Source: Clostridia bacterium
GTDB taxonomy: Bacteria; Bacillota; Clostridia; Oscillospirales; Acutalibacteraceae
Length of the DNA stretch: 64,000 nt
Direction: 5' to 3'
Assembly: GCA_017531385.1 (NCBI GenBank)
Contig: JAFXLD010000103.1
Span: 49,843 to 113,842 of the forward strand
How positions within the stretch are numbered: position 1 is the first letter of the stretch; each line of letters starts with the position of its first letter. Under the pieces are notes generated by a model. It had not been told where the DNA came from, ran no database searches, and was given only the letters and a program-made list of their open reading frames with translations. Below, in pieces: positions 1-64,000 of this stretch. The translations under genes and the position numbers were made by a program.

Positions 1-66
1 GTTTTATAATATAATGCAAGTGTCGATGGCAGGTGTGTCCCAAATAAACTATAAGGAGGAAAAATA

Positions 67-1263
67 ATGGTAGCGGGACACTTAAGAGTCAGAAATGACT
101 ACTACTATATCGTCTTAAGCTATACAGACGAAAAAGGTAAAAGACAAACACCTTCATTTGCAACTAACCTGAAGGTAAAAGGAAACAAGAAAAGGGCTGA
201 AGATATGCTATACGAAGCCCGAAAAGCAAAAACTGAAGAGCTTGAAAAAAAGAAAGCTAAAAGGCGTAAAAATTATCAAAACGCTGAAAGTGATATTGGC
301 TTTACTGAATTTTTGGTAAGTTGGCTTGAAATGATTAAACCCAATGTTGAAGTTACAACCTATTCTGCTTATAACGTCGTAATTACCAAAAGGGTTAATC
401 CTTACTTTGATAAACATTTTCCGAATTTAATGTTGAGGGAAGTTACACCAAAGATGATACAGGATTATTACACTTACGGACTTAAGGTAGAAGGTGTTTC
501 TGCAAACACGGTTATTCATCGTCACGCCAATATCAGAAAAGCACTACAGCATGCTTACAAAATCGGTCTTATAGATTCAAATCCAGCCGATAAAATTGAA
601 AGACCGAAGAAAGAGAAGTTTGAAAGCTCTTATTACAATGCAGAGGAGTTGGAAGCACTCTTTGAAGCAATTCAAGGAGACCCATGTGAACTTGCGGTAA
701 TAATTGCAGCCTTTTACGGACTCAGAAGAAGTGAGATTGTGGGATTAAAATGGAAAGCAATTGATTTTGAAAGAAAAACAATTACTATAAACCACATTGT
801 CACCGAAACAATGATGGATGGAAAAAAGGTTGTAGTTCAGAAAAACAGACCAAAAACAAAATCGAGTTATCGTACCTTACCATTGGTTAAGCCCTTTGAG
901 GAATTACTGCTGAATATTCGTGAAAAGCAGGAAATAAATAAAAAGCTTTGTGGGAAGTGCTATTGCAAGGATTATCTTGAGTATATTTATGTAAATGATT
1001 TAGGTGAATTGATAAGCCCAAATTTCATAACACAGCATTTCAGAATTTTTCTGAAAAATCATAATTTGAGGCAAATTCGTTTTCACGACCTTCGTCATAG
1101 CTGTGCAAGTCTTTTATATGCCAATGGAGTAGCATTAAAAGACATTCAGGAATGGCTTGGTCACAGCGATATTTCAACCACATCAAATATTTATACTCAC
1201 CTTGATTATAGCACGAAGGTCAATTCTGCAAATGCAATTATTGATTATTTTCCTACAAAATAA
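67..1263 (+). CDS. Tyrosine recombinase / integrase (Tn916-Int-like)
   Basis: Site-specific recombinase that would integrate and excise a mobile element, forming a 3'-phosphotyrosine with DNA. The 398 residues have the usual order: an N-terminal AP2-like DNA-binding region (about 1-60), a core-binding SAM-like domain (about 75-180) and a C-terminal catalytic domain. Visible catalytic residues are R220 (GLRRSE), H340 and R343 (HDLRH), H366 (LGH) and the nucleophile Y376 (NIYTH), so the enzyme looks intact. The start has an AAGGAGG site 8 bases upstream. It points toward tRNA-Leu, and paired repeats just after its stop codon look like its arm-binding sites. The rest of the element should lie left of the window. 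Family assignment is strong; the exact element type is not known. Confidence 0.95.
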   Translation: MVAGHLRVRNDYYYIVLSYTDEKGKRQTPSFATNLKVKGNKKRAEDMLYEARKAKTEELEKKKAKRRKNYQNAESDIGFTEFLVSWLEMIKPNVEVTTYSAYNVVITKRVNPYFDKHFPNLMLREVTPKMIQDYYTYGLKVEGVSANTVIHRHANIRKALQHAYKIGLIDSNPADKIERPKKEKFESSYYNAEELEALFEAIQGDPCELAVIIAAFYGLRRSEIVGLKWKAIDFERKTITINHIVTETMMDGKKVVVQKNRPKTKSSYRTLPLVKPFEELLLNIREKQEINKKLCGKCYCKDYLEYIYVNDLGELISPNFITQHFRIFLKNHNLRQIRFHDLRHSCASLLYANGVALKDIQEWLGHSDISTTSNIYTHLDYSTKVNSANAIIDYFPTK

Positions 1264-1270
1264 TGGAAAA

Positions 1271-1289
1271 TGACCTCCATTTGACCTCG
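1271..1289. repeat. Putative integrase arm-type site (left arm)
   Basis: Two copies of TGACCTC in direct orientation (TGACCTCCAT then TTGACCTC), eight bases after the integrase stop codon. The same pair occurs inverted at 1581-1604. Short paired direct repeats flanking a core are typical of arm-type sites bound by the N-terminal domain of lambda/Tn916-type integrases. The sequence is observed; the role is inferred. Confidence 0.6.
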
Positions 1290-1405
1290 TAAAATCTCAG
1301 AAGCCTTGATATATATGGGTTTATGAGGTGTCAAAAATCTAAAAAATATTATAAAAATATGGTTTCTGCAATATCTGTAACAACGGATTTTGCGAGGGAA
1401 AAAGG

Positions 1406-1449
1406 CATAAAAAAGTCCCGAAACCCTTGATAAATAAAGGATTTCGGGA
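1406..1449 (-). terminator. Rho-independent terminator of tRNA-Leu
   Basis: Reading on the minus strand, a hairpin (TCCCGAAA..AAGG stem at 1416-1449, one internal mismatch) is followed by a run of six T. It begins immediately after the encoded CCA end of the tRNA. Confidence 0.85.
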
Positions 1450-1536
1450 TGGTGCCGGTGACCGGGGTCGAACCGGTACGGTATCGCTACCACCAGATTT
1501 TGAGTCTGGCACGTCTGCCAATTCCATCACACCGGC
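1450..1536 (-). tRNA. tRNA-Leu (anticodon CAA)
   Basis: Class II tRNA with a long variable arm. The 7-bp acceptor stem is GCCGGTG/CACCGGC with discriminator A and a genome-encoded CCA. The D-arm contains AATTGGCAGACG, the anticodon stem-loop is CCAGA-CTCAAAA-TCTGG (anticodon CAA, decoding UUG), and the T-arm is GGTTCGACCCC. The gene sits between the integrase and its probable att remnant, so it is the likely integration target and still looks functional. Confidence 0.95.
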
Positions 1537-1580
1537 ACATATATTTTATCGTTCAACCGTCAAAAATCATTCTCCGGAAA

Positions 1581-1604
1581 ATGGAGGTCAAAATGGAGGT
1601 CAAT
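1581..1604. repeat. Putative integrase arm-type site (right arm)
   Basis: Two direct copies of ATGGAGGTCA separated by two bases, the reverse complement of the repeats at 1271-1289. The tRNA therefore has arm-like sites on both sides, as in an attP rather than a simple attL or attR. Sequence observed; role inferred. Confidence 0.6.
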
Positions 1605-1686
1605 CGAGAAAATTATTAAATTATAAAATGGGAAAAACGTTGATATATAAGGGCTTGCCGAAATAGGAACGGGAACACACGAAGTA

Positions 1687-1729
1687 GATTTTGAGTCCAG
1701 CACGTCTGCCAATTCCATCACACCGGCAT
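1687..1729 (-). repeat. att remnant: partial copy of tRNA-Leu 5' half
   Basis: A 43-base near-identical copy of 1494-1537, covering the tRNA from the anticodon loop to its 5' end. The only differences are two bases in the anticodon stem (CCAGA becomes CTGGA). Identity stops in the anticodon loop, where tyrosine integrases that use tRNAs often cross over. With the full tRNA it forms a direct repeat enclosing about 150 bp (1538-1686), which contains no recognisable gene. Confidence 0.75.
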
Positions 1730-1872
1730 TAAATTACTGATAAATAATACTACTTTCTTATTTCAAAATCAAGTATTTTTTTGTTTTTCATCATAATACA
1801 TAAAATATTCCGATACTTTCTGTGAAAAAATGCAAAAACTTGCTTTGTATTCAGAATTTTTCAAAATACCTA

Positions 1873-1901
1873 TTGAAAATTTATAGTATTTTTTATATAA
1901 T
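1873..1901 (+). promoter_or_regulatory. Sigma-A promoter for the 1818-aa exported protein
   Basis: TTGAAA, 17-base spacer, TATAAT. It would give a leader of roughly 105 bases before the start at 2014. Apart from this promoter and the att remnant, 1538-2013 holds nothing else that is recognisable. Confidence 0.7.
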
Positions 1902-2013
1902 AAGCATGGACTATATTATGGTGTAGTTTGTGAATATTTTGTGAACGAGTCTTTGCAACCTGCACTGAATTTTCCGTATTTTGAATTTTCAAAATAAAAA
2001 GGAGGACAAGAAT

Positions 2014-5000
2014 ATGAAGATGTTGAAAAAGACTTTGTGTGTTTTTCTTTCAGTTCTGATGCTTTTCTCGGCTTTATCTGTAAGCCTTGTTGCATTTGCT
2101 GAAGATATTTCATACAGAACACTTGCTTACTCATTCTTCAAGTACAGAACCGATAACAGCGGTTTCACTTCAGTTTATGTTGTTGAAACTGATGAAAACG
2201 GTTTCCCTGTTACCTCAATTGTCGGTGACATGGATCATTACGAGCTTTCCAATTCATCTGATGAATATAAGTATGCAGATGATAACGAAAATCCCATCCG
2301 TGCAATTTCTTATGATCATAAGGTAACGGCAAAGGACAACTCAGCAGGTACAATCAGAAATGCCGCAAGAGAATACCTTTCAATTGTCGATAAACTTATG
2401 AGTACGGAATACGGTGTAGGCTTATACACAATTCCCATGATTGCAGATGAGGTTGCCAATGCTCTTAAGTTCACAAAGGGCGATGACGGTAACTATCTCT
2501 TCCTTGACGGTTATACATACGTTGAAGATGCAGTCGGTAAGATTGTAGGCCGTTCACCTGAAAAAACATACAGAGTTGTTGACGGCGAAGTTGAGGAACT
2601 TGATGTCAGCGACAGTTGGATGAAAGAATACGGTGAAGGTTATAACTTCATTACTCTTTACGATTATTGTAATGTCGCAACCATTATCGACTATTTCAGC
2701 GGTAACTGTACATCAGTTAACTCAGGCAGCTGGTTCCATAGTTACACATTCCATTGTTATACAGATGTTGACACAGTTCTTACTACAGAAACTCTTGTTA
2801 ACCAGCCCTTGACAGTAAGACATTTTACTGTTGAATGGTTAACTGAAAGACAGTATGATGATTCAGGTCTGATTCCGCAGTATTATAACGGCGGTTATAT
2901 TATTACGGAAGACAGAACTTCTACAGATAATATAAGAAGAGATCTTGTATCAATGCAGACAGCTTTCAACGGTTATTTCCAGAGATACTATGCAGACGGT
3001 TTTCTTAAGAATGTAAAAAATCATGAGCTTATAAGCTCTCATTATAATGATATAATGGAGCATTATGATTTATTTAATTCTCTTTCAAATGCTGCAAAGA
3101 TTGCTGTTTTCGGTCAGAGTGCGTACAGCTATATGCATCTTGTTACGCAGTTAACTCCGATTATCAGAGAAGATCTGCCGGCAAATCCGCTTTACTGGCC
3201 TAAGCATACATATTCAAAGTATCAGGATAATGCAGGTAATGATGTTGTATATCAGGTTGATGCTTACGGTGTTACATCTATCGTTTCTACTATCGACTCT
3301 CTTCTTACAAATGAAAAGCTTGGCGGTATTGTTAAATCATTCCTGACATTGTCCGATCCTATCAAGGCTCAGCAGGCAAAAACACCCAAGGATGTTCTTA
3401 ACCTCTTTATTTCTGATATGCTGTTCCAGGACAGTATCATCAATATGCTTGTTGAGATGCTTTACCCCATGGTAAGTGAACTTATCGACGGAATGCTCAC
3501 CGACCAGTTTATTAATGAAACTCTTGAAGATGTTTGGTCCGGTCTTGATGATATCGTTGACTTCGTTGTTGACCAGGGTGCAGGTTGGCAGGCTACTATT
3601 TATGCTGCACTTGCAAGTATCGGTATTACCCTGACTCCTGCAGGTATGGCATTTGTATGGAATAAGTACGGTTATCTCAATGATAGCTACGGCTATACCA
3701 CAACTTTCCCGAAATTCAGAGAAATGCACGATATGCTCAAAGCAGCAAGGGGCGGTATAACAGAATCAGGTGATATCGATACCGGTGATTACGCTGCAAT
3801 CGGTAGTGAGAATGACGGATATTGTGAACAGCGTTGGAAAGATGTTGATTTCTCAAAGCTTGAATGGGGTATAAACGGTGATAAGGATAAGTTCCTCAAG
3901 GCTCTTGATGCAATTCTTGCACCTCTTGCTCCGTTGCTTGCTGTTTTGCTTGGTAACTCTGCATCAACTATCAAGGTTGCAGATGTTTTGTTGACACCAC
4001 TTTCACTCATTCTTAATGATGACAGTATTACACATAACTATTATGATAGAATCTTACTTCCTGTTTTCCAGGTTCTCGGTATAAATAAGGCTGATCACGG
4101 ACTTCTTACCGGCAGAGAGTTTGAAGCTGCTGCTGATGCTATCAGATCAGACAGTTCCAGAAATCCCAATACAATTTCAAACTTCCTGAATAATGGTATT
4201 CTGAATCCTCTCCTTAATTGGGTTACGGAAACAGTTCTTGTTGACCCCATCAGTACAGTACTCAGTCTTCTTCCCAATCTGTCTTATTTCCTTACTTCAG
4301 GTATCGTTCTTAACGCCGTAAATAGTATAGAGATACCCATCAGAATTTCTCATGCTATCATGTTTGGTGCAAAAGCAACCGTTTATACATTGAAACTTAG
4401 TGAGTTGCTTGGTGATGATACGATTGGTTTCCTTGATTCACTTCAGGGTATTATAGAACTTATTGGTATTGATGTTGACACTGGTATTCCCATTGTAGGT
4501 TATCATGCAGAAGGTCAAAGCGGTGTTTACAAACCCGGAATGGCATTGTATAATCCTGACATACATAATATTCCCGTATCAGAAGCATACATAAGCTCTG
4601 CAGGAGAAATGAGCTTGTATCAGGATACTACAGAGTTTACAACAAAGATTTCCGGTATTGATGCAAACGGCAATATTACCGAATATGCAGTATGCAATGA
4701 AATCGGTTGGAAAGACTGGAAAGGCGAAGTTAAAACTGAGTTAACTGAAGAAGACAAGATAACCTTTGTCGAAGCTGTTACTGAATATTATGAATACACA
4801 GTAACAACAGATGAAGGCGAGGTAACATATAAGGTTGCAGCAAAAGAGAATCTTCCCCAAGATATTCTTGATTCAGGTGATTACAGCCATGTTCGTGATG
4901 TTGTAACTCTTTCAGCTGAAGCAGCGCTTCCTCCCATCATGGATTATAAGCTTCAGGCAATAGGTACTCTTGTAACTGAGACAAACTGCGGAAGATACAG

Positions 5001-7470
5001 CACAATTACCACTAATGACGGTAACTGGGGCGAAGGTGTAAGAAAATATATTAAGCTTGAAAAAGAAGTTATTAACATATACGATAATAATAAAGTAGTT
5101 CAGATGGAAACTACAGGTCTTGTGCTTGTTTTCCTCTTCCGCTATATTTTATCAGCTGTTATGTACAGACCTTATTCAGGTAGCAGCTTCACAAGTGATT
5201 ACACATTGCTTGATGCTTTCGGACTTGATGATGAAACACTTAATGATGAGCTCTTCGCGGGTCTTAAGCTTAAGGACATCATAGATAACGTTGCTCTTCA
5301 TCCCGATGCTGCTCTCGCTGCTCTTCTTGAGTTGCTTTATAAGAATGAATTCGGTTCACTTTATAAGGTAGATGAAAACGGCAATGTTGTTGTCGGTGAC
5401 GACTATGCTTATGATATTCATCAGATCGACTATCATGCAGAAGAGATTCTTGGTGCCGCTGAAGCACATAATGACTACACATACGGTACTGCAATCCTTT
5501 ATACAGAAAAATGGACAAAGGACCAAGCTGAATATATCGTTGATAATCTCAATGACATTGTAGAAGATGTATTTGCAATGCTTAAGATGGACGGCATGGA
5601 ATCACTCGGCGGCTTCCTTGAGGATATGGTTACTGAACTGCTCTTCACCAACGATATGATCAGTGATCTTGCAGGTATGCTTTACGGTCTTCTTTCAGAT
5701 CTTGGCGGAGATATCGATATCATGGCAATCCTTGATGCGGCACTTGGTGTTCAGATAACCAAGCAGGCACTTGCAGATGCTCTTATCTATGAATTCGGTA
5801 ATGACGCAAAAACAAGCGGTTCTTATGTGGATGAAAACGGTGAAACTGTTACAGTTAAATCTGTTTATACAAAGCTTTATGAAGATATTCAGACAGGTGC
5901 AAATTACCGAAACGAAGCTAACAGAGCTTTGGCAGCCGGTGATAATGCACTCTATGAAGAACTTCTTGCAAAAGCTGCAGAAACTGAAAAGTTCACTGAT
6001 GCAACATTCTATAAGACCGGTGTTGTTGAGAATGATGTTATTGATGAAGAGACAGGAGAGCCCACAGGTGAAACTATAGAAGAAACAGTAAATCTGTTCG
6101 CTTATGACTGGGGTTATAACAATCCTGCAATCAAGGCTAAGTATTCAGACGCTGAAATCTTCCTGAAAGCTGCTTCTGCAGTCCTTTCTCCCTTTGCAAT
6201 CCTTATTAAGTTCATCTTCATGGGTGACGACCTCATGCTTCTTAAGAGTAGTGAAGATGCAAAAGTTGGTCTTGTCAACATTCCCAGCTACGAAGTTTAT
6301 CACTACGCATGGATTCCTCTTATGGAAACACTCGGTGCAACAAACGGTCTTGTAAGCTTCAAAACATACTTTGAAAAGGTATTTAACGGTGAATCCGAAG
6401 TAGCTCAGAATTGTGATGCAATTTACTATCTGCTCAAGCCTATCATCGGTCTTGCAGAAAGTGTATTTGAAAACCCGGTCGATGTGGTTCTCAATCTTAT
6501 TCCCAATCTGTTGTTCTTTATTTCAATCGGCGGTCTTAACGGTGTTGTAAATAATATCGCTCACTTCGCATATGTTCTTCTTGATATACTTTCACCGTTG
6601 GTAGATGCTTACCCCATTGTTAATTCACTTCTTGCAAATATCCGTATCGGTGATATGGCACTTAACCTTTCACTTCCTCTTGACGTTGACTTTAACCAGC
6701 TTGTTAACCAGTTGCTTGAGGGACTTCTCGGCGAATCACTTTCATTTGATATTGAAAACTCAAACCTTGTGGTTGGCACTCAGGAAGTAGAAAAAGAAGT
6801 ATTTGAACCTACTCTTGATGCTGATGGAAATGAGCAGTTTGATGAAGAAGGAAATGTTATCGGTGAAATGGTGATGAAGACTGTAACAGAAGATGTTTAT
6901 GCAGTCGGTACTCTCAGCATTAAGCTTCCGTTTATTGACTTTACAACACTTTGTGCCGGTACTGTTCAGGGCAGAACTTCTGTTTCAGGCAACAGATACG
7001 TATACCTGGATACAGGTGGCGGTGCTGACCTGATAACACTTATTTTCAGACTTGTTACAGATACACTCTTCTTTGAGGATAATGCAGTAAATATTGCAAA
7101 CTTCCTTATCGGCTTTGCTCAACTTGATGATAAACAGGATAATGATGATTTGTTACTTGAAATCTTCACATATCTTAACATGAAAGCAAACGAAGCTGAT
7201 GCTCCCGATATTGTAATGAATATTCTTTATTACATCATCAGATTCCTTGTTCCTATCGCTGATGAACTTGGATCAAGATTCAAGAGAGTTGATTTCAGTA
7301 TAACTGATATGTTTGAAGATACAGATAATATCATGAATTACATCAGTGCTCTTATGGACGACGGTGGTCCTCCCAACGAAACACTCTCAGGTTTTGCAAG
7401 ACTTATCAAGCTTATCCAGGAATTCTTTAACAAAATTGCCGAATTCTTCAGACAGTTGTTCGGCGGCTAA
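2014..7470 (+). CDS. Very large exported protein of unknown function
   Basis: Predicted 1818-residue secreted protein, family not recognised. The ATG at 2014 is chosen because GGAGG lies 8 bases upstream and it begins a clear signal peptide (MKMLKK, hydrophobic stretch, cleavage near AFA-ED); the upstream in-frame TTG at 1981 has no such support. The mature part alternates acidic, tyrosine-rich stretches with many hydrophobic, probably amphipathic helices. A module of about 170 residues occurs twice (about 623-800 and 1379-1550), sharing FLKA..A.L.P.A, a conserved LG, and a DP-/NP-V..VL.L.PNL.FF block. There is no LPXTG, dockerin or SLH anchor. The C-terminus is an amphipathic helix rich in F, I and K (EFFNKIAEFFRQLFGG). 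A terminator follows and the gene appears to be transcribed alone. It could be an envelope-associated or adhesive protein, but that is a guess. Confidence 0.85.
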   Translation: MKMLKKTLCVFLSVLMLFSALSVSLVAFAEDISYRTLAYSFFKYRTDNSGFTSVYVVETDENGFPVTSIVGDMDHYELSNSSDEYKYADDNENPIRAISYDHKVTAKDNSAGTIRNAAREYLSIVDKLMSTEYGVGLYTIPMIADEVANALKFTKGDDGNYLFLDGYTYVEDAVGKIVGRSPEKTYRVVDGEVEELDVSDSWMKEYGEGYNFITLYDYCNVATIIDYFSGNCTSVNSGSWFHSYTFHCYTDVDTVLTTETLVNQPLTVRHFTVEWLTERQYDDSGLIPQYYNGGYIITEDRTSTDNIRRDLVSMQTAFNGYFQRYYADGFLKNVKNHELISSHYNDIMEHYDLFNSLSNAAKIAVFGQSAYSYMHLVTQLTPIIREDLPANPLYWPKHTYSKYQDNAGNDVVYQVDAYGVTSIVSTIDSLLTNEKLGGIVKSFLTLSDPIKAQQAKTPKDVLNLFISDMLFQDSIINMLVEMLYPMVSELIDGMLTDQFINETLEDVWSGLDDIVDFVVDQGAGWQATIYAALASIGITLTPAGMAFVWNKYGYLNDSYGYTTTFPKFREMHDMLKAARGGITESGDIDTGDYAAIGSENDGYCEQRWKDVDFSKLEWGINGDKDKFLKALDAILAPLAPLLAVLLGNSASTIKVADVLLTPLSLILNDDSITHNYYDRILLPVFQVLGINKADHGLLTGREFEAAADAIRSDSSRNPNTISNFLNNGILNPLLNWVTETVLVDPISTVLSLLPNLSYFLTSGIVLNAVNSIEIPIRISHAIMFGAKATVYTLKLSELLGDDTIGFLDSLQGIIELIGIDVDTGIPIVGYHAEGQSGVYKPGMALYNPDIHNIPVSEAYISSAGEMSLYQDTTEFTTKISGIDANGNITEYAVCNEIGWKDWKGEVKTELTEEDKITFVEAVTEYYEYTVTTDEGEVTYKVAAKENLPQDILDSGDYSHVRDVVTLSAEAALPPIMDYKLQAIGTLVTETNCGRYSTITTNDGNWGEGVRKYIKLEKEVINIYDNNKVVQMETTGLVLVFLFRYILSAVMYRPYSGSSFTSDYTLLDAFGLDDETLNDELFAGLKLKDIIDNVALHPDAALAALLELLYKNEFGSLYKVDENGNVVVGDDYAYDIHQIDYHAEEILGAAEAHNDYTYGTAILYTEKWTKDQAEYIVDNLNDIVEDVFAMLKMDGMESLGGFLEDMVTELLFTNDMISDLAGMLYGLLSDLGGDIDIMAILDAALGVQITKQALADALIYEFGNDAKTSGSYVDENGETVTVKSVYTKLYEDIQTGANYRNEANRALAAGDNALYEELLAKAAETEKFTDATFYKTGVVENDVIDEETGEPTGETIEETVNLFAYDWGYNNPAIKAKYSDAEIFLKAASAVLSPFAILIKFIFMGDDLMLLKSSEDAKVGLVNIPSYEVYHYAWIPLMETLGATNGLVSFKTYFEKVFNGESEVAQNCDAIYYLLKPIIGLAESVFENPVDVVLNLIPNLLFFISIGGLNGVVNNIAHFAYVLLDILSPLVDAYPIVNSLLANIRIGDMALNLSLPLDVDFNQLVNQLLEGLLGESLSFDIENSNLVVGTQEVEKEVFEPTLDADGNEQFDEEGNVIGEMVMKTVTEDVYAVGTLSIKLPFIDFTTLCAGTVQGRTSVSGNRYVYLDTGGGADLITLIFRLVTDTLFFEDNAVNIANFLIGFAQLDDKQDNDDLLLEIFTYLNMKANEADAPDIVMNILYYIIRFLVPIADELGSRFKRVDFSITDMFEDTDNIMNYISALMDDGGPPNETLSGFARLIKLIQEFFNKIAEFFRQLFGG

Positions 7471-7482
7471 AACTTAATATTA

Positions 7483-7515
7483 AGGTAGGTGCTTTAATCG
7501 GCACCTGCCTTTTTC
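7483..7515 (+). terminator. Rho-independent terminator
   Basis: Stem AGGTAGGTGC/GCACCTGCCT (one G-T pair), 8-base loop, followed by TTTTT. It lies 12 bases after the large exported-protein gene. Confidence 0.85.
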
Positions 7516-7527
7516 CTTATATTGCAC

Positions 7528-7556
7528 TTGACATTTTTACCAAAATAAATTAAAAT
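7528..7556 (+). promoter_or_regulatory. Sigma-A promoter for the C39-like/dockerin gene
   Basis: Consensus TTGACA, 17-base spacer, TAAAAT, 34 bases before the start at 7591. Confidence 0.75.
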
Positions 7557-7590
7557 TAAATTGTAATATTATGAATTTTAAAGGTGAGTT

Positions 7591-10095
7591 ATGTCAAAAT
7601 CTGTTAAATATATAGTAAGCATTTTATTGGTAATTTTAACAGTTTTAACACCATTAAGTGTTTTTCCATCAGCAATAACAGCGTCTGCGGTAACTTATAG
7701 TGATCTTAATGCAGAAAATGTGTTTCTTAAACAGCAGACATCAATAACCTGTACTCTTGCCAGTGCTGCAATGCTGATGCGCAGGACTGCAATTTGTTCA
7801 GAATATGATGACTGGGAGAATATAACAGAAGAAAATATCCGTCAAATTGCATGGATAGAAGGAACGGGACTTCGTTGGAATTATACGTGCTATAATATTA
7901 CAATAGGACATGGGTATTTTTCTGCCGAAGTTGACAACAAAGAAGAATTGTTGAAATTACTTGAACTCAATCCTCAGGGTGTTGTAATTTATAACGGTGG
8001 AATGAATGGTCAGAGCCATGCTGTTCTGCTGTGTGACTACAATAAAAAATATGATACTTTTTATGTGGCAGATCCTGCACAAAATGCACCAAGCGGCAGA
8101 ATCCCGCTTATTGAATCCACAATTGTGGGTGAAACACAGGATGAGCAGATTGAAAACCTCACAGCGTATTGGTATGTTGTATCGCCGTCTGTTTCTGTTG
8201 AGGATGATAACTTTTTCGCAAACGATGAACCTCCTGTAGGACCTGATGACCCGAATGTGTATGATCCGACGGCAGATGTTGACGTCTTTAACTCAACAAA
8301 GAAAAAAATATATTCATATTATGTTGTTTCTGATGAATCTGCAGGCGGAACTGCACTCAGAAATTATCCCAGCGGAAGCAGTGATTTATACAAACGTCTG
8401 GAAAAAGGGACAATTCTGTATATTACATATCAGGGAAAAAACAACTTCGGTGCTACATGGTATAAAACAAACACCGGTCACTACATTTTCAGTAATAATC
8501 TTACCGCTTTTGATGAATTTTCCGCTGAAACGATTAAATTCAGGAACACAGCTGAAACTGCAAATGCAACCTATACCGTAAATGCGAAGAATGATACACG
8601 AACTCCCTTGCGACTTGAACCTTCAGAAGGAAATAATATTGTCGCTTATGTAAATAATGGCGATCGTCTTTATATTACTCATTCAGGTGTTAATTCTGTC
8701 GGCTCTGCATGGTTAAAAACACAGGAAGGTTATTATGTGAAAGCATCCGAGATGAAATATAAATCATCGGAAAAAGAAGAAGATTCATCATTCACAGGAA
8801 CATATACAATCGTAAACGGCAGCTATTCTGCATCTCCCATTGAAGATCCTCCGGAAGAAACTCCGTTTGAACCTGTTGAATATAAAATCACTGCATCTGC
8901 ACTTAATGTCCGCAAATCGGCTGTTGACGGTGAAGTTATAGGAGTGCTCGGTAATGGCACGGTTGTTGTTGTAACAGCTATTCTCAGCGGATGGGGAAGA
9001 ATATCCTATAACGGTTCTGAGGGTTGGATATCTCTTGATTATGCAGAAAAAGTTACAGAGGAGATTATTCCTGTCAAAATTGAATCAATCAAAATCAGCG
9101 ATGATTTTGTTCAGACCGGAAATCCTGTTTCGTGTTCTGTCAGTGTTTCTGCTGATGTGACTTGTATGTATAAGTTTTCTTTATATGATGACTCAGGTGA
9201 AAAAATATATTCCCAGTTGCATCATATGACCAAAAACACTTTCAGCTACAATCCGGATAAGCCCGGTGTATACTATTTCTTCGTTGAAGTGTTAACAAGT
9301 GATGAAAGAGAAATCAGCGGTTACAGCGGAAACTTTGTTGTTCATAATAAATTGCAGATTGATTCTGTTAAAAGCGACGTTGATGAATATACTTATGCTT
9401 ATGAAAAAATAACTTGGACCGTTGATACAGTTTCAGGTTCGGATTCTGTGTTTTATATGTACTCAGTGTATCATAATGGAGAATTGCTCTTTGAGAGATC
9501 TTCGTTCCTGAACACACTGTCATATATTCCTGAAAAAGCCGGAAATTATGTATTAAAGGTTTATCTTGAAGATTCTTATTCGTCATCTGAAGAGATCAGT
9601 TCCGAAGAAGTCACGGTTTACAATGCTCTGGGTATTGACGTTGTAACTGTCAGTGAATTGTCAGTTACAACAGGCGGTCAGGTTGTATGTGAAATAAAAG
9701 CGTCAGGAGGAACAGGAAATCCGTTATACTGTTTTACTGTTTTTAAGGATAATAAGGTAGTAAAAAACGGTGCGTATTCTCAGGATTCTGAAAGTGTTAT
9801 AACTTTTTCGGAAAAAGGTATTTATAAAATTTTCTGTGCAGTCAAAGATTCTGCAAACAGTATTGCATCTGCATTTTCAGCAGAGATAACCGTTATGGAT
9901 ATAATGCCCGGTGATGTTAACGGTGATGGGCAGATAACGGCAGCCGATGCACGTCTTGTTCTCCGTTATTCTGCAAGAATCGGAGAATTGACTGCAGACG
10001 GACTTATCGCTGCTGATGTGACCAAGGATAATGCCGTAAACGCATCCGATGCAAGACTTATTCTAAGATGTTCTGCAAATCTTGAAAGCATCTGA
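7591..10095 (+). CDS. Secreted C39-like peptidase with SH3 domains and dockerin
   Basis: Exported 834-residue multidomain protein. Signal peptide to about residue 33 (ITASA-VTY). Residues about 35-200 resemble the peptidase C39-like fold, with the nucleophile candidate C54 (SITCTLASAAM), a histidine in QSHAVLLC (about 142) and an aspartate in VADPA (about 161). Three SH3-like segments follow (about 240-310, 325-390, 430-485; the third has LNVRKSAVDGEVIGVL and GWGRISYNGSEGWI), then three Ig-like repeats (about 495-765). The C-terminus is a two-repeat dockerin (about 771-834) with DVNGDGQITAADARLVLR and DVTKDNAVNASDARLILR. It probably acts on peptides or cell wall outside the cell and is tethered by a cohesin not present here. 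Peptidase activity is not certain; the C39-like fold also occurs in inactive or bacteriocin-processing proteins. Confidence 0.85.
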   Translation: MSKSVKYIVSILLVILTVLTPLSVFPSAITASAVTYSDLNAENVFLKQQTSITCTLASAAMLMRRTAICSEYDDWENITEENIRQIAWIEGTGLRWNYTCYNITIGHGYFSAEVDNKEELLKLLELNPQGVVIYNGGMNGQSHAVLLCDYNKKYDTFYVADPAQNAPSGRIPLIESTIVGETQDEQIENLTAYWYVVSPSVSVEDDNFFANDEPPVGPDDPNVYDPTADVDVFNSTKKKIYSYYVVSDESAGGTALRNYPSGSSDLYKRLEKGTILYITYQGKNNFGATWYKTNTGHYIFSNNLTAFDEFSAETIKFRNTAETANATYTVNAKNDTRTPLRLEPSEGNNIVAYVNNGDRLYITHSGVNSVGSAWLKTQEGYYVKASEMKYKSSEKEEDSSFTGTYTIVNGSYSASPIEDPPEETPFEPVEYKITASALNVRKSAVDGEVIGVLGNGTVVVVTAILSGWGRISYNGSEGWISLDYAEKVTEEIIPVKIESIKISDDFVQTGNPVSCSVSVSADVTCMYKFSLYDDSGEKIYSQLHHMTKNTFSYNPDKPGVYYFFVEVLTSDEREISGYSGNFVVHNKLQIDSVKSDVDEYTYAYEKITWTVDTVSGSDSVFYMYSVYHNGELLFERSSFLNTLSYIPEKAGNYVLKVYLEDSYSSSEEISSEEVTVYNALGIDVVTVSELSVTTGGQVVCEIKASGGTGNPLYCFTVFKDNKVVKNGAYSQDSESVITFSEKGIYKIFCAVKDSANSIASAFSAEITVMDIMPGDVNGDGQITAADARLVLRYSARIGELTADGLIAADVTKDNAVNASDARLILRCSANLESI

Positions 10096-10132
10096 AATTT
10101 TAATTTTCATTAAATAAAAATGTAATATTATA

Positions 10133-10163
10133 TAAAAAAGCCGGATGCATCACTGCATCCGGC
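10133..10163 (-). terminator. Rho-independent terminator of the cysteine synthase gene
   Basis: Perfect 10-bp stem GCCGGATGCA/TGCATCCGGC with a 4-base loop, followed on the minus strand by six T. It lies between convergent genes and may also stop transcription from the left. Confidence 0.9.
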
Positions 10164-10182
10164 AGGTATTTTAGCATGTTTT

Positions 10183-11109
10183 TTAATCAAAAAGAGGTGT
10201 TGAGAAATATCTTTCTGCAGTATCGGGAAGAACAGTTACAACAGTTTTTCCTTTACCGAGTTTTTTTGCAAGTTTCAATGCGGCTGCAACATTTGTGCCG
10301 CTTGAAATACCGCACATAAGTCCTTCTTCTTTTGCAAGAGCTTTTGCAGTGCCTATTGCTTCATCATCGGTAATTATGCAGATGTTGTTATAAATTTCCG
10401 TGTTGAGAATCGGCGGAATAAGCCCGTCACCGATACCCATCTGAAGGTGCGTTCCGATGTTTCCGCCGGCAAGAATTGCTGCGTTTTCCGGTTCAACAGC
10501 CCATATTTCAATGTCAGGATTCTGAGCCTTGAGTACTTCACCGATACCGGTTATTGTTCCGCCTGTACCGATGCCTGAACAGAAACCGTGAATTGTTCCC
10601 GCTGTCTGTTCAAGAATTTCAAGTGCTGTATGATGTCTGTGTACAGTGGGATTGGCTTCGTTTTCAAACTGCTGAGGAATAAAAACTCTGCTGTCTTCCT
10701 CTGCCAGTTTCATTGCTGTCTGAACGCATTTTTCAATACATTCGCCTATGTTACCGTCATCGTGAACAAGAATAACCTCTGCACCGTAATGTTCAACAAG
10801 TTTCTTGCGTTCAATGCTTACGGAATCGGGCATGATGATTTTTGTTGTGTAGCCTTTGACTGCACCGACGAGTGCAAGACCGATTCCCTGGTTACCGCTG
10901 GTCGGCTCAACGATGATAGTATCTTTATTGATTTTTCCCTGTTTTTCGGCTTCTTTTATCATATTGAAAGCAGTTCTTGTTTTGATTGAACCGCCCACAT
11001 TCAGACCTTCGTACTTTACAAGGATTTCAGCTGAATCTTCAGGAACGATTTTTGAAAGTCTTATAAGGGGAGTGCTCCCCATTGCTTCAAGAATATTGTT
11101 ATATATCAT
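10183..11109 (-). CDS. cysK: Cysteine synthase A-like PLP enzyme
   Basis: Probably O-acetylserine sulfhydrylase (O-acetylserine + sulfide to cysteine), a cytosolic fold-type II PLP enzyme of normal length (308 aa). K43 in GGSIKTR is the expected PLP lysine; SGIGTGGTITG is the phosphate-binding loop, and GISSGTN is conserved near the C-terminus. Two deviations: the usual NP..SVKDR around the lysine is NVGGSIKTR, and the substrate loop TSGNTG reads TSGNQG. These could shift substrate preference toward another beta-replacement reaction. It has its own promoter and terminator, and no cysE is nearby. Confidence 0.85.
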   Translation of the reverse strand: MIYNNILEAMGSTPLIRLSKIVPEDSAEILVKYEGLNVGGSIKTRTAFNMIKEAEKQGKINKDTIIVEPTSGNQGIGLALVGAVKGYTTKIIMPDSVSIERKKLVEHYGAEVILVHDDGNIGECIEKCVQTAMKLAEEDSRVFIPQQFENEANPTVHRHHTALEILEQTAGTIHGFCSGIGTGGTITGIGEVLKAQNPDIEIWAVEPENAAILAGGNIGTHLQMGIGDGLIPPILNTEIYNNICIITDDEAIGTAKALAKEEGLMCGISSGTNVAAALKLAKKLGKGKTVVTVLPDTAERYFSTPLFD

Positions 11110-11141
11110 AAATGCACCTCATAATAAACAAATACTAACAA

Positions 11142-11170
11142 ATTATAATATTATTTTCGAGCAAAGTCAA
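11142..11170 (-). promoter_or_regulatory. Sigma-A promoter of the cysteine synthase gene
   Basis: On the minus strand TTGACT, 17-base spacer, TATAAT, about 33 bases before the start codon at 11109. Confidence 0.75.
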
Positions 11171-11207
11171 TTATATAATATGAACAGATACAGAAAAGAG
11201 TGAAAAA

Positions 11208-11633
11208 ATGCATAATTTTCTTTTAAAACTCAGGAATTTCATGGCAGGCAGAAACGGAATTGATAAATTGACAGTGGGGCTTTTGGTCATTTACGGTATT
11301 TTTGCCTTTATTAAAATTTTTCTTCGGTTTTTTCTTGTAGGGTATATTGTGGCATCAGTTTTGCAATATGCTGTACTTGCGTATGCAGTTTTCCGCATTA
11401 TGTCAAAAAATATCCAGAAAAGATATAACGAAAATTTTAAGTTCGAACAGTTTCTGAAAGCATGGAATCCGTATATTGAACACATGAAATTACGCTTTAA
11501 ATTTTTTAAAACACACCGATTCAGAACCTGCAGAGGTTGCGGTGAATTTTTGCGTTTAAAAAAAGGAAAACACCGAAAGCAGATAACCTGTCCCAGATGC
11601 GGAAAAGAACTTACATTTCACTTTCTGTTCTGA
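11208..11633 (+). CDS. Small membrane protein with C-terminal zinc ribbon
   Basis: Unnamed 141-residue protein. Two adjacent hydrophobic segments (about 22-42 and 44-64) suggest a membrane hairpin. A basic cytosolic tail ends in a zinc ribbon with paired CxxC knuckles (CRGC at about 109-112 and CPRC at about 128-131). The last 23 bases overlap the end of the convergent pseudouridine synthase gene, so the two transcripts are antisense to each other at the 3' ends. Function unknown; a rubredoxin-like metal site is likely. Confidence 0.75.
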   Translation: MHNFLLKLRNFMAGRNGIDKLTVGLLVIYGIFAFIKIFLRFFLVGYIVASVLQYAVLAYAVFRIMSKNIQKRYNENFKFEQFLKAWNPYIEHMKLRFKFFKTHRFRTCRGCGEFLRLKKGKHRKQITCPRCGKELTFHFLF

Positions 11634-12264
11634 ATTCACTCCAGGGATAAATATTCATGTCGGGCATAGAAGAAACGGTCATTGTTTCGTTTGTAAACGG
11701 ATGCTTGAATGACAACGAATGTGACCATAACGCAATCGTACATCTGTTGTTGTGGCTTCCGTATTTCCCGTCACCTGTAAGCGGTGTTTTCCGAGATGCG
11801 AACTGAACTCTTATCTGATGCGAGCGACCTGTTCTGAGTTTTACTTTTACAAAAGACATCGCATCTGACTCCTGCAGAACTTCGTAATCGAGAACAGCTT
11901 CTTTCACACCTTTTCTTATACGTTTTACAACAAAAGTTTTATTTTTGTGTGAGTCTTTAAACAGCAGATCACGCATTTCGCCGTTCTTTTCTTTGAGATG
12001 TCCGTCTGTTACGGCAAGATAAGTTTTTTCAAGCAGGTTGTTTGCAATGATTTCAGAGAAAGCGGCGGCACTTTTTTTTGATTTTGCATACATAATAACC
12101 CCGCCGACAGGTTTGTCAAGCCTGTGCAGTGTGAATATTTCATTGCCTGTCTGCGTTTTTAAAGCCTTTGGCAGACTTTCTGCGTCAGAAGAATCTTCGG
12201 ACAGCATACCCACTTCCTTTTCACAGATAATTATATGCTCGTCTTCAAATAGAATTTTCACCAT
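11611..12264 (-). CDS. RluA-family pseudouridine synthase
   Basis: Isomerises uridine to pseudouridine in rRNA or tRNA. HRLDKPVGG (47-55) carries the catalytic Asp50, and RSHQIRVQF is the conserved RNA/uridine-binding segment of the RluA/RsuA group. At 217 aa it has only the catalytic domain, without the N-terminal S4 domain of RluD, as in RluA/TruC types. The ATG at 12264 is preferred to an upstream in-frame TTG (12291), which lacks a ribosome site. The target base cannot be told from sequence. Confidence 0.88.
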   Translation of the reverse strand: MVKILFEDEHIIICEKEVGMLSEDSSDAESLPKALKTQTGNEIFTLHRLDKPVGGVIMYAKSKKSAAAFSEIIANNLLEKTYLAVTDGHLKEKNGEMRDLLFKDSHKNKTFVVKRIRKGVKEAVLDYEVLQESDAMSFVKVKLRTGRSHQIRVQFASRKTPLTGDGKYGSHNNRCTIALWSHSLSFKHPFTNETMTVSSMPDMNIYPWSEFRTESEM

Positions 12265-12328
12265 ATTATCACCGCAGACATGATACCACAAAAGGCTTTT
12301 TTGTACAATATGTTTTTATTTATTTTTG

Positions 12329-12357
12329 TTGACTTAATTAACTTTACATGATAAAAT
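12329..12357 (+). promoter_or_regulatory. Sigma-A promoter for the Cys3-His repeat protein
   Basis: TTGACT, 17-base spacer, TAAAAT, 27 bases before the start at 12384. Confidence 0.75.
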
Positions 12358-12383
12358 AATTCTGTATACGGAGGATGATAAGT

Positions 12384-14039
12384 ATGAAAAGGCTTATAAG
12401 TTTTGTCACAACAGGAATAATTGCAGTTCTTGGCGTTGTAGTGATTGGCGCAGCATTTGCTCAGGTTGATACAGTTTCCGAAACTGCAATGGCTGATAAC
12501 GGATTATGTGAAAACCATGTTTATGCTAATGAAGGTGATTACATCATTATAAAGGATGCAAACTGTTCTGCTACAGGTACCAAGTACAGAAGCTGTATAG
12601 TCTGCAGTGACAAAGAAATCGTTGAAATTCCCAAAAATCCCGATAAACATTCTCAGTTATCATCTTTCTGGACTTTTGATCCGAAACCGACCTGTGTTGC
12701 AGGCGGTGTGAAATACAGAATCTGTTATGCCTGCAATTCATCTGCCGAAATAACTGAGGTCCCTGCAGATCCTGAGGCTCATGAAGCAAAAGGCGGTTAT
12801 GTTGTAGTAACTGCAGAAACCTGTTCTTCCACAGGTGAAAAAGCATATCAGTGCAAGCATTGTGATGAATTTTTCGGTAATGAAGAAATTCCTGCCGACA
12901 GCGGAAAGCATGTTGTAAGTGAAAATTCTCAGTGGAGAGTTGTAACTCTTCCCGGATGTGCAGAAGAAGGAATGATGGTTGCATCCTGTGATCTGTGCGG
13001 CAGTGACGCAGAACAGAAATCTATACCTGCAACAGGTAATCATACTTTGAGTGATGAATGGACAGTTGATAAAGAGCCAAACTGCTCATCAGACGGTGTA
13101 AAATCACGTCATTGCACTGTTTGCGATGCACCGTTTGAAGAAACTGCAATTCCTGCAATTCCCGATAAGCATACATTCTCCGAAGAATTTACGGTTGATA
13201 AAGAAGCTGATTGTATATCAGAAGGTGAGATGTCAAAGCATTGTCTTTATTGTGATGAAAGAACAGATGTCTACCCGATAAACATAGCTCCCGATGCACA
13301 TTCCTATACTGATGAATGGATTATCACAAAAGAGCCAACCTGTTCAGCAACAGGTCTTAAACACAAAGTCTGCACACTTTGTGATAAGGAATCTGTTCCG
13401 ACAATGATCGGAAAAACGGATCATACATATCCCGATACCTATGAGATAATAAAAGAATCTGCAGACGGTCTTTCTGCTCAGGTCAAATATATCTGTACGG
13501 AATGCGGATATGAATATGTGACGATCGTGGTATTCGGCGACAGTAACGGAAACGGCAATATCGGTGATGACCCCCTGCCTTCAAACAAAATTTATAAAAT
13601 AATTCCCGTAGAATCCACCGTTATAAAGGTTGATCATGAAAATCTTCTGATTTCAAATGTTGCAAGAAATATGCTTATAGGTGATTTCCTTTCATATTTT
13701 ACAAACAGCAGTTCTTTTGTTGTTTATGATGAAAATAATCAATTTGTGAATGAAGAGGATTATATCGGCACAGGTTGCAGATTGAATCATGAAACTCCCG
13801 ACGGAAATGTGACAAATTATTATGTAAGCGTTACAGGTGATATTGATTCTGACGGAAAAATAAACGCAGCCGATGCAAGACTTATTCTGCGTGCTTCCGC
13901 AAAAATTGATGAGCTTACAGGTGCATATTACACTGCAGCAGACGTTAATCTTGACGGCAAAGTAAATGCAGCAGATGCAAGAAAGACTCTCAGGGTTGCT
14001 GCGCATCTTGAATTCTTTAAAGAAACATATGAAAATTAA
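12384..14039 (+). CDS. Exported dockerin protein with eight Cys3-His repeats
   Basis: Secreted 551-residue protein. The ATG at 12384 is used because GGAGG (12370-12374) is correctly spaced for it; an ATG at 12375 would sit on top of that site. After the signal peptide come about eight tandem repeats of roughly 43 residues. Each has the pattern C-x9/10-C-x2-C followed by an Ile-Pro turn and a terminal His, for example PNCSSDGVKSRHCTVCD; the eighth has lost its first Cys. This could bind metal or be disulfide-stabilised. A small module of about 70 residues follows (VDHENLLISN..), then a two-repeat dockerin (about 485-551; SDGKINAADARLILR, LDGKVNAADARKTLR). No catalytic domain is seen, so a structural or adhesive role is more likely. 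The stop overlaps the next gene by 11 bases. Confidence 0.82.
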   Translation: MKRLISFVTTGIIAVLGVVVIGAAFAQVDTVSETAMADNGLCENHVYANEGDYIIIKDANCSATGTKYRSCIVCSDKEIVEIPKNPDKHSQLSSFWTFDPKPTCVAGGVKYRICYACNSSAEITEVPADPEAHEAKGGYVVVTAETCSSTGEKAYQCKHCDEFFGNEEIPADSGKHVVSENSQWRVVTLPGCAEEGMMVASCDLCGSDAEQKSIPATGNHTLSDEWTVDKEPNCSSDGVKSRHCTVCDAPFEETAIPAIPDKHTFSEEFTVDKEADCISEGEMSKHCLYCDERTDVYPINIAPDAHSYTDEWIITKEPTCSATGLKHKVCTLCDKESVPTMIGKTDHTYPDTYEIIKESADGLSAQVKYICTECGYEYVTIVVFGDSNGNGNIGDDPLPSNKIYKIIPVESTVIKVDHENLLISNVARNMLIGDFLSYFTNSSSFVVYDENNQFVNEEDYIGTGCRLNHETPDGNVTNYYVSVTGDIDSDGKINAADARLILRASAKIDELTGAYYTAADVNLDGKVNAADARKTLRVAAHLEFFKETYEN

Positions 14040-14772
14040 CGAAAACGAACATATTGAATATATAAATAACGAACTCAAACTCATAGTCTCGAAGGCTCAC
14101 ACCTTCGGGACTGATGCACTTTTGCTGGCAGATTTTGCTTCTCCCTCAAAAAAAGCAGCTGCCTGTGATTTCGGTACAGGTTGCGGTATAATTCCGTTTT
14201 ATTGGGTTCGGGAGGGACTTTGCAAAGAGATTTATACCGCAGAAATTCAGCAAAACGGTTATGACCAGCTCTGCCGTTCCTTAGAACTTAACAGTCTTGA
14301 CAAAATCAAGCCCTTTAACTGCGATTTAAGGGAGCTGCCGAAAGAGTTTCCTAAAGGGCAGTTTGATGTCGTTACTATGAATCCGCCTTATACAAAGGCA
14401 AATGCGGGAATCGAAAGCAGTGAGGAAAGTGCAAAAATTGCAAGACACGGTATAACCTGTTCTTTTGATGATGTGTGCACAGCCGCATCAAAGCTTTTGA
14501 AATTCGGTGGCAGACTTTGTATGTGCATCCGTCCCGAAAGACTTTTTGAACTGACATGTGCGATGCAGAAAGTGAAAATTGAGCCCAAAAGACTTCGTTT
14601 TGTTTCTCAGCGTGACGGTTTGTCCCCATGGCTTGTTCTTGTTGAAGGTAAGCTCGGCAGGAATCCCGGTGTTATAGTTGAACCTGAGCTTCATATCGAG
14701 GGTGCTGACGGTAAAGAATCAGCAGAAATGCTTGAAATTATCGGCACATACCGAAAGGACGGTGCCGGATAA
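14029..14772 (+). CDS. tRNA1(Val) (adenine37-N6)-methyltransferase-like
   Basis: SAM-dependent N6-adenine methyltransferase of the TrmN6/YfiC group, 247 aa. The SAM site is DFGTGCGIIPF (about 44-54) and the adenine-binding motif IV is NPPY (in VTMNPPYTKANAG), which marks N6-adenine or glutamine methylation. The opening LKLIVSKAHTFGTDALLLADF matches this family. The ATG at 14029 is inside the preceding dockerin gene, so translation may be coupled even though the functions are unrelated. It begins a tight run of RNA-related genes. Substrate is inferred from the family. Confidence 0.85.
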   Translation: MKINENEHIEYINNELKLIVSKAHTFGTDALLLADFASPSKKAAACDFGTGCGIIPFYWVREGLCKEIYTAEIQQNGYDQLCRSLELNSLDKIKPFNCDLRELPKEFPKGQFDVVTMNPPYTKANAGIESSEESAKIARHGITCSFDDVCTAASKLLKFGGRLCMCIRPERLFELTCAMQKVKIEPKRLRFVSQRDGLSPWLVLVEGKLGRNPGVIVEPELHIEGADGKESAEMLEIIGTYRKDGAG

Positions 14773-14894
14773 TGCAGAACACAGGTCTTATAATACTATG
14801 GGTGATTATAATAATTATGCTTCTGCAAAGAAAAAAGGTGCAGAGAATACTTCATATTCTCAGAATAAAGAAAAGAAAAAGAGGTAATATCGAC

Positions 14895-15110
14895 ATGAAT
14901 CATATGATTGAAAAATTTATCGGTAAAGATTGTCTTATCAATCTCGGTTCGGGTTCAGTTGCAGACGGAATCGTAAAATCTGTTGCTGACGGTTGGGTAG
15001 AACTTGAAAGCAAAGACGGTAATCTGCAGGCTGTGAATATCGATTACATAAGCAGAATAAGAGTTTACCCCACAAACAAAAACGGGAAAAGGAAAGTTGT
15101 TATAGAATGA
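14895..15110 (+). CDS. Small conserved protein, possible LSm-like barrel
   Basis: 71-residue protein reading as a five-strand small barrel: KFIGKDCLINLGSG, then a VADGWVELESKDG hairpin and NIDYISRIRVYP, a pattern shared by LSm/Hfq-like and similar small clostridial domains. The ATG at 14895 follows AAGAGG. An in-frame ATG at 14772, overlapping the previous stop as TAATG, would add 41 residues with a hydrophobic stretch and a basic tail; it lacks a ribosome site of its own but could be reached by coupling. The last bases overlap the rsmI start (ATGA). Function unknown; nucleic-acid binding is an inference. Confidence 0.65.
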   Translation: MNHMIEKFIGKDCLINLGSGSVADGIVKSVADGWVELESKDGNLQAVNIDYISRIRVYPTNKNGKRKVVIE

Positions 15111-15931
15111 GCGGAAAACTTTATGTAGTGGGTACTCCCATAGGAAATCTGGGCGATTTCTCACCCAGAGCCGTGAAAACATTTGAAGAAGTAGATTTTA
15201 TTGCAGCAGAGGACACCAGAGTCACCGTAAAGCTTCTTAATCACTTTGAAATAAAGAAACCGATGGTCAGCTATTATGAGCATAATAAGGCTCAGAAAAG
15301 CTCTCACATCATTTCACGCATACTTGACGGTGAAGACTGTGCATTGGTGACGGATGCGGGTATGCCTGCAATCTCAGACCCCGGCACAGACCTTGTTGCA
15401 CTCTGCCATGAACACGGAATTGATGTCGTTTCCGTGCCCGGACCCTCTGCAATAATCACAGCTGCCGCAATCAGCGGTATGGATGTTGGCAGGTTCACTT
15501 TTGAGGGCTTTCTTACTGGCAATAAGCCGAAAAGAAGAGAACATCTTGAAGAAGTCAAAGACGAAAGACGCACAATGTTTTTCTATGAAGCACCTCATAA
15601 GCTTGCGGCAACACTCCGTGATATGCTTGAGTTCTTCGGGGACAGAAAAATCGCAATCATCAAAGAGCTTACAAAAATTCACGAATCCGTTGAGCATACA
15701 ACATTGTCAGAAGCTGCAGCAAAGTACACAGGTGTAAAGCTCAAGGGTGAGTATGTGCTTATCATTGAAGGTAAGAAAAAGGAAGAAATTCAGGAAGAAG
15801 AAATAGACGGTATAGCCCTTGCAAAGCAGTATCTGTCAGAAGGTATGTCAGCAAGTGAAGCTGCAAAAAAAGCAGCTAAGGAAACAAGCCTTAAAAAAGG
15901 CGATATTTACAAAGCTCTTATGGAGGATTAA
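15107..15931 (+). CDS. rsmI: 16S rRNA (cytidine1402-2'-O)-methyltransferase
   Basis: RsmI methylates the ribose of C1402 in the decoding centre of 16S rRNA. The 274-residue protein has the tetrapyrrole-methylase fold: GTPIGNLGDFSPRA (about 9-22), AAEDTR (about 34-39), LVTDAGMPAISDPG (about 80-93) and VPGPSA. A C-terminal helical tail (SEGMSASEAAKKAAKE) is also typical. It overlaps the upstream small gene by 4 bases (ATGA) and is followed after 2 bases by the next gene, so it is in the middle of an operon. Confidence 0.95.
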   Translation: MSGKLYVVGTPIGNLGDFSPRAVKTFEEVDFIAAEDTRVTVKLLNHFEIKKPMVSYYEHNKAQKSSHIISRILDGEDCALVTDAGMPAISDPGTDLVALCHEHGIDVVSVPGPSAIITAAAISGMDVGRFTFEGFLTGNKPKRREHLEEVKDERRTMFFYEAPHKLAATLRDMLEFFGDRKIAIIKELTKIHESVEHTTLSEAAAKYTGVKLKGEYVLIIEGKKKEEIQEEEIDGIALAKQYLSEGMSASEAAKKAAKETSLKKGDIYKALMED

Positions 15932-15933
15932 TT

Positions 15934-16536
15934 ATGCTTGAATCAATAACACAGTTCTGGTATATGTGGGTAGTTCTGCTTGTTCTGATTATTGTTACGG
16001 TGTTTGTTTGCATCAAAGCGTCAAAAGCCGTAAAAAGAAAAAATGAAATAATGGAAAAGCAGCATGAACAACTTAAAAGATATTCTGAATTGATTGAAAA
16101 ATATACATCTCTCACACCTGAAAAGGTACAGAATGCCGATGCAAAAGAGCTTTGTGAGGGCGTTATGTGTGTATTACAGCATCAGATTGAAAAGTCGGAA
16201 AATCCTGATGCAGAATATGAAAACGCAGAAAAATGGCGCAGGGAAGTGTATGCACTGTTCTATTTTGATGAAGATGTGACGTCAGAAAGTCTTTCATACT
16301 TTTTCAGACACAACGGCGGACCTTTGCCGAAAGAAGCCGTAAACGGTATTGAGAGTATCGGCTATGATAAAATTCAGTCTGTTGCATCGCAGATGTATGC
16401 AATGTGTGATGATAAGAATGAAAACGTTTCATTCGACAAAGACAGAATTGCTCAGCTTGATGAAAAGTTCAGAAATCTCTATAACAGTGATGAATTTTTT
16501 GAAAAAATAAAATTGTATATATTGAATGTGGGATAA
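15934..16536 (+). CDS. Membrane-anchored protein with DMP19/DUF4375-like domain
   Basis: 200 aa. One N-terminal transmembrane segment (about 9-30), a coiled-coil-like basic linker (about 33-60), then a domain containing YFFRHNGGPLPKEAVNGI..IGYDK and a late LDEKFRNLYN. That resembles the DMP19 (DUF4375) pattern of a [F/Y]F.NG block followed by AL..IGA and a terminal D..F. Family match is moderate; function unknown. It starts 2 bases after rsmI with GGAGG and is followed by a strong terminator, so it ends the operon. Confidence 0.7.
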   Translation: MLESITQFWYMWVVLLVLIIVTVFVCIKASKAVKRKNEIMEKQHEQLKRYSELIEKYTSLTPEKVQNADAKELCEGVMCVLQHQIEKSENPDAEYENAEKWRREVYALFYFDEDVTSESLSYFFRHNGGPLPKEAVNGIESIGYDKIQSVASQMYAMCDDKNENVSFDKDRIAQLDEKFRNLYNSDEFFEKIKLYILNVG

Positions 16537-16541
16537 TATTT

Positions 16542-16579
16542 TGTGCAGAATCCTTTTGTTGATTCTGCACAATTTTTTT
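16542..16579 (+). terminator. Rho-independent terminator
   Basis: 11-bp stem TGTGCAGAATC/GATTCTGCACA with an 8-base loop, followed by seven T. Ends the rsmI operon. Confidence 0.92.
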
Positions 16580-16614
16580 ATGTATTTTTATACATTCCAT
16601 ATTTTAATAAAAAC

Positions 16615-16643
16615 TTGTTTTTTATTTTTTATTGTTTTATTAT
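16615..16643 (+). promoter_or_regulatory. Possible promoter of the oxidoreductase/epimerase operon
   Basis: TTGTTT, 17-base spacer, TATTAT in a very AT-rich stretch, about 38 bases upstream of the start at 16681. AT richness makes this one weaker than the others. Confidence 0.4.
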
Positions 16644-16680
16644 ATAGGTGTATAATTTTATCCTGAAAGGATGTTGTTTT

Positions 16681-17763
16681 ATGGACAAAAAAGTAAGAAT
16701 CGGCGTTGTTGGTTGCGGCGGTATTGCTAACGGAAAGCACATGCCCAATCTCGCAAAAATTCCCGAAGTTGAAATGGTTGCATTCTGTGACATTATTCCC
16801 GAAAGAGCAGAAAAAGCTGCAAAGAAATTCGGCACAACCGATGCAAAGACATATACAGACTACAAAGATCTTATCAAGGACGAAACAATTGATGTAATTC
16901 ATGTTTGTACTCCCAACCGTTCACACAGCTTTATCACAATTGATTCACTTGAGGCAGGCAAGCACGTAATGTGTGAAAAGCCCATGGCTAAGACTTATGC
17001 AGAAGCAAAGGCTATGTATGAAGCATCTGTCAGAACAGGCAAGCTTCTTTCAATCGGCTATCAGAACAGACAGTGCGGTGAAAACCTCTATGCAAAGGCA
17101 GTCTGCGATGCAGGTGAAATCGGTGAGATTTACTATGCAAAGGCAGTTGCTATCCGCAGAAGAGCTGTTCCCACATGGGGTGTTTTCCTCAATGAATACG
17201 AGCAGGGCGGCGGTCCTCTTATCGATATCGGTACTCATGCTCTTGACCTTACTCTCTGGATGATGAATAACTACAAACCCAAGATGGTTGTCGGTAACAC
17301 ATTCAGAAAACTTGCAAATCAGACAAACACAGCAAACGCATGGGGCGACTGGGATCCCGAAAAGTTCACAGTTGAAGATTCTGCATTCGGCTATATCGTA
17401 ATGGAAAACGGTGCAGTTGTCACACTTGAATCAAGCTGGGCACTCAACGTTGCAGAAGCTCGTGAAGCATGTTTCGTTCTCTGCGGTGACAAGGGCGGTA
17501 TTGACACTCTTGACGACATCCGTGTAAACTACGTCAAGAACGGCAGACAGTGTATCGAAACTCCCAATATGGATTGCGGCGGTGTTGCATTCTATGAGGG
17601 TGATTCAGACGATAATTCATTCATCGACCAGAGAATCTGGATTGATGCAGTTCTCGGCAAGCGTGAACAGTGCGTTAAACCCGAACAGGCAATGGTTGTA
17701 ACTCAGATTCTTGAGGCTATTTATGAATCAGCTAAGACAGGCAAACCCGTTTATATTGACTGA
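16681..17763 (+). CDS. Gfo/Idh/MocA family oxidoreductase
   Basis: NAD(P)-dependent sugar or cyclitol dehydrogenase, 360 aa. Rossmann motif GVVGCGGIANGKH (6-18), then the catalytic-lysine motif CEKPMAKT (about 97-104), then the GIGTHALDL-type segment DIGTHALDLTLWMM in the substrate domain. The ATG at 16681 is preferred over an upstream in-frame ATG because AAAGG is correctly placed. It heads a cluster with three sugar isomerase/epimerase-like genes, which suggests stepwise oxidation and epimerisation of a sugar, such as the 3-keto-glycoside or inositol-type routes known for these pairs. The substrate is not identifiable. Confidence 0.92.
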   Translation: MDKKVRIGVVGCGGIANGKHMPNLAKIPEVEMVAFCDIIPERAEKAAKKFGTTDAKTYTDYKDLIKDETIDVIHVCTPNRSHSFITIDSLEAGKHVMCEKPMAKTYAEAKAMYEASVRTGKLLSIGYQNRQCGENLYAKAVCDAGEIGEIYYAKAVAIRRRAVPTWGVFLNEYEQGGGPLIDIGTHALDLTLWMMNNYKPKMVVGNTFRKLANQTNTANAWGDWDPEKFTVEDSAFGYIVMENGAVVTLESSWALNVAEAREACFVLCGDKGGIDTLDDIRVNYVKNGRQCIETPNMDCGGVAFYEGDSDDNSFIDQRIWIDAVLGKREQCVKPEQAMVVTQILEAIYESAKTGKPVYID

Positions 17764-17778
17764 TAGGAGAGAAAAATT

Positions 17779-18576
17779 ATGATGACACTCGGAATGATTG
17801 AATATTGGAGCGAAGAAGGCTTCAAGCATCTTGCAGACCTGGGACTTCACGCTGTTGAATTCTGTTATAATGACGGTAATAACCCCGATGACCTTATTGC
17901 TCTTATTCCCGATATCAAAAAATGGAGTGAACAGTACGATGTTAAGGTTCTCTCAATCGGCAGATGGGGTGCTGACAAAATCGCAGATGACGGTACCATT
18001 ATTGAAGAAGAACTTCAGAATACATATAAACTCATTGATGTTTGTGCTGAACTCGGTTGTCCTGTTTTCAATACAGGCGTAAACGAAGTTGAAGACAAGT
18101 CATTCTTTGATAACTGTGATTATGCCGTTGAATTCCTTTCAAAGGTATGTGCATACGGCAAAGAAAAGGGCGTTAAGATTGCCTGCTACAACTGCGACTG
18201 GAGCAACTTTGTAAGAGAGCCCAAGGCATGGCTTGCAATTATGAGTCGTGTACGTGATCTCGGCATCAAATATGACCCTTCACATTGTATCAATTCAGGC
18301 TCAGGCAAATACCTTGAAGAAATCAATGAATGGGCAGACAGAATCTATCACTTCCATATCAAGGGTACAATCAATATAAACGGTGACCACGTTGATGATC
18401 CTCCCGCAGGTCTTGATATGGTAGACTGGCGTCAGATTATGGGACTTCTCTATGAATACAAATATGACGGTATGCTTTCAATTGAGCCCCACTCAGGCAC
18501 ATGGCAGGGTGACCTCGGTGAATGGGGCATAAAACTCACAATCGACTATATGTCAAAGATGATTTTTCCGGGGTGA
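17779..18576 (+). CDS. Sugar phosphate isomerase/epimerase (TIM barrel), first
   Basis: 265-residue xylose-isomerase-like/AP endonuclease 2 family TIM barrel. Family marks are GLHAVEFC at strand 1, YDPSHCINSG (a metal ligand in the D-x-x-H position) and FHIKGTI near the end of the barrel. Family members bind a divalent metal and interconvert keto and aldo sugars or their epimers. It lies 15 bases after the oxidoreductase (AGGAGA ribosome site) and 4 bases before the next isomerase. Specific substrate unknown. Confidence 0.88.
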   Translation: MMTLGMIEYWSEEGFKHLADLGLHAVEFCYNDGNNPDDLIALIPDIKKWSEQYDVKVLSIGRWGADKIADDGTIIEEELQNTYKLIDVCAELGCPVFNTGVNEVEDKSFFDNCDYAVEFLSKVCAYGKEKGVKIACYNCDWSNFVREPKAWLAIMSRVRDLGIKYDPSHCINSGSGKYLEEINEWADRIYHFHIKGTININGDHVDDPPAGLDMVDWRQIMGLLYEYKYDGMLSIEPHSGTWQGDLGEWGIKLTIDYMSKMIFPG

Positions 18577-18580
18577 TAAA

Positions 18581-19294
18581 ATGAAATTAGCAGTACAGTT
18601 ATATTCACTTCGTGATATGATAAACAGCGGAGATGATTTTCTTAAAATTCTTGAAGAAGTGAAAAAACTCGGTTTCGACGGTGTTGAGTTTGCAGGTTAT
18701 CACGGACTTTCAGCAGAAACAATCAAGGCAAAGCTCGATGAGCTCGGACTTGTTCCCGTTGGTTGTCATATAGGTCTTGACGATTTCAAGGATGACAAAA
18801 TCGAAGAAACAGTCAGATTCCACAAGACTCTCGGCGTTCTTAACTGCGGTATCGGCGGTGCTCCTCACGATACTGTGGAAGACTGTGAATACGGTGCCGA
18901 ACTTCTCGCAAAGGGAAGTGCAGCACTTGGTGTTCCCACATATTATCACAACCATACAGAGGAGTTTGCACCTCTTGCAAACGGCAAAACTGCAATGGAG
19001 ATTTTTGCTGAAAAGACAAAGCTTGAGCTTGATACATACTGGAGCTTCTGCGCAGGTATGGATAACTACAAGTATATCAGCGAAAACATTGATGATATCA
19101 TTCTTCTTCACATCAAGGACGGTATCGACGGCAAGCCCACAGCACTCACAGAGGGTAACAATGACCTTGATGCTATTATCAGAGCAGCAAAGGACAATAA
19201 CATTGAATGGGTTATTCTTGAAAATGATGATCCTGTACCCGACGGCCTTTCTGATGTTACAAGAAGTATGAAGTATCTTCAGAGTGTGAAATAA
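18581..19294 (+). CDS. Sugar phosphate isomerase/epimerase (TIM barrel), second
   Basis: 237-residue member of the same TIM-barrel superfamily but another subgroup: it opens with MKLAVQLYSLRD and has GFDGVEFAGYHG, YYHNHTEEF (metal ligands), ELDTYWSFCAG and LLHIKDG. This is the pattern of the IolE/IolI-type branch, usually partners of Gfo/Idh/MocA dehydrogenases. A GGGGTGA ribosome site overlaps the end of the upstream gene. A palindromic repeat begins directly at its stop codon. Confidence 0.88.
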   Translation: MKLAVQLYSLRDMINSGDDFLKILEEVKKLGFDGVEFAGYHGLSAETIKAKLDELGLVPVGCHIGLDDFKDDKIEETVRFHKTLGVLNCGIGGAPHDTVEDCEYGAELLAKGSAALGVPTYYHNHTEEFAPLANGKTAMEIFAEKTKLELDTYWSFCAGMDNYKYISENIDDIILLHIKDGIDGKPTALTEGNNDLDAIIRAAKDNNIEWVILENDDPVPDGLSDVTRSMKYLQSVK

Positions 19295-19424
19295 ATTCGC
19301 AATTCGCAATGCGTAATTCGCAATTAAGGAAAAGGCTTTGCCTTTTGAACCATTATAATATGGGGTTTAAGGGGTGATAACCCCTTCCGAAATTGCGAAT
19401 TGAGAATTTAGAATTGCAAATTAT
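19294..19424. repeat. Intergenic palindromic (MITE-like) repeat A
   Basis: About 130 bp with imperfect terminal inverted repeats made of reiterated AATTCGCAATTCGCAAT units on the left and their complement (GAAATTGCGAATTGAG..) on the right. Between them are two perfect internal hairpins, AAAAGGC-TTT-GCCTTTT and AAGGGG..CCCCTT. It separates two isomerase genes. It shares its plan, not its sequence, with the repeat at 36089-36281. Confidence 0.75.
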
Positions 19425-19452
19425 AACATTAAATGATAATAGAGGTTAAGTT

Positions 19453-20418
19453 ATGAAATTAGGTGTCTTTACCACTCTTCTGAGCAATCTCAGCCTTGAA
19501 GAGTCACTTAAATATTTTAAATCCCTTGGCATTGAAGCAGTTGAAATCGGCTGCGGCGGTTATCCTGGTAATGCACATGCAAATCCCGAAATTCTTCTGA
19601 ATGATGACAAAGCACTCGACACATTCAAAGGTCTTATCAAGGATTATGATGTTGAAATCAGTGCTCTGAGCTGTCACGGTAACCCCGTACATCCCGACAA
19701 GGCAACTGCCAAGTATTTTGATGAAACAATCAAGAATACAATTCTCCTTGCAGAAAAATTGGGACTTCATCAGATTAATACTTTCTCAGGCTGTCCCGGT
19801 GACTGCGAAACAGCAAAATATCCCAACTGGGTAACTTGTCCCTGGCCTGATGATTTCGGCAAAATCCTCGACTGGCAGTGGAATGATGTTCTCATTCCTT
19901 ACTGGAAAGACACAGTCGAATTTGCAAAGGCTCACGGTGTTGACAAGATTGCATTTGAAATGCATCCCGGATTCTGCGTTTATAACACAGACACAATGCT
20001 TCGTATCAGAGAAGCTGTAGGTCCCGAGCTTGGTGCAAACTTCGATCCCAGCCACCTTATCTGGCAGGGAATGGAGCCTGTTGCAGTTATCAGAGCACTT
20101 TGCGATGCTATTTTCCATGTTCACGCTAAAGATACAAAGATGGATAAGTATAACACAGCAAGAACAGGTGTGCTTGATACAAAGCCTTACAGCGATGAAA
20201 TCAACCGTGCATGGATTTTCCGCTCCGTCGGTTACGGCAACGACGAAGTTTACTGGAAAGATATCGTTTCAAATCTCCGTCTTGTGGGTTATGACCATGT
20301 TCTTTCAATTGAACACGAAGACTCTCTTATGAGCCAGAATGAAGGTCTTTCAAAGGCTGTTGAAATGCTTAAACGTGTATTAATTAAAGAAAACCCCGCA
20401 GAGATGTGGTGGGCATAA
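19453..20418 (+). CDS. Sugar phosphate isomerase/epimerase (TIM barrel), third
   Basis: 321-residue TIM-barrel protein of the xylose-isomerase-like superfamily, longer than its two neighbours. GIEAVEIGCGGYPG, SCHGNPVHP, EMHPGFCVYN, NFDPSHLIWQG and HVHAKDTK supply the expected metal-ligand E, D, H, E set. It begins after repeat A with its own ribosome site (AGAGGTTAA), so it may be co-transcribed with the upstream cluster or separated from it by the repeat. Probably acts on the same sugar pathway. Substrate unknown. Confidence 0.88.
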   Translation: MKLGVFTTLLSNLSLEESLKYFKSLGIEAVEIGCGGYPGNAHANPEILLNDDKALDTFKGLIKDYDVEISALSCHGNPVHPDKATAKYFDETIKNTILLAEKLGLHQINTFSGCPGDCETAKYPNWVTCPWPDDFGKILDWQWNDVLIPYWKDTVEFAKAHGVDKIAFEMHPGFCVYNTDTMLRIREAVGPELGANFDPSHLIWQGMEPVAVIRALCDAIFHVHAKDTKMDKYNTARTGVLDTKPYSDEINRAWIFRSVGYGNDEVYWKDIVSNLRLVGYDHVLSIEHEDSLMSQNEGLSKAVEMLKRVLIKENPAEMWWA

Positions 20419-20530
20419 AATGAAACTCAGGTGCAGGGAGTAATCCTTGTACCTTTTTTCTTTCAGACTATTTATTTTTTTGTTTTTATATGCTACAATC
20501 AAATCAGAAATAAAAAAAGCGGTGATAAAA

Positions 20531-21211
20531 ATGAAAAAATTCAAAACTGCATTCATAGGTATTGTTCTTATTGCGGCAGGAGTACTGTTTGCATTGAAAG
20601 CACTTGATATAATTCAGTTTGATATTTTCTTTGACGGATGGTGGACATTGTTTATAATTATTCCATGTGCATTGGGTATCATAACCGAAAAGGATAAAAC
20701 CGGCTGTCTTATTGGTACTGCCATAGGTGTTTTTTTGCTGCTGTGGAGCAGAAAAATTCTCCCATTTGATTTATTGTGGAAACTTCTCATACCCGTTGTT
20801 ATTGTTATAATCGGTGCAAAAATGGTCATTTCATCCCTTTTTGGAAATAAGGCAAATGATGTTTTTGAAAAAATGCAAAACGACGGAAAAACACCCGACA
20901 ACGGTTTTGCAGCTTTTTCGGGGCAGGATATGAACTACTCAGGCAGAGTTTTTGAGGGAGCAGAACTCAATGCAATATTCGGCGGTGTGAAATGTGATTT
21001 GCGTGACGCTGTTATTGAAAAGGATTGCGCAATAAAGTTTTCTGCTGTTTTCGGCGGTATCACGGTATTTGTTCCCGATAATGTGAATGTGAAAATTCAG
21101 TCTACATCTCTTTTTGGCGGGGTTGATGATAAATCAAAGAATAAAAATAACAATACCGTAACCGTTTATTTAAAAGGCTTGTGTCTGTTCGGAGGAGTTG
21201 ATGTAAAATGA
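20531..21211 (+). CDS. LiaF-like membrane protein
   Basis: 226-residue protein with an N-terminal set of three to four short transmembrane segments (about 7-110, LiaI/LiaF-like) and a C-terminal domain of repeated short strands with the signature FGG (AIFGGVKCDLR, FSAVFGGITVFVPDNV, SLFGGVD, CLFGGVDVK). This is the LiaF C-terminal 'cell wall-active antibiotics response' domain. In Bacillus, LiaF restrains the LiaRS envelope-stress system; here no histidine kinase is adjacent. The ATG at 20531 has GGTGAT upstream and replaces a longer, AT-rich extension. It overlaps the next gene by 4 bases. Confidence 0.85.
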   Translation: MKKFKTAFIGIVLIAAGVLFALKALDIIQFDIFFDGWWTLFIIIPCALGIITEKDKTGCLIGTAIGVFLLLWSRKILPFDLLWKLLIPVVIVIIGAKMVISSLFGNKANDVFEKMQNDGKTPDNGFAAFSGQDMNYSGRVFEGAELNAIFGGVKCDLRDAVIEKDCAIKFSAVFGGITVFVPDNVNVKIQSTSLFGGVDDKSKNKNNNTVTVYLKGLCLFGGVDVK

Positions 21212-22029
21212 AATCATGGCAAAAAACCGTAAAATATATCGCAATTGCGTTTGCAGTTGTTCTGATTTGTGGGATTTTTGCAGGGATTTTCGGCATATTG
21301 GGTGCTGTAAATTTTGTTAACGGAATAGGCAGTAAGATGACAGAAGCTCCGCTTCTGGTAGAAAATGCAGTTTTTTCTGTCAGTGATAAAGCAATGAACC
21401 TTGATGTTGAATTGGGTGTTGTGAAATTCTCAGTCAAGACGGATGTAACGTTCCGTGTTGAAACAAATCTTGATAATATCATTGTAACGGAATACGGAAA
21501 TAAACTTAAAATAGAAGAAAAAAATGTTTACAAGAATTATCCGTCAGGAGCATTTGTTGCATTGTATGTGCCGGACAATTTTGTTTTTGAAGAGGTTGAA
21601 ATTAATGCCGGTGCAGGAAATGTTGCGATTGAAAAAATTTATGCGGCAGATATTGATTTTGATCTGGGTGCAGGTATGTTAGAGATTGGTTACCTTTCTT
21701 CTGCACGGAAAACTGAGATTTCAGGCGGTGTCGGAGATATTGTAATAAAGAACGCAAATCTCAATAATCCAAATATTACAACCGGAGTGGGAGAGTTTGT
21801 TTTTAACGGCGGTATAACAGGCTTTGCTTCTTTTGAACTGGGTGTAGGTAATGCCGATATAACTGTTTCGGGTGATAAGGATGACTATACTGTTGATGTT
21901 TCAAAGGGCTTAGGCTTGGTTTATGTTGATGGAAGCAATGTTGATGACAGTACTGTTATCGGGGATGGTGTAAACACGCTTAACGTTTCCGGCGGTATCG
22001 GAAAAATAAAAATCACCTTTAACGGTTAA
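21208..22029 (+). CDS. DUF4097-type membrane-anchored beta-repeat protein
   Basis: 273 aa with one N-terminal transmembrane segment (about 9-36) and an extracytoplasmic part of repeated short beta strands (NAGAGNVAIEKI, DLGAGMLEIGYL, SGGVGDIVIKN, TGVGEFVFNGG, ELGVGNADI), the parallel beta-helix pattern of DUF4097 / LiaG-like proteins. Coupled by ATGA to the LiaF-like gene. The pair is probably an envelope-sensing or structural module. Ligand unknown. Confidence 0.82.
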   Translation: MKSWQKTVKYIAIAFAVVLICGIFAGIFGILGAVNFVNGIGSKMTEAPLLVENAVFSVSDKAMNLDVELGVVKFSVKTDVTFRVETNLDNIIVTEYGNKLKIEEKNVYKNYPSGAFVALYVPDNFVFEEVEINAGAGNVAIEKIYAADIDFDLGAGMLEIGYLSSARKTEISGGVGDIVIKNANLNNPNITTGVGEFVFNGGITGFASFELGVGNADITVSGDKDDYTVDVSKGLGLVYVDGSNVDDSTVIGDGVNTLNVSGGIGKIKITFNG

Positions 22030-22036
22030 AGGCGAT
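22001..22036 (-). terminator. Probable terminator of the GH36-GT4-GT2 operon
   Basis: Stem CCTTTAA/TTAAAGG, extended by three more pairs outside one mismatch. On the minus strand it is followed by a T-rich tract (GATTTTTATTTTT). It overlaps the end of the convergent DUF4097 gene. Confidence 0.55.
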
Positions 22037-22057
22037 TAATGTGAATTTGTGCTTTTG

Positions 22058-23062
22058 TTATTTTCTGAATTTCAGAAATAACGGAAGCATATTTTTTTGT
22101 ATAAAAGCTGTTGCAAATGCGAAAAAAAAGTTAAGATTTACATTTTCACTTTTTATGATTTTTCTTATTATTTCATTGACACCGTTTTGTTTTTCTGACA
22201 TTGCTTGTTTTACAGCATCGTCTGTTACAATTGTTTTTATTTGCTGTTTTTTCTCTTTATTATTGAGATTACAGTTGTCTGCAAAAAGAACTGTCATGCA
22301 TGACACGATATTTTTAAGGAACATATAATCAGCCGTGGATTTATCTTTGCAAAGATGTGAATAGTAACGGTTGATTTCCTTGCAGGCATTGAATTTTTCG
22401 GGAATATAGCCCGAAATCAGACTGACGGATTTGTCGATATTGTAGTTATAAAGCACATCGGAAATGGTTTTTACCACAGGATAATTTTTCAGCACATCTG
22501 CATTAAAAATTCTGTCTTCGCCGTATCTGTAATCCTTAAAAAGAATGTTATTTTTCAGAAGAAAATCTTTTTTGTATGCCTTGTTCCACACCTGATTGAG
22601 AAGATTGTTTCTGTAATATTCATCTACGGAAAAAGGGGAGTCGAGTGAGTAAATTTTATCTTCTGCTCTGCTGAGGAAATTCTGCCTGAAACCGAAAATG
22701 AGTAAATCAGTGTTATCTGTCAGGTTTTGCATAACCATTTCGTAAGCGTTCTCAGAGAAAGTGTCATCGCTGTCAAGAAACATGAGAAAATCACCCGAAG
22801 CCTTGCTTATGCCGAAATTTCTCGCATTTGCAGGGCCTGAGTTTTTTATTCTTTCTGAAACAATACAACTGAATTGTTTTTTTAGGCTGTCAATTACATC
22901 AGGTGTTTCATCTGTTGAACCATCGTCAATGATAATAATTTCCGTGTCCTTAAAATTTTCAGCAACCGAGAAAACGGCTGCTGAAAGTGTGTCTTTGCAG
23001 TTGTATGCAGGAATAATTACACTTAAAAGCAAATTTCCCACCTCAACGGTCAAACAGCTCAT
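22058..23062 (-). CDS. Family 2 glycosyltransferase
   Basis: GT2 (GT-A fold) transferase, 334 aa. SVIIPAYNCKDTL, IIIIDDGSTDETP (nucleotide-binding Asp) and MFLDSDDTF (DxD) are diagnostic. It probably adds a sugar to a surface polysaccharide or lipid. The ATG at 23062 overlaps the end of the GT4 gene by 20 bases; a TTG at 23032 directly after GAGGTGGG would give a protein starting at LLLSVIIP and is an equally good start. Last gene of the minus-strand operon with GH36 and GT4. Confidence 0.88.
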   Translation of the reverse strand: MSCLTVEVGNLLLSVIIPAYNCKDTLSAAVFSVAENFKDTEIIIIDDGSTDETPDVIDSLKKQFSCIVSERIKNSGPANARNFGISKASGDFLMFLDSDDTFSENAYEMVMQNLTDNTDLLIFGFRQNFLSRAEDKIYSLDSPFSVDEYYRNNLLNQVWNKAYKKDFLLKNNILFKDYRYGEDRIFNADVLKNYPVVKTISDVLYNYNIDKSVSLISGYIPEKFNACKEINRYYSHLCKDKSTADYMFLKNIVSCMTVLFADNCNLNNKEKKQQIKTIVTDDAVKQAMSEKQNGVNEIIRKIIKSENVNLNFFFAFATAFIQKNMLPLFLKFRK

Positions 23063-24095
23063 AGAGACTGTTTTTGATTTTTAAATTATAATAATCAAGG
23101 CTGTCAAGCTGTTTTATGTGTTTTTTCTGATTTATGATTGCGTTTTCAATATCATCGCAGCCTTCAAGGGCTTCGTTGTATTTTTCAAGATGCTTTTCAA
23201 AAATCAGATCAAGTCCCAGTGCTTTTGCTTCCCAGAGTACCATTCCCTGTCCTTCGTGCCTTGATGTAAGAATGAGTGCGTCCATCTGAGCCATGTATGG
23301 ATAAGGGTTTTCAACAGCATCGATAACCGTGACGAAATCATTCAGATTCTGATTTTCGATCTGCTGTGAAATCTTAAGTCCCTCCGGACCGGATCCGAGA
23401 AGATAGAGATGGATGTCATGTCTTTTTTCAACAGCTCTTGCGAAATAGTCAAGCAGTATATCAATGCCTTTCTGATGAGTGAATCTGCCCACAAAAATGA
23501 AATTGGTAATATCCGGCTCAACTCTGAAATCAACATTTTCACGGCTTTTAAGAATAAGCTGATGAGTATTGATTACATTGGGAATAACTGTGATTTTTGT
23601 GTCATAAAGATCGGTCATTTCTCTGAACGGGTCAACTATGCCTTTTGATACGGCAACAAATTCATCGTAATATTTGAATTTGTTTTTGAACATCGACCAG
23701 AGAATACGGTATTTGCGGGAATTTTTGTGCTCAATTTCAACGTCATTGTGAATCCACATTATGCGTTTTTTTGCTTTGACAGCTATGGTGCACAACGCAC
23801 ATTCGTTGCTGTAGCTGTTGAAGTCAATTGCAAGGTCATATTCCTTGTCCGGCAGATCATATATGAACATTTTTCTTAAAATATCGAATATGATCAGCCT
23901 GTTCAGATAAAACAGAGGACGCAGAATATGAAGATTTACGTTTTTGAGTTCACTGATATTACATATTTCCGGCTCTGCAAAAAGGAATAAATCAACTTCA
24001 TAGCAGGACAGATCCATATTTGTCAGCATATTGAGAAGGGATCGCTGAATACCGCCTATGCTCAGATCTTTCTGAAAAATAGCTATTTTTTTCAT
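23043..24095 (-). CDS. Family 4 glycosyltransferase
   Basis: Retaining GT-B glycosyltransferase, 350 aa. The N-terminus has KDLSIGGIQRSL, a variant of the glycine-rich acceptor loop. The C-terminal donor domain has FVGRFTHQKGID (about 198-209), LLGSGPE, and SRHEGQGMVLWEAKALGL, the E-x7-E-type nucleotide-sugar motif. Start overlaps the GH36 stop by 4 bases (ATGA), indicating coupling. Acceptor and donor unknown. Confidence 0.9.
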   Translation of the reverse strand: MKKIAIFQKDLSIGGIQRSLLNMLTNMDLSCYEVDLFLFAEPEICNISELKNVNLHILRPLFYLNRLIIFDILRKMFIYDLPDKEYDLAIDFNSYSNECALCTIAVKAKKRIMWIHNDVEIEHKNSRKYRILWSMFKNKFKYYDEFVAVSKGIVDPFREMTDLYDTKITVIPNVINTHQLILKSRENVDFRVEPDITNFIFVGRFTHQKGIDILLDYFARAVEKRHDIHLYLLGSGPEGLKISQQIENQNLNDFVTVIDAVENPYPYMAQMDALILTSRHEGQGMVLWEAKALGLDLIFEKHLEKYNEALEGCDDIENAIINQKKHIKQLDSLDYYNLKIKNSLYELFDR

Positions 24096-25780
24096 CTTTT
24101 TGCGAAAATGCCGCTGATCTGTTCATAATTGCCGAATCCTGTTGCAGTATCATACCACAAGATTCTGACATCACCGTTTTTATCAAGGAGCTTGATGATG
24201 ACTTTCTTATTGTTTTTGGTGTAATTTGCATCAAGAATTCTGAACTCTGATTTTTCATAGAACTTTTTGACAGCATCAAAGTCTGCGTCAACATATTCTT
24301 CCATATTGTCGGAAACGAAAAGAACATCACCGCAGATATGGTTGACAAAACCGAGAAGAATTTTTTGCTCCATTGTAAATTTAAGATTTGAATATCTCAG
24401 GAAGAAAACATCGGGGTCGTTAGTAAACACTCTGCCGTTGAGCTGACGGCGGAAGATTGAGTTGTTCATTGCATTCTGTGCAGACATAATTTCGTTGTTT
24501 ACATGAAGTGTGTTGTAGATTTTGGGTTTATATGAAAGGTCAACGTCGCAGCTGATACGGCAGGCATCAACCTGACCGAATGCAGCACCGAGAGGTACAC
24601 CGCAACCGAGAATAAGCTTGTCACCGCAGCATTCACGAAGGAATTCCATTGCTTCGCACATGATTGTGCCTCTTGTTTTGTTGTTTCTGGGGAACATACA
24701 CTCGCTGTAAAGGAAGTCGAGCTTAACCATGTCATAGCCCCAGTCATTGAGAATAACATCGAAGAAATGCCTGATATATTCTCTTACTTCGGGATTATAG
24801 ATGTCAAGAGTATAAGCACCGCCCCAACCGACACAACCGAGGATGGGCTTGCCTTTTTCATCTCTTATTACCCAATCGGGATGTTCTCTGAATGTTCTTG
24901 ACTTGATCTGAACGCTGAAAGGTGCGATCCAGATACCTGCCATATAACCTTTATCGTGAATACGGTCTGCAACAGCTTTCATGCCGTCGGGGAATTTTGC
25001 GGGGTTGGGATCAAGCCAGTCACCGACAAATGTTTCATAACCGTCATCAATCTGGAAGATGTTTGCATGTTCCTTGATGGGATCCATTGCATCAAGGTCA
25101 CGGTAGATAATATTCTGATCAATCTTCTGGAAGTAGTTGTACCATGATGTGTAACCTGCAAGGTGGTCAATCTTGGGCTTCTTTACTCCCATAAGTTCAA
25201 AATACTTATCGAAAACATAATTTTCGTCACCACTCAGAATAACTACATCATAAAGAGGGTAGTCTGTGTCAATTGTAAGACCTTCAACATCCTTTGCGAT
25301 GGAGAATTTACTGTTGTTCATATCAACGTGGAAAATTGTGTAACCCTGTTTTTCTGAAAGCGAGCCGAGGAAAAGGAAGTTTTCACCGTTCTTTATGTAT
25401 GTATAGCAATGGCTGCGGAAAACACCTTTCAGTTCTTTATCTTCACAGAACCATACGTCTGAAGATGTGCCCGAAAGTTTGATGAAAGGATACATTTTTG
25501 CTAATTTGTTGATACCGTAGTGAATATCATCTTTTGTGTATTCTCTTGAAGTTGTCCATGACTGATAGCCGTTAGAAAAGAACTTGTCATCATCTTTGAA
25601 ATCGTGATCAAATTCAAACCATGCTTTCGTGAGTGTTACGGCTGCCTGGGGTTTGAGAGTGAGCTTTACGGCATCATCAGTAACAGAAAACTCTGCATCA
25701 AGGTGTGCACTTGATGTGCCGGCAAGAAGGAAATCATTGCCGTTATATTTGTATTCGCAAAAAAAACGGGGATTTTTCAT
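24092..25780 (-). CDS. Alpha-galactosidase, glycoside hydrolase family 36
   Basis: Retaining alpha-galactosidase, 562 aa, no signal peptide, so probably cytosolic. IFQIDDGYETFVGDW marks the start of the TIM barrel. The nucleophile is the Asp of MVKLDFLYSE (about 352) and the acid/base the Asp of CRISCDVDL (about 412). Length is shorter than the 700-residue tetrameric GH36 enzymes and fits the shorter subgroup. It leads an operon with two glycosyltransferases, an unusual partnership that could mean trimming and rebuilding of a galactose-containing glycan. Confidence 0.9.
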   Translation of the reverse strand: MKNPRFFCEYKYNGNDFLLAGTSSAHLDAEFSVTDDAVKLTLKPQAAVTLTKAWFEFDHDFKDDDKFFSNGYQSWTTSREYTKDDIHYGINKLAKMYPFIKLSGTSSDVWFCEDKELKGVFRSHCYTYIKNGENFLFLGSLSEKQGYTIFHVDMNNSKFSIAKDVEGLTIDTDYPLYDVVILSGDENYVFDKYFELMGVKKPKIDHLAGYTSWYNYFQKIDQNIIYRDLDAMDPIKEHANIFQIDDGYETFVGDWLDPNPAKFPDGMKAVADRIHDKGYMAGIWIAPFSVQIKSRTFREHPDWVIRDEKGKPILGCVGWGGAYTLDIYNPEVREYIRHFFDVILNDWGYDMVKLDFLYSECMFPRNNKTRGTIMCEAMEFLRECCGDKLILGCGVPLGAAFGQVDACRISCDVDLSYKPKIYNTLHVNNEIMSAQNAMNNSIFRRQLNGRVFTNDPDVFFLRYSNLKFTMEQKILLGFVNHICGDVLFVSDNMEEYVDADFDAVKKFYEKSEFRILDANYTKNNKKVIIKLLDKNGDVRILWYDTATGFGNYEQISGIFAKR

Positions 25781-25812
25781 TGTGTGTAAAACTCCTTTTT
25801 CTATTTTTTTAT

Positions 25813-25841
25813 ATTATGTAACATTTTGTAAAAAATGTCAA
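25813..25841 (-). promoter_or_regulatory. Promoter of the GH36 operon
   Basis: TTGACA, 17-base spacer, CATAAT on the minus strand, 33 bases upstream of the GH36 start. Its -35 box overlaps the stop codon of the upstream carboxypeptidase gene. Confidence 0.75.
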
Positions 25842-27091
25842 GGTTGACGCCAGAAGTAAGAGAACGCTGTATTGTAAAGACTTGTCAGGTCAGAATATCT
25901 GCCGTATTTACTGGGACAGTTGTATACAACTGCTACGAACGTTTTGGTCTTGTTTGTAGCACTGATGTGCTTTTTCGCAACAGTTACAAGACACTGACCT
26001 GCCTGAGAATGTGATCCGGTTTTCATGCCGACCATATAGGGGTAATATCTGTCGCTGTAAGGATTTATGGTTTCATTTGAGTTTGTGTATGAAATTTTTC
26101 CGCCGGACTCAAAATATGCTGTTACCCAGGGTTCGCATACGATATCCCTTATGAGTCTGAAAGAATATGCTTTCGTTGTCATAATTGTCATATCGTATGC
26201 CGAAGTGTAATGATTACTGTTGGGGAAACCGTCGGGATTTGCAAAGTGCGAATCATTCATTCCCAGCTTTTTTGTGTATGTGTTCATCATGCTGACGAAG
26301 TGGGAAAGTGCTTTCTGAGCAGACATGTTCGGATTTCCGGTTGCGACTCTTGCAACATGAACAGCAATAGTATAAGCAGCATCGCAGCCTGACGGTGCAA
26401 GAAGGCATTTGAGAATTTCTTTGAATTTTATTCTCTGACCGACACGAAGTCCTGCTCTGCTTGTGTTTGTTTCAACAAGATACTGTTCGTTTCCTACTGT
26501 CAGAACATAGTCGGCACTTAAGTATTCACAGCCGAGAACAGCGGTTATAACCTTTGTTGTGCTGGCAGGGTGCATTCTCGAGTGCATATTCTTTCCGTAA
26601 AGAATTTTATCGTTATCATAATCGTAAAGCACCGCTGCTCTGGCATAACTTGTTTTGAAAAGTGAATTTGTTTCAACGGTGTATTTTCTGTTTTCATCAG
26701 TGAGTACGGTTGTTGTTTCAGGTGGCTTTGTTGTGGTTTCCGGGGGTAATGTGGTTTCCGGTGCATACGGGTCAAGATTTGCACTCAGTCTTAAAACAAA
26801 ACGCGCATCCTGGGATGTTATATTGCCGTCACCGTTATAATCTGCAAAAGTCATACGGTAGCTGTCCACAGAAATAAGTTTTGCGGCAATTCTTAAAATC
26901 ATTCTTGCATCAGCCGCTGTTATTTTGCCGTTTAAATCAGCATCGCCTTTAAGAATTTCGTTTTCTGAATCTGAAGATGTTGTTTCTTCTTCTGTTGCAG
27001 ATAATATTTCTTCTGCAAAAACAGAAAAACTTCCTGTTACAAATAATATTGCAGTCAACAAAAATGTGATAATTCTATTGATTGTTTTCAT
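25838..27091 (-). CDS. Dockerin-bearing D-Ala-D-Ala carboxypeptidase
   Basis: Penicillin-binding serine peptidase of family S11, 417 aa. In order: signal peptide (to about 26, VFA-EE), acidic linker, a two-repeat dockerin (about 48-107; LNGKITAADARMILR, GDGNITSQDARFVLR), a Pro-Thr linker (111-130, PETT units) and the catalytic domain. S177-T-T-K180 holds the nucleophile, and KTG is in MVGMKTGSHSQ (about 360). The SxN motif reads S234-G-C236, so the usual Asn is Cys. It would trim D-Ala from peptidoglycan side chains outside the cell. A dockerin N-terminal to a wall carboxypeptidase is unusual. The gene starts 12 bases after rlmD. Confidence 0.9.
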   Translation of the reverse strand: MKTINRIITFLLTAILFVTGSFSVFAEEILSATEEETTSSDSENEILKGDADLNGKITAADARMILRIAAKLISVDSYRMTFADYNGDGNITSQDARFVLRLSANLDPYAPETTLPPETTTKPPETTTVLTDENRKYTVETNSLFKTSYARAAVLYDYDNDKILYGKNMHSRMHPASTTKVITAVLGCEYLSADYVLTVGNEQYLVETNTSRAGLRVGQRIKFKEILKCLLAPSGCDAAYTIAVHVARVATGNPNMSAQKALSHFVSMMNTYTKKLGMNDSHFANPDGFPNSNHYTSAYDMTIMTTKAYSFRLIRDIVCEPWVTAYFESGGKISYTNSNETINPYSDRYYPYMVGMKTGSHSQAGQCLVTVAKKHISATNKTKTFVAVVYNCPSKYGRYSDLTSLYNTAFSYFWRQP

Positions 27092-27103
27092 TTTTTTCTC
27101 CTT

Positions 27104-28264
27104 CTATTTTGTCAGTAAAATTATATTTTCAATGTGTCTTGTATGTGGAAACATATCAAACGGTCTGCAGGCTCTGACTTTATAGCCGTGCTTGACAAGA
27201 TGGTGAACATCTCTTGCCTGTGTTTCAATATTACAGGAAATATAAACGATTTTTTCGGGTGAAAGAGCAATTGCCGCATCAAGAAATTCTCTTGAACAGC
27301 CGGCTCTGGGAGGGTCTGTGAAAAGTACATCAATATGTTCGCCGTCAGACGCGAGATTCTGCATGAATTCACCTGCATCAAGTGCGAAAAATCTTATATT
27401 TTTAATGTTGTTGAGCTTTGCATTTACTATGGCATCTTTTACAGCATCTTTATTGAGTTCTGTGCCGATTACATTCTTTGCTTTTTCACTTGCCGCAATG
27501 CCTATCGTACCGATTCCGCAGTAGGCATCAATAACGGTTTCATTTCCCGTAAGCCCTGCAAGATTGATTGCACAGTTATACAGTTTTTCAGTCTGTACGG
27601 GATTTATCTGATAAAATGATTTCGGCGAAATTCTGAATCTTTTACCGCAAAGGATATCCTCAATATAACCGTTGCCGTAAAGCACTTTCTGTGCATCTCC
27701 CAGCACCATACTTGTGAATTTGTTGTTGATATTCTGAACGATAGTGGTGATTTCCGGATGGATTGAAACGAGCTTTTCGATAAAATGATTTTTACCGGGG
27801 AAAACAGGTGTTGATGTAACCATGACAACCATCACTTCACCTGTGATGAATCCTCTTCGTATCAGAACATGACGCAAAAAGCCCTTTTCCGTATGCTCGT
27901 TATAAGCGGTGAGCTTGAAGTCTTTCAGAAGCTGTCGGATTGTGACAATGATTTTGTCAGCAGTTTCATCCTCAAGCTGGCATGAATCAACTTTTACGAT
28001 ATTATGGGTGCTTGACTGATAAACACCCGAAATAATCATACCGCTTCTCGTTGTTCCGAAAGCGGCACTGACTTTATTTCTGTAATGATAGGGATTTTCC
28101 ATACCCTCAATGGGAGCTACACGGCAGTATTTTGCAAAGAGTTTTACAACACTTGCCTGTTTGAATGCTTTCTGACGGTCATAGGTCATATTCTGAAGTT
28201 GACAGCCGCCGCATTTTCCCGCAACAGGGCACTTTGAATCTTTATTTTCTTTATAGTTTTTCAT
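27104..28264 (-). CDS. rlmD: 23S rRNA (uracil-C5)-methyltransferase, RlmD type
   Basis: Methylates C5 of a uridine in 23S rRNA (U1939 in RlmD; RlmCD of Firmicutes also does U747). Residues C12, C18 and C21 (CPVAGKCGGCQLQ) are three of the four Fe-S ligands. The SAM site is DAYCGIGTIGIAA, the catalytic motif is DPPRAGCSREF, and the nucleophile is the Cys of YISCNIETQARD. No N-terminal TRAM domain is seen at 386 aa. The ATG at 28264 is used; 18 more bases lead to an in-frame TTG without a clear ribosome site. Confidence 0.9.
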   Translation of the reverse strand: MKNYKENKDSKCPVAGKCGGCQLQNMTYDRQKAFKQASVVKLFAKYCRVAPIEGMENPYHYRNKVSAAFGTTRSGMIISGVYQSSTHNIVKVDSCQLEDETADKIIVTIRQLLKDFKLTAYNEHTEKGFLRHVLIRRGFITGEVMVVMVTSTPVFPGKNHFIEKLVSIHPEITTIVQNINNKFTSMVLGDAQKVLYGNGYIEDILCGKRFRISPKSFYQINPVQTEKLYNCAINLAGLTGNETVIDAYCGIGTIGIAASEKAKNVIGTELNKDAVKDAIVNAKLNNIKNIRFFALDAGEFMQNLASDGEHIDVLFTDPPRAGCSREFLDAAIALSPEKIVYISCNIETQARDVHHLVKHGYKVRACRPFDMFPHTRHIENIILLTK

Positions 28265-28295
28265 CAGTAAATTTCCAATCAAAAATATTAATATA

Positions 28296-28324
28296 AATAT
28301 ATCATAATTTTAATAAATTTTCAA
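28296..28324 (-). promoter_or_regulatory. Promoter of rlmD and the carboxypeptidase gene
   Basis: TTGAAA, 17-base spacer, TATATT on the minus strand, about 32 bases before rlmD. It lies back to back with the beta-galactosidase promoter. Confidence 0.6.
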
Positions 28325-28332
28325 TTAAAGAA

Positions 28333-28361
28333 TTGAAAAAAATATCGTCATATGTTACAAT
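28333..28361 (+). promoter_or_regulatory. Promoter of the GH2/GNAT-GH78 operon
   Basis: TTGAAA, 17-base spacer, TACAAT, 30 bases before the start at 28391. Confidence 0.65.
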
Positions 28362-28390
28362 ATTTTAAATTGTACATGGAGGTACATTTT

Positions 28391-31300
28391 ATGAAATACA
28401 CATTACAGAAGAAAAACTACAGAAATTTTAAAATTTTCAGAGATAACATCACTGAACCAAGAGCTTATTTTATTCCTTATGCAAAGCTTGATACTCTTAA
28501 AAATACCGATGTCAGAAAGGAAAGATTTTCCTCAGACATGGTGACCTGTCTTTCAGGTGAATGGGATTTTAAATTCTATAATCATTGTGCAAAAGTGCCT
28601 GATGAAATGGACACTTCATATTTAAGATTTGATAAAGTAACTGTTCCTTCCACATGGCAGAGAACAGGCTATATGGAGCCTGTTTATCTTAACTGTCCTT
28701 ATGAATTCCAGCTGCCCCCTCCTGCTATTCCCGAGGATATGACAGCAGGTATTTACAGAAAGAAATTCGATGTTGCCGATATGGATAAAAACTATATTCT
28801 CACTTTCCTCGGTGCTGCAAATAACATCGAAGTGTATCTCAACGGTGCTTATATCGGTTATTCCGAAGGCTCACACAATACTGCCGAATTTGATATCACA
28901 TCAAAACTTGTTGAAGGCACAAATGAGCTTGTTGTTCTCATGTACAGATGGTGTACGGGTACATACCTTGAGTGTCAGGATATGTTCCGTGAAACAGGTA
29001 TTTTCAGAGATGTGCTCCTTACCGCTTACGATAAATCATATATCTATGATTATGCCGTTTCATCAGTGAAAAACGGTGATAAATACGATATGACCTGTGA
29101 TGTTGAAGTTCCCTCTTACGGCGAAGGCTGTACGGTCAAGGTTTCTCTTTTTGACGGTGAAAAGGAAATCGCATCTGCCGAGCAGAAAGCTTCACAGAAG
29201 ATGACTTTCAGGTTCGATGCACTTGATGTTACCGAGTGGAACGCAGAAGTGCCATATCTTTACACTGTTTTCGTAACTCTTTATCAGAACGGTGAAGAGG
29301 TTATGTCACTGCGTAACTATACAGGTTTCAAGACAGTTGAAATTATCGGTAATGTATTTTATTTCAACGGAAAGAAAATAAAGTTCAAGGGTGTTAATCA
29401 CCATGACTCCCATCCCGTAACAGGCTATGTTATGAGTCATGAAGACCTTGAAAAAGATATAAAGCTCATGAAGGAGCTTAATGTCAACTCCGTAAGAACA
29501 TCGCATTATCCTCCCGATCCTTTCTTTATCACTCTTTGCGATATTTACGGTCTTTATGTTGTTGACGAAGCAGATATCGAAACTCACGGTGCATGGGAAG
29601 TATGCAATGAGGATGATAACGGTATCAGCCATGACATCAAGTGGCAGTACCACTATGTTGACAGAGTAATGAGAATGTACAAGCGTGACAGAAGCCATAC
29701 CTCCGTTACAATGTGGTCATTGGGTAATGAAGCCGGTGGCTACAAATGTCAGGATAAGTGCTATGAATACCTCAAGGCACAGGGAACTCCCATTCCTGTT
29801 CATTATGAAGGTGTTGTAAGAACAAAGAGAATTGCTTATGATGTTGTTTCAGAAATGTATCCTCATCAGGATGAAGTAAAACAGGTAGGTGAAGGTGTTT
29901 ACGATACCAAAGGTAAGCACGAAGGTAAATATCGTGGCAGCAGAAAGAATATTCTGAAGAATTATTGTGAGAAGCCGTATTTCCTTTGTGAATATGTTCA
30001 TGCAATGGGTGTAGGACCCGGTGCTATGGAAGAATACTGGGATCTTTTCTATAAACATGACAATCTCATGGGCGGTTGCATCTGGGAATGGGTAGATCAT
30101 GCTGTTTACCATGCTCCCGATGATCCGAAATATCCCTATCAGTACACATATGGTGGTGACCATAAAGAAAAGCGTCACGACGGTAATTTCTGTGTTGACG
30201 GTCTTATGTATCCTGACAGAACACCTCACACAGGCGCTCTTCAGATGAAAGAGATTTACCGTCCTGTCAGAGTTGAATCTGCAGACGGAAATATTTTCAG
30301 ATTCACAAACACTAACAGATTCAGAAACGCTTCATATCTTACAATGAAATGGGTTCTTGAGAGAAACGGTGTAGCTTACGATAACGGCACAGTTGCTCTT
30401 GATATTGAGCCCGAAGCAACAATGGAGCTTGAGATTGATTATAAAGAAATCAACAAAGATAATGATTTCATAATCAATTTTATCTGCTTTGACGGCGACA
30501 GAGAAATTTCAAAAGAGCAGATAATTCTCAACGATGTTTCCGTTACTTATGACCTTTATAAGACAGGTAAAATCGGTGTTGAATCAGACGGTCACAAAGT
30601 CAAAGTCAAGTTTGACGGAGGTGAGGCTGTATTCAGTGCTGAAAACGGAAATATTGTTTCCTATAAAATGAACAAAAAAGAATATCTCAATCAGAAACCT
30701 GCTTGTGGCACTAAAGGTTTTGTTCCCAATGTTTTCAGAGCACCTCTTGATAACGACAGAAATCTTGCAGAAAAATGGAATAAGATGAAACTTGACGATG
30801 TAACAATTGTGCTTGATTCATTTGATGTATGTCTTGACGGTAACTGTGCATCTGTTATGTCTGTTTACAACATAAAGGGCGGTAAAAAAGACCTGTTTGA
30901 ATGTATGGTCGATTACACAATTTCTCCAGTCGGTGAAATGAAAGTCAGAGCTGTGCTCAATAAGGTTATTGATGAAAAAATCGACCTTCCCAGATTCGGT
31001 ATGACAGTTGAGCTTCCTGCAGAATTTACAGAGGTTGAGTATTATGGCAGAGGTTCAGCCGAAAATCTGCCCGACTTCAAAGCTCAGGCTCCCATCGGTA
31101 TTTATAAATCAACAGTTCATGAAATGCATGAACCCTATATCATGCCTCAGGACAACAGCGAGCATTGCAATGTCAAGTGGCTTGATATTTCAGATAATGA
31201 CGGTCATTCAATCCGTGTTTATGCAGAAGAAAGATTTGCTTTCAATATCCATGATTATACACAGGATAATCTTTATAAAGCAAAGCATCAGGAGGATATT

Positions 31301-31444
31301 GTTTCTGTTGACTCTTCTGTACTTACAATTGACGGTTATGTAAGAGGTACAGGAACAAACAGCTGCGGTCCTGCAACTCTCCCTGAGTATGTAATTGATG
31401 AAGACAGTATGCTTATTTTTGAGTTTACTTTTGTAACGGAGTGA
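28391..31444 (+). CDS. Beta-galactosidase, glycoside hydrolase family 2 (LacZ type)
   Basis: Retaining beta-galactosidase of full LacZ length (1017 aa), cytosolic. Domains in order: sugar-binding jelly roll (about 40-205, with LSGEWDFKFY and VPSTWQRTGY), Ig-like domain, TIM barrel (about 310-610), a second Ig-like domain and the C-terminal Bgal_small_N domain (about 740-1015). GVNHHDSHP, SHYPPDP and DEADIETHG are conserved; the acid/base Glu is in WSLGNEAGG (about 445) and the nucleophile Glu in LCEYVHAMG (about 534). The ATG at 28391 follows GGAGG. It is 4 bases from the GNAT-GH78 gene. Confidence 0.93.
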   Translation: MKYTLQKKNYRNFKIFRDNITEPRAYFIPYAKLDTLKNTDVRKERFSSDMVTCLSGEWDFKFYNHCAKVPDEMDTSYLRFDKVTVPSTWQRTGYMEPVYLNCPYEFQLPPPAIPEDMTAGIYRKKFDVADMDKNYILTFLGAANNIEVYLNGAYIGYSEGSHNTAEFDITSKLVEGTNELVVLMYRWCTGTYLECQDMFRETGIFRDVLLTAYDKSYIYDYAVSSVKNGDKYDMTCDVEVPSYGEGCTVKVSLFDGEKEIASAEQKASQKMTFRFDALDVTEWNAEVPYLYTVFVTLYQNGEEVMSLRNYTGFKTVEIIGNVFYFNGKKIKFKGVNHHDSHPVTGYVMSHEDLEKDIKLMKELNVNSVRTSHYPPDPFFITLCDIYGLYVVDEADIETHGAWEVCNEDDNGISHDIKWQYHYVDRVMRMYKRDRSHTSVTMWSLGNEAGGYKCQDKCYEYLKAQGTPIPVHYEGVVRTKRIAYDVVSEMYPHQDEVKQVGEGVYDTKGKHEGKYRGSRKNILKNYCEKPYFLCEYVHAMGVGPGAMEEYWDLFYKHDNLMGGCIWEWVDHAVYHAPDDPKYPYQYTYGGDHKEKRHDGNFCVDGLMYPDRTPHTGALQMKEIYRPVRVESADGNIFRFTNTNRFRNASYLTMKWVLERNGVAYDNGTVALDIEPEATMELEIDYKEINKDNDFIINFICFDGDREISKEQIILNDVSVTYDLYKTGKIGVESDGHKVKVKFDGGEAVFSAENGNIVSYKMNKKEYLNQKPACGTKGFVPNVFRAPLDNDRNLAEKWNKMKLDDVTIVLDSFDVCLDGNCASVMSVYNIKGGKKDLFECMVDYTISPVGEMKVRAVLNKVIDEKIDLPRFGMTVELPAEFTEVEYYGRGSAENLPDFKAQAPIGIYKSTVHEMHEPYIMPQDNSEHCNVKWLDISDNDGHSIRVYAEERFAFNIHDYTQDNLYKAKHQEDIVSVDSSVLTIDGYVRGTGTNSCGPATLPEYVIDEDSMLIFEFTFVTE

Positions 31445-31448
31445 TAAA

Positions 31449-34001
31449 ATGTCTGAAATCAGAATTGTCAAGGGTGAAACTGTCAGTGATTTAAGAAAAG
31501 AAGTTTTTGCTCTTGAACAGGGATATCCTGAAGATAAACTTTTTGATGATAAAGAAAATTCAGCCGATTTTCTTGCCTGTTTTTATATGGGCAAGGCAGT
31601 CGGCTGCGGCCGTTTCTATAAAGAGAATGAAACGGACTATCATATAGACAATATTGCATTCGGAAAAGAGATGCGGGGTAAGGGAATGGGCAGAAAGCTT
31701 GTTCTCTCTCTTGTCGACGAATGTAAGAAAATGGGTGCCCAGCGTGTTACCGTAAACGCAAGGGCAGATGCAGTTAAGTTTTATGAAAAATGCGGTTTTG
31801 CAGTCTGCGGATGTGAATTTACCGATGAAAATTTCAGCCGTGTACCTATGGTGAAATCATTTGAATTTGACTCTTGCAGTTATGTTATGACAGAAGACGG
31901 TATACATGCCTTTTATGTCAGAAAAACATTTAACTGTGCAAATGTGGCTTCTGCAATTGTCAGAATCAATGCAATGGGCTTTGTTGAGCCGTATTTCAAC
32001 TGTGAAAAGCTCACTGATGAAATGTTTATCCCTGCATGGACAAATTATGAAAAGCGTGATTTGTCCGTCGTTGAGTTTCCCATTTATGACACAATGACGC
32101 AGCGCAGATATTATCTTGAGTATGATATAACCGATAAAATTTCAGAGAAAAATGCTCTTGTGCTTCATGTTGGCAACGGCTGGTACTGTCAGACAGAAAA
32201 CGATGCTGAAAAAATGCCTAAATGGGGTGACCCGAAAGTCATTTTTAAAGTCATTCTCACAATGAAAGACGGCTCTGTCAGGGAAATCAATTCAGATGCT
32301 TCGGCACTCTGGAAAGAAAGCTATATCAAAAGAACAAATATATATATCAATGAAACAATCGACGGCAGAGATTATGATGAAACTCTGCTGACTGCTTCTT
32401 ATGACGATTCTGATTGGAAGCCCGTCAACGAAGTGGCCGTTGAACCCTGCGTTATGGTGAAGCAGTTCTTCAGTGGTGACAAATTCGATTTCAGCCTTGA
32501 AGGCAAACTTATTGCAGATGATGAAAGAGGCAAGCTCTATGACCTTTGTGCCGATGAATCGGGACTCTGGATTGTCCGTTTTGATGACGATGCAAAACCG
32601 GGCGATGAAGCTTATGTTTCATTCTCTGAGAGAATTGACGAAAACGGCGATTTTCTTCTTCGGCATACAGGCGGTGACTGGAGACTGCAGAAAGATATAT
32701 ACATCTGCGGTGAAACAAAGAGAGAATTCAGTCCCGTATTTACATGGAGAGCAGGTCGTTACATAAGGGTAGAGGGCAAGGCAAGTCTTGTAAGGTTTGA
32801 TGTCGTTTATTCTCCCGTACCCGTTACGGCTGAACTTACAACAAGCAATGAAAATCTCAGATGGTTTTTTGATGCTTATTGCAACACACAGAAGTGCAAT
32901 ATTCACGGCATGATCCCCTCTGACTGTCCTCACCGTGAAAGACTCGGTTATACGGGTGACGGTCAGCTCTGCTCAGCTGCAGGAATGACTATATTTGACA
33001 GTGAAAAGATGTACCGCAAGTGGCTTGATGATATTGCAGACTGTCAGGATATCTGGGGCGGTCATGTTCAGCATACGGCACCGTTCTACGGCGGTGGCGG
33101 AGGTCCCGGAGGCTGGGGCGGTGCAATGGTTATCGTTCCCTGGAATTTCTATAAAAAATTCGGTGACAAAGAGATCCTCTCTAAATACTATCTCAGAATG
33201 AAAAAATATCTTGACTATATGCAGTCAAGATGTGATGATAATATTGTTATGAGAGAAGAAGAGGGAGGCTGGTGCCTCGGTGACTGGTGCGCTCCCGATA
33301 ATATCAATCTCATTCCCGAACCTTTTATAAATACATATTTCTTTATAAAATGTTGTATTCTTACAAAGAAATCGGCAGAAATTCTCGGATTTACCGATGA
33401 TATGAAAGCACTTGACGATAAGATTAAAGTTCTGTCAGAAGCATTCTGCCGTGAATATTATAATGCGGAAGCTTCATCATTCTATGACGGTATTCAGGGT
33501 GCAGATGCATTTGCATTGGATATCGGTCTCGGTGATGAAAAAACACTCGAAAATCTTGTTTCTCATTATGAAGCACTCGGTGAGTATGATACGGGAATTT
33601 TCGGCACGGATATTGTCACAAGAGTCTTGTTTGAGAACGGCTACGGTGAACTTGCGTTCAGACTTATGACAGGTGACGGTGAAATTTCATTTGCAAACAT
33701 GAAACGCACAGGCACAAATACTCTGTGGGAAAACTGGGACGGTTGCGACTCACTTTCACATCCCATGTTCGGCGCTGCGAGTGAGTATATTTTCAATTAC
33801 ATTCTCGGTATCAGGCAGACCGAAAATTCAGCAGGTTATACGGAAGTTGAAATAAATCCTGCAGACATTCCCGGATGCGGAGATATTTCAGGCAGTATCA
33901 TGACTAAAAAAGGCAAAATTTCCGTTGATGTCCGTTATATTGACGGTGAGAAACAGTTCACATACTCTTTGCCTGACGGCATAAAACTTTGCAATCAATA
34001 A
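31449..34001 (+). CDS. GNAT acetyltransferase fused to GH78 alpha-L-rhamnosidase
   Basis: One uninterrupted 850-residue reading frame with two domains that are normally separate. Residues 1-138 are a GNAT acyl-CoA-dependent N-acetyltransferase of the ElaA/YjdJ-like kind: EVFALEQGYPEDKLFDD, the acetyl-CoA loop R76-GKGMG-81, and KFYEKCGFAVCG. Residues about 139-850 are an alpha-L-rhamnosidase of GH78: jelly-roll modules, then IPSDCPHRERLGYTGDGQ (about 487-504), which carries the catalytic acidic residues, SEKMYRKWLDDI, and the (alpha/alpha)6 barrel ending in GTNTLWENWDG. No linker and no signal peptide, so the protein is cytosolic. It is in an operon with the GH2 enzyme, suggesting breakdown of a galactose/rhamnose glycan. 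The acetyl acceptor is unknown. Confidence 0.85.
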   Translation: MSEIRIVKGETVSDLRKEVFALEQGYPEDKLFDDKENSADFLACFYMGKAVGCGRFYKENETDYHIDNIAFGKEMRGKGMGRKLVLSLVDECKKMGAQRVTVNARADAVKFYEKCGFAVCGCEFTDENFSRVPMVKSFEFDSCSYVMTEDGIHAFYVRKTFNCANVASAIVRINAMGFVEPYFNCEKLTDEMFIPAWTNYEKRDLSVVEFPIYDTMTQRRYYLEYDITDKISEKNALVLHVGNGWYCQTENDAEKMPKWGDPKVIFKVILTMKDGSVREINSDASALWKESYIKRTNIYINETIDGRDYDETLLTASYDDSDWKPVNEVAVEPCVMVKQFFSGDKFDFSLEGKLIADDERGKLYDLCADESGLWIVRFDDDAKPGDEAYVSFSERIDENGDFLLRHTGGDWRLQKDIYICGETKREFSPVFTWRAGRYIRVEGKASLVRFDVVYSPVPVTAELTTSNENLRWFFDAYCNTQKCNIHGMIPSDCPHRERLGYTGDGQLCSAAGMTIFDSEKMYRKWLDDIADCQDIWGGHVQHTAPFYGGGGGPGGWGGAMVIVPWNFYKKFGDKEILSKYYLRMKKYLDYMQSRCDDNIVMREEEGGWCLGDWCAPDNINLIPEPFINTYFFIKCCILTKKSAEILGFTDDMKALDDKIKVLSEAFCREYYNAEASSFYDGIQGADAFALDIGLGDEKTLENLVSHYEALGEYDTGIFGTDIVTRVLFENGYGELAFRLMTGDGEISFANMKRTGTNTLWENWDGCDSLSHPMFGAASEYIFNYILGIRQTENSAGYTEVEINPADIPGCGDISGSIMTKKGKISVDVRYIDGEKQFTYSLPDGIKLCNQ

Positions 34002-34019
34002 ACTGTGAGGAATCATTAA

Positions 34020-34523
34020 ATGGCAAAAAGAATGAAAGATTATCAGATATTCAAATGTCCGTATTGCTCCTGTGAGTATTATGACAGTAATGCAAAAAAG
34101 GGGAAAAATATCGGCAATCCTATGCTGGAGTGTCCTTCCTGCGGCAAAAAATCATACAGAAGTTCAGTCCTTGAACCTGCACTCATAGGCGGAAACAGAT
34201 ATTTTGATATCAGGTTTTCCTCTCTTTACGGCAACTTGCGTATAGTGCTTATCCTGATTTATGCTGTGTTTCTTTTTTTCATTCTTGTAACAAAGAATTT
34301 TACCCTTGCAATTTATCTTGTGGTGGCAGCTGCATTTTTGTATATGCTTTATGAGATAATAAGAATCAGCCACAGACATAATTTTCTGGGGTCTGATGAA
34401 TATGATGATGAAATTACAGATTCTCTTGAACGTCTTGAAGATGAAGAATATGCTCAGATGATAATAAATATGCAAGGAATGGAAGAAGACAGCGTTTATT
34501 ATTATGAGATTCATCAGGAATAA
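34020..34523 (+). CDS. Small membrane protein with N-terminal zinc ribbon
   Basis: 167 aa. Two CxxC knuckles (CPYC at 13-16 and CPSC at about 39-42) form a zinc ribbon, followed by a membrane hairpin (about 75-115) and an acidic C-terminal tail (EYDDEITDSLERLEDEEYA). The order is the reverse of the zinc-ribbon protein at 11208. It lies 18 bases after the rhamnosidase fusion and 19 bases before the DUF2207 gene. Family not recognised. Confidence 0.72.
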   Translation: MAKRMKDYQIFKCPYCSCEYYDSNAKKGKNIGNPMLECPSCGKKSYRSSVLEPALIGGNRYFDIRFSSLYGNLRIVLILIYAVFLFFILVTKNFTLAIYLVVAAAFLYMLYEIIRISHRHNFLGSDEYDDEITDSLERLEDEEYAQMIINMQGMEEDSVYYYEIHQE

Positions 34524-34542
34524 ACAAGGAGGAATTTTTCAA

Positions 34543-36042
34543 ATGAAAAAAGTTATATTAAGTTTTATTCTTGTTTTGATGTTGGTTTTTTCTGTATTTA
34601 CCGTAACCGTATGTGCAATACCGTCGGATACCGTGGAAAAAGCAGATTTCAATGCATATCTGAATGCTGACGGCTCTGTAAATGTGACAGAAAAATGGAC
34701 TGTTTCTTATATAAATGCAAGTAATTATTTTAACAGAAACATTGATGTTTACAGCAATGAAAACAGCATGACTTTGTTGCAGAAATATAATGAAATAAAA
34801 GATGTTGCCGTGAAAATTGACGGCAAAAATATATCTGAAGCAGCAGACGGTATCAATACATATTCATTTGCAGAATCTGCAGACGGAAAAAGCTATGAAA
34901 TAAAAATCAATTGTCCCTCTGCTCAGGTGACAAGAGAATATGAGATTTCCTATACCGTTAACGGTGCATTGAAGAAAAATCGCGGAAATGCTGTTTTTGC
35001 ATTTGTTTTTATCGGTGATACCTTTATGTCCACAAGTAACAATGTATCAGCTACGGTTCATTTTCCCGACGGAACTGAAAAAATTACTGTTCCGGAAGAA
35101 AGCGGCGGTGCTGTTGATAAAAACAGTGCAACATTTTCATCGAAATTTGTCAACGGTGTTTTTGCTGTTGAAGTAAGTGCAGACGATAACATTTTTGATA
35201 ACGGTGCATTGGTTTCATATTCTGCTGCAAAAGAAAATATGGTAAAAATCAGAAACGGAATAATTTCAGTTCTGCCATGGATTGGCGTTGTAATATTTGC
35301 AGTTGCAGTAATAGTTCTTCTTCTGTTTTCTGACAGAATCAGAAGATTACCTCCGGAACGCAGTGCAAAAAAACTTCTTAAAAATGAAGAAAATGTTGCG
35401 ATAGAATCACTTCCTGAAGACATATCTGCATGTCAGGCTTATAAAATGCTTGTGCCTGCATCAAAAATAACTCCCAAAAAGACATCAAAAAAAGTTCCCG
35501 TTGTGTTTGCGATGGCTGTGCTTGAGTGTATGGAAAAAGGATATATCATACAGGATGATGACAATCTTATTGTCGGTACACCAAAACAGGACGTACCTGC
35601 GTATATTATGAGTGTGCTCAATTTCCTGAAAACATTCTGTGAGAAAAAGAACAACAGATATGTTATCAGTAAGGATTTTGCAGAAAAAGTGAATGCTGAA
35701 TGTATGGTGCGATATGACATTATTGCCAATTATCTTGCAACATTTTATTCTCTTATACCCGAAACAAACGGCAGATTCTTCAGAAAAAATGAAAATAAAG
35801 AGAAATACGAAAAAGCATACATTGTCAAGGTTAAGGCGGCAGATACAAAGCATAAACCTGCGTTTGCACAATGTATGAGCGATGTTTTTGATGGTAAAAA
35901 GACAAGTGAACCTGCAGTTTTTGCAATGTTATTTTCTCATATGTCTGCGGACAAGCTTTTTGCATCAGACGGCAGAAACGGAGAGGCGGCACTTTGTGAA
36001 GCCATAAATGCAATATATAAGGTCTTTGTAAAATCCAAATAA
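34543..36042 (+). CDS. DUF2207-type membrane protein
   Basis: 499 aa. Signal peptide or N-terminal anchor (about 1-26, TVCA-IPS), extracytoplasmic beta domain (about 30-240, FNAYLNADGSVNVTEKWTV, the usual DUF2207 opening), one transmembrane segment (about 255-275) and a cytosolic part with PPERSAKKLLKNEE and winged-helix-like VVFAMAVLECMEKGYI. This layout matches the YciQ-like DUF2207 family but lacks the Gly/Ser-rich tail common there. The ATG at 34543 follows AAGGAGGA. Function unknown. Confidence 0.78.
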   Translation: MKKVILSFILVLMLVFSVFTVTVCAIPSDTVEKADFNAYLNADGSVNVTEKWTVSYINASNYFNRNIDVYSNENSMTLLQKYNEIKDVAVKIDGKNISEAADGINTYSFAESADGKSYEIKINCPSAQVTREYEISYTVNGALKKNRGNAVFAFVFIGDTFMSTSNNVSATVHFPDGTEKITVPEESGGAVDKNSATFSSKFVNGVFAVEVSADDNIFDNGALVSYSAAKENMVKIRNGIISVLPWIGVVIFAVAVIVLLLFSDRIRRLPPERSAKKLLKNEENVAIESLPEDISACQAYKMLVPASKITPKKTSKKVPVVFAMAVLECMEKGYIIQDDDNLIVGTPKQDVPAYIMSVLNFLKTFCEKKNNRYVISKDFAEKVNAECMVRYDIIANYLATFYSLIPETNGRFFRKNENKEKYEKAYIVKVKAADTKHKPAFAQCMSDVFDGKKTSEPAVFAMLFSHMSADKLFASDGRNGEAALCEAINAIYKVFVKSK

Positions 36043-36048
36043 ATAGAA

Positions 36049-36072
36049 AAGCGGTCGGGAAACTGACCGCTT
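36049..36072 (+). terminator. Possible terminator hairpin
   Basis: Stem AAGCGGTC/GACCGCTT with an 8-base loop directly after the DUF2207 gene. There is no strong T run, so termination may be weak. Confidence 0.45.
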
Positions 36073-36088
36073 AAACAATAATTTGTCT

Positions 36089-36281
36089 GTGAGTGAGGAG
36101 TTAGAAGTTAGGAGTTAGGAGTTAGGAATGTCGGAAGTGCTACGCACTTATTCCACTAACGCTCTATTAATGAAATTGAAGTTTTTGCGACATACCGCCA
36201 TTTGTGTTTCATCTGCATTATAATGAGGTAAGGGGCAAAGCCCCTTCATAAACTCATCACTTCTCACTCCTAACTCCTCAC
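36089..36281. repeat. Intergenic palindromic (MITE-like) repeat B
   Basis: About 190 bp. The left end reiterates GGAGTTA units (GTGAGTGAGGAGTTAGAAG..) and the right end carries the complement (CTCACTCCTAACTCCTCAC). Inside are perfect hairpins AGTGC-TAC-GCACT and AAGGGGC-AAA-GCCCCTT. It fills the gap between the DUF2207 and formimidoyltransferase genes and has the same plan as repeat A. Confidence 0.75.
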
Positions 36282-36301
36282 TTTTAATTGAGGTGTGATT
36301 T

Positions 36302-37198
36302 ATGACTGATAAATTAGTCGAATGTGTTCCAAATATAAGTGAGGGGAGAAATCTCGCTGTTGTTGCAGAATGTGTCAATGCCGTTGCGTCTGTTGACGGA
36401 GTAAAGGTTCTGCATTTTACATCGGACTATGACCACAACAGAAGTGTTATAACCTTTGCCGGCAGTCCTGAGGGTGTGACCGAGGCGGCAGTGAGACTTT
36501 GCAAAAAAGCATCGGAGCTTATTGATCTTACAAAGCACTCGGGTGAGCATCCGAGAATGGGTGCTGTTGATGTCTGTCCGTTTATAGCTGTAAAAAATGT
36601 TTCTGCTGATGAAATTGTTGAAATTGCAAAAACAGCAGGCAGACGCATTTACGAGGAAGCGGGGATTCCCGTTTATCTTTATGAAAAAGCATCAACAGCT
36701 TCTCACAGACAGAATCTTGCAGATGTCAGACGCGGTCAGTTTGAAGGACTTCCCGAAAAAACAAAACAACCCGAATGGCAACCCGATTTTGGGAATGGTT
36801 ATCACGAAACGGCAGGCATAACAATCGTCGGTGCAAGAGAGTTTCTGATTGCATTCAATATCGAGCTTGATACTGACGATGTTGAAATTGCAAAAAAAAT
36901 CGCAAAGACTATCCGTTTTTCAAGTGGTGGTTATCCTTGTGTCAAGGCTCTGGGACTTATGCTTCACGAAACAAACACCGCACAGGTTTCAATAAACTTC
37001 ACAGATTACAAAACAACGTCTCTTTATACAGTTGTTGATAAGGTGAGGGGAGAAGCAGAGAAATACGGCACAACCGTAAAATGTACCGAGCTTATAGGAT
37101 TGTCACCCATGAAAGCACTTATCGACTGTGCAGAGCATTATCTTAAAATCAAGGATTTTGATTACAATAATCAGGTTTTTGAAAATCATCTGTTGTAA
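36302..37198 (+). CDS. ftcD: Glutamate formimidoyltransferase
   Basis: Transfers the formimino group of N-formimino-glutamate to tetrahydrofolate, in histidine breakdown. The 298 residues match the formiminotransferase N and C domains only, without the cyclodeaminase domain of the animal enzyme, as is usual in bacteria. LVECVPNISEGRN (opening), DYDHNRSVITFAG, KHSGEHPRMGAVDVCPF (folate/substrate histidines) and VKALGL are conserved. No other hut gene is in the window, and the start is preceded by repeat B. Confidence 0.93.
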   Translation: MTDKLVECVPNISEGRNLAVVAECVNAVASVDGVKVLHFTSDYDHNRSVITFAGSPEGVTEAAVRLCKKASELIDLTKHSGEHPRMGAVDVCPFIAVKNVSADEIVEIAKTAGRRIYEEAGIPVYLYEKASTASHRQNLADVRRGQFEGLPEKTKQPEWQPDFGNGYHETAGITIVGAREFLIAFNIELDTDDVEIAKKIAKTIRFSSGGYPCVKALGLMLHETNTAQVSINFTDYKTTSLYTVVDKVRGEAEKYGTTVKCTELIGLSPMKALIDCAEHYLKIKDFDYNNQVFENHLL

Positions 37199-37210
37199 TT
37201 TAATCATTGA

Positions 37211-37243
37211 AAAAGGACACCGCAAGGTGTCCTTAAATTTTTT
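37211..37243. terminator. Bidirectional terminator
   Basis: Stem AAGGACACC/GGTGTCCTT with a GCAA tetraloop, T run on the plus side and TTTTT on the minus side. It lies between convergent ftcD and the oxidoreductase-GNAT fusion. Confidence 0.9.
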
Positions 37244-37244
37244 A

Positions 37245-39050
37245 TTAAGCTTTCAGCAGAATATCTTTTTCTCCGTCTTCTGTGACCATCTGGAGCTCTT
37301 TGATGCCGAATCTTTCCATAACTCTTGTCCAGCGAAGAACCATATCCGTGTCATGATTTACGGGCACCCAACCTGCACTCAGATAACTCTTGCAAGCGGG
37401 GATTCTGTGGTCATCTGTAGTGAGAGTTGCCTTTTCAACACCGTTATCAAAGAAATGCTTTTCTGCGATTGCACAAAGAGCTGTGCCGAGGCCTTTTCCT
37501 CTTTCCGTGTCTGCAACAGATACCATATGAACAAGTCCCATACCTGTTGAGGGATATTTACGCACAGCAGTTATTGTTGCAACGGGAAGATTTTCTGCGT
37601 TTACAATGAAGAAGCAGTCCTTATAAACATCAATATCCTCCATGCAGTTTGTGAATGCTGAATTGTCTGCACCGTAGCCAACAAGACCGTTGTTGCAGAT
37701 TCTTATCCAGTGGGGAATGTCCTCTTCACCCTGATATGTTCTTATTGTATATCCCTCGGGAAGTTCGGGAATTGTCTTATCCTTTGGGAAAACCATAAGT
37801 TTCAACTGTTTACCCTGTGCCTCGGCTCTGGGTTTCCATGTCTTCTTGTGACCGTCATAGATTTCCTGAGGAATTTCGGGATTACCCTTTGAGTAAGAGG
37901 GAATAAGCATGTCACCTGCAACCTTGGGATCTGTACAGGCTGTGTCATTTCTGTATTCTTCTCTTTCTTCCTTGTTTCTGAAGTTGGGAATTGCAACGGG
38001 TACACCGCCGTTCAGAATTGAACGGTAACCGAGAAGTCCTGGCAGGAACATGTCGAGAGCTTCATAAACATCAATGTAATCAGCATCGGGGTTGCCCTTG
38101 ATTGCTTCAACTGCATGATACATTGTGTAGAAGTCGGAATTGCCGTGACCGAATTCCTTGGCGATATCGTCATATTCGCCTACGGGTTCATAGCATCTTA
38201 CTGAGAAATTATCGGGATTGTTGAGATAAACCGTTCCGAAAGCACCTTTCTTTGCGTCTTCTCTTGCACTTTCCATTCTTCCGTCTGAGCCGTAAACCGT
38301 GTACCAGATTGAATCCTTTGAACAGCCGACACCGTGAAGGCTCTTGATGATTGCGCCGTTTTCGAGAGTAATCATCTCAACTGCCGCATTACCTGCCTTT
38401 GCACCCATTCTTGCCATTCTTGCATTAAAGGGCATTTCAAAACCTGTTACGGAAACGGGACGAAGACCTGTGATGTGGATAAGGGGGCCTATGGAATGTG
38501 TGCAGTAGAATGTTGCATACATGTTGTTTCTCCAGTGGTCTTCTTCACCGAATGTGATAAGGTCCCAGATGCTCTCGCAGTTGTGCATGTATTCGCCTTC
38601 ACCGTATTCAAATTCGCCTACGGCACCTGCTTTATAGAGTTTTCTCATTTCATATGTAGCAGGCATATAGCAGTAGTTTTCAGCGTAAGCATAGATTTTT
38701 CCTGATTTTTCAACTGCTTCGCAAAGCTCAACAGCCTCTTTCATTGTCTGACAGGGAAGCACTTCGCTGATAACATTAAGTCCCTTGTTAAGGCACTTGA
38801 TAGCAAAGGGTGCATGTTCTGTTGCATAGTTTGCAAGAACAACAGCATCCATGTCGTGCTCAAGAAATTCATCGAATGATGTGTAGTATGTGATTGAATC
38901 ATCATTCAGTTTGTTTTTTACTCTTTCAATCTGGAAATCGGAATAATCGCAGATTGCAACAAGCTTTGCGTTTTCAGCCTTGCTTGCGTACTGTATCATT
39001 GACTGTCCTCTGCCGGCTCCCAGAACACCTATTTTTATAATATCGCTCAT
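37245..39050 (-). CDS. Gfo/Idh/MocA oxidoreductase fused to GNAT acetyltransferase
   Basis: Single 601-residue frame with two enzymes. Residues about 5-400 form a Gfo/Idh/MocA protein with the Rossmann motif GVLGAGRGQSM, but the EKP catalytic-lysine motif is replaced: E96 is kept while V97-L98 stand in for K-P (SEVLPCQT). Residues about 435-580 are a GNAT domain: YTIRTYQGEEDIPHW, then the acetyl-CoA loop ERGKGLGTAL and late ACKSYLSAGWVPV. The ATG at 39050 has AAAGGA upstream and begins directly at the Rossmann strand. It has its own promoter and a shared terminator. A sugar-nucleotide or amino-sugar pathway in which one protein modifies and acetylates is a reasonable guess; neither activity is proven. 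Confidence 0.85.
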   Translation of the reverse strand: MSDIIKIGVLGAGRGQSMIQYASKAENAKLVAICDYSDFQIERVKNKLNDDSITYYTSFDEFLEHDMDAVVLANYATEHAPFAIKCLNKGLNVISEVLPCQTMKEAVELCEAVEKSGKIYAYAENYCYMPATYEMRKLYKAGAVGEFEYGEGEYMHNCESIWDLITFGEEDHWRNNMYATFYCTHSIGPLIHITGLRPVSVTGFEMPFNARMARMGAKAGNAAVEMITLENGAIIKSLHGVGCSKDSIWYTVYGSDGRMESAREDAKKGAFGTVYLNNPDNFSVRCYEPVGEYDDIAKEFGHGNSDFYTMYHAVEAIKGNPDADYIDVYEALDMFLPGLLGYRSILNGGVPVAIPNFRNKEEREEYRNDTACTDPKVAGDMLIPSYSKGNPEIPQEIYDGHKKTWKPRAEAQGKQLKLMVFPKDKTIPELPEGYTIRTYQGEEDIPHWIRICNNGLVGYGADNSAFTNCMEDIDVYKDCFFIVNAENLPVATITAVRKYPSTGMGLVHMVSVADTERGKGLGTALCAIAEKHFFDNGVEKATLTTDDHRIPACKSYLSAGWVPVNHDTDMVLRWTRVMERFGIKELQMVTEDGEKDILLKA

Positions 39051-39081
39051 TGTAAACAATGTCCTTTCGCTTTTTTTATAA

Positions 39082-39110
39082 ATAATATCATTCATCAAGA
39101 AAAAGTTCAA
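39082..39110 (-). promoter_or_regulatory. Promoter of the oxidoreductase-GNAT gene
   Basis: TTGAAC, 17-base spacer, TATTAT on the minus strand, 32 bases before the start at 39050. Confidence 0.65.
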
Positions 39111-39122
39111 TATATTTTTACA

Positions 39123-39161
39123 AGAAAAAAAAGAATTTGTCAGACTCAGTCCGACAAATTC
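39123..39161 (-). terminator. Terminator overlapping the DUF2812 stop codon
   Basis: 9-bp stem GAATTTGTC/GACAAATTC with an 11-base loop and eight T on the minus strand. The stop codon of the upstream gene lies in the loop, so the last codons also form the stem. Confidence 0.85.
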
Positions 39162-40312
39162 ATGGAGTTATTATGCTTTTTGAGTATTGCATCAAGCAGT
39201 TGTTCACTTGTGGGAACAATGCTTTTTTCAGTAGTTATGTATGTCAGCCTGTAAGTAGTGTTTCCGATTACAGCCACAATGTCTTCCGAGGATATATACA
39301 CCTTCTCAAAGCCGTCTGCCGTAGTTTCCTTGTAATTTTTACTTTTTTCCGATACCAGCAGTTCAGCTGCATACAGTGCTGTTTTCTGTGATTTATATTT
39401 TATAACATCCTGAAATACAATAACACTTGTGTCGTTTATATCGTAATGCTCATGTGTGATCCACATCTGAGCCGACAGCGTTTTAACATGTGTTATTTTG
39501 TTTGGGGAATATTCATTACCGTGATGGTATCCTGTGTCTGTGATTTTATCAGCTATATCGAAATCCTGCACATCAAGATATAAGCCGTCAGACACATGAG
39601 GTGTTTCATATTCAGTTCTTGTAATGTTGCTGTATGCCGAAAGTGAAATAAAAATAACGGCTACAATAATTACAAATAAGTTAAAAATATATACTATTTT
39701 TTTTCTTGACCCGTCATCAGGATTGTCACCGTTCTGAAATATTTTAACAGCCTTTTTCCATCTCAGATGTTCATACAAGAAAATAAAGATAATATATGCC
39801 AACAGAACAAACATGGCAATATACAACTCTGGCACCGTAATAATTTTATACAAAGTATTTTTAAAAGTCGGCAGAGATGAAAATGCATTATATGAAATAT
39901 CTCTTATTATGTTTGTGTTCAGAAAAGCTAGTAAAAAAATAAAAAGTGTCAATGCAGTATGCTTTGCACCTTTGTTTTTTAATGGGATTATTGCTTCGGC
40001 TGCTTCCATATTTGATTTGATTACAGGGGGAAGTGCCGCATTTTTCGGTGCATAAGAAACATGGACATTACTTCTCACATTGACGGTAGTTCTTCCGTTT
40101 GCTTCAAACTCTGCTTTTTCTTCATCAGAAACTGAATAATATTCAGAATAATATATATCAAATTTCAGTTTCTGTGGCTCGGCTTTTTCAAACTGACTCA
40201 GGTTGCTCCATCTTTTTTTCAGAAGCCAACCCTCGGAAGCCATTTTTTCATAAAATTCTTCATTTGCTGTTTTGTCGAAATCATCGGGATGAATCTTAAA
40301 GCACATCTTCAT
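39146..40312 (-). CDS. DUF2812-type membrane protein
   Basis: 388 aa. The N-terminal 90 residues contain FYEKMASEGWLLKKRWSNLSQFEKAEPQKLKFDIYY, shown here only as the DUF2812 signature (an AxxGW[HL]L block followed by a FEK.EP block). Three transmembrane segments follow (about 118-135, 155-180, 200-222), and then an extracytoplasmic domain of about 160 residues. DUF2812 proteins often sit beside PadR-like regulators, but none is adjacent here. Own promoter and terminator. Function unknown. Confidence 0.75.
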   Translation of the reverse strand: MKMCFKIHPDDFDKTANEEFYEKMASEGWLLKKRWSNLSQFEKAEPQKLKFDIYYSEYYSVSDEEKAEFEANGRTTVNVRSNVHVSYAPKNAALPPVIKSNMEAAEAIIPLKNKGAKHTALTLFIFLLAFLNTNIIRDISYNAFSSLPTFKNTLYKIITVPELYIAMFVLLAYIIFIFLYEHLRWKKAVKIFQNGDNPDDGSRKKIVYIFNLFVIIVAVIFISLSAYSNITRTEYETPHVSDGLYLDVQDFDIADKITDTGYHHGNEYSPNKITHVKTLSAQMWITHEHYDINDTSVIVFQDVIKYKSQKTALYAAELLVSEKSKNYKETTADGFEKVYISSEDIVAVIGNTTYRLTYITTEKSIVPTSEQLLDAILKKHNNSMNLSD

Positions 40313-40330
40313 AATTCCACCTCCGTAATA

Positions 40331-40359
40331 ATTATAAAATATACCGCAGATGTTGTCAA
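40331..40359 (-). promoter_or_regulatory. Promoter of the DUF2812 gene
   Basis: Consensus TTGACA, 17-base spacer, TATAAT on the minus strand, 19 bases before the start codon at 40312. Confidence 0.8.
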
Positions 40360-40421
40360 TAAAACGGCATAATTTTTTTTACAATAAATACAAAAAAATA
40401 ATTACAATGTTGTAATTTATG

Positions 40422-40450
40422 TTGAAAATTAATAAGAATGGCTGTAAAAT
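40422..40450 (+). promoter_or_regulatory. Promoter of the WG-repeat lipoprotein gene
   Basis: TTGAAA, 17-base spacer, TAAAAT, 24 bases before the start at 40475. Confidence 0.7.
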
Positions 40451-40474
40451 TTAGTTGAAAAGGAGTTGATGAAA

Positions 40475-41539
40475 ATGAAAAAAATGACGATTATAATGAT
40501 TTTTGCAATTGTACTTTCTGTGTTGACAGGTTGTAACCCCGTTACCCCTGAAACAGAAGAAAACTCAACAGATCCGATTGCGCAGACTGCCCTGTATGAG
40601 AGCCATACAGACCTTGATGCTGATGTCACACTGCCCGAAAGTGTCGGTTTTTCATGGTATAAAAAGCCGTTTTTCAGAGCGACGGATATGCGTATCCCCG
40701 CAAATGAAATATATAATTGGACTATATTCAGCCACAGCCCGACCGATTACGGTTATCATCCCACCGAGTATTTAGCATATTATATAGGTGACAAGTGTGG
40801 TGTTGTTAACAGTTACGGAGATATTCTCACTGATGCACTTTTTTCCGATCCGTATTTCTGCCCTGAAGGACCGGGAATGGTGTTCAGGGATCAGAGCCTT
40901 CTCTATGAATACAAAACAGGAGAGATTATCCGCGGTTGCGGTCACGGCGGAGGCCCCGCAAGATTCTATTATGATATCAATTCAAATGAATTTATATGCA
41001 TCTCAGGCAGTGAAGGAGAAAATGAGGCTCTTGAATATGATAAAACCGCATCATACATAGTCATGGAAGCATATATGGAAAAAATGGAGCAATATGTCGA
41101 TTTTGATGCATATGTAATTGACGAAACAGGTAAACTCGGTCTTTACAATAACGGAAAACTTGTGATTCCGTTTGAGTATGTTGCAGCCGCAGAAATCTGC
41201 GAAGATGTTGTTGCACTGTATGACGGCAGTATGTGGACATATTTCTCCGTTGACGGCGATGTTATTATGGAAGATGTACCGACAAATGATGATATATTTA
41301 AATATTATCAGAATATTTTCGATGAAAACGGTGACTGTATTGATACAAAGATACATAAAATCAACGCTGTTTACAGTTATTCCTGCGGTAGTGTACCCGT
41401 GAAAAAAGACGGCAAATGGGGCTATATGGACAAAAACGGTGAAATGATAATTGATGCAGTTTTTGACAAGGCGTTACCCGTATTTGAAAACAGAGCATGG
41501 GTATGCGTTGACGGATATTGGGGAATTATTGAAATTTAA
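40475..41539 (+). CDS. WG-repeat lipoprotein
   Basis: 354-residue exported lipoprotein. The signal peptide ends in a lipobox, LSVLTGC, so the Cys (about 20) would be lipidated and the protein held on the outer face of the membrane. The C-terminal half has WG/KWG_Leptospira-type repeats: GDKCGVVNSYGDI, TGKLGLYNNGKLVIPFEY, DGKWGYMDKNGEMIIDAVF and a final GYWGIIEI. The ATG at 40475 is chosen by spacing from AGGAG (9 bases); ATG 40469 is too close. Such proteins are usually beta-propeller-like binding proteins of unknown ligand. Confidence 0.85.
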   Translation: MKKMTIIMIFAIVLSVLTGCNPVTPETEENSTDPIAQTALYESHTDLDADVTLPESVGFSWYKKPFFRATDMRIPANEIYNWTIFSHSPTDYGYHPTEYLAYYIGDKCGVVNSYGDILTDALFSDPYFCPEGPGMVFRDQSLLYEYKTGEIIRGCGHGGGPARFYYDINSNEFICISGSEGENEALEYDKTASYIVMEAYMEKMEQYVDFDAYVIDETGKLGLYNNGKLVIPFEYVAAAEICEDVVALYDGSMWTYFSVDGDVIMEDVPTNDDIFKYYQNIFDENGDCIDTKIHKINAVYSYSCGSVPVKKDGKWGYMDKNGEMIIDAVFDKALPVFENRAWVCVDGYWGIIEI

Positions 41540-41553
41540 TCAGAACTAATATG

Positions 41554-41585
41554 AAAGCGGCTTGTTATCAGGTCGCTTTTTTTAG
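41554..41585 (+). terminator. Rho-independent terminator
   Basis: Stem AAAGCGGC/GTCGCTTT with one weak pair, 10-base loop and seven T. Confidence 0.85.
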
Positions 41586-41593
41586 TTTTTCTG

Positions 41594-41622
41594 TTGAATT
41601 TTTCTTCACTATATGATAGAAT
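41594..41622 (+). promoter_or_regulatory. Promoter of the thyX-clpE gene run
   Basis: TTGAAT, 17-base spacer, TAGAAT, 41 bases before thyX. Confidence 0.6.
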
Positions 41623-41663
41623 TATAAAGATTAAATATAATTATATATTCGGAGGGTTTCAAA

Positions 41664-43046
41664 ATGACAGAAGATTACAGAGGCTCTGTTGCCATTGTGC
41701 TCGGTCTTTCCGATACAGATGAAAAAATCCCTGCCGCATCGGGCAGAATTTCTACACAGGAGGGCGATGCCTCCGAAATATTTGCAAAAAGTCAGGATAA
41801 GGAGAAAAACGCAAAACTTATTTCAAAAGTTACCCGTTCAGGTCATAACTCCACAATTGAGCATACCGTTTTCAATCTCGCATTTCAGGATGTTTCTGTT
41901 TTTGTTGAGCAGTTCCTTATTGAATTCAGACTTGCTTCATTCACAGTAAAGTCAAGAAGATACGTTGACTTCCGTAAATGCGGTTTTTATGTGCCTTTTC
42001 TTGGTAAAAAGGAGCTTGAAGATAAATTCAGCGAAACAATGGAATACCTTTTCAATGAGTATACAGCATTTGTTGATGCAGGTGTGCCCAAGGAAGATGC
42101 AAGATTCCTTCTTCCTTATTGCCTGAGAAGTAATTTCTATTGCTCTGTCAATGCACGTGAGCTTCTTCACATGCTCCGTTCGATGCTTTTCGGCAGAGGC
42201 AGTGAGTTCAGGGAGCTTTATGACCTCGGTATGCAGATTTATTCGCAGATTGAAAAGCTCACACCCGGTATCGTTACCGATTTCTATAAGAGAAGACCCG
42301 AAAAGAGTGACAAAATCGCTTTAGGTTATATGTTCAATAACTATGAAGAAAATAACGAGAACAAAAAGGCTGTTGAGCTTATCTCAGTTTTCCCCGAAGC
42401 TGAAAAATGTGTTGCCCGGTCAGCACTTATCTGGACAAGACAGTACACACCCGATGCAGTAGAAAAAATCATTGCAGACGAGGGGAATGTCAGCAAAATC
42501 ATTGACTGTGTGCTCGATTCTTCCCGTCCCAGACCCCTTGAAACGGTAAATTACACATTCCGTGTAAATGGTGTTTCACTTTCAACAATCACTCACTTTG
42601 CCCGTCACAGAATGCACTCACTCATGGTGCCTTCACTTACTCTTACGGACAGAACAAAATACATAATCCCCGAAACAGTTAAAAATGCCGGTCTTCTTGA
42701 GAGATACGAAGCAGCATTCGCAAAGATGAATGAACTCTATAAATTTCTCAAAGCTGAAGGCTGCACCGAAGAACAGGCAGTTTACTGTCAGCTCAGCGGT
42801 AACACGCTTGATATTGTTTCATGTATGAACGGCAGAGAGCTTATGCTCTTTATGCGTCTTCGTACCTGTACGAGAGCACAGTGGGAAATCCGTGATTTTG
42901 CCATAGAAATGCTCAGACAGCTCCGTGAAGTTTCACCCGCAATTTTCAACAAATACGGACCGAGTTGTTTTATCTCATCCTGTCCCGAAGGTGCAATGTG
43001 TTGCGGAAGAACAGCTGAAATTAAAGAATATTTCAATAACTTATGA
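41664..43046 (+). CDS. thyX: FAD-dependent thymidylate synthase, double-domain form
   Basis: Would methylate dUMP to dTMP using methylene-THF and FAD. At 460 aa it is about twice the usual ThyX length and reads as two tandem ThyX-like halves. The first (about 1-215) has HNSTIEHTVF and FRLASFTVKSRRY, keeping the SRRY end of the ThyX motif but not RHR. The second (about 216-460) has ARHRMHSLMVPS (about 312), keeping RHRxxS but lacking SRRY. The C-terminus has SCPEGAMCCG. The motif therefore appears split over the halves of one chain. GGAGGG precedes the start. It leads a run of genes to 47310. Confidence 0.85.
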   Translation: MTEDYRGSVAIVLGLSDTDEKIPAASGRISTQEGDASEIFAKSQDKEKNAKLISKVTRSGHNSTIEHTVFNLAFQDVSVFVEQFLIEFRLASFTVKSRRYVDFRKCGFYVPFLGKKELEDKFSETMEYLFNEYTAFVDAGVPKEDARFLLPYCLRSNFYCSVNARELLHMLRSMLFGRGSEFRELYDLGMQIYSQIEKLTPGIVTDFYKRRPEKSDKIALGYMFNNYEENNENKKAVELISVFPEAEKCVARSALIWTRQYTPDAVEKIIADEGNVSKIIDCVLDSSRPRPLETVNYTFRVNGVSLSTITHFARHRMHSLMVPSLTLTDRTKYIIPETVKNAGLLERYEAAFAKMNELYKFLKAEGCTEEQAVYCQLSGNTLDIVSCMNGRELMLFMRLRTCTRAQWEIRDFAIEMLRQLREVSPAIFNKYGPSCFISSCPEGAMCCGRTAEIKEYFNNL

Positions 43047-43070
43047 TATAATCTGAAAGGAAAAATCCTT

Positions 43071-43352
43071 ATGAAAGACAGCGTAAAACAGGAAAATGCA
43101 AAAATGCTTTATAAGGCAATTCTGACTCTTCAGAATGAAGAAGAATGTGCAGGTTTTTTTAAAGACCTTTGCACAGATACAGAACTTTTCTCGATGGCAC
43201 AGCGTTTTATGGTTGCAAAGATGGTTGCTTCCGGCAAAAAGTATGATGAAATCGAAGAAGCAACAGGTGCTTCTCCTGCAACAATAAGCCGTGTCAAGAG
43301 ATATATGGAAAACTACAAGCAGTACGATATTTTTACAAGGCTGGGCGAATAA
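43071..43352 (+). CDS. yerC: YerC/YecD-family TrpR-like regulator
   Basis: 93-residue DNA-binding protein of the TrpR/YerC-YecD group. It is all-helical with a helix-turn-helix: GKKYDEIEEATGASPATISRV carries the recognition helix (about 59-79), and FFKDLCTDTELFSMAQRF is the conserved dimerisation segment. No effector is implied by sequence. It ends overlapping the next start by 1 base (ATGA/TAATG), so it is translated with the methyltransferase. Confidence 0.9.
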   Translation: MKDSVKQENAKMLYKAILTLQNEEECAGFFKDLCTDTELFSMAQRFMVAKMVASGKKYDEIEEATGASPATISRVKRYMENYKQYDIFTRLGE

Positions 43353-44080
43353 TGAGCTATTCATCGTTGGCAGAAGTTTATGATAAGCTGACAGAAAATG
43401 TTGAATATGAAAAAAGGGCTGAGTATATCCATTCACTGCTCCTGAAAAACGGTGCAGAGAGGGGAGTGCTCCTTGACCTTGCATGCGGTACGGGTACACT
43501 TTCACTTGAACTTTCAAAATTCGGCTATGATATGATTCTTTGTGATTTGTCTGCCGAAATGCTCTCATTTGCCAGAGAAAGACTGCCCGAGGCACTCATT
43601 CTCTGTCAGAGCATGACCGAGCTTGATCTGTACGGAACAATCAATCACGCCGTGTGCTCACTTGACAGTATAAATCATCTGCTGAAACCCTGCGATGTGA
43701 AAGCGGCATTTTCATCCGTTTCACTTTTTATGGAAAAAGGCGGAGTGTTTGTTTTTGATGTCAATACTCCTTACAAGCACGAAAAAGTGCTCGGCAACAA
43801 TTCGTTTGTTTCCGAAAAGGACAATATTTTCTGTGTATGGCAGAATTCTTATAAGAAAAAGAGTAAAACGGTTGATATAAATATTGATATTTTTATTGAA
43901 GAAGAAAATAAATACGAAAGACTGCGTGAAAGCTTCTCAGAAAGAGCATACTCAATTGATGATATAAAAAAATGGCTCGGTGAAACAGGTTTTGAAGTCA
44001 CCGGAGTATATGATGATTTGACAGAAAATGAGCCGACAGAAACAAGTGAAAGAGTATATTTCACGGCAGTAAAAAGATAA
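43352..44080 (+). CDS. Class I SAM-dependent methyltransferase
   Basis: 242 aa. SAM-binding motif I is LLDLACGTGTLSLEL (about 38-52) and motif II CDLSAEML; the opening YSSLAEVYDKLTENVEYEKRAEYI is common to small-molecule methyltransferases near clp/hsl genes in Clostridia. No catalytic signature shows the substrate. The start overlaps the yerC stop, and the hslO start follows 12 bases later. Confidence 0.88.
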   Translation: MSYSSLAEVYDKLTENVEYEKRAEYIHSLLLKNGAERGVLLDLACGTGTLSLELSKFGYDMILCDLSAEMLSFARERLPEALILCQSMTELDLYGTINHAVCSLDSINHLLKPCDVKAAFSSVSLFMEKGGVFVFDVNTPYKHEKVLGNNSFVSEKDNIFCVWQNSYKKKSKTVDINIDIFIEEENKYERLRESFSERAYSIDDIKKWLGETGFEVTGVYDDLTENEPTETSERVYFTAVKR

Positions 44081-44092
44081 CGAGGTAAGAAA

Positions 44093-44977
44093 ATGGGTAA
44101 TCTTGTAAGATGTATTTCAGAAGACGGTACATTGCTGATTATGGCATGTGACACAACAGATATTGTAAGAGATGCTTATGAAATACACGGAACATCAAAG
44201 GTCTGTACGGCAGCTCTGGGCAGACTTCTCACGGCAGGCGCCATGATGGGCAGTATGCTCAAGGGCAAAAACGATACATTGACACTTAAAATAAACGGCG
44301 GAGGCCCTGCAGGCTCAGTCCTTACCGTTGCTGACAGCTCATGCCATGTCAAAGGTTATGTTGTTGACGGCAATGTGGAGCTTCCACTTAATAATAAAGG
44401 CAAACTTGATGTGGGCGGTGCAGTCGGCAAAAACGGTTTTGTCACCGTTATTAAAGACTTAGGTCTCAAAGAGCCTTTTGTAGGTCAGGTGCCGATAGTT
44501 TCGGGTGAAATTGCAGAGGATATAACTGCTTATTTTGCTGCAAGTGAACAGACACCGTCAGTATGCGGTCTGGGTGTTCTTGTGGCTCAAGACGGAACAG
44601 TCCTCACAGCAGGCGGTTTCCTCATTCAGCTTCTTCCCACTGCTGATGACAGCATAATTGACCTTGTTGAAAAGGATATTCAGGGTATAGATTCTGTCAC
44701 AAAAATGCTCACGGACGGTCTCACACCCACAGAGATATGCAAAAAAGTCCTTCCGTCATTTGAAATTCAGGAGCTTGATGTGATGCATCCCGAATATAAA
44801 TGTGACTGCTCAGTTGCAAGAGTGCAGACAGCACTCATTTCAGCAGGCAGGGAAGAGCTTCTCGACATGGCAAATGACCCCGTAACGGAAGTAAAATGTC
44901 AGTTCTGTAATAAGGCTTACAGATTTACGGGTAAAGATATACTCAAATTATTGGAAGATTCACAGGGAGAAAATTAA
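44093..44977 (+). CDS. hslO: Redox-regulated chaperone Hsp33
   Basis: Cytosolic holdase activated by oxidation, 294 aa. The N-terminal fold has the GGGPAGSVLTVAD segment. The C-terminal switch has four zinc cysteines in the usual spacing: CDC (about 239-241) and CQFC (about 272-275). In reducing conditions they hold zinc; on oxidative stress they form disulfides. Shares one base with the clpE-like start (TAATG). Confidence 0.95.
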   Translation: MGNLVRCISEDGTLLIMACDTTDIVRDAYEIHGTSKVCTAALGRLLTAGAMMGSMLKGKNDTLTLKINGGGPAGSVLTVADSSCHVKGYVVDGNVELPLNNKGKLDVGGAVGKNGFVTVIKDLGLKEPFVGQVPIVSGEIAEDITAYFAASEQTPSVCGLGVLVAQDGTVLTAGGFLIQLLPTADDSIIDLVEKDIQGIDSVTKMLTDGLTPTEICKKVLPSFEIQELDVMHPEYKCDCSVARVQTALISAGREELLDMANDPVTEVKCQFCNKAYRFTGKDILKLLEDSQGEN

Positions 44978-47310
44978 TGAACAGTAATATGTTATGCTCA
45001 AAATGCGGCAAAAGACCCGCAGTTGTGTTCATTTCAAAAATTCAGGGAGATGACTCAACTCAGGAAGGTCTTTGTCTTAAATGTGCAATGGATATGAATA
45101 TAGGGCCAATAAAGCAGTTTATGGAGAAAATGGGAATTACCGAAGAAGAAGTTGAGGCAGTCAGCGAACAGCTCGGCGACGCTATGGATGCAATGGGCGA
45201 TACTGAAGGCTTTGAATTCGGCGGTGCAGGAACATTTCCCTTTATGCAGGGACTTATGAACGGCATGAGCGGTATGCCTATGGCTAATAAAGAAGAAAAT
45301 GCTGTTTCACCCAAAGAAAATGAAGCAGGTAAGGATCCTCAGAAGAAAAAGAGATTCGGCAAGGACAAGAAACAGCCTAACAATGAAAAACAGAGAAAAT
45401 TCCTTGGACTCTACTGTACCGACCTTACCCAAAAGGCTCGTGACGGCAAGATTGACTCTATCATCGGCAGAGACGATGAAATTTACAGAGTAACACAGAT
45501 TCTCTGCAGAAGAACAAAGAACAACCCCTGTCTTATCGGTGAGCCCGGTGTAGGTAAAACAGCCATAGCAGAGGGACTTGCTCTCAAAATTGCGGCAGGT
45601 GCAGTTCCTGCAAAACTTCAGAACAAGGAACTTCACCTTCTTGACCTTACAGCTCTCGTTGCAGGTACTCAGTTCAGAGGTCAGTTTGAAAGCCGTATAA
45701 AGGGTCTTGTTGACGAAGTCAAGGCAGAGGGAAACATCATTCTTTTCATTGATGAAGTTCATAATCTTGTCGGTACAGGCGATGCAGAAGGCTCAATGAA
45801 TGCGGCAAACATCCTGAAACCTGCTCTTTCACGTGGTGAAATTCAGGTCATCGGTGCAACAACATTCACAGAATACAGAAAATATATCGAAAAAGATTCA
45901 GCTCTTGAAAGACGTTTTCAGCCCGTAAAGGTTGAAGAACCGTCAATCGACGATGCTTACAAAATGCTTCAGGGCATCAAGGGTTATTATGAATTGTATC
46001 ACAGAGTAAGAATTTCAGACAGACTTCTTTATCTTGCAGTCACACTTTCCGAAAGATACATCAATGACAGATTCCTTCCCGATAAAGCTATTGACCTTCT
46101 TGATGAGGCCTGTACCTGTGCAAATCTTCGCAACAAGGCAATCAGCGACTGCGAAATTGCAGAAAACAAGCTCAAAGAACTCAAAGCTCAGGAAGAAGCA
46201 GAAATGCAGACAGAAGACGGCGCAGAGCCTGATTATGAGGCACTTGCACAGATTCGTTCAGAGATGATGAATCTTGAAAATGAGCTTCCTGCACTCCGTG
46301 AAAAGGCTGCAGAAAATGATGTTACGGAAGACGATATTGCAAGAGTCATCAACCTCTGGACAGGCATCCCCGTGAGAAAAATCATAGATTCAGACCTCGA
46401 CAAACTTGCCGATATGGAAGCACATCTAAAAGCAAGAGTTATCGGTCAGGACGAAGCCGTTGAAGCAGTTTCAGCCGCAATCAGAAGAAACAAAATCCAG
46501 ATAAATCCTCAGAAACGCCCCGCATCATTTATCTTTGTCGGTCCTACCGGTGTTGGTAAAACAGAGCTTGTAAAACAGCTTGCAAACGAGCTTTTTGACA
46601 CTCCCGAAACTCTTATAAGACTTGATATGTCCGAGTTTATGGAGAAACACTCCGTTTCAAGAATCATCGGTTCACCTCCGGGATATGTGGGCTATGATGA
46701 AGCAGGTCAGCTTACCGAAAAGGTCAGAAGAAAGCCTTATTCTGTTATTCTTTTTGATGAAATCGAAAAGGCTCATCCCGATGTAATGAATATTCTTCTT
46801 CAGATTCTTGACGAGGGTAAAACAAGTGATGCTCAGGGCAGAACTGTTGACTTCTCCAATACGGTTATTATAATGACTTCAAATGCAGGCAGTCAGAACC
46901 GTGAAAGTGCAATGGGCTTCGGTAAGAATGAGAACGATGTTTCAAAAGACAAGGCAATGAAGGGACTCAAAGAGTTCTTAAGACCCGAATTTATCGGCAG
47001 AGTTGACGAAGTTATCGTGTTCAATAAGCTTGATGCTGATGCTTATACAAAAATCGCTTCACTTCTTATATCAGATCTTGTTCCAGGTCTTCGTGATAAG
47101 GGCATAACTCTTGAAATCGCAGAAAATGTGCCCGCTGTAATTGCAGAAATGGCTGTCGGCGGTGAAAGAGGTGCAAGAGATATCCGTATCGCAATCAGAA
47201 AAAATATTGAAGATGCGATTGCAAACATCATCATCGAAAACAGAAACATGAGCATTGATAAAATCAATGTTACAGCCGAAGACGGCAAGGTTTTCTGTAC
47301 AAAAGCATAA
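44977..47310 (+). CDS. ClpE-like AAA+ unfoldase
   Basis: 777-residue double-AAA+ Clp ATPase. It begins with a zinc finger (C7, C10, C33, C36; CSKC and CLKC), as in ClpE, instead of the Clp N-domain of ClpC, followed by a Gly/Met-rich linker. Walker A1 is GEPGVGKTA (about 188), Walker B1 ILFIDEVH; Walker A2 is GPTGVGKTE (about 521), Walker B2 ILFDEIEKAH. The MGF tripeptide (AMGFGKNEN) after the second Walker B region fits a ClpP-binding loop. It probably feeds substrates to ClpP; no clpP, ctsR or mcsB is nearby. Translated with Hsp33, forming a proteostasis pair. Confidence 0.88.
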   Translation: MNSNMLCSKCGKRPAVVFISKIQGDDSTQEGLCLKCAMDMNIGPIKQFMEKMGITEEEVEAVSEQLGDAMDAMGDTEGFEFGGAGTFPFMQGLMNGMSGMPMANKEENAVSPKENEAGKDPQKKKRFGKDKKQPNNEKQRKFLGLYCTDLTQKARDGKIDSIIGRDDEIYRVTQILCRRTKNNPCLIGEPGVGKTAIAEGLALKIAAGAVPAKLQNKELHLLDLTALVAGTQFRGQFESRIKGLVDEVKAEGNIILFIDEVHNLVGTGDAEGSMNAANILKPALSRGEIQVIGATTFTEYRKYIEKDSALERRFQPVKVEEPSIDDAYKMLQGIKGYYELYHRVRISDRLLYLAVTLSERYINDRFLPDKAIDLLDEACTCANLRNKAISDCEIAENKLKELKAQEEAEMQTEDGAEPDYEALAQIRSEMMNLENELPALREKAAENDVTEDDIARVINLWTGIPVRKIIDSDLDKLADMEAHLKARVIGQDEAVEAVSAAIRRNKIQINPQKRPASFIFVGPTGVGKTELVKQLANELFDTPETLIRLDMSEFMEKHSVSRIIGSPPGYVGYDEAGQLTEKVRRKPYSVILFDEIEKAHPDVMNILLQILDEGKTSDAQGRTVDFSNTVIIMTSNAGSQNRESAMGFGKNENDVSKDKAMKGLKEFLRPEFIGRVDEVIVFNKLDADAYTKIASLLISDLVPGLRDKGITLEIAENVPAVIAEMAVGGERGARDIRIAIRKNIEDAIANIIIENRNMSIDKINVTAEDGKVFCTKA

Positions 47311-47316
47311 ATTCAT

Positions 47317-47344
47317 GCAGACATCTTCGGGTGTCTGCTTTTTT
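47317..47344 (+). terminator. Rho-independent terminator
   Basis: Stem GCAGACA/TGTCTGC (8-base loop) followed by six T. Ends the thyX-clpE run. Confidence 0.9.
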
Positions 47345-47359
47345 GTATCAACAGTTGTC

Positions 47360-47388
47360 TTGACACTTGAATAAAATTAGTGTAAAAT
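47360..47388 (+). promoter_or_regulatory. Promoter of glpK
   Basis: Consensus TTGACA, 17-base spacer, TAAAAT, 33 bases before the start. Confidence 0.8.
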
Positions 47389-47421
47389 ATATAAAGAAAA
47401 CTATCTGAGGAGTGAATTTTT

Positions 47422-48939
47422 ATGAATTCCGATAAAAAATACATTCTTTCTCTTGACCAGGGTACAACCAGTTCAAGAGCGATTCTTTTTGATAAAAACG
47501 GTCAGATAAAATCCAAGGCACAGTTTGAGTTTACTCAGATTTATCCCAAAGCAGGATGGGTTGAGCATGATCCTATGGAAATTCTGCGTACAGAATACAG
47601 AGCTATTGCAGATGCTCTTATCGAGGGTGGTGTTGAGGCAAAAGAAATTGCCGCAATCGGTATCACAAATCAGCGTGAAACCACTGTTCTGTGGGATAAA
47701 ACAACAGGAGAGCCCGTTTACAATGCTGTTGTCTGGCAGTGCCGAAGAACAGCAGATATGGCAAAACGTATCAATGAAGACGATGAATTACGCGAATATA
47801 TAAAAGAGCACACAGGTCTTGTTGTTGATGCTTATTTCTCTGCAACAAAAATAAAGTGGATTCTTGAAAACTGCGAAAATGCAAGAAAAGTTGCTTCAAA
47901 AGGCAATCTTCTTTTTGGTACAATTGAAACATGGCTTATCTGGAAACTCACAGGCGGTAAAGTTCATGTAACGGACTATTCTAACGCATGGAGAACTATG
48001 CTTTTTGATGTTGATAAGCTTTGCTGGGATGAATTTCTTTGTGAAAGCCTCGGTATTCCTGTTGAAATTCTGCCTGAGGTTGTTCCCTCAAGTCAGGTTT
48101 ACGGCGAAGTTGCCGCAGGTATTCCCGGTCTTGAATCACTTGCAGGTATTCCCATTGCAGGTGCAATAGGTGACCAGCAGGCAGCACTTTTCGGTCAGGC
48201 TTGTTTCCGTCCGGGACAGGCAAAGAATACATACGGCACGGGTTGTTTCCTGCTTATGAATACAGGCGGAAAACGCGTTAAGTCAGAGAATAATCTTCTA
48301 ACGGGCATCGCATGGGGAATTGACGGCAGAGTAGAGTATTGTATTGAAGGTTCTGCTTTTAATGCAGGTTCTGTTATTCAGTGGCTCAGAGATGAAATAA
48401 AGATGATAAAGTCTGCTCCCGAATGTGACAGACTTGCAGAATCTGTGCCTGATGCAAACGGAATATATTTTGTTCCTGCATTCACCGGACTCGGCGCACC
48501 CTATTGGGATGCGTATGCAAGAGGAACTATTGTCGGCATTACAAGAGGTGTCAATCAACAGCATTTTGCAAGAGCTGTTCTCGAAAGTATTGCATTCCAG
48601 ATGACAGATCTTCTTGAAGCGATGAAAGCTGATTCTGATATTGAGCTTGCCGAGCTTCGTGTTGACGGCGGTGCAAGTGTAAGTAATATAATGATGCAGA
48701 TTCAGGCTAACATGATTGAAACAACGGTTAATCGTCCAAAGGTTGTTGAAACTACAGCGCTCGGTGCAGCATACTGTGCAGGTCTTGCTGTGAGATTCTG
48801 GTCAAGCAGAGCAGAAATTGAAAAAATCAGGGAAGTTTCCCGTGAATTTGTTCCTCAGCTCCGTAAGGAAGAGAGAGATGCAATCTATGCAGGCTGGAAA
48901 AAAGCTGTCAAGCGTTCTATGGCATGGGCAGAAGACTGA
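47422..48939 (+). CDS. glpK: Glycerol kinase
   Basis: Phosphorylates glycerol to sn-glycerol 3-phosphate with ATP. The 505 residues match the family closely: [12 protein letters not shown] (phosphate 1), [61 protein letters not shown] and [16 protein letters not shown]. It has its own promoter and terminator and no glpF or glpD next to it. The glycerophosphodiesterase at 50434 would produce glycerol 3-phosphate, the same product. Confidence 0.96.
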
Positions 48940-48948
48940 TAATAAAGT

Positions 48949-48986
48949 GACCACTGTATTCAATATACAGTGGTCGTTATTTTTTA
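48949..48986. terminator. Bidirectional terminator
   Basis: 11-bp stem GACCACTGTAT/ATACAGTGGTC with T-rich tracts on both sides, between convergent glpK and the DUF1275 gene. Confidence 0.85.
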
Positions 48987-49718
48987 ATGTCCGTCAGGAA
49001 CTCTGTCGAGCATTCCTTTTTCTTTTGTAAGGTCTGCATGGAGCAGATCAATAAATGTTATTGCGAGTAATATTTCAGAAAACCAGATGGCTCTTGTGCC
49101 GAAATATTTACAAAGAAATGCAGAAAATAATGCACCGAGGATGAATGCAGTTATCATTCCTGCATGAAATGCACTTCTTTTTGCATAGTTTATTTCTTTT
49201 TTGTGTCTGAACCATTTTACAAGATAAACACCGAGAGATCTTGTGTGTGCTGAACAGAAAGTTGTTGATGCGGGTATGTTTTCGGCATTTCTGAATGTGT
49301 TGTACTGCATGGCGCAGATGAAATTTATCATTATCTGACAGATCTGAACAGGTGCAGATTCGGGGATAAAACCGATTATCAGAATCATAAGCATTTCAAA
49401 TGCTACAAAGAATGTATCCCAGCGGATATGGCTGATTTTTTTTACAGACTTCGGCAAAAATTCGGAAATAATTGTTCCGCCAAGGTAGGATGCCATCGGA
49501 ATAAGGTAATAAATTGCTTTGCCCCAGTCTGCAGTGCCTACAGCCATACCGAAAAGCACAAAGTTCGCAGTCTGAGCGTTGCAGAAAATCCCTCCGCGAC
49601 AGGAGTATGTATATCCGCCATAAAAGCCTGCAGCACATATCATTAATGCAAATATCCACCAGCGTTCACATTCCAGCAGAAATTTATCGTTTTCTTTTTT
49701 TATTTCAAGTTCTTCCAT
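48984..49718 (-). CDS. DUF1275 (YoaK-type) membrane protein
   Basis: 244 aa, about six transmembrane segments. FYGGYTYSCRGGIFCNAQTANFVLFG matches the DUF1275 opening (GxxTYxxxGxxF.xxxTGN pattern), with NIPASTTFCSAHTRSLG as the second conserved block. Homologues are predicted transporters or channels with no confirmed substrate. Seven bases after a phosphoribosyltransferase gene, so probably co-transcribed; a purine or nucleobase link is possible but not shown. Confidence 0.85.
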   Translation of the reverse strand: MEELEIKKENDKFLLECERWWIFALMICAAGFYGGYTYSCRGGIFCNAQTANFVLFGMAVGTADWGKAIYYLIPMASYLGGTIISEFLPKSVKKISHIRWDTFFVAFEMLMILIIGFIPESAPVQICQIMINFICAMQYNTFRNAENIPASTTFCSAHTRSLGVYLVKWFRHKKEINYAKRSAFHAGMITAFILGALFSAFLCKYFGTRAIWFSEILLAITFIDLLHADLTKEKGMLDRVPDGH

Positions 49719-49725
49719 AATTTGA

Positions 49726-50277
49726 TTATTTTATCGAACCGTCAGGATTAAAGAGAGGAAGCTTTTCAAGATATATAATATCATCTCTGTCCTGAGCTTC
49801 GCCTTCTGCAAGAATTGTCATTTTTCCGCAGATCTCACCGCCTGTTTGCATTACAAGTTCTTCAACTGCAGAAAGTGATTCACCTGTTGAGATAACATCG
49901 TCAACTATAAGAATTTTTTTACCTTTCATCATTTCAGCATCTGCAGTGTCAAGATAAAGCTTCTGCTCTCCTGCAGTTGTGATTGAATTAACCGTAACCT
50001 CAAGCACACCTGTCATGTATAACTTTGGCTTTTTTCTTGCAAGGAAGTATTTCTTGTCACCGTGCTGTCTTGCCATTTCGTGAATAAGGGGAATACCTTT
50101 TGCTTCGGCTGTAATAAGATAGTCATATTCGGGTGCTTTTTTCAGCAGCTCTCTTGCGCAGGCAACGGTCAGCTCAGCATCTCCGAAAATAACAAAAGCT
50201 CCTATGTAAAGGTCATCTGTGACTTTGCAAAGCGGTAAAGCTCTGTCAAGTCCTGCAATATTCATTTTGTATTCCAT
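49726..50277 (-). CDS. Type I purine-like phosphoribosyltransferase
   Basis: 183 aa. The PRPP-binding motif is ILIVDDVISTGESL (about 117-130), and the region YDYLITAEAKGIPLIHEMA and ARKKPKLYM resembles adenine or xanthine phosphoribosyltransferases rather than HGPRT. It joins a free nucleobase to PRPP. The start is preceded by GGAGAG. First gene of a two-gene minus operon. Confidence 0.85.
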   Translation of the reverse strand: MEYKMNIAGLDRALPLCKVTDDLYIGAFVIFGDAELTVACARELLKKAPEYDYLITAEAKGIPLIHEMARQHGDKKYFLARKKPKLYMTGVLEVTVNSITTAGEQKLYLDTADAEMMKGKKILIVDDVISTGESLSAVEELVMQTGGEICGKMTILAEGEAQDRDDIIYLEKLPLFNPDGSIK

Positions 50278-50309
50278 AAATTCATCTCTCCTTGATAATT
50301 TACAGTTAT

Positions 50310-50337
50310 ATTATAATACGGGGTATAAAAAAGTCAA
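50310..50337 (-). promoter_or_regulatory. Promoter of the phosphoribosyltransferase operon
   Basis: TTGACT, 16-base spacer, TATAAT on the minus strand, 33 bases before the start at 50277. Confidence 0.7.
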
Positions 50338-50367
50338 TCCAAATGAAAATTTTTTTGAAAAAAACTA

Positions 50368-50395
50368 TTCACAATATAAATAAATATGTTATAAT
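50368..50395 (+). promoter_or_regulatory. Possible promoter of the glycerophosphodiesterase gene
   Basis: TTCACA, 16-base spacer, TATAAT, 39 bases before the start at 50434. The -35 box is weak. Confidence 0.5.
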
Positions 50396-50433
50396 GAAAT
50401 GAAATATTTATTGTTGTGAAAGGGAGAGAAAAT

Positions 50434-51198
50434 ATGAGTTATGTGAACATAATTGCACACAGAGGTGCTAACAGATATGCACCGCAGAATACACTTCCTG
50501 CATTTGAAAGAGCTATACAACTTGGTGTTGACGGTTTTGAAACTGATGTACACCTTACAAAGGACGGTGTGCCTGTAATCTGCCACAACTATACCATAAA
50601 TGAAACAAGTAACGGTATCGGAAGTATCGCTTCGTATAATTATGAAGATCTGAGAAAACTTGATTTCGGCAGTTATTATGCACCTCAGTTCAAAGGTACA
50701 AAAATCCCTTCTCTTGATGAATTTCTTGAGATTGTTGCACAGTCTGATATAAGTGTTATGAATATTGAACTCAAAGGTCCGAAAGATAAAAAGACAGATA
50801 TAGTTCCCGAAATTATAGCTGCAGTAAAATCACACAATCTTACAGACAGATTACTTATCTCCGGATTTGACACATATCTTCTTAAAGCTGTGAAAGATGT
50901 TGATAAAAAAATAAGAACAGCATATCTTTACGGTATGCCGCATTGCGATAACTATGCAAATATGTTGTTCCCGATTGCTCATGCAAAGAAAATCGGTGCT
51001 TATGCATTGCATCCGATGAGTTGTTTTGTAAATAAATCATATGTCAAAGCTGCACACAGAGAGGGACTTAAAGTGAACGTCTGGACGGTTAATGCAGAAG
51101 ACAGAATCAGATTCATGATCAACTGCGGAGTTGACGGAATTATCACCGATTGTCCCGACAGAGCAATGAATATTATGAGATCAATGGGAGTTAAATGA
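50434..51198 (+). CDS. Glycerophosphodiester phosphodiesterase
   Basis: Hydrolyses glycerophosphodiesters to glycerol 3-phosphate and an alcohol. 254 aa, TIM barrel, no signal peptide, so cytosolic. IIAHRGANRYAPQNTLPAF (HRGxxxxAPENT) and FETDVHLTKDGVPVICHN (ExDV.LTkDG..V..HD, with N for D at the last position) are the two metal and catalytic motifs. VWTVNAEDRIRFMINCGVDGIITD is the conserved end. The ATG at 50434 follows GGGAGAG. Overlaps the next gene by 4 bases. Confidence 0.93.
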   Translation: MSYVNIIAHRGANRYAPQNTLPAFERAIQLGVDGFETDVHLTKDGVPVICHNYTINETSNGIGSIASYNYEDLRKLDFGSYYAPQFKGTKIPSLDEFLEIVAQSDISVMNIELKGPKDKKTDIVPEIIAAVKSHNLTDRLLISGFDTYLLKAVKDVDKKIRTAYLYGMPHCDNYANMLFPIAHAKKIGAYALHPMSCFVNKSYVKAAHREGLKVNVWTVNAEDRIRFMINCGVDGIITDCPDRAMNIMRSMGVK

Positions 51199-52313
51199 TG
51201 AATATTAATTTTGTTGTGCCGTGTCTTTTAGGACTTGAGGCACCGATTGCGGAAGAGCTCAGAGAAATGGGGGCTTCTGACGTAAGAGCTGAAAACGGCA
51301 GAGTGCTTTTTTCGGGTGATGAACATATTTTAGCCAGAGCAAACATCTGCTCACGCTTTTCGGAAAGAATACAGGTGCTTGTTGGCACCTTTGAGGCTCA
51401 CACATTTGAACAGCTTTTTCAGGGCACGAAAAAACTTCCTTGGGAAGAATGGATCGGCAAAGAGGATCAGTTTCCCGTAAAAGGCTATTCGCTCAATTCT
51501 GATTTGTTCAGCGTAAGTGATTGTCAGTCAATCATAAAAAAAGCTGTTGTTGAAAGACTTAAAACAAAATATAAAGTGGAGTGGTTCAAAGAAACGGGTG
51601 CTTTGTATCAGATTCAGTTTTCGATTATGAAAAATCAGGTGAGTCTGCTTATTGATACATCCGGTGCGGGACTTCATAAGAGAGGTTACAGACCTGCATC
51701 CAATGCAGCTCCCATTAAGGAAACTCTCGCAGCAGCTCTTTGCTATTTTGCAAGACTCCGTGATTTTCATACTCTTTATGATCCCATGTGCGGTTCTGGA
51801 ACGATCCTTACTGAAGGCGCAATGATGGTTAAGAATATTGCTCCGGGACTTAACAGGCACTTTACAGCTCAGACATGGAAACAGATTCCTCCCGAAGTGT
51901 GGAAAGAGGAAAAAGAAAGAGCGAAAAGTCTTGAAAAACCGGACATTCCGTTCAGAGCTTATGGATCCGATATTGATGAATACGCTTTGCGTATAGCTCT
52001 CGATAATGCAAAAAGAGCAGGTGTTGCAGATTATATCACTTTTACAAAAGGCGATGCCACATCATTTAAACCCGAAACTGAGCGTGGTACAGTAATTGTA
52101 AATCCACCCTACGGCGAAAGACTTATGGATGTGAAATCCGTTCAGCAGTTGTACGGAAATCTCGGCAAAGTTTTTGCACCGCAGAGAGGCTGGGCTTATT
52201 ATATAATCACAGCTGATGAGGATTTTGAAAAATCATTCGGCAGAAAAGCAGATAAACGCAGAAAACTGTATAACGGTATGATCAAGTGTCAGCTTTATAT
52301 GTATTATAAATAA
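51195..52313 (+). CDS. THUMP-domain RNA N2-guanine methyltransferase (RlmL/YpsC type)
   Basis: 372 aa. N-terminal ferredoxin-like and THUMP region (about 1-155, opening with FVVPCLLGLEAPIAEEL), then a SAM methyltransferase domain: IDTSGAGLHKRGYR, DPMCGSGTILTEGAMM, YGSDIDEYALR and NPPYGERL, the catalytic NPPY that marks base N-methylation. It matches the N-terminal half of E. coli RlmL (m2G2445 of 23S rRNA). Translation is coupled to the phosphodiesterase (ATGATG at its stop). Confidence 0.9.
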   Translation: MMNINFVVPCLLGLEAPIAEELREMGASDVRAENGRVLFSGDEHILARANICSRFSERIQVLVGTFEAHTFEQLFQGTKKLPWEEWIGKEDQFPVKGYSLNSDLFSVSDCQSIIKKAVVERLKTKYKVEWFKETGALYQIQFSIMKNQVSLLIDTSGAGLHKRGYRPASNAAPIKETLAAALCYFARLRDFHTLYDPMCGSGTILTEGAMMVKNIAPGLNRHFTAQTWKQIPPEVWKEEKERAKSLEKPDIPFRAYGSDIDEYALRIALDNAKRAGVADYITFTKGDATSFKPETERGTVIVNPPYGERLMDVKSVQQLYGNLGKVFAPQRGWAYYIITADEDFEKSFGRKADKRRKLYNGMIKCQLYMYYK

Positions 52314-52372
52314 ACAAAAATATTGTATGTCCCTCCGAACGCCCGCTATGCGTGCTCAGAGATGGACTAATC

Positions 52373-52405
52373 GAAAACGGTCACCGTATCGCGGCGACCG
52401 TTTTC
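52373..52405. terminator. Bidirectional terminator
   Basis: Perfect 10-bp stem GAAAACGGTC/GACCGTTTTC with a 13-base loop between convergent genes; TTTT on both sides is part of the stem. Nothing recognisable lies in the short stretch 52314-52372. Confidence 0.7.
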
Positions 52406-52969
52406 TTATGCTCTGATTTGAGAAATAAGTGATATCATTGCTTCTGTTGTAGCGGGTTCATTTCCGATGAGGGCTGCTGTGCCGTATGAAAGAACAGCAA
52501 CAATAACACCTGCAATCAGAACACCCAACGCAATGATGGGGATTGCTTTCTTGATATCAATGTCAAGAAGTGCTGCAAAAAGTGCACCTGTCCATGCACC
52601 TGTTCCCGGAAGTGGAATTGCAACGAAAAGAAGAAGTCCCCACTGCTTGTAGCGCATGATTTTATCTTTATTTTTCTCTGTCTTTGCTTCAAGTTTGTCA
52701 ACAAATTTTGCGAATAATTTAAATCTTCTGAGAAATTCAAAAACTTTCTTGATAAAAAGAATAATAAACGGAACTGGAAGCATATTTGCTATGTAGCAGA
52801 TGAGGAATGCTTTCCAGAGGGGGACACCCAACAGAACTGCAGCAATAAGACCGCCTCTGAGTTCAAGTACAGGTAAAAGCGAAATAATAAAAATTGTCAA
52901 TTCTCCGGGGATTTTATTACCGAATAAATCCACGAAAAAATTAGCTAACGTTTCAGCCAACAGATTCAA
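52406..52969 (-). CDS. Small multidrug-export-type membrane protein (COG2426)
   Basis: 187 aa, four to five transmembrane segments. ISLLPVLELRGGLIAA, PVPFIILFIKKVFEFLRR, and FVAIPLPGTGAWTGAL with PLPGTG are typical of the COG2426 'small multi-drug export' family, which is named by prediction; substrates are unproven. Nine bases after the Nudix gene in a two-gene operon. Confidence 0.85.
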   Translation of the reverse strand: MNLLAETLANFFVDLFGNKIPGELTIFIISLLPVLELRGGLIAAVLLGVPLWKAFLICYIANMLPVPFIILFIKKVFEFLRRFKLFAKFVDKLEAKTEKNKDKIMRYKQWGLLLFVAIPLPGTGAWTGALFAALLDIDIKKAIPIIALGVLIAGVIVAVLSYGTAALIGNEPATTEAMISLISQIRA

Positions 52970-52978
52970 CTCCTGTTT

Positions 52979-53710
52979 TTAAATATTGCTTTCTGCAAGA
53001 AAGTTTTTTGCAGATGTTAAAATACTTTTATCATTTTCAAATTTAAGCGTACTTAACGCTTTGTCGTATTCAAGCCACATATAGTCTTCAATTTCTTCTT
53101 TCTGAAGCACTGTGTTTGTATCAGTAGTTGATGCAAGGAAAATTGTGACTTTTTTTTCAACTCTGCCTGCAATTTTATATTCTGATGAGGAACTGAATCC
53201 GTCCACAATATTTATATGCAGACCTGTTTCTTCCAATACCTCTCTTTTTGCGGTATCAGTTTCAGTTTCGCCCTTTTCAATATGACCTTTCGGGAACCCC
53301 CAATGACTGCTTCTGTTGTTTTTGATAAGCAGAAATCTGCGCACACCGTTGATCATTCTGAAAACAACAGCACCGCAGGAGCTTTCATAAAGACATTCGA
53401 GCGAATGAGGCTTGTTTTTTTCATAAAATTTTATTGCATCTTCAATTTCAAAATTGATGTATCTTGATTTTTTCGGTGCAACAACAATATAATTAGGACG
53501 TTTATCCTGATGACGTACAATTCCTATAATTTTTCCTTCAAAAATGTTGACAGGATGGTTTATTCCCAATACACATGCGGAATAGATGAAAGATTTTTTC
53601 TCCGTTTTTATTTCGGCTACACCGAAATTCAGCATATAACGGATATTTGTTTTGCTGTCAAAAGAATTGAAGGGTTTTGTTATTCTTACTCTGACATTCT
53701 TACCCAACAT
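52979..53710 (-). CDS. Nudix hydrolase with N-terminal PPase-like domain
   Basis: 243 aa. The C-terminal half (about 105-243) is a Nudix domain with the full GX5EX7REUXEEXGU box (starting GHIEKGETE, with REVLEETGL), so it should hydrolyse a nucleoside diphosphate linked to another group; AAVVF-type and GFPKGH context resembles Ap4A hydrolases. The N-terminal 100 residues resemble a degenerate inorganic pyrophosphatase domain (GKNVRVRITKPFNSFDSK, MLNFGVAEI, SACVLGINHPVNIFEGKIIGIV, NYIVVAPK), but the acidic metal ligands of PPases are missing. The ATG at 53710 is preferred over an in-frame TTG five codons upstream. Confidence 0.82.
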   Translation of the reverse strand: MLGKNVRVRITKPFNSFDSKTNIRYMLNFGVAEIKTEKKSFIYSACVLGINHPVNIFEGKIIGIVRHQDKRPNYIVVAPKKSRYINFEIEDAIKFYEKNKPHSLECLYESSCGAVVFRMINGVRRFLLIKNNRSSHWGFPKGHIEKGETETDTAKREVLEETGLHINIVDGFSSSSEYKIAGRVEKKVTIFLASTTDTNTVLQKEEIEDYMWLEYDKALSTLKFENDKSILTSAKNFLAESNI

Positions 53711-53742
53711 ATAATTTTCTTCCAATCGAATATACTGAATTT

Positions 53743-53771
53743 ATTATACATTATTTTTATATTTGTTGCAA
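53743..53771 (-). promoter_or_regulatory. Promoter of the Nudix operon
   Basis: TTGCAA, 17-base spacer, TATAAT on the minus strand, 33 bases before the ATG at 53710. Confidence 0.6.
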
Positions 53772-53791
53772 GAACTTTTTAACAGAAATAT

Positions 53792-53823
53792 GAAAAAATC
53801 CGGCATTCAGCAGAATACCGGAT
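53792..53823 (-). terminator. Terminator of the epimerase gene
   Basis: Stem ATCCGGCATT/AATACCGGAT with one mismatch and a 6-base loop, followed on the minus strand by six T. Confidence 0.85.
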
Positions 53824-53841
53824 AAAATAATCAGTTACGAA

Positions 53842-55386
53842 TTATCTTTTCTTTTCCCAACCTTCGAAGATTTCATCGAAGTAGTAAACATTGTGTTCAT
53901 CGGGAGTGTGCTCAGGATACCATACCTGTGCGAAGAACGGATTTGTTTTTGCAACTTCATCGTAGTTCCATTTTTCAGTGGGGATGAAGCATTTGGGACA
54001 CCAGTGACCGCCCTTGAGGATAAGTGTGGGGCTTGCTTCGAATTCTTCACCGCAAGTGCCGCACTTCCATTTGAGTTTTGTTGCCATATCGCCCTTTGCC
54101 ATCTTCTTGCTCAGGCACTTACCGCCTCTGAATTCAGCAGCTTTCTTCATATCATTAAGATCAAGTTCTGCTGTGGGCTTGCTTTCATCGTAACCGTGGT
54201 CAAGCTTATACTGTTCTGCAGCGGAAGACTTTTTGTCGTATTTTGCAAGTTCATACGTATCCCAGCTGTCGCCGATGTTCTTCCAATCTTCGTATGTGCC
54301 GTAGTATGAAGTAAGTCTGTCCTGCTCCTTATTCTTGATCCAGTCAAGAGTACCCCATCTGGGAGTCTGAGCAATCTTCTTCATGAAGGGCTTTGCACAT
54401 GCACTGATGAGCTTCTTTGTGGGGATGTACTTAGGAATTCTGAAGTAAGGCTCAACCATTGTAGCCATTCTGTCAAAGTACATTTCAACGGGAAGATTCT
54501 CACGGAAGTGGAGATAGTTCTCAAGTCTGTCAGAGTCAGCATAGAACTGACCATGGAAGTTCTTGAGTGTGAACCAGTTGGGATCGAAAAGAGTCTTGGG
54601 ATCGCCGAGACCGATACAGCCGAGAAGGTACTGTTCAAATTCATAGTTTGTAAGTCTGTAATCCTTACCTGAACCGATGTTGTAGAAGCTGTTCCAGAAT
54701 TCAGCAGGAAGGTCATCTGCAAAAACAAAGTTAGCCATAAGACGGCCTGAGTCTTCAACAGTTGCCCATTCGAGAACGCCGTTAAGAGGAACGTGATACA
54801 TGATGGGTTCCATATTGTGAAGAAGTGCAGGATAAAGAATGCCTGACTGTCTCATTACAACCCAGTTCTTGATGCCGCTTTCAACAAATGTCTTTTCAGC
54901 AATTGTCTTTGAAACAGCATAATGGTCATAGATAGAAATTTTGATGGGGTCACCTGTACGTCCCCAGTGGATTGGATAGCCACGGTTACCTGTTTCAGCA
55001 ACAGTACCGATGTAGCAGACCTTGATATCGTCAGCATTGGGCTGAGCAAGAACTGCCTTGCAGATGTATTCAGCAGCAGTTGTGTTTGTTTTGAGTGTTG
55101 TATAAGGCTTGTAGTCAGCAGCAGGTGATACCATACCGCCGATGTGAAGAACATAGTCTGAACCTGTTACACCTTCAAGTATTGAATCGTAATCAAGAAG
55201 GTCGCCCCAGACAACTGTTACGTTGGGGTATGAAAGATAATCCTTGAGAAGCTCAAAGTTTTTCTTGCCTTTTCTTGCAAGAAGCTTGATGTGAACTTCA
55301 TTGGGTTTTTTGAGAAGCTCCTGGAAAGCAGCCCAACCCATTGTGCCGGTACCACCCGTCATAAATACGGTTTTAATTTTTGACAT
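53842..55386 (-). CDS. SDR-type NAD-dependent epimerase with C-terminal zinc ribbon
   Basis: 514 aa. Extended short-chain dehydrogenase: GGTGTMGWA (11-19) binds NAD(P), and YAVSK (about 155) supplies the catalytic Tyr and Lys. The SDR fold ends near residue 330. A further 180 residues contain a helical stretch and then a zinc ribbon with CGTC (about 442) and CPKC (about 466) in WKCGTCGEEFEASPT and GGHWCPKC. The tail is not part of any epimerase I know. The ATG at 55386 follows GGAGG. It stands alone between terminators, so the substrate is unclear: sugar nucleotide or steroid-like epimerases are both possible. Confidence 0.85.
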   Translation of the reverse strand: MSKIKTVFMTGGTGTMGWAAFQELLKKPNEVHIKLLARKGKKNFELLKDYLSYPNVTVVWGDLLDYDSILEGVTGSDYVLHIGGMVSPAADYKPYTTLKTNTTAAEYICKAVLAQPNADDIKVCYIGTVAETGNRGYPIHWGRTGDPIKISIYDHYAVSKTIAEKTFVESGIKNWVVMRQSGILYPALLHNMEPIMYHVPLNGVLEWATVEDSGRLMANFVFADDLPAEFWNSFYNIGSGKDYRLTNYEFEQYLLGCIGLGDPKTLFDPNWFTLKNFHGQFYADSDRLENYLHFRENLPVEMYFDRMATMVEPYFRIPKYIPTKKLISACAKPFMKKIAQTPRWGTLDWIKNKEQDRLTSYYGTYEDWKNIGDSWDTYELAKYDKKSSAAEQYKLDHGYDESKPTAELDLNDMKKAAEFRGGKCLSKKMAKGDMATKLKWKCGTCGEEFEASPTLILKGGHWCPKCFIPTEKWNYDEVAKTNPFFAQVWYPEHTPDEHNVYYFDEIFEGWEKKR

Positions 55387-55526
55387 ATTATTTTCCTCCA
55401 ATTGTGTAGAGTTTTATTCTTGTTAATTATATAACAATATCCGTCACAAATGGTTATCATTTTTTTAACAAAACAGCCCTAATTGTAAACAATTTTTTAA
55501 CAATTCGGACACATTTTTCTAAAATA

Positions 55527-55798
55527 TCATAATGATGTTTCTTTCTCGCTTATCTGCATGCCGTTATTGTCAATTATAAAATCATCCAAATAAATCAATT
55601 CGCTGACAGGAACAGACGATAAATTTTCATTTTTAAGGTATTCAAGAATCTGCGGCAGAGCCTCAGCAGTATGCTCTGTACCTGTGTGTAACTGGATTAT
55701 TGAACCACGTTTCACTTTTGTTGTAACACGCTTTATGATTTCATCAGAGGAAATATTCTTCCAGTCCAGAGAATCCCCACTGGCAACTATTGGAAATG
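55527..55798 (-). pseudogene. Polysaccharide deacetylase, 3' fragment cut by the mobile element
   Basis: Reading on the minus strand from about 55796, the frame gives ASGDSLDWKNISSDEII, KRVTTKVKRGSIIQLHTG and TEHTAEALPQILEYL, then a stop at 55527. This is the C-terminal third of a NodB/PdaA-type deacetylase, with the conserved DSLDWKN and GSI..LH.G blocks. The N-terminal catalytic part is missing. Homology ends where the stop codon of the next gene (55800) begins, so the gene has been cut at the element boundary. The 62-codon GTG-initiated frame within it is not an independent gene. Confidence 0.82.
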
Positions 55799-55802
55799 GC
55801 TA
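55790..55802. other. Left junction of the right-hand mobile element
   Basis: Deacetylase coding sequence ends and the element's SF3-like gene stop codon begins within these bases. The exact crossover cannot be set without the other end. Base composition becomes more AT-rich to the right. Confidence 0.65.
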
Positions 55803-57506
55803 TTCTTCCATGTTTTGCTGATAGTTGAATATCCGTATATTTTCCAGTTGATCTTGATATAATCTGAATTGTTTTGATGTTATATCTTTGCAGAAATCTT
55901 CAAAAGTTGTCGGGTACTTTTTTGCAGAATCTGATTCGTTTTTTTGCTTTTTCTCAACATCATCCTTAACAGTTTCTTCCTTAACAGGGTGTGGATTGAT
56001 TTTTGTTTCATCAATCTTGATACCTTTGAAGTAGTAAACGTTACTCTGACCTTTGTAATGAGGTCTGTATTTCTGTAGATTCGTAACAACTGCAAATTGC
56101 TTTGTAAATTTTATTTGTGTCAGATGATTGTTGCCATAATATTTCTTATAAAATTCGCAGTATGCTGAATACAATTCCTGAATAGGACAATTAAAGTCAT
56201 CACCAAGGATGCAGACTGATTCAATAAAATCTTCTATTATGTCATCTTCAGTAACCCTATCAGGTTTCGGTGGATATTTTTCTACTTCTCTTATGTTGTG
56301 CATACCCAATGAAATGAAATCATTCTGAAGCCAGTAAAGTGCTTGTGGTGAAATATTAGGCATTGCAATATCTTTGGAATGAAATTCTATTGCAGTTGCA
56401 GAAAAGATATTTTTCATTTTTTTGAATTGTTCTATGTTCTGAGTTATATAAATCATAGGTATCCTGTTGATTATTCGTAAATCAACAGGATAATATTTAT
56501 CTTTAACAGTTATAATGTTTCCCTTCATTATTTTTTTTAATGTTTTTACTTTTGCTACCGTATCCGGTATCGGTTCATCAATACATACATAACCTGTATT
56601 AATATTATTCATTGATGCTTTTTGCAAATCTAAAAGCACCTGTTTTTTCCACATTGATTTGAATGAACACGGTTGCAGTAACTTGTATGTTGATGCTCCG
56701 ATAAAAAGTACCAATGCATCATAAATTGTCGGATTAGCATATATGGCAAAGGCTTTGTTTCTTGATTTTGTATCTTTGATTTTTGCACAGAATCGTGCTA
56801 ATTCATAAAATTTATTTAAATCACCGTTAGTCAGACCATAAAGAAAAATATTCATTACGTGATCCGTATTTATGTTTTGAATTGGTCTGTCATATAAGGT
56901 AGGTATTTTTTCACAGAGCTCAATAAGATTTTCATATTTCTTAATTTTCTTTTCCAACGTAAGATATTCCTTGATTATCTTGTATTGGATATAGGATTTT
57001 TTTATACTCAGATTTTCTCTTTTTTCTTTTTTATGATTATCGTCATATGACTCATCATCAGGCGGAACAAGATAATATGTTAGTGTGCCGTTTTTTTTAT
57101 ATTCTTCGTTTGCTTCCAACGAATCAAAATAGAGATTGTTATTGTTTTGACAAGATTCATAATTTGTGTCCGCATATTCCATTCTGTCGTTCAATACATC
57201 ATTATCAAAATGCGCAGGAGATAAAAAATCCAAAGTGTTGTCAGTTAATGATCTGAAACATAAGTTCATATCAACCAGTTCGCATGTGCGGTATTCAGGT
57301 TTGATTGCCATCAGTGCATAGTTGTATTTTCCTTTTAATTTTTTTGCGAGTTCTTGATTGTTCAGAAGTCGTTGCTCATATACTTTTTTATTTTTTCTAC
57401 GTGCTTCGAGCTTTTCAATTTCAATTCTGCGTTTATTGAAATCTTGTTGGTGTTTTCTGGCATATTCAAAATATCTTTCAGCTAAGGTAATATCGTTTTT
57501 ATTCAT
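55800..57506 (-). CDS. Mobile-element protein with degenerate SF3/D5-like helicase core
   Basis: 568 aa, not clearly assignable. The N-terminal 200 residues are basic and coiled-coil-like. Residues 255-400 follow the SF3 helicase order: a Walker A-like position LFIGASTYKLL (about 267-277) that lacks GK[S/T], a Walker B-like GYVCIDEPI (about 305-313), a B'-like VKTLKKIMKGNIITVKDKY (320-338) and a motif C-like MIYITQN (351-357) with the terminal Asn. A winged-helix-like D5/P4-primase C-terminal region follows (ELYSAYCEFYKKYYG). It may be the element's replication protein or a derived regulator. The start at 57506 has GGAGGAG upstream. Very AT-rich; acquired DNA. Confidence 0.6.
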   Translation of the reverse strand: MNKNDITLAERYFEYARKHQQDFNKRRIEIEKLEARRKNKKVYEQRLLNNQELAKKLKGKYNYALMAIKPEYRTCELVDMNLCFRSLTDNTLDFLSPAHFDNDVLNDRMEYADTNYESCQNNNNLYFDSLEANEEYKKNGTLTYYLVPPDDESYDDNHKKEKRENLSIKKSYIQYKIIKEYLTLEKKIKKYENLIELCEKIPTLYDRPIQNINTDHVMNIFLYGLTNGDLNKFYELARFCAKIKDTKSRNKAFAIYANPTIYDALVLFIGASTYKLLQPCSFKSMWKKQVLLDLQKASMNNINTGYVCIDEPIPDTVAKVKTLKKIMKGNIITVKDKYYPVDLRIINRIPMIYITQNIEQFKKMKNIFSATAIEFHSKDIAMPNISPQALYWLQNDFISLGMHNIREVEKYPPKPDRVTEDDIIEDFIESVCILGDDFNCPIQELYSAYCEFYKKYYGNNHLTQIKFTKQFAVVTNLQKYRPHYKGQSNVYYFKGIKIDETKINPHPVKEETVKDDVEKKQKNESDSAKKYPTTFEDFCKDITSKQFRLYQDQLENIRIFNYQQNMEE

Positions 57507-57767
57507 GGTAACTCCTCCGATTTTGTGTACCAAGAATTATGTGTACCAAAAATAATTAAATGAGAAATATTAAAAAAGTGTTGTATATAGCCATTTGTTT
57601 ACTCTATATATTTTATACTATTTATATTATATCATATGTGTCATCTATTGCAAGTATCATTATATAATTTATTATAATCTTTTTTAATTAACAGAACACT
57701 CCCATAATGCATGCCGTAATATTAAATTCGGTCAGATGCATATTATTGATTTGAGGAGGTTATACAT

Positions 57768-57881
57768 ATGAGTATTGTAAACACATTTACTACTAATGAT
57801 AAAACAAAGCGTCAGTTCCGACAGTCTGAATTACACAGGAAATGTATTCTTATTCTGAAAGCAAGGAGGGGAAAAACATGA
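57768..57881 (+). CDS. 37-residue ORF coupled to the serine recombinase
   Basis: Short ORF with a strong GAGGAGG site 7 bases upstream. Its product is basic (MSIVNTFTTNDKTKRQ..., ending in ILKARRGKT). Its TGA overlaps the recombinase ATG as ATGA, so ribosomes finishing it would be placed at the recombinase start; the recombinase ribosome site is inside this ORF. It may be a small protein or a leader that controls recombinase translation. The rest of 57507-57767 is AT-rich with no recognisable gene. Confidence 0.6.
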   Translation: MSIVNTFTTNDKTKRQFRQSELHRKCILILKARRGKT

Positions 57882-59329
57882 GTGCTGCTATTTATGCCCG
57901 TCAGTCAATTGACAAAAAGGACAGCGTGTCGATAGAGGGACAGATAGCACAGTGCCGCAAGTTTGCCGGAGAGGATGCTTTGGTTTTTCAAGACAAGGGT
58001 TACTCGGGCAAGAATATCAAGCGTCCTGCGTTCACGGAACTTATAAATGCAGTTGAGTCAGGAACGGTTAAAAAAATATACGTTTATCGTCTCGATCGAT
58101 TCAGCCGTAATATATTGGATTTCGGCAAGCTGTGGGAAATTTTGGAACAGTATGGTGTTGAATTTCAGTCTGTAACAGAACAGTTTGACACATCTTCTCC
58201 TATGGGCAGAGCCATGCTCAACATTGTTCTGGTCTTCGCTCAGCTCGAAAGAGAAACCACGGCAGAGCGTGTCAAAGATAACTACTTGCATCGTTTTAAG
58301 CTTGGTGAATGGACCGGCGGACCTGCACCGTATGGCTTTGACCTTACAAAAATTTCAGTTGACGGCAGACGTGTGTCTTCACTTGTTGCAAATGAAGAGA
58401 AATCACAGATTGTGAAATTTATATTTGAAGAGTATTCTAAACCAGATACTTCCTTACGAAGTTTGGCAGCGTTGCTGACGGATAGTGGAGTGCACGGACC
58501 GAAACGGGAGCAGTGGGACAGTGTTACACTATCCCGCCTTTTACATAGCCCTGTTTACGTTAAAGCTACCCCCGAAGTGTTTTGGTATTATCTGTCTAAA
58601 GGACTTAAAATAGAACTGCCTGTAGAGGCTTTCGATGGCGTTCACGCGTCTAACGTCATTGGTAAACGGGATCGTTCAAAAAATAAATATAATGCATTAG
58701 AGGATCAGATGCTCACTGTTTCAAATCACTTGGGATTCATTGATGCTGATTTGTGGATGAATGTTCAGGAAAAACTTGAAAAGAATCGGCAGATAAGCCG
58801 TGCTAATGCAGGTAAGTATTCGTGGCTTACAGGACTTATGAAATGTGCAAAGTGTGGATATTCGCTGAAAATCAATTACAGTAAATCTGAAAATAAATTG
58901 CATCTTCTTTGTTCAGGCAAGTCAAACCTCGGTATATGTGATTGTAAGGTCAAAATTGATGTTGCCGAGCTTGAGACCTACGTTGCTGATCAAATATCGG
59001 ATATTCTCAAGTCATCGCCACCAATAGATATTGTTCCGGATAATTCGGATGTATCATCTAAAGTGCTGGCTGTTGAACAGAAGATAGACAGACTTGTGAA
59101 TGCACTTGCAGAGAGCAGTGATGTTTCTGCATCTTACATATCAAAACAAATCGAAGCTCTGCATAAACAAAGGGAGGACTTGTTGCAGAAAATACCGTCT
59201 GAAGCTCCTACAATGCAAAGAATAAACTTCAAAGACTTAACGTTCGATGAGAAGAAGATCATTGCAAGGGAGTTTATAGAGCGAATTTCAATTGAAAATA
59301 AAAAAGTTAATATTATCTGGAAGATATAA
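57878..59329 (+). CDS. Large serine recombinase
   Basis: Site-specific recombinase that probably inserts and excises this element, 483 aa. N-terminal resolvase domain with the nucleophile Ser10 in IYARQSID, VYRLDRFSRN, and the QFDTSSPMGRAMLNI..AQLERET arm. The Recombinase domain follows (APYGFDL, about 145; ALLTDSGVHGPK), then a zinc ribbon (MKCAKCGYSL, about 322, and CSGKSNLGICDC) and a coiled-coil. These are the parts of TnpX/phiC31-like integrases. The ATG follows AAGGAGGGG. The catalytic residues are present, so the enzyme looks active. Confidence 0.93.
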   Translation: MSAAIYARQSIDKKDSVSIEGQIAQCRKFAGEDALVFQDKGYSGKNIKRPAFTELINAVESGTVKKIYVYRLDRFSRNILDFGKLWEILEQYGVEFQSVTEQFDTSSPMGRAMLNIVLVFAQLERETTAERVKDNYLHRFKLGEWTGGPAPYGFDLTKISVDGRRVSSLVANEEKSQIVKFIFEEYSKPDTSLRSLAALLTDSGVHGPKREQWDSVTLSRLLHSPVYVKATPEVFWYYLSKGLKIELPVEAFDGVHASNVIGKRDRSKNKYNALEDQMLTVSNHLGFIDADLWMNVQEKLEKNRQISRANAGKYSWLTGLMKCAKCGYSLKINYSKSENKLHLLCSGKSNLGICDCKVKIDVAELETYVADQISDILKSSPPIDIVPDNSDVSSKVLAVEQKIDRLVNALAESSDVSASYISKQIEALHKQREDLLQKIPSEAPTMQRINFKDLTFDEKKIIAREFIERISIENKKVNIIWKI

Positions 59330-59367
59330 TCCTGCGTTAGATTACAGAAACGTGGGATTATTTTTTT
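59327..59367 (+). terminator. Rho-independent terminator overlapping the recombinase stop
   Basis: 12-bp stem TAATCCTGCGTT/AACGTGGGATTA with two G-T pairs and a 10-base loop, then seven T. The TAA stop is in the stem. Confidence 0.85.
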
Positions 59368-59392
59368 ATATTTTTTTAGGAGGAAATTAAAA

Positions 59393-59929
59393 ATGAGTAA
59401 ATTTGTAAAAGTTAAAACCAAAGGTGTTTGTGAAACAAACAAAGAGGCATTACGCCTTATCAGACAACTGAAAATAGAATGTGCAGAAGAGTCATTTGAC
59501 GGATTCAGTCAGAATTGCTGTCCCTATGTACCCGGACTGGGTGTAATTGAGATGTTCAGGTGCTTCGGCATAACGCATGGTACTCGTCTGACACATTATG
59601 TATTATTTCTTGAACCGACAGAAGTTTCAGATTTCCAAACAGCAGTGGATATCGCACGTGATATCTGTGCATTTATCAGTAAAAATTATCAGACGCTTTT
59701 TTATGTACATTCGAGGAGAGGCAGAGTGCATATACACTTTCTTGTGAATAACTTTAACTGTTTTCACGGCAAACGGAATGAGAATCTGAGTGCATCATAT
59801 GAAGCGATACTTGAAACAGTTCGCAGAGTTCAGAAACATTATGGTGTGCAGGACCTTTATTACCTTTGTAAAGCTGAAAAGTCGGATAATTCAATCGCAT
59901 CTGAAGTAACGGTTATTGATGTAAAATAA
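59393..59929 (+). CDS. Mini-relaxase (HUH-type) paralog 1
   Basis: 178 aa, relaxase-domain-sized only. H68 (TRLTHYV), H106 (YVHSRRG) and H113-x-H115 (RVHIHFLVNN) are the histidine set of a HUH/relaxase metal site. These four positions, and the H62-G63-x-R65 pair, are the same in the second paralog at 60126. The N-terminus lacks the NYILNP segment of the paralog, where the nicking tyrosine would be expected, so this copy may be a partner or inactive. No helicase or long C-terminal part. AGGAGG precedes the start. It would act on transfer of the element. Confidence 0.72.
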   Translation: MSKFVKVKTKGVCETNKEALRLIRQLKIECAEESFDGFSQNCCPYVPGLGVIEMFRCFGITHGTRLTHYVLFLEPTEVSDFQTAVDIARDICAFISKNYQTLFYVHSRRGRVHIHFLVNNFNCFHGKRNENLSASYEAILETVRRVQKHYGVQDLYYLCKAEKSDNSIASEVTVIDVK

Positions 59930-59973
59930 TTATTCAAAATCAATGATAATCGAATGAACATTGCAGTAAGGGC

Positions 59974-60000
59974 CCCGGGGAGGATTTATTCTTCCCCTGG
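59974..60000. other. GC-rich hairpin between the two relaxase-like genes
   Basis: Stem GGGGAGGA/TCTTCCCC (one G-T pair, 5-base loop) extended by two pairs beyond one mismatch, in an otherwise AT-rich stretch, without a T run. It could be a transcription or RNA structure, or a candidate oriT hairpin next to the relaxase genes. No nick-site consensus was recognised. Confidence 0.4.
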
Positions 60001-60125
60001 CGAAATTAACACAGGATACAATATTTATTGTTTTTATTAAATAATTAAGGTTTTGATATAATTAATTATCTTAACTAATTATATCAATTACCTATATAAA
60101 AATTAATATTATAAGGAGTGATTCT

Positions 60126-60617
60126 ATGGCAACCATCAGATGCATAAATGCAAAAGGAAAATATTATGATGCTGCTGCCAAGCATGACGTTATTAACTAC
60201 ATTCTCAATCCGGATAAGATGATTCACGGGTATTTCGGTATGGCACAAGTGAATCCTGCAAATCCAGATCTGAGTATGTATGATACCTCAATGAGTTTCG
60301 GTCAGGAACATGGTGTTCGTATCAGACATTATGTGGTGAGTTTTCAAAATAAGGAGCTTACGAACCCTATGATTGCAAATTTGATTGCTAATGAAATCAT
60401 GAATGCAATAGGTGGTAAATTCCAATGCGTTTACGGGGTTCACGAAAATTCAAATGAATTACATTTTCATTTAGCATTTAACACTGTGAGTTACCTTGAC
60501 GGTTCCAGATTTTACGGTACCAAGGCTGAGCACAGGGGACTGATGAATATCATCAAATTCGCTTGCAGTCATTACGGATGCATTGCATATTATGTGAGGA
60601 ACAGGGATTCTGATTGA
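60126..60617 (+). CDS. Mini-relaxase (HUH-type) paralog 2
   Basis: 163 aa. NYILNPDK (Y25) resembles the relaxase motif I region of MOB_P-type proteins, and H68 (RIRHYV), H106 (GVHENSNEL) and H113-x-H115 (HFHLAFN) complete a HUH-like metal site. At this length it contains only the nuclease domain; normal mobilisation relaxases are 300 aa or more. It may nick an oriT, for mobilisation or rolling-circle replication, with help from another protein. AAGGAGTG precedes the start. The upstream 196 bases contain the GC-rich hairpin and no gene. Confidence 0.8.
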   Translation: MATIRCINAKGKYYDAAAKHDVINYILNPDKMIHGYFGMAQVNPANPDLSMYDTSMSFGQEHGVRIRHYVVSFQNKELTNPMIANLIANEIMNAIGGKFQCVYGVHENSNELHFHLAFNTVSYLDGSRFYGTKAEHRGLMNIIKFACSHYGCIAYYVRNRDSD

Positions 60618-60647
60618 TATCTCATGAACATAGGCATATGAAACAAC

Positions 60648-60676
60648 AGAAGCAATACCTTTGCGGTATTGCTTCT
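60648..60676. terminator. Hairpin between convergent relaxase and excisionase genes
   Basis: Perfect 12-bp stem AGAAGCAATACC/GGTATTGCTTCT with a 5-base loop. T runs are poor on both sides, so it may be a weak terminator. Confidence 0.5.
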
Positions 60677-60684
60677 ATGCTTTG

Positions 60685-60867
60685 TCAGATGCTTGTGTTT
60701 TCTGTTACAAAGTTGATGACAGATTGTTTAGGGATGCGCCAGACACGCCCGTTTCTGTAGGCTCTGAGCTTACCTGAATTTAAATTTGCGTATATTGCGT
60801 TATACCCAATGCGGAGTATCTCACATGCCTCATCAACCGTTAATATGTCAGGGTAATCGTCAAACAT
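60685..60867 (-). CDS. Excisionase/MerR-type small DNA-binding protein
   Basis: 60 aa single winged-helix of the excisionase (Xis)/helix_turn_helix_17 family: ILTVDEACEILRIGYNAIYANLNSGKLRAYR... then WRIPKQSVINFV, here described by its DEACEILR-x-IYA helix pair and the RVWRIP wing. In integrative elements such proteins direct excision or regulate early genes. The start has AAAGGAGC upstream. A decayed copy lies at 61050-61222. Confidence 0.85.
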   Translation of the reverse strand: MFDDYPDILTVDEACEILRIGYNAIYANLNSGKLRAYRNGRVWRIPKQSVINFVTENTSI

Positions 60868-61012
60868 ATAACATCGCTCCTTTGCAGATAGTTGTTTAAT
60901 GATATGTTTGATTGTTTACCCTAGTATTTGATTTTATATCCGACCAATTTTACAGTCATTTTGGTTGAATATGAGCCTGTTGTGTTTAATTGTAATATTT
61001 GCAATGAATATG

Positions 61013-61034
61013 CCCCGAGAATCAAATCTCGGGG
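61013..61034. other. Perfect GC-rich hairpin
   Basis: Stem CCCCGAGA/TCTCGGGG with a 6-base loop, no T run. Position, after the decayed excisionase copy, suggests a former terminator of that gene. The rest of 60868-61049 shows nothing recognisable. Confidence 0.5.
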
Positions 61035-61049
61035 TATCGCTTATTCAGT

Positions 61050-61222
61050 TGCTTGTTTTTCAGCTGTAAGTTGATGATTGAATTTTTATTCATGCACCAG
61101 ACACGCCTGTTTCTTTATCCTCAGAGCTTACATTTCTTTAAATTTGCTTGTTGTGCATTATATCAATACAGAGTTTAAGCATTACTTACCAACAATTAAA
61201 ATGCCAGGAAGATGTTAAACAT
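61050..61222 (-). pseudogene. Decayed second copy of the excisionase-like gene
   Basis: Aligns by eye along its length with 60700-60867 (for example CCAGACACGCC, GAGCTTAC and AAATTTGC, all in the same order), but has indels and lost start and frame, so no open reading frame remains. This is a duplication followed by decay. The AT-rich bases 61223-61351 hold no gene. Confidence 0.7.
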
Positions 61223-61351
61223 TAAGACTCTCTATTTTTTAGTGTATTATCTGATGCTATATTTGATTGTAACCACAATAAATAATATTTATATCGCTAA
61301 TTGGTTGTATAATTTTTATAAGTGTATTGCAATATTTTTTTATTATATATT

Positions 61352-62458
61352 TCAAGTATTATATGACGTTCTATTCCTGAATTTTTCAAAGTTATCATCT
61401 ATTATAGGTTCATTTACAATAAACTCTTGCACAGTTTCAATGTTTAAATAATTCATTAATCTTATTAAATTATAACCTTCTGGAATGCAATCTCCCTTTT
61501 CCCATTTTTGGTAAGTACGTAAATCTACCCCAACTGCATCAGCTAAATTTTGTTGTGTTGCATTAAGTTTTTTTCTGTAATGCTTAAAGACATTATTGTT
61601 TAATTCCATAACACGAGGACCGAAATATATCGGATACCAAATATCATGCCCATCATTCTTGTTATAAATGTTTGGCATATATATTTTTGTATAAGGTGTA
61701 ATACCTATGTGCAACTGCTTTTCTAAAGTTTTTGAATTGCCTGTAGAATAACAGTCTGTTGTTTTTACATAACTTGCGTTCTCTATCCATACACCGATCC
61801 ATTTGAGAGCAGGTATATTATTTCGATCACAAGGAAACTCACCACTAATAATTATTTCATTGTTACATCTTATAAAGTTTTCATTAAAACCTATTAATCC
61901 AGGTTCGTAAATAATAGGATGTTTTCCATCTAATTCTAAGAGTTTATTATATTCGAATAAGAAGTTGTCAGGAAAATAATTATTAATATTAAATTTATGA
62001 CATAAATTTAAATAATCAACCCAGTTGAAGAATATATCATTTCTGCCATGATAACCTGTAATTTTAATAGGATAACTCATAATGTCTGGTACGCTTAATT
62101 TGTATGTGTATGTAAGCTTTTCTAATGCAGTATAAACCGTTTCTATATTTTCGGGTAATTCATAATTTTGAAATTCACAAAAGAATGAAAGCAAATCTCC
62201 GCGTTGCTTTTTATCAAAATCGGGTACATAAAAGTAAAATGGAATTCTTTTTACAAAGATATCTGTGTTTATTACTGTATAGCCAACACCTTCTGTGACC
62301 AACCTAATATTTCGTTTAATGTTTTGTTTTAATGCTAAATCAAAAATTTCTGAACCAACTTTGTCATGCAATTTTAAGTATGAAATAATTTTATCAGAAT
62401 CAAAGAATGCTGTTGGTATGTGATTTCGTGCAAATTGTTCTTGCTCATTATTAATCAT
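61352..62458 (-). CDS. Unknown protein with C-terminal XRE helix-turn-helix
   Basis: 368 aa, very AT-rich gene (acquired). Residues about 290-345 are a XRE/Cro-type helix-turn-helix: KLNATQQNLADAVGVDLRTYQKWEKG, the usual Q-x3-DA-V-x6-W-E-G spacing. The first 280 residues match no family I can name; they contain FFNWVDYLN, GRNDIFF, GEFPCDRNNIPALKWIGVW and many aromatic residues, with no catalytic motif or signal. A helix-turn-helix at the C-terminus of a large domain is unusual; it could be a regulator with a sensor domain or a defence/antitoxin-like protein. RBS AAAGGAG fits the ATG at 62458. Confidence 0.7.
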   Translation of the reverse strand: MINNEQEQFARNHIPTAFFDSDKIISYLKLHDKVGSEIFDLALKQNIKRNIRLVTEGVGYTVINTDIFVKRIPFYFYVPDFDKKQRGDLLSFFCEFQNYELPENIETVYTALEKLTYTYKLSVPDIMSYPIKITGYHGRNDIFFNWVDYLNLCHKFNINNYFPDNFLFEYNKLLELDGKHPIIYEPGLIGFNENFIRCNNEIIISGEFPCDRNNIPALKWIGVWIENASYVKTTDCYSTGNSKTLEKQLHIGITPYTKIYMPNIYNKNDGHDIWYPIYFGPRVMELNNNVFKHYRKKLNATQQNLADAVGVDLRTYQKWEKGDCIPEGYNLIRLMNYLNIETVQEFIVNEPIIDDNFEKFRNRTSYNT

Positions 62459-62489
62459 ATGGAAAACTCCTTTTATCTATTATGTGCTT

Positions 62490-62518
62490 ATTGTATGCGA
62501 AAAAAGATACATATTCAA
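62490..62518 (-). promoter_or_regulatory. Promoter of the C-terminal XRE gene
   Basis: TTGAAT, 17-base spacer, TACAAT on the minus strand, 32 bases before the start at 62458. Confidence 0.6.
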
Positions 62519-62711
62519 GAGGCAAATTGGGCGTATAAAAATGAAGGATTGTTCATATTTATTTGAAAGAAAGTTTAGAAACTGTAAATTTAATTAGAGT
62601 AACACGAATAGAAATGCGTAAAAATGATGAACCCCTAATGAATTGTTTATGTAATTATTGTTTGTGATGTTGTTTATGAAGCTAATACTACTGTTCAATA
62701 AAACTAGAATA

Positions 62712-62742
62712 ATAAAAAACACCTTGTTTTGCACAAGGTGTT
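62712..62742 (-). terminator. Terminator of the 54-residue ORF
   Basis: 9-bp stem AACACCTTG/CAAGGTGTT with a 7-base loop, followed on the minus strand by TTTTTTATT. Confidence 0.8.
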
Positions 62743-62817
62743 AAGAGGATGTTTTTCTATAGAATAAGAAAAATCTACTGAATGTGGTCACCATAAACTG
62801 TAATGGTTTAAAATGTT

Positions 62818-62982
62818 TTAATCATCGTCTTTTGGTGTTTTTGTAACACTGTCTAAATTGCCATTTCTGTCTAACCAACTTGTTGTGCCATCTTTGTGAT
62901 CATAACCATAAAAAGTTTGTCCGTCAGAACTGTTTCTTTCTACTCTGTCAGGAGATTTTCCTCCAAAAAGCTTTTCAAACAT
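62818..62982 (-). CDS. 54-residue hydrophilic small protein
   Basis: Small gene with strong expression signals: GAAAGGTGGTGA ribosome site 6 bases before the ATG, TTGACA/TATTAT promoter upstream and a terminator downstream. Product begins MFEKLFGGKSP and contains FYGYDHKDGTTSWLDRNGNLDS, of which only the Y-G-Y-D and W-L-D-x-N-G-N parts look patterned, ending in an acidic tail. No family recognised; the length and charge would suit a small regulator or antitoxin, but there is no proof. Confidence 0.7.
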   Translation of the reverse strand: MFEKLFGGKSPDRVERNSSDGQTFYGYDHKDGTTSWLDRNGNLDSVTKTPKDDD

Positions 62983-63038
62983 AAATAGTCACCACCTTTC
63001 AAAATGTTCTATATGTTATATTGATATATCTGATAGAT

Positions 63039-63067
63039 ATAATATCATATTTTTATATTCATGTCAA
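63039..63067 (-). promoter_or_regulatory. Promoter of the 54-residue ORF
   Basis: TTGACA, 17-base spacer, TATTAT on the minus strand, 56 bases before the start at 62982. Divergent from the XRE gene at 63108. Confidence 0.75.
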
Positions 63068-63107
63068 GAATATATTTTTTTTGTTAAAATAAAAAAGAGG
63101 TGATGAT

Positions 63108-63344
63108 ATGAAGCCGATATATGAATCTGAATATTTAAAATTAGGACTTAAGATAGCGTATTACCGTAAGCTCCGTGGCTTGACACAGGAACAGCTTGCA
63201 GAACAGATTGACCGTACACCTGCATTTATCGGTCATGTTGAAGCACCGAATATTAGTAAAGCCGTATCTCTTGATACACTTTTCGATATAGCACACGCAC
63301 TTGATGTTCCAGTATATAAATTTCTTATGTTTGAAGACGATTAA
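63108..63344 (+). CDS. XRE-family transcriptional regulator
   Basis: 78 aa single helix-turn-helix domain: LGLKIAYYRKLRGLTQEQLAEQI, then RTPAFIGHVEAP for the recognition helix and ALDVPVYKFLM. It looks like a Cro/CI-type repressor. It is divergent from the 54-residue ORF and may control it and itself through the 125-base space between. AAGAGGTGAT is 5 bases before the ATG. Confidence 0.9.
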   Translation: MKPIYESEYLKLGLKIAYYRKLRGLTQEQLAEQIDRTPAFIGHVEAPNISKAVSLDTLFDIAHALDVPVYKFLMFEDD

Positions 63345-63363
63345 GCGGTGTGTAACATATTCA

Positions 63364-63392
63364 ATCTCGAAGCAAAATAGCTTCGGGATTTT
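63364..63392 (+). terminator. Terminator of the XRE regulator
   Basis: Stem TCTCGAAGC/GCTTCGGGA with a 6-base loop and a TTTTTAT tail. A similar stem (CCTGAAGC/GCTTCGGG) recurs at 63708. Confidence 0.75.
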
Positions 63393-63466
63393 TATAATAG
63401 TTGCAATTATTACTGAAATATGATGTGCTGATTTTAATATGAATTTAAACTGATATGAGGATATTG

Positions 63467-63658
63467 ATGCTTAAAATAATTAAAAATGAAATACAATGCA
63501 AATTGTGTGGCGATATAATTGAATCTACATACGGTCACGATTTTGTACAATGTTCGTGTGGTGCTTGTGCTGTGGATGGTGGACATGATTATCTCCGCAG
63601 ATGTTTCAAGGATAAAGATTGTTATATTGAACTCTCAAAAACAGAGGATAGCGAATAA
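63467..63658 (+). CDS. Small cysteine-rich protein, DUF7695-like
   Basis: 63 aa with paired cysteines CKLC and CSCGAC, and HDFVQCSCG...DGGHDYLRR, a pattern common in small accessory proteins of clostridial elements and phages (DUF7695-like). Probably binds zinc. The ATG at 63467 follows GAGG; the ATG at 63455 has no ribosome site. Function unknown. Confidence 0.75.
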   Translation: MLKIIKNEIQCKLCGDIIESTYGHDFVQCSCGACAVDGGHDYLRRCFKDKDCYIELSKTEDSE

Positions 63659-63707
63659 TCTAAAAGCAAAAATACATTTCTTCAACCATATATTATCCCT
63701 ATGAACG

Positions 63708-63742
63708 CCTGAAGCTGAAAGGCTTCGGGATATTTGTTTTTA
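63708..63742 (+). terminator. Possible terminator
   Basis: Stem CCTGAAGC/GCTTCGGG with a 6-base loop, followed by ATATTTGTTTTT. Confidence 0.6.
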
Positions 63743-63757
63743 CGGAGGTAATAAAAG

Positions 63758-64000
63758 ATGAAAGAAGAAAAAGCATGCACCAACTGTGGTGCTGAGTATC
63801 CTGCGGAGCAGTTGATACAGTTCGGTGATGCGATGCTGTGCAGAAGTTGTCTTAACACAGAAACGGTTGTGTGTTCTCATTGCGGAGTGAGGGTGTGGAA
63901 TGATGACGATTACGGAGACAGTTCAATTCCGCTGTGTGAGCATTGTTACAATGAGTATTACACAACATGTTCCCGTTGTGAGCGCATAATTCACCGTGAC
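63758..64000 (+). CDS. Multi-CxxC zinc-finger protein, N-terminal part
   Basis: Runs off the window; 81 codons are visible. There are five CxxC knuckles (CTNC, CRSC, CSHC, CEHC, CSRC) spaced 17-27 residues apart, interleaved with LCxxC. This resembles the zinc-ribbon front part of some accessory proteins in clostridial elements, often joined to an amidoligase domain. Without the remainder that link cannot be tested. ACGGAGG precedes the start by 7 bases. Confidence 0.72.
   Translation, partial: MKEEKACTNCGAEYPAEQLIQFGDAMLCRSCLNTETVVCSHCGVRVWNDDDYGDSSIPLCEHCYNEYYTTCSRCERIIHRD

Follow-up and report, generated by a model that had tools for sequence, protein, structure and literature searches.

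A GNAT acetyltransferase domain joined to a GH78 domain in a Clostridia sugar operon, with separate loss of either half among relatives

A GNAT-GH78 fusion gene lies directly behind a GH2 gene

The window analysed here is a stretch of 64,000 nucleotides from a Clostridia bacterium of the family Acutalibacteraceae (assembly GCA_017531385.1, contig JAFXLD010000103.1, positions 49,843 to 113,842 of the forward strand). The features of the locus are given below in window positions.

28352..31444, plus strand: GH2 LacZ-type beta-galactosidase gene, 1030 aa, first gene of the operon (Pfam PF02836, E 5e-85; PF02929, E 1e-63)
31449..34001, plus strand: GNAT-GH78 fusion gene, 850 aa, an open, stop-free frame
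31449..31862, plus strand: GNAT acetyltransferase domain, residues 1-138 (Pfam; model pLDDT block means 86-95; Foldseek match to 5jph)
31674..31691, plus strand: acetyl-CoA motif A, R76-G-K-G-M-G81 (alignment A1)
31731..31859, plus strand: GNAT residues ~95-137 (beta5-alpha4-beta6-beta7), counterpart of the remnant in stub-type relatives (sequence and the model of the L065 stub)
31941..32450, plus strand: GH78 N-terminal beta-sandwich, residues 165-334 (Pfam PF08531)
32571..32780, plus strand: GH78 concanavalin-like domain, residues 375-444 (Pfam PF05592)
32826..33803, plus strand: GH78 six-hairpin catalytic domain, residues 460-785 (Pfam PF17389, E 3e-66)
32937..32939, plus strand: codon of Glu497, predicted general acid, equivalent to Glu636 of SaRha78A (alignment)
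33729..33731, plus strand: codon of Glu761, predicted general base, equivalent to Glu895 of SaRha78A (alignment)
34020..34523, plus strand: small cysteine-rich, probable membrane protein (membrane assignment by eye), kept in the genus; right-hand boundary of the locus
34504..36042, plus strand: DUF2207 membrane protein (PF09972), downstream neighbour kept in the genus

The fusion gene begins after a gap of 4 nt behind the GH2 gene and runs in the same direction, in agreement with the first-pass annotation, which had placed the two in one operon. The top NCBIfam model for the GH2 gene is NF052611 (beta_gal_Bga2A) at 742 bits, under that model's cutoff of 999. The small cysteine-rich protein has no match in Pfam; in the genus, its gene occurs downstream of either GNAT-GH78 or a lone GNAT.

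The frame is intact and, as first read from the sequence, encodes a complete GNAT domain with R76-GKGMG-81 followed by a GH78 enzyme. The structure model of the whole protein is confident (mean pLDDT 90.2, pTM 0.91), and its least confident stretches, residues 493-503 and 547-555, both lie in GH78. The join, described in the first-pass annotation as lacking a linker, is short in the model: residue 137 closes the last GNAT strand and residue 145 opens the following one. The high pTM hints at a fixed packing of the domains.

Fold, catalytic residues and selection in the two halves

Pfam and Foldseek together identify the GH78 half as an (alpha/alpha)6 catalytic domain with accessory beta-domains. 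Foldseek matched it to the rhamnosidases 6I60, 3W5N and 6GSZ, and ranks 1-11 are all rhamnosidase structures. Glu636 and Glu895 of SaRha78A are described as its catalytic acid and base (PMC7263609); the corresponding Glu497 and Glu761 are invariant in 40/40 aligned rows, the window included. DtRha (6I60) and SaRha78A (3W5M, 3W5N) agree with the GH78 half in domain order and in both catalytic residues, acid and base, but differ in that their entries report no GNAT domain. Identity in the structural alignment is 23-24% to 6I60 and 22% to 3W5N, and the window protein has one residue fewer between Arg496 and Glu497 than the DERLG motif of DtRha and SaRha78A. Three more GH78-like genes in the source genome are 23-37% identical. 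The C-terminal half is predicted to be a functional GH78 glycosidase, probably an exo-alpha-L-rhamnosidase.

The GNAT half matches PF13673 over residues 36-137 (E 4e-19) and PF00583 over residues 25-117 (E 2e-16), and Pfam, the structure model and Foldseek agree on the GNAT superfamily fold, with a seven-stranded mixed sheet and motif A (R/Q-x-x-G-x-G/A). The domain had first been called ElaA-like, a description that we revise: it is closer to SACOL1063 of S. aureus (5JPH) and YjcF of B. subtilis (1Q2Y). The model superposes on CoA-bound SACOL1063 with 1.2 Å rmsd, TM 0.90 and 33% identity, compared with TM 0.82-0.83 and 17-18% identity for the ElaA structures. In a sequence search SACOL1063 was found at E 1e-17, and ElaA was missing from the 27 distinct chains at E <= 0.01. 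SACOL1063 and YjcF resemble the GNAT half in fold and sequence but are stand-alone proteins.

Alignment A1 covers 27 of the 28 GNAT rows, L082 being omitted since its 3' end is cut. R76 is conserved in 26/27 of these rows, G79 in 23/27 and G81 in 27/27. The exceptions are G79 to Lys in L053, L073, L080 and L081 and R76 to Asn in L084; Tyr112 is replaced by Phe in 4/27. Full-size GNATs with changed motif residues include L053, L067, L084 and L085. Because some fused GNATs have lost motif residues, the fused domain need not be catalytic in every relative. The window's lineage retains both motif A and Tyr112 unchanged.

The GNAT is under purifying selection in lineages that keep both halves. Across 11 pairs with both halves, dN/dS is 0.08-0.21 for the GNAT and 0.06-0.18 for GH78. 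The GNAT value exceeds that of GH78 by a factor of ~1.4 or more in 7/11 pairs, which allows some relaxation. From the CoA motif, the modelled fold and the selection, we infer that the GNAT half functions as an acetyl-CoA-dependent acetyltransferase.

The fusion is real, old and shared across genera

The genus is represented by 11 genomes: seven encode the fusion in a single frame (G000-G004, G006 and G009), one has a stub form (G007), and in three the GNAT stands by itself (G005, G008 and G010). In a sample of 300 genomes of the family, the fusion was counted in 19, spread over 9 genera. A family genome was counted when a single match covered GNAT and GH78 with a query start <= 34 and end >= 710, scoring being limited to three candidates per genome. 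For G157, one of the 19, a stop is reported within the match; G117 and G183 give partial GNAT-GH78 matches and are additional to the 19. A scan of named genomes yielded 36 loci, and in 15 a GNAT match precedes GH78; several of these records overlap with the genomes above, and L054 and L062 are cut by a contig end. The loci examined are those closest to the window protein, and the counts are accordingly biased to fused forms.

We saw no GNAT-GH78 fusion outside the family in the samples of the order and the phylum. In the order search, 44/394 genomes matched (E <= 1e-100), 40 of them from outside the family, and among the 25 non-family loci whose N-termini were read, neither a GNAT nor a stub stands there in any (L145 has an open 5' end). 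In the phylum sample of 398 genomes a match at E <= 1e-80 came from just one other genome and begins at residue 151.

The source genome is a draft in 107 contigs and 83% complete, and relatives exist in which GNAT and GH78 stand apart, as would fit two adjacent genes merged in a metagenome assembly through a missed stop or frameshift. The chance of such an artefact is negligible. A sequencing frameshift is excluded because six other members of the genus (L005-L009 and L011) have the same frame running through the join without a stop; the join is also open in many genomes from other genera, and dN/dS is far below 1 on either side of it. The first-pass annotation had proposed a search for the same fusion elsewhere and had named a break at the join, or domains separate in all relatives, as grounds for abandoning its reading. 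The search found neither, and the GNAT-GH78 fusion is real and old.

One fusion was followed by separate loss of each half

The GNAT-GH78 fusion arose once in the GH78 tree. In the 83-row tree, all 28 GNAT-bearing rows and all 9 stub rows fall in one 47-row clade (SH-aLRT 99). A GNAT was not recognised in the other 10 rows of this clade; among them L089, scored as GNAT-less in the trees, begins with a degenerate GNAT-like stretch (E 0.05). A rooted tree built from 41 of the 83 rows concurs, with a 36-row clade at 100/98. Record duplicates, frames shorter than 650 aa, weak GH78 matches and genes with an open 3' end were dropped before counting, with a few kept by hand, and the 83-row tree is without L054, L059 and L062. 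Several independent fusions are unnecessary, as the one GH78 clade contains all cases. The tree of the GH2 partner (C-terminal half, 30 loci) shows a broadly similar pattern. A tree of just the GNAT domain (46 rows, 143 columns) has poor resolution, mixing fused with stand-alone rows through 8 changes; it lends the single fusion no support of its own and is used just for the genus clade described below.

Both halves were lost separately after the fusion. Stub rows stand on at least three branches: L010; L051, L052, L055 and L063; and L056, L061, L065 and L066. AU tests rejected a single clade of all stubs (p 3e-86) and a single clade of all full GNATs (p 5e-42), p values to be taken loosely as the groups had been defined with the first tree in view. 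The GNAT-less rows L045-L050, L057 and L058 adjoin the third stub group and GNAT-less L088 sits amid GNAT-bearing rows; from these positions in the tree, the GNAT was therefore lost there.

The reverse loss is seen within the genus. Between the same GH2 gene and the small membrane-protein gene, G005, G008 and G010 have a GNAT frame that measures 140-158 codons from stop to stop. An FTCD neighbour is conserved in all three genomes. RNA methyltransferase and D-Ala-D-Ala carboxypeptidase neighbours are present in G008 and G010 and were not found in 9000 bases of the 10.6-kb contig of G005. These genomes are 95-99% complete, and none has a GH78 match at E <= 0.001. Their GNATs form one clade (99/88) with those of the genus's fusion proteins. 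The outgroups L042 and G006 both carry the fusion, which makes a loss of GH78 simpler to assume and more likely than a gain; branch support at this point is moderate (85/93), and the loss may have occurred once or twice within the genus.

Stub forms retain the end piece of the GNAT

In the stub forms, an end piece of the GNAT, roughly its C-terminal third, stands alone ahead of GH78. Among loci with GH2 immediately in front, the distance from the GH2 stop to the first position of GH78 is 396-511 nt in 14/16 fused loci (the exceptions are L073 at 636 and L053 at 925), 125-172 nt in 4/4 stub loci (4 of the 9 stub rows, the rest being without a usable GH2 match), and 13-31 nt in seven GNAT-less loci (L045, L046, L048, L049, L050, L057 and L059). 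L089 has 323 nt between the two. L047 gives 814 nt, its GH2 match stopping short of the gene end in that record (the near-twin L046 gives 27), and the GH2 match of L041 is on the opposite strand. Where GH2 is directly upstream the stub has room for 42-57 residues, and a GNAT hidden in another frame is ruled out there because of the short space before both stub and GNAT-less genes.

The case for the stub as a GNAT remnant is built on position, motif and model together. Stub starts vary from GNAT profile position 94 to 121, and in L052, also counted as a stub, the remaining stretch is longer and degenerate (profile 51-136). A profile of 12 stand-alone GNATs, including the three lone GNATs of the genus, places 8/9 stubs weakly at its C-terminal end and L052 in mid-profile. 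Single stubs match this profile weakly (E 2e-6 to 0.07 when nine sequences were searched), and hhalign gave P values of 8e-9, 5e-5 and 8e-5 for the three stub groups. The model of the L065 stub, the single one made, is confident (residues 1-50 have block means of 84-96). Its elements at residues 10-16, 17-25, 35-37 and 40-48 correspond to residues 99-105, 106-114, 124-126 and 129-137 of the window model at a constant offset of 89. There is no GNAT among the 50 Foldseek matches listed for this stub model. Lacking motif A and strands 1-4, a stub has no means of binding acetyl-CoA in the usual manner.

These forms raise the question whether the GNAT has turned, or is turning, into a chiefly structural or regulatory domain, as a cap, a dimerisation surface or an acetyl-CoA sensor of GH78. 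The precedent is the pseudo-acetyltransferase of O-GlcNAcase (GH84). According to PMC3814719, its C-terminal GNAT-fold domain does not bind acetyl-CoA, and in Oceanicola granulosus GH84 and AT are separate neighbouring genes. The domain is termed catalytically incompetent, and the pHAT domain an allosteric regulator, in PMC12494797. In both systems the GNAT-fold partner of a glycosidase is an adjacent gene in one organism and fused in another, with catalysis lost in one branch. The systems differ in family and in domain order, which is reversed, and the eukaryotic protein keeps the GNAT fold without acetyl-CoA binding, whereas the GNAT here is found intact, altered, as a stub or absent.

A structural role would fit the reduction of the GNAT to an end piece beside GH78 on several branches, the confident fold of that piece in the L065 model, and the full-size GNATs with altered motifs. 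We nevertheless consider it quite unlikely for the window protein, whose intact motif residues and low dN/dS speak against a pseudo-acetyltransferase of the O-GlcNAcase type; altered and stub forms are those of relatives. The lone GNAT that G005, G008 and G010 keep in their GH2 operon would have no explanation under a purely structural role, and the stub is wholly missing in L045-L050, L057, L058 and L088. In three stub pairs the stub also evolves faster than GH78 (pN 0.25-0.39 vs 0.14-0.22), although more slowly than its own silent sites (pS 0.58-0.73).

A probable pair of enzymes in one sugar-catabolic operon

Each half persists alone in the same operon, and this, together with purifying selection on the GNAT and its CoA motif, favours two autonomous enzymes. 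Our preferred reading, to which we give a probability of roughly 60%, is that the protein combines two autonomous cytosolic enzymes that both serve one sugar-catabolic operon and are not obligatorily coupled. Of the two ideas in the first-pass annotation, independent activities kept in one protein therefore fares well, as relatives keep either half at the same operon position. Rhamnose release coupled to acetylation of a product does not, because under obligatory coupling neither half should persist alone.

In the preferred reading, the ancestor within the family would have had a GNAT gene between GH2 and GH78, which fused once to GH78. The fusion would bring co-production and proximity without obligatory coupling, and either half could be lost for that reason. 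No signal peptide is apparent in the fusion protein by eye; a cytosolic location is thus suggested, and acetyl-CoA would be at hand.

The likeliest task of the GNAT would resemble that of LacA, namely to acetylate a metabolite of the operon's pathway, whether a sugar, a glycoside or an amino metabolite. LacA is the galactoside acetyltransferase of the lac operon; its role is uncertain, the usual proposal being acetylation of such a metabolite beside LacZ. It has the left-handed beta-helix of hexapeptide-repeat proteins rather than a GNAT fold, while Pfam and Foldseek assign the window domain to GNAT. The likeness is one of operon logic only, an acetyltransferase encoded with a LacZ-type GH2, to which one relative, L044, adds a sugar symporter gene.

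More tentatively, these observations may be combined into a fuller account, which we regard as possible but doubtful. An active GNAT would have been cut independently, on at least three branches, to a similar C-terminal beta-alpha-beta-beta piece of ~40-57 residues that is now part of the GH78 fold. The GNAT of the window's lineage would meanwhile remain an active transacetylase serving the GH2/GH78 operon, the GNAT-fold counterpart of LacA.

Neighbouring genes vary among the relatives. GH2 is not directly upstream of the fusion in L037-L041, and in L037, L039 and L041 the next gene downstream, overlapping or close, encodes an Acyl_transf_3 membrane acyltransferase. A sugar symporter (MFS_2) is next in line in L044, and the GNAT-less L045 lies near GH127, GH4 and GH109-like genes.

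A coupled bifunctional enzyme would have the GNAT acetylate the sugar or aglycone freed by GH78, or prepare the GH78 substrate. A precedent for such preparation is RmNag of Rhizomucor miehei (PDB 4ZM6), a GH3 beta-N-acetylglucosaminidase with a C-terminal tandem GNAT and demonstrated glucosamine N-acetyltransferase activity, in which acetylation is required to cleave (GlcN)2 (PMC4680927). As in the window protein, a glycoside hydrolase and a GNAT share one polypeptide, and the GNAT of RmNag is active and acetyl-CoA-dependent. RmNag differs in being fungal, in its two C-terminal tandem GNATs, one of them functional, and in its acceptor, glucosamine; the window protein has one N-terminal GNAT before GH78 and lacks the order of a GH3 region followed by tandem GNATs. 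The authors of PMC4680927 themselves consider the RmNag domains to be connected structurally only.

Coupling would also be in keeping with the retention of the fusion in 9 genera and with the acyltransferase gene directly behind it in the three loci mentioned. We judge it unlikely, however: the GNAT persists without GH78 in 3/11 genomes of the genus, several lineages retain GH78 without the GNAT, and rhamnose has no amine, the usual acceptor of GNATs. Retention of the fusion at a short join in several genera could mean more than convenience, and the two activities may be mildly coupled through proximity.

Significance of the reduction series

Searches of an open-access literature library turned up no GH78-GNAT fusion. 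To this extent, the first-pass statement that such a fusion was not known holds for GH78; other fusions of glycoside hydrolases with GNATs have been published, those of GH3 (RmNag) and GH84 (O-GlcNAcase). The GH78 pairing and the natural reduction series appear to be new, and it is the series of losses at one operon position that lifts the case above a mere new domain pairing.

Descriptions of glycosidases with an attached acetyltransferase domain are few, and the pseudo-acetyltransferase of O-GlcNAcase is a long-standing puzzle. Here, one bacterial family displays the stages side by side and mostly at one operon position: a lone GNAT, an intact fusion, an altered GNAT, a stub, and GH78 without a GNAT. 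The series makes catalysis, regulation and structure testable as alternative roles of such a domain, and it points to a candidate acetylation step within a sugar operon of gut bacteria.

A second GNAT fusion in the window and its forms in the genus

Besides the GNAT-GH78 gene, the window holds a second fusion of a sugar enzyme to a GNAT domain, identified by domain matches.

37245-39110, minus strand: Gfo/Idh/MocA oxidoreductase with a C-terminal GNAT domain

This fusion is whole in 5 of the 11 genomes of the genus (G000-G004). Stops were reported within the search match in G002 and G003, where open frames of 601 and 604 codons, respectively, extend across both domains. In G007 a frame of 620 codons has the two domains in the opposite order to that of the window, with the GNAT leading. 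G009 retains the GNAT part alone, as a 205-codon frame adjoining FTCD.

Neighboring genes

G009 also carries an extra gene between the DUF2207 membrane protein and FTCD; in the window, by comparison, this interval is a gap of only 260 bases.

L036:12693-13589: alpha/beta hydrolase, similar to steryl acetyl hydrolase

At three relatives' loci with no GH2 immediately ahead of GNAT-GH78, an Acyl_transf_3 membrane acyltransferase gene follows or overlaps the fusion gene.

L037:8001-11650: GNAT-GH78 and Acyl_transf_3 region
L039:8001-11682: GNAT-GH78 and Acyl_transf_3 region
L041:1613-5297: GNAT-GH78 and Acyl_transf_3 region

Domain matches also place a dockerin type I domain, unusual on a cell-wall enzyme, ahead of the S11 domain of a carboxypeptidase in the window.

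25838-27091, minus strand: D-Ala-D-Ala carboxypeptidase (S11) with dockerin type I domain

The GH78 catalytic motif

One GH78 homologue (L059:8055-10111), which lacks GNAT and has GH2 upstream, is broken across two frames by a frameshift, either real or from assembly. The catalytic motif of the window protein was located by alignment to the reference alpha-L-rhamnosidase SaRha78A.

32916-32963: GH78 catalytic motif, PSDCPHRERLGYTGDG

The motif is one residue shorter than its SaRha78A counterpart, DERLGWTGD, and is invariant in all 40 aligned rows, the window protein included. This shortened form may be the mark of a GH78 subgroup.
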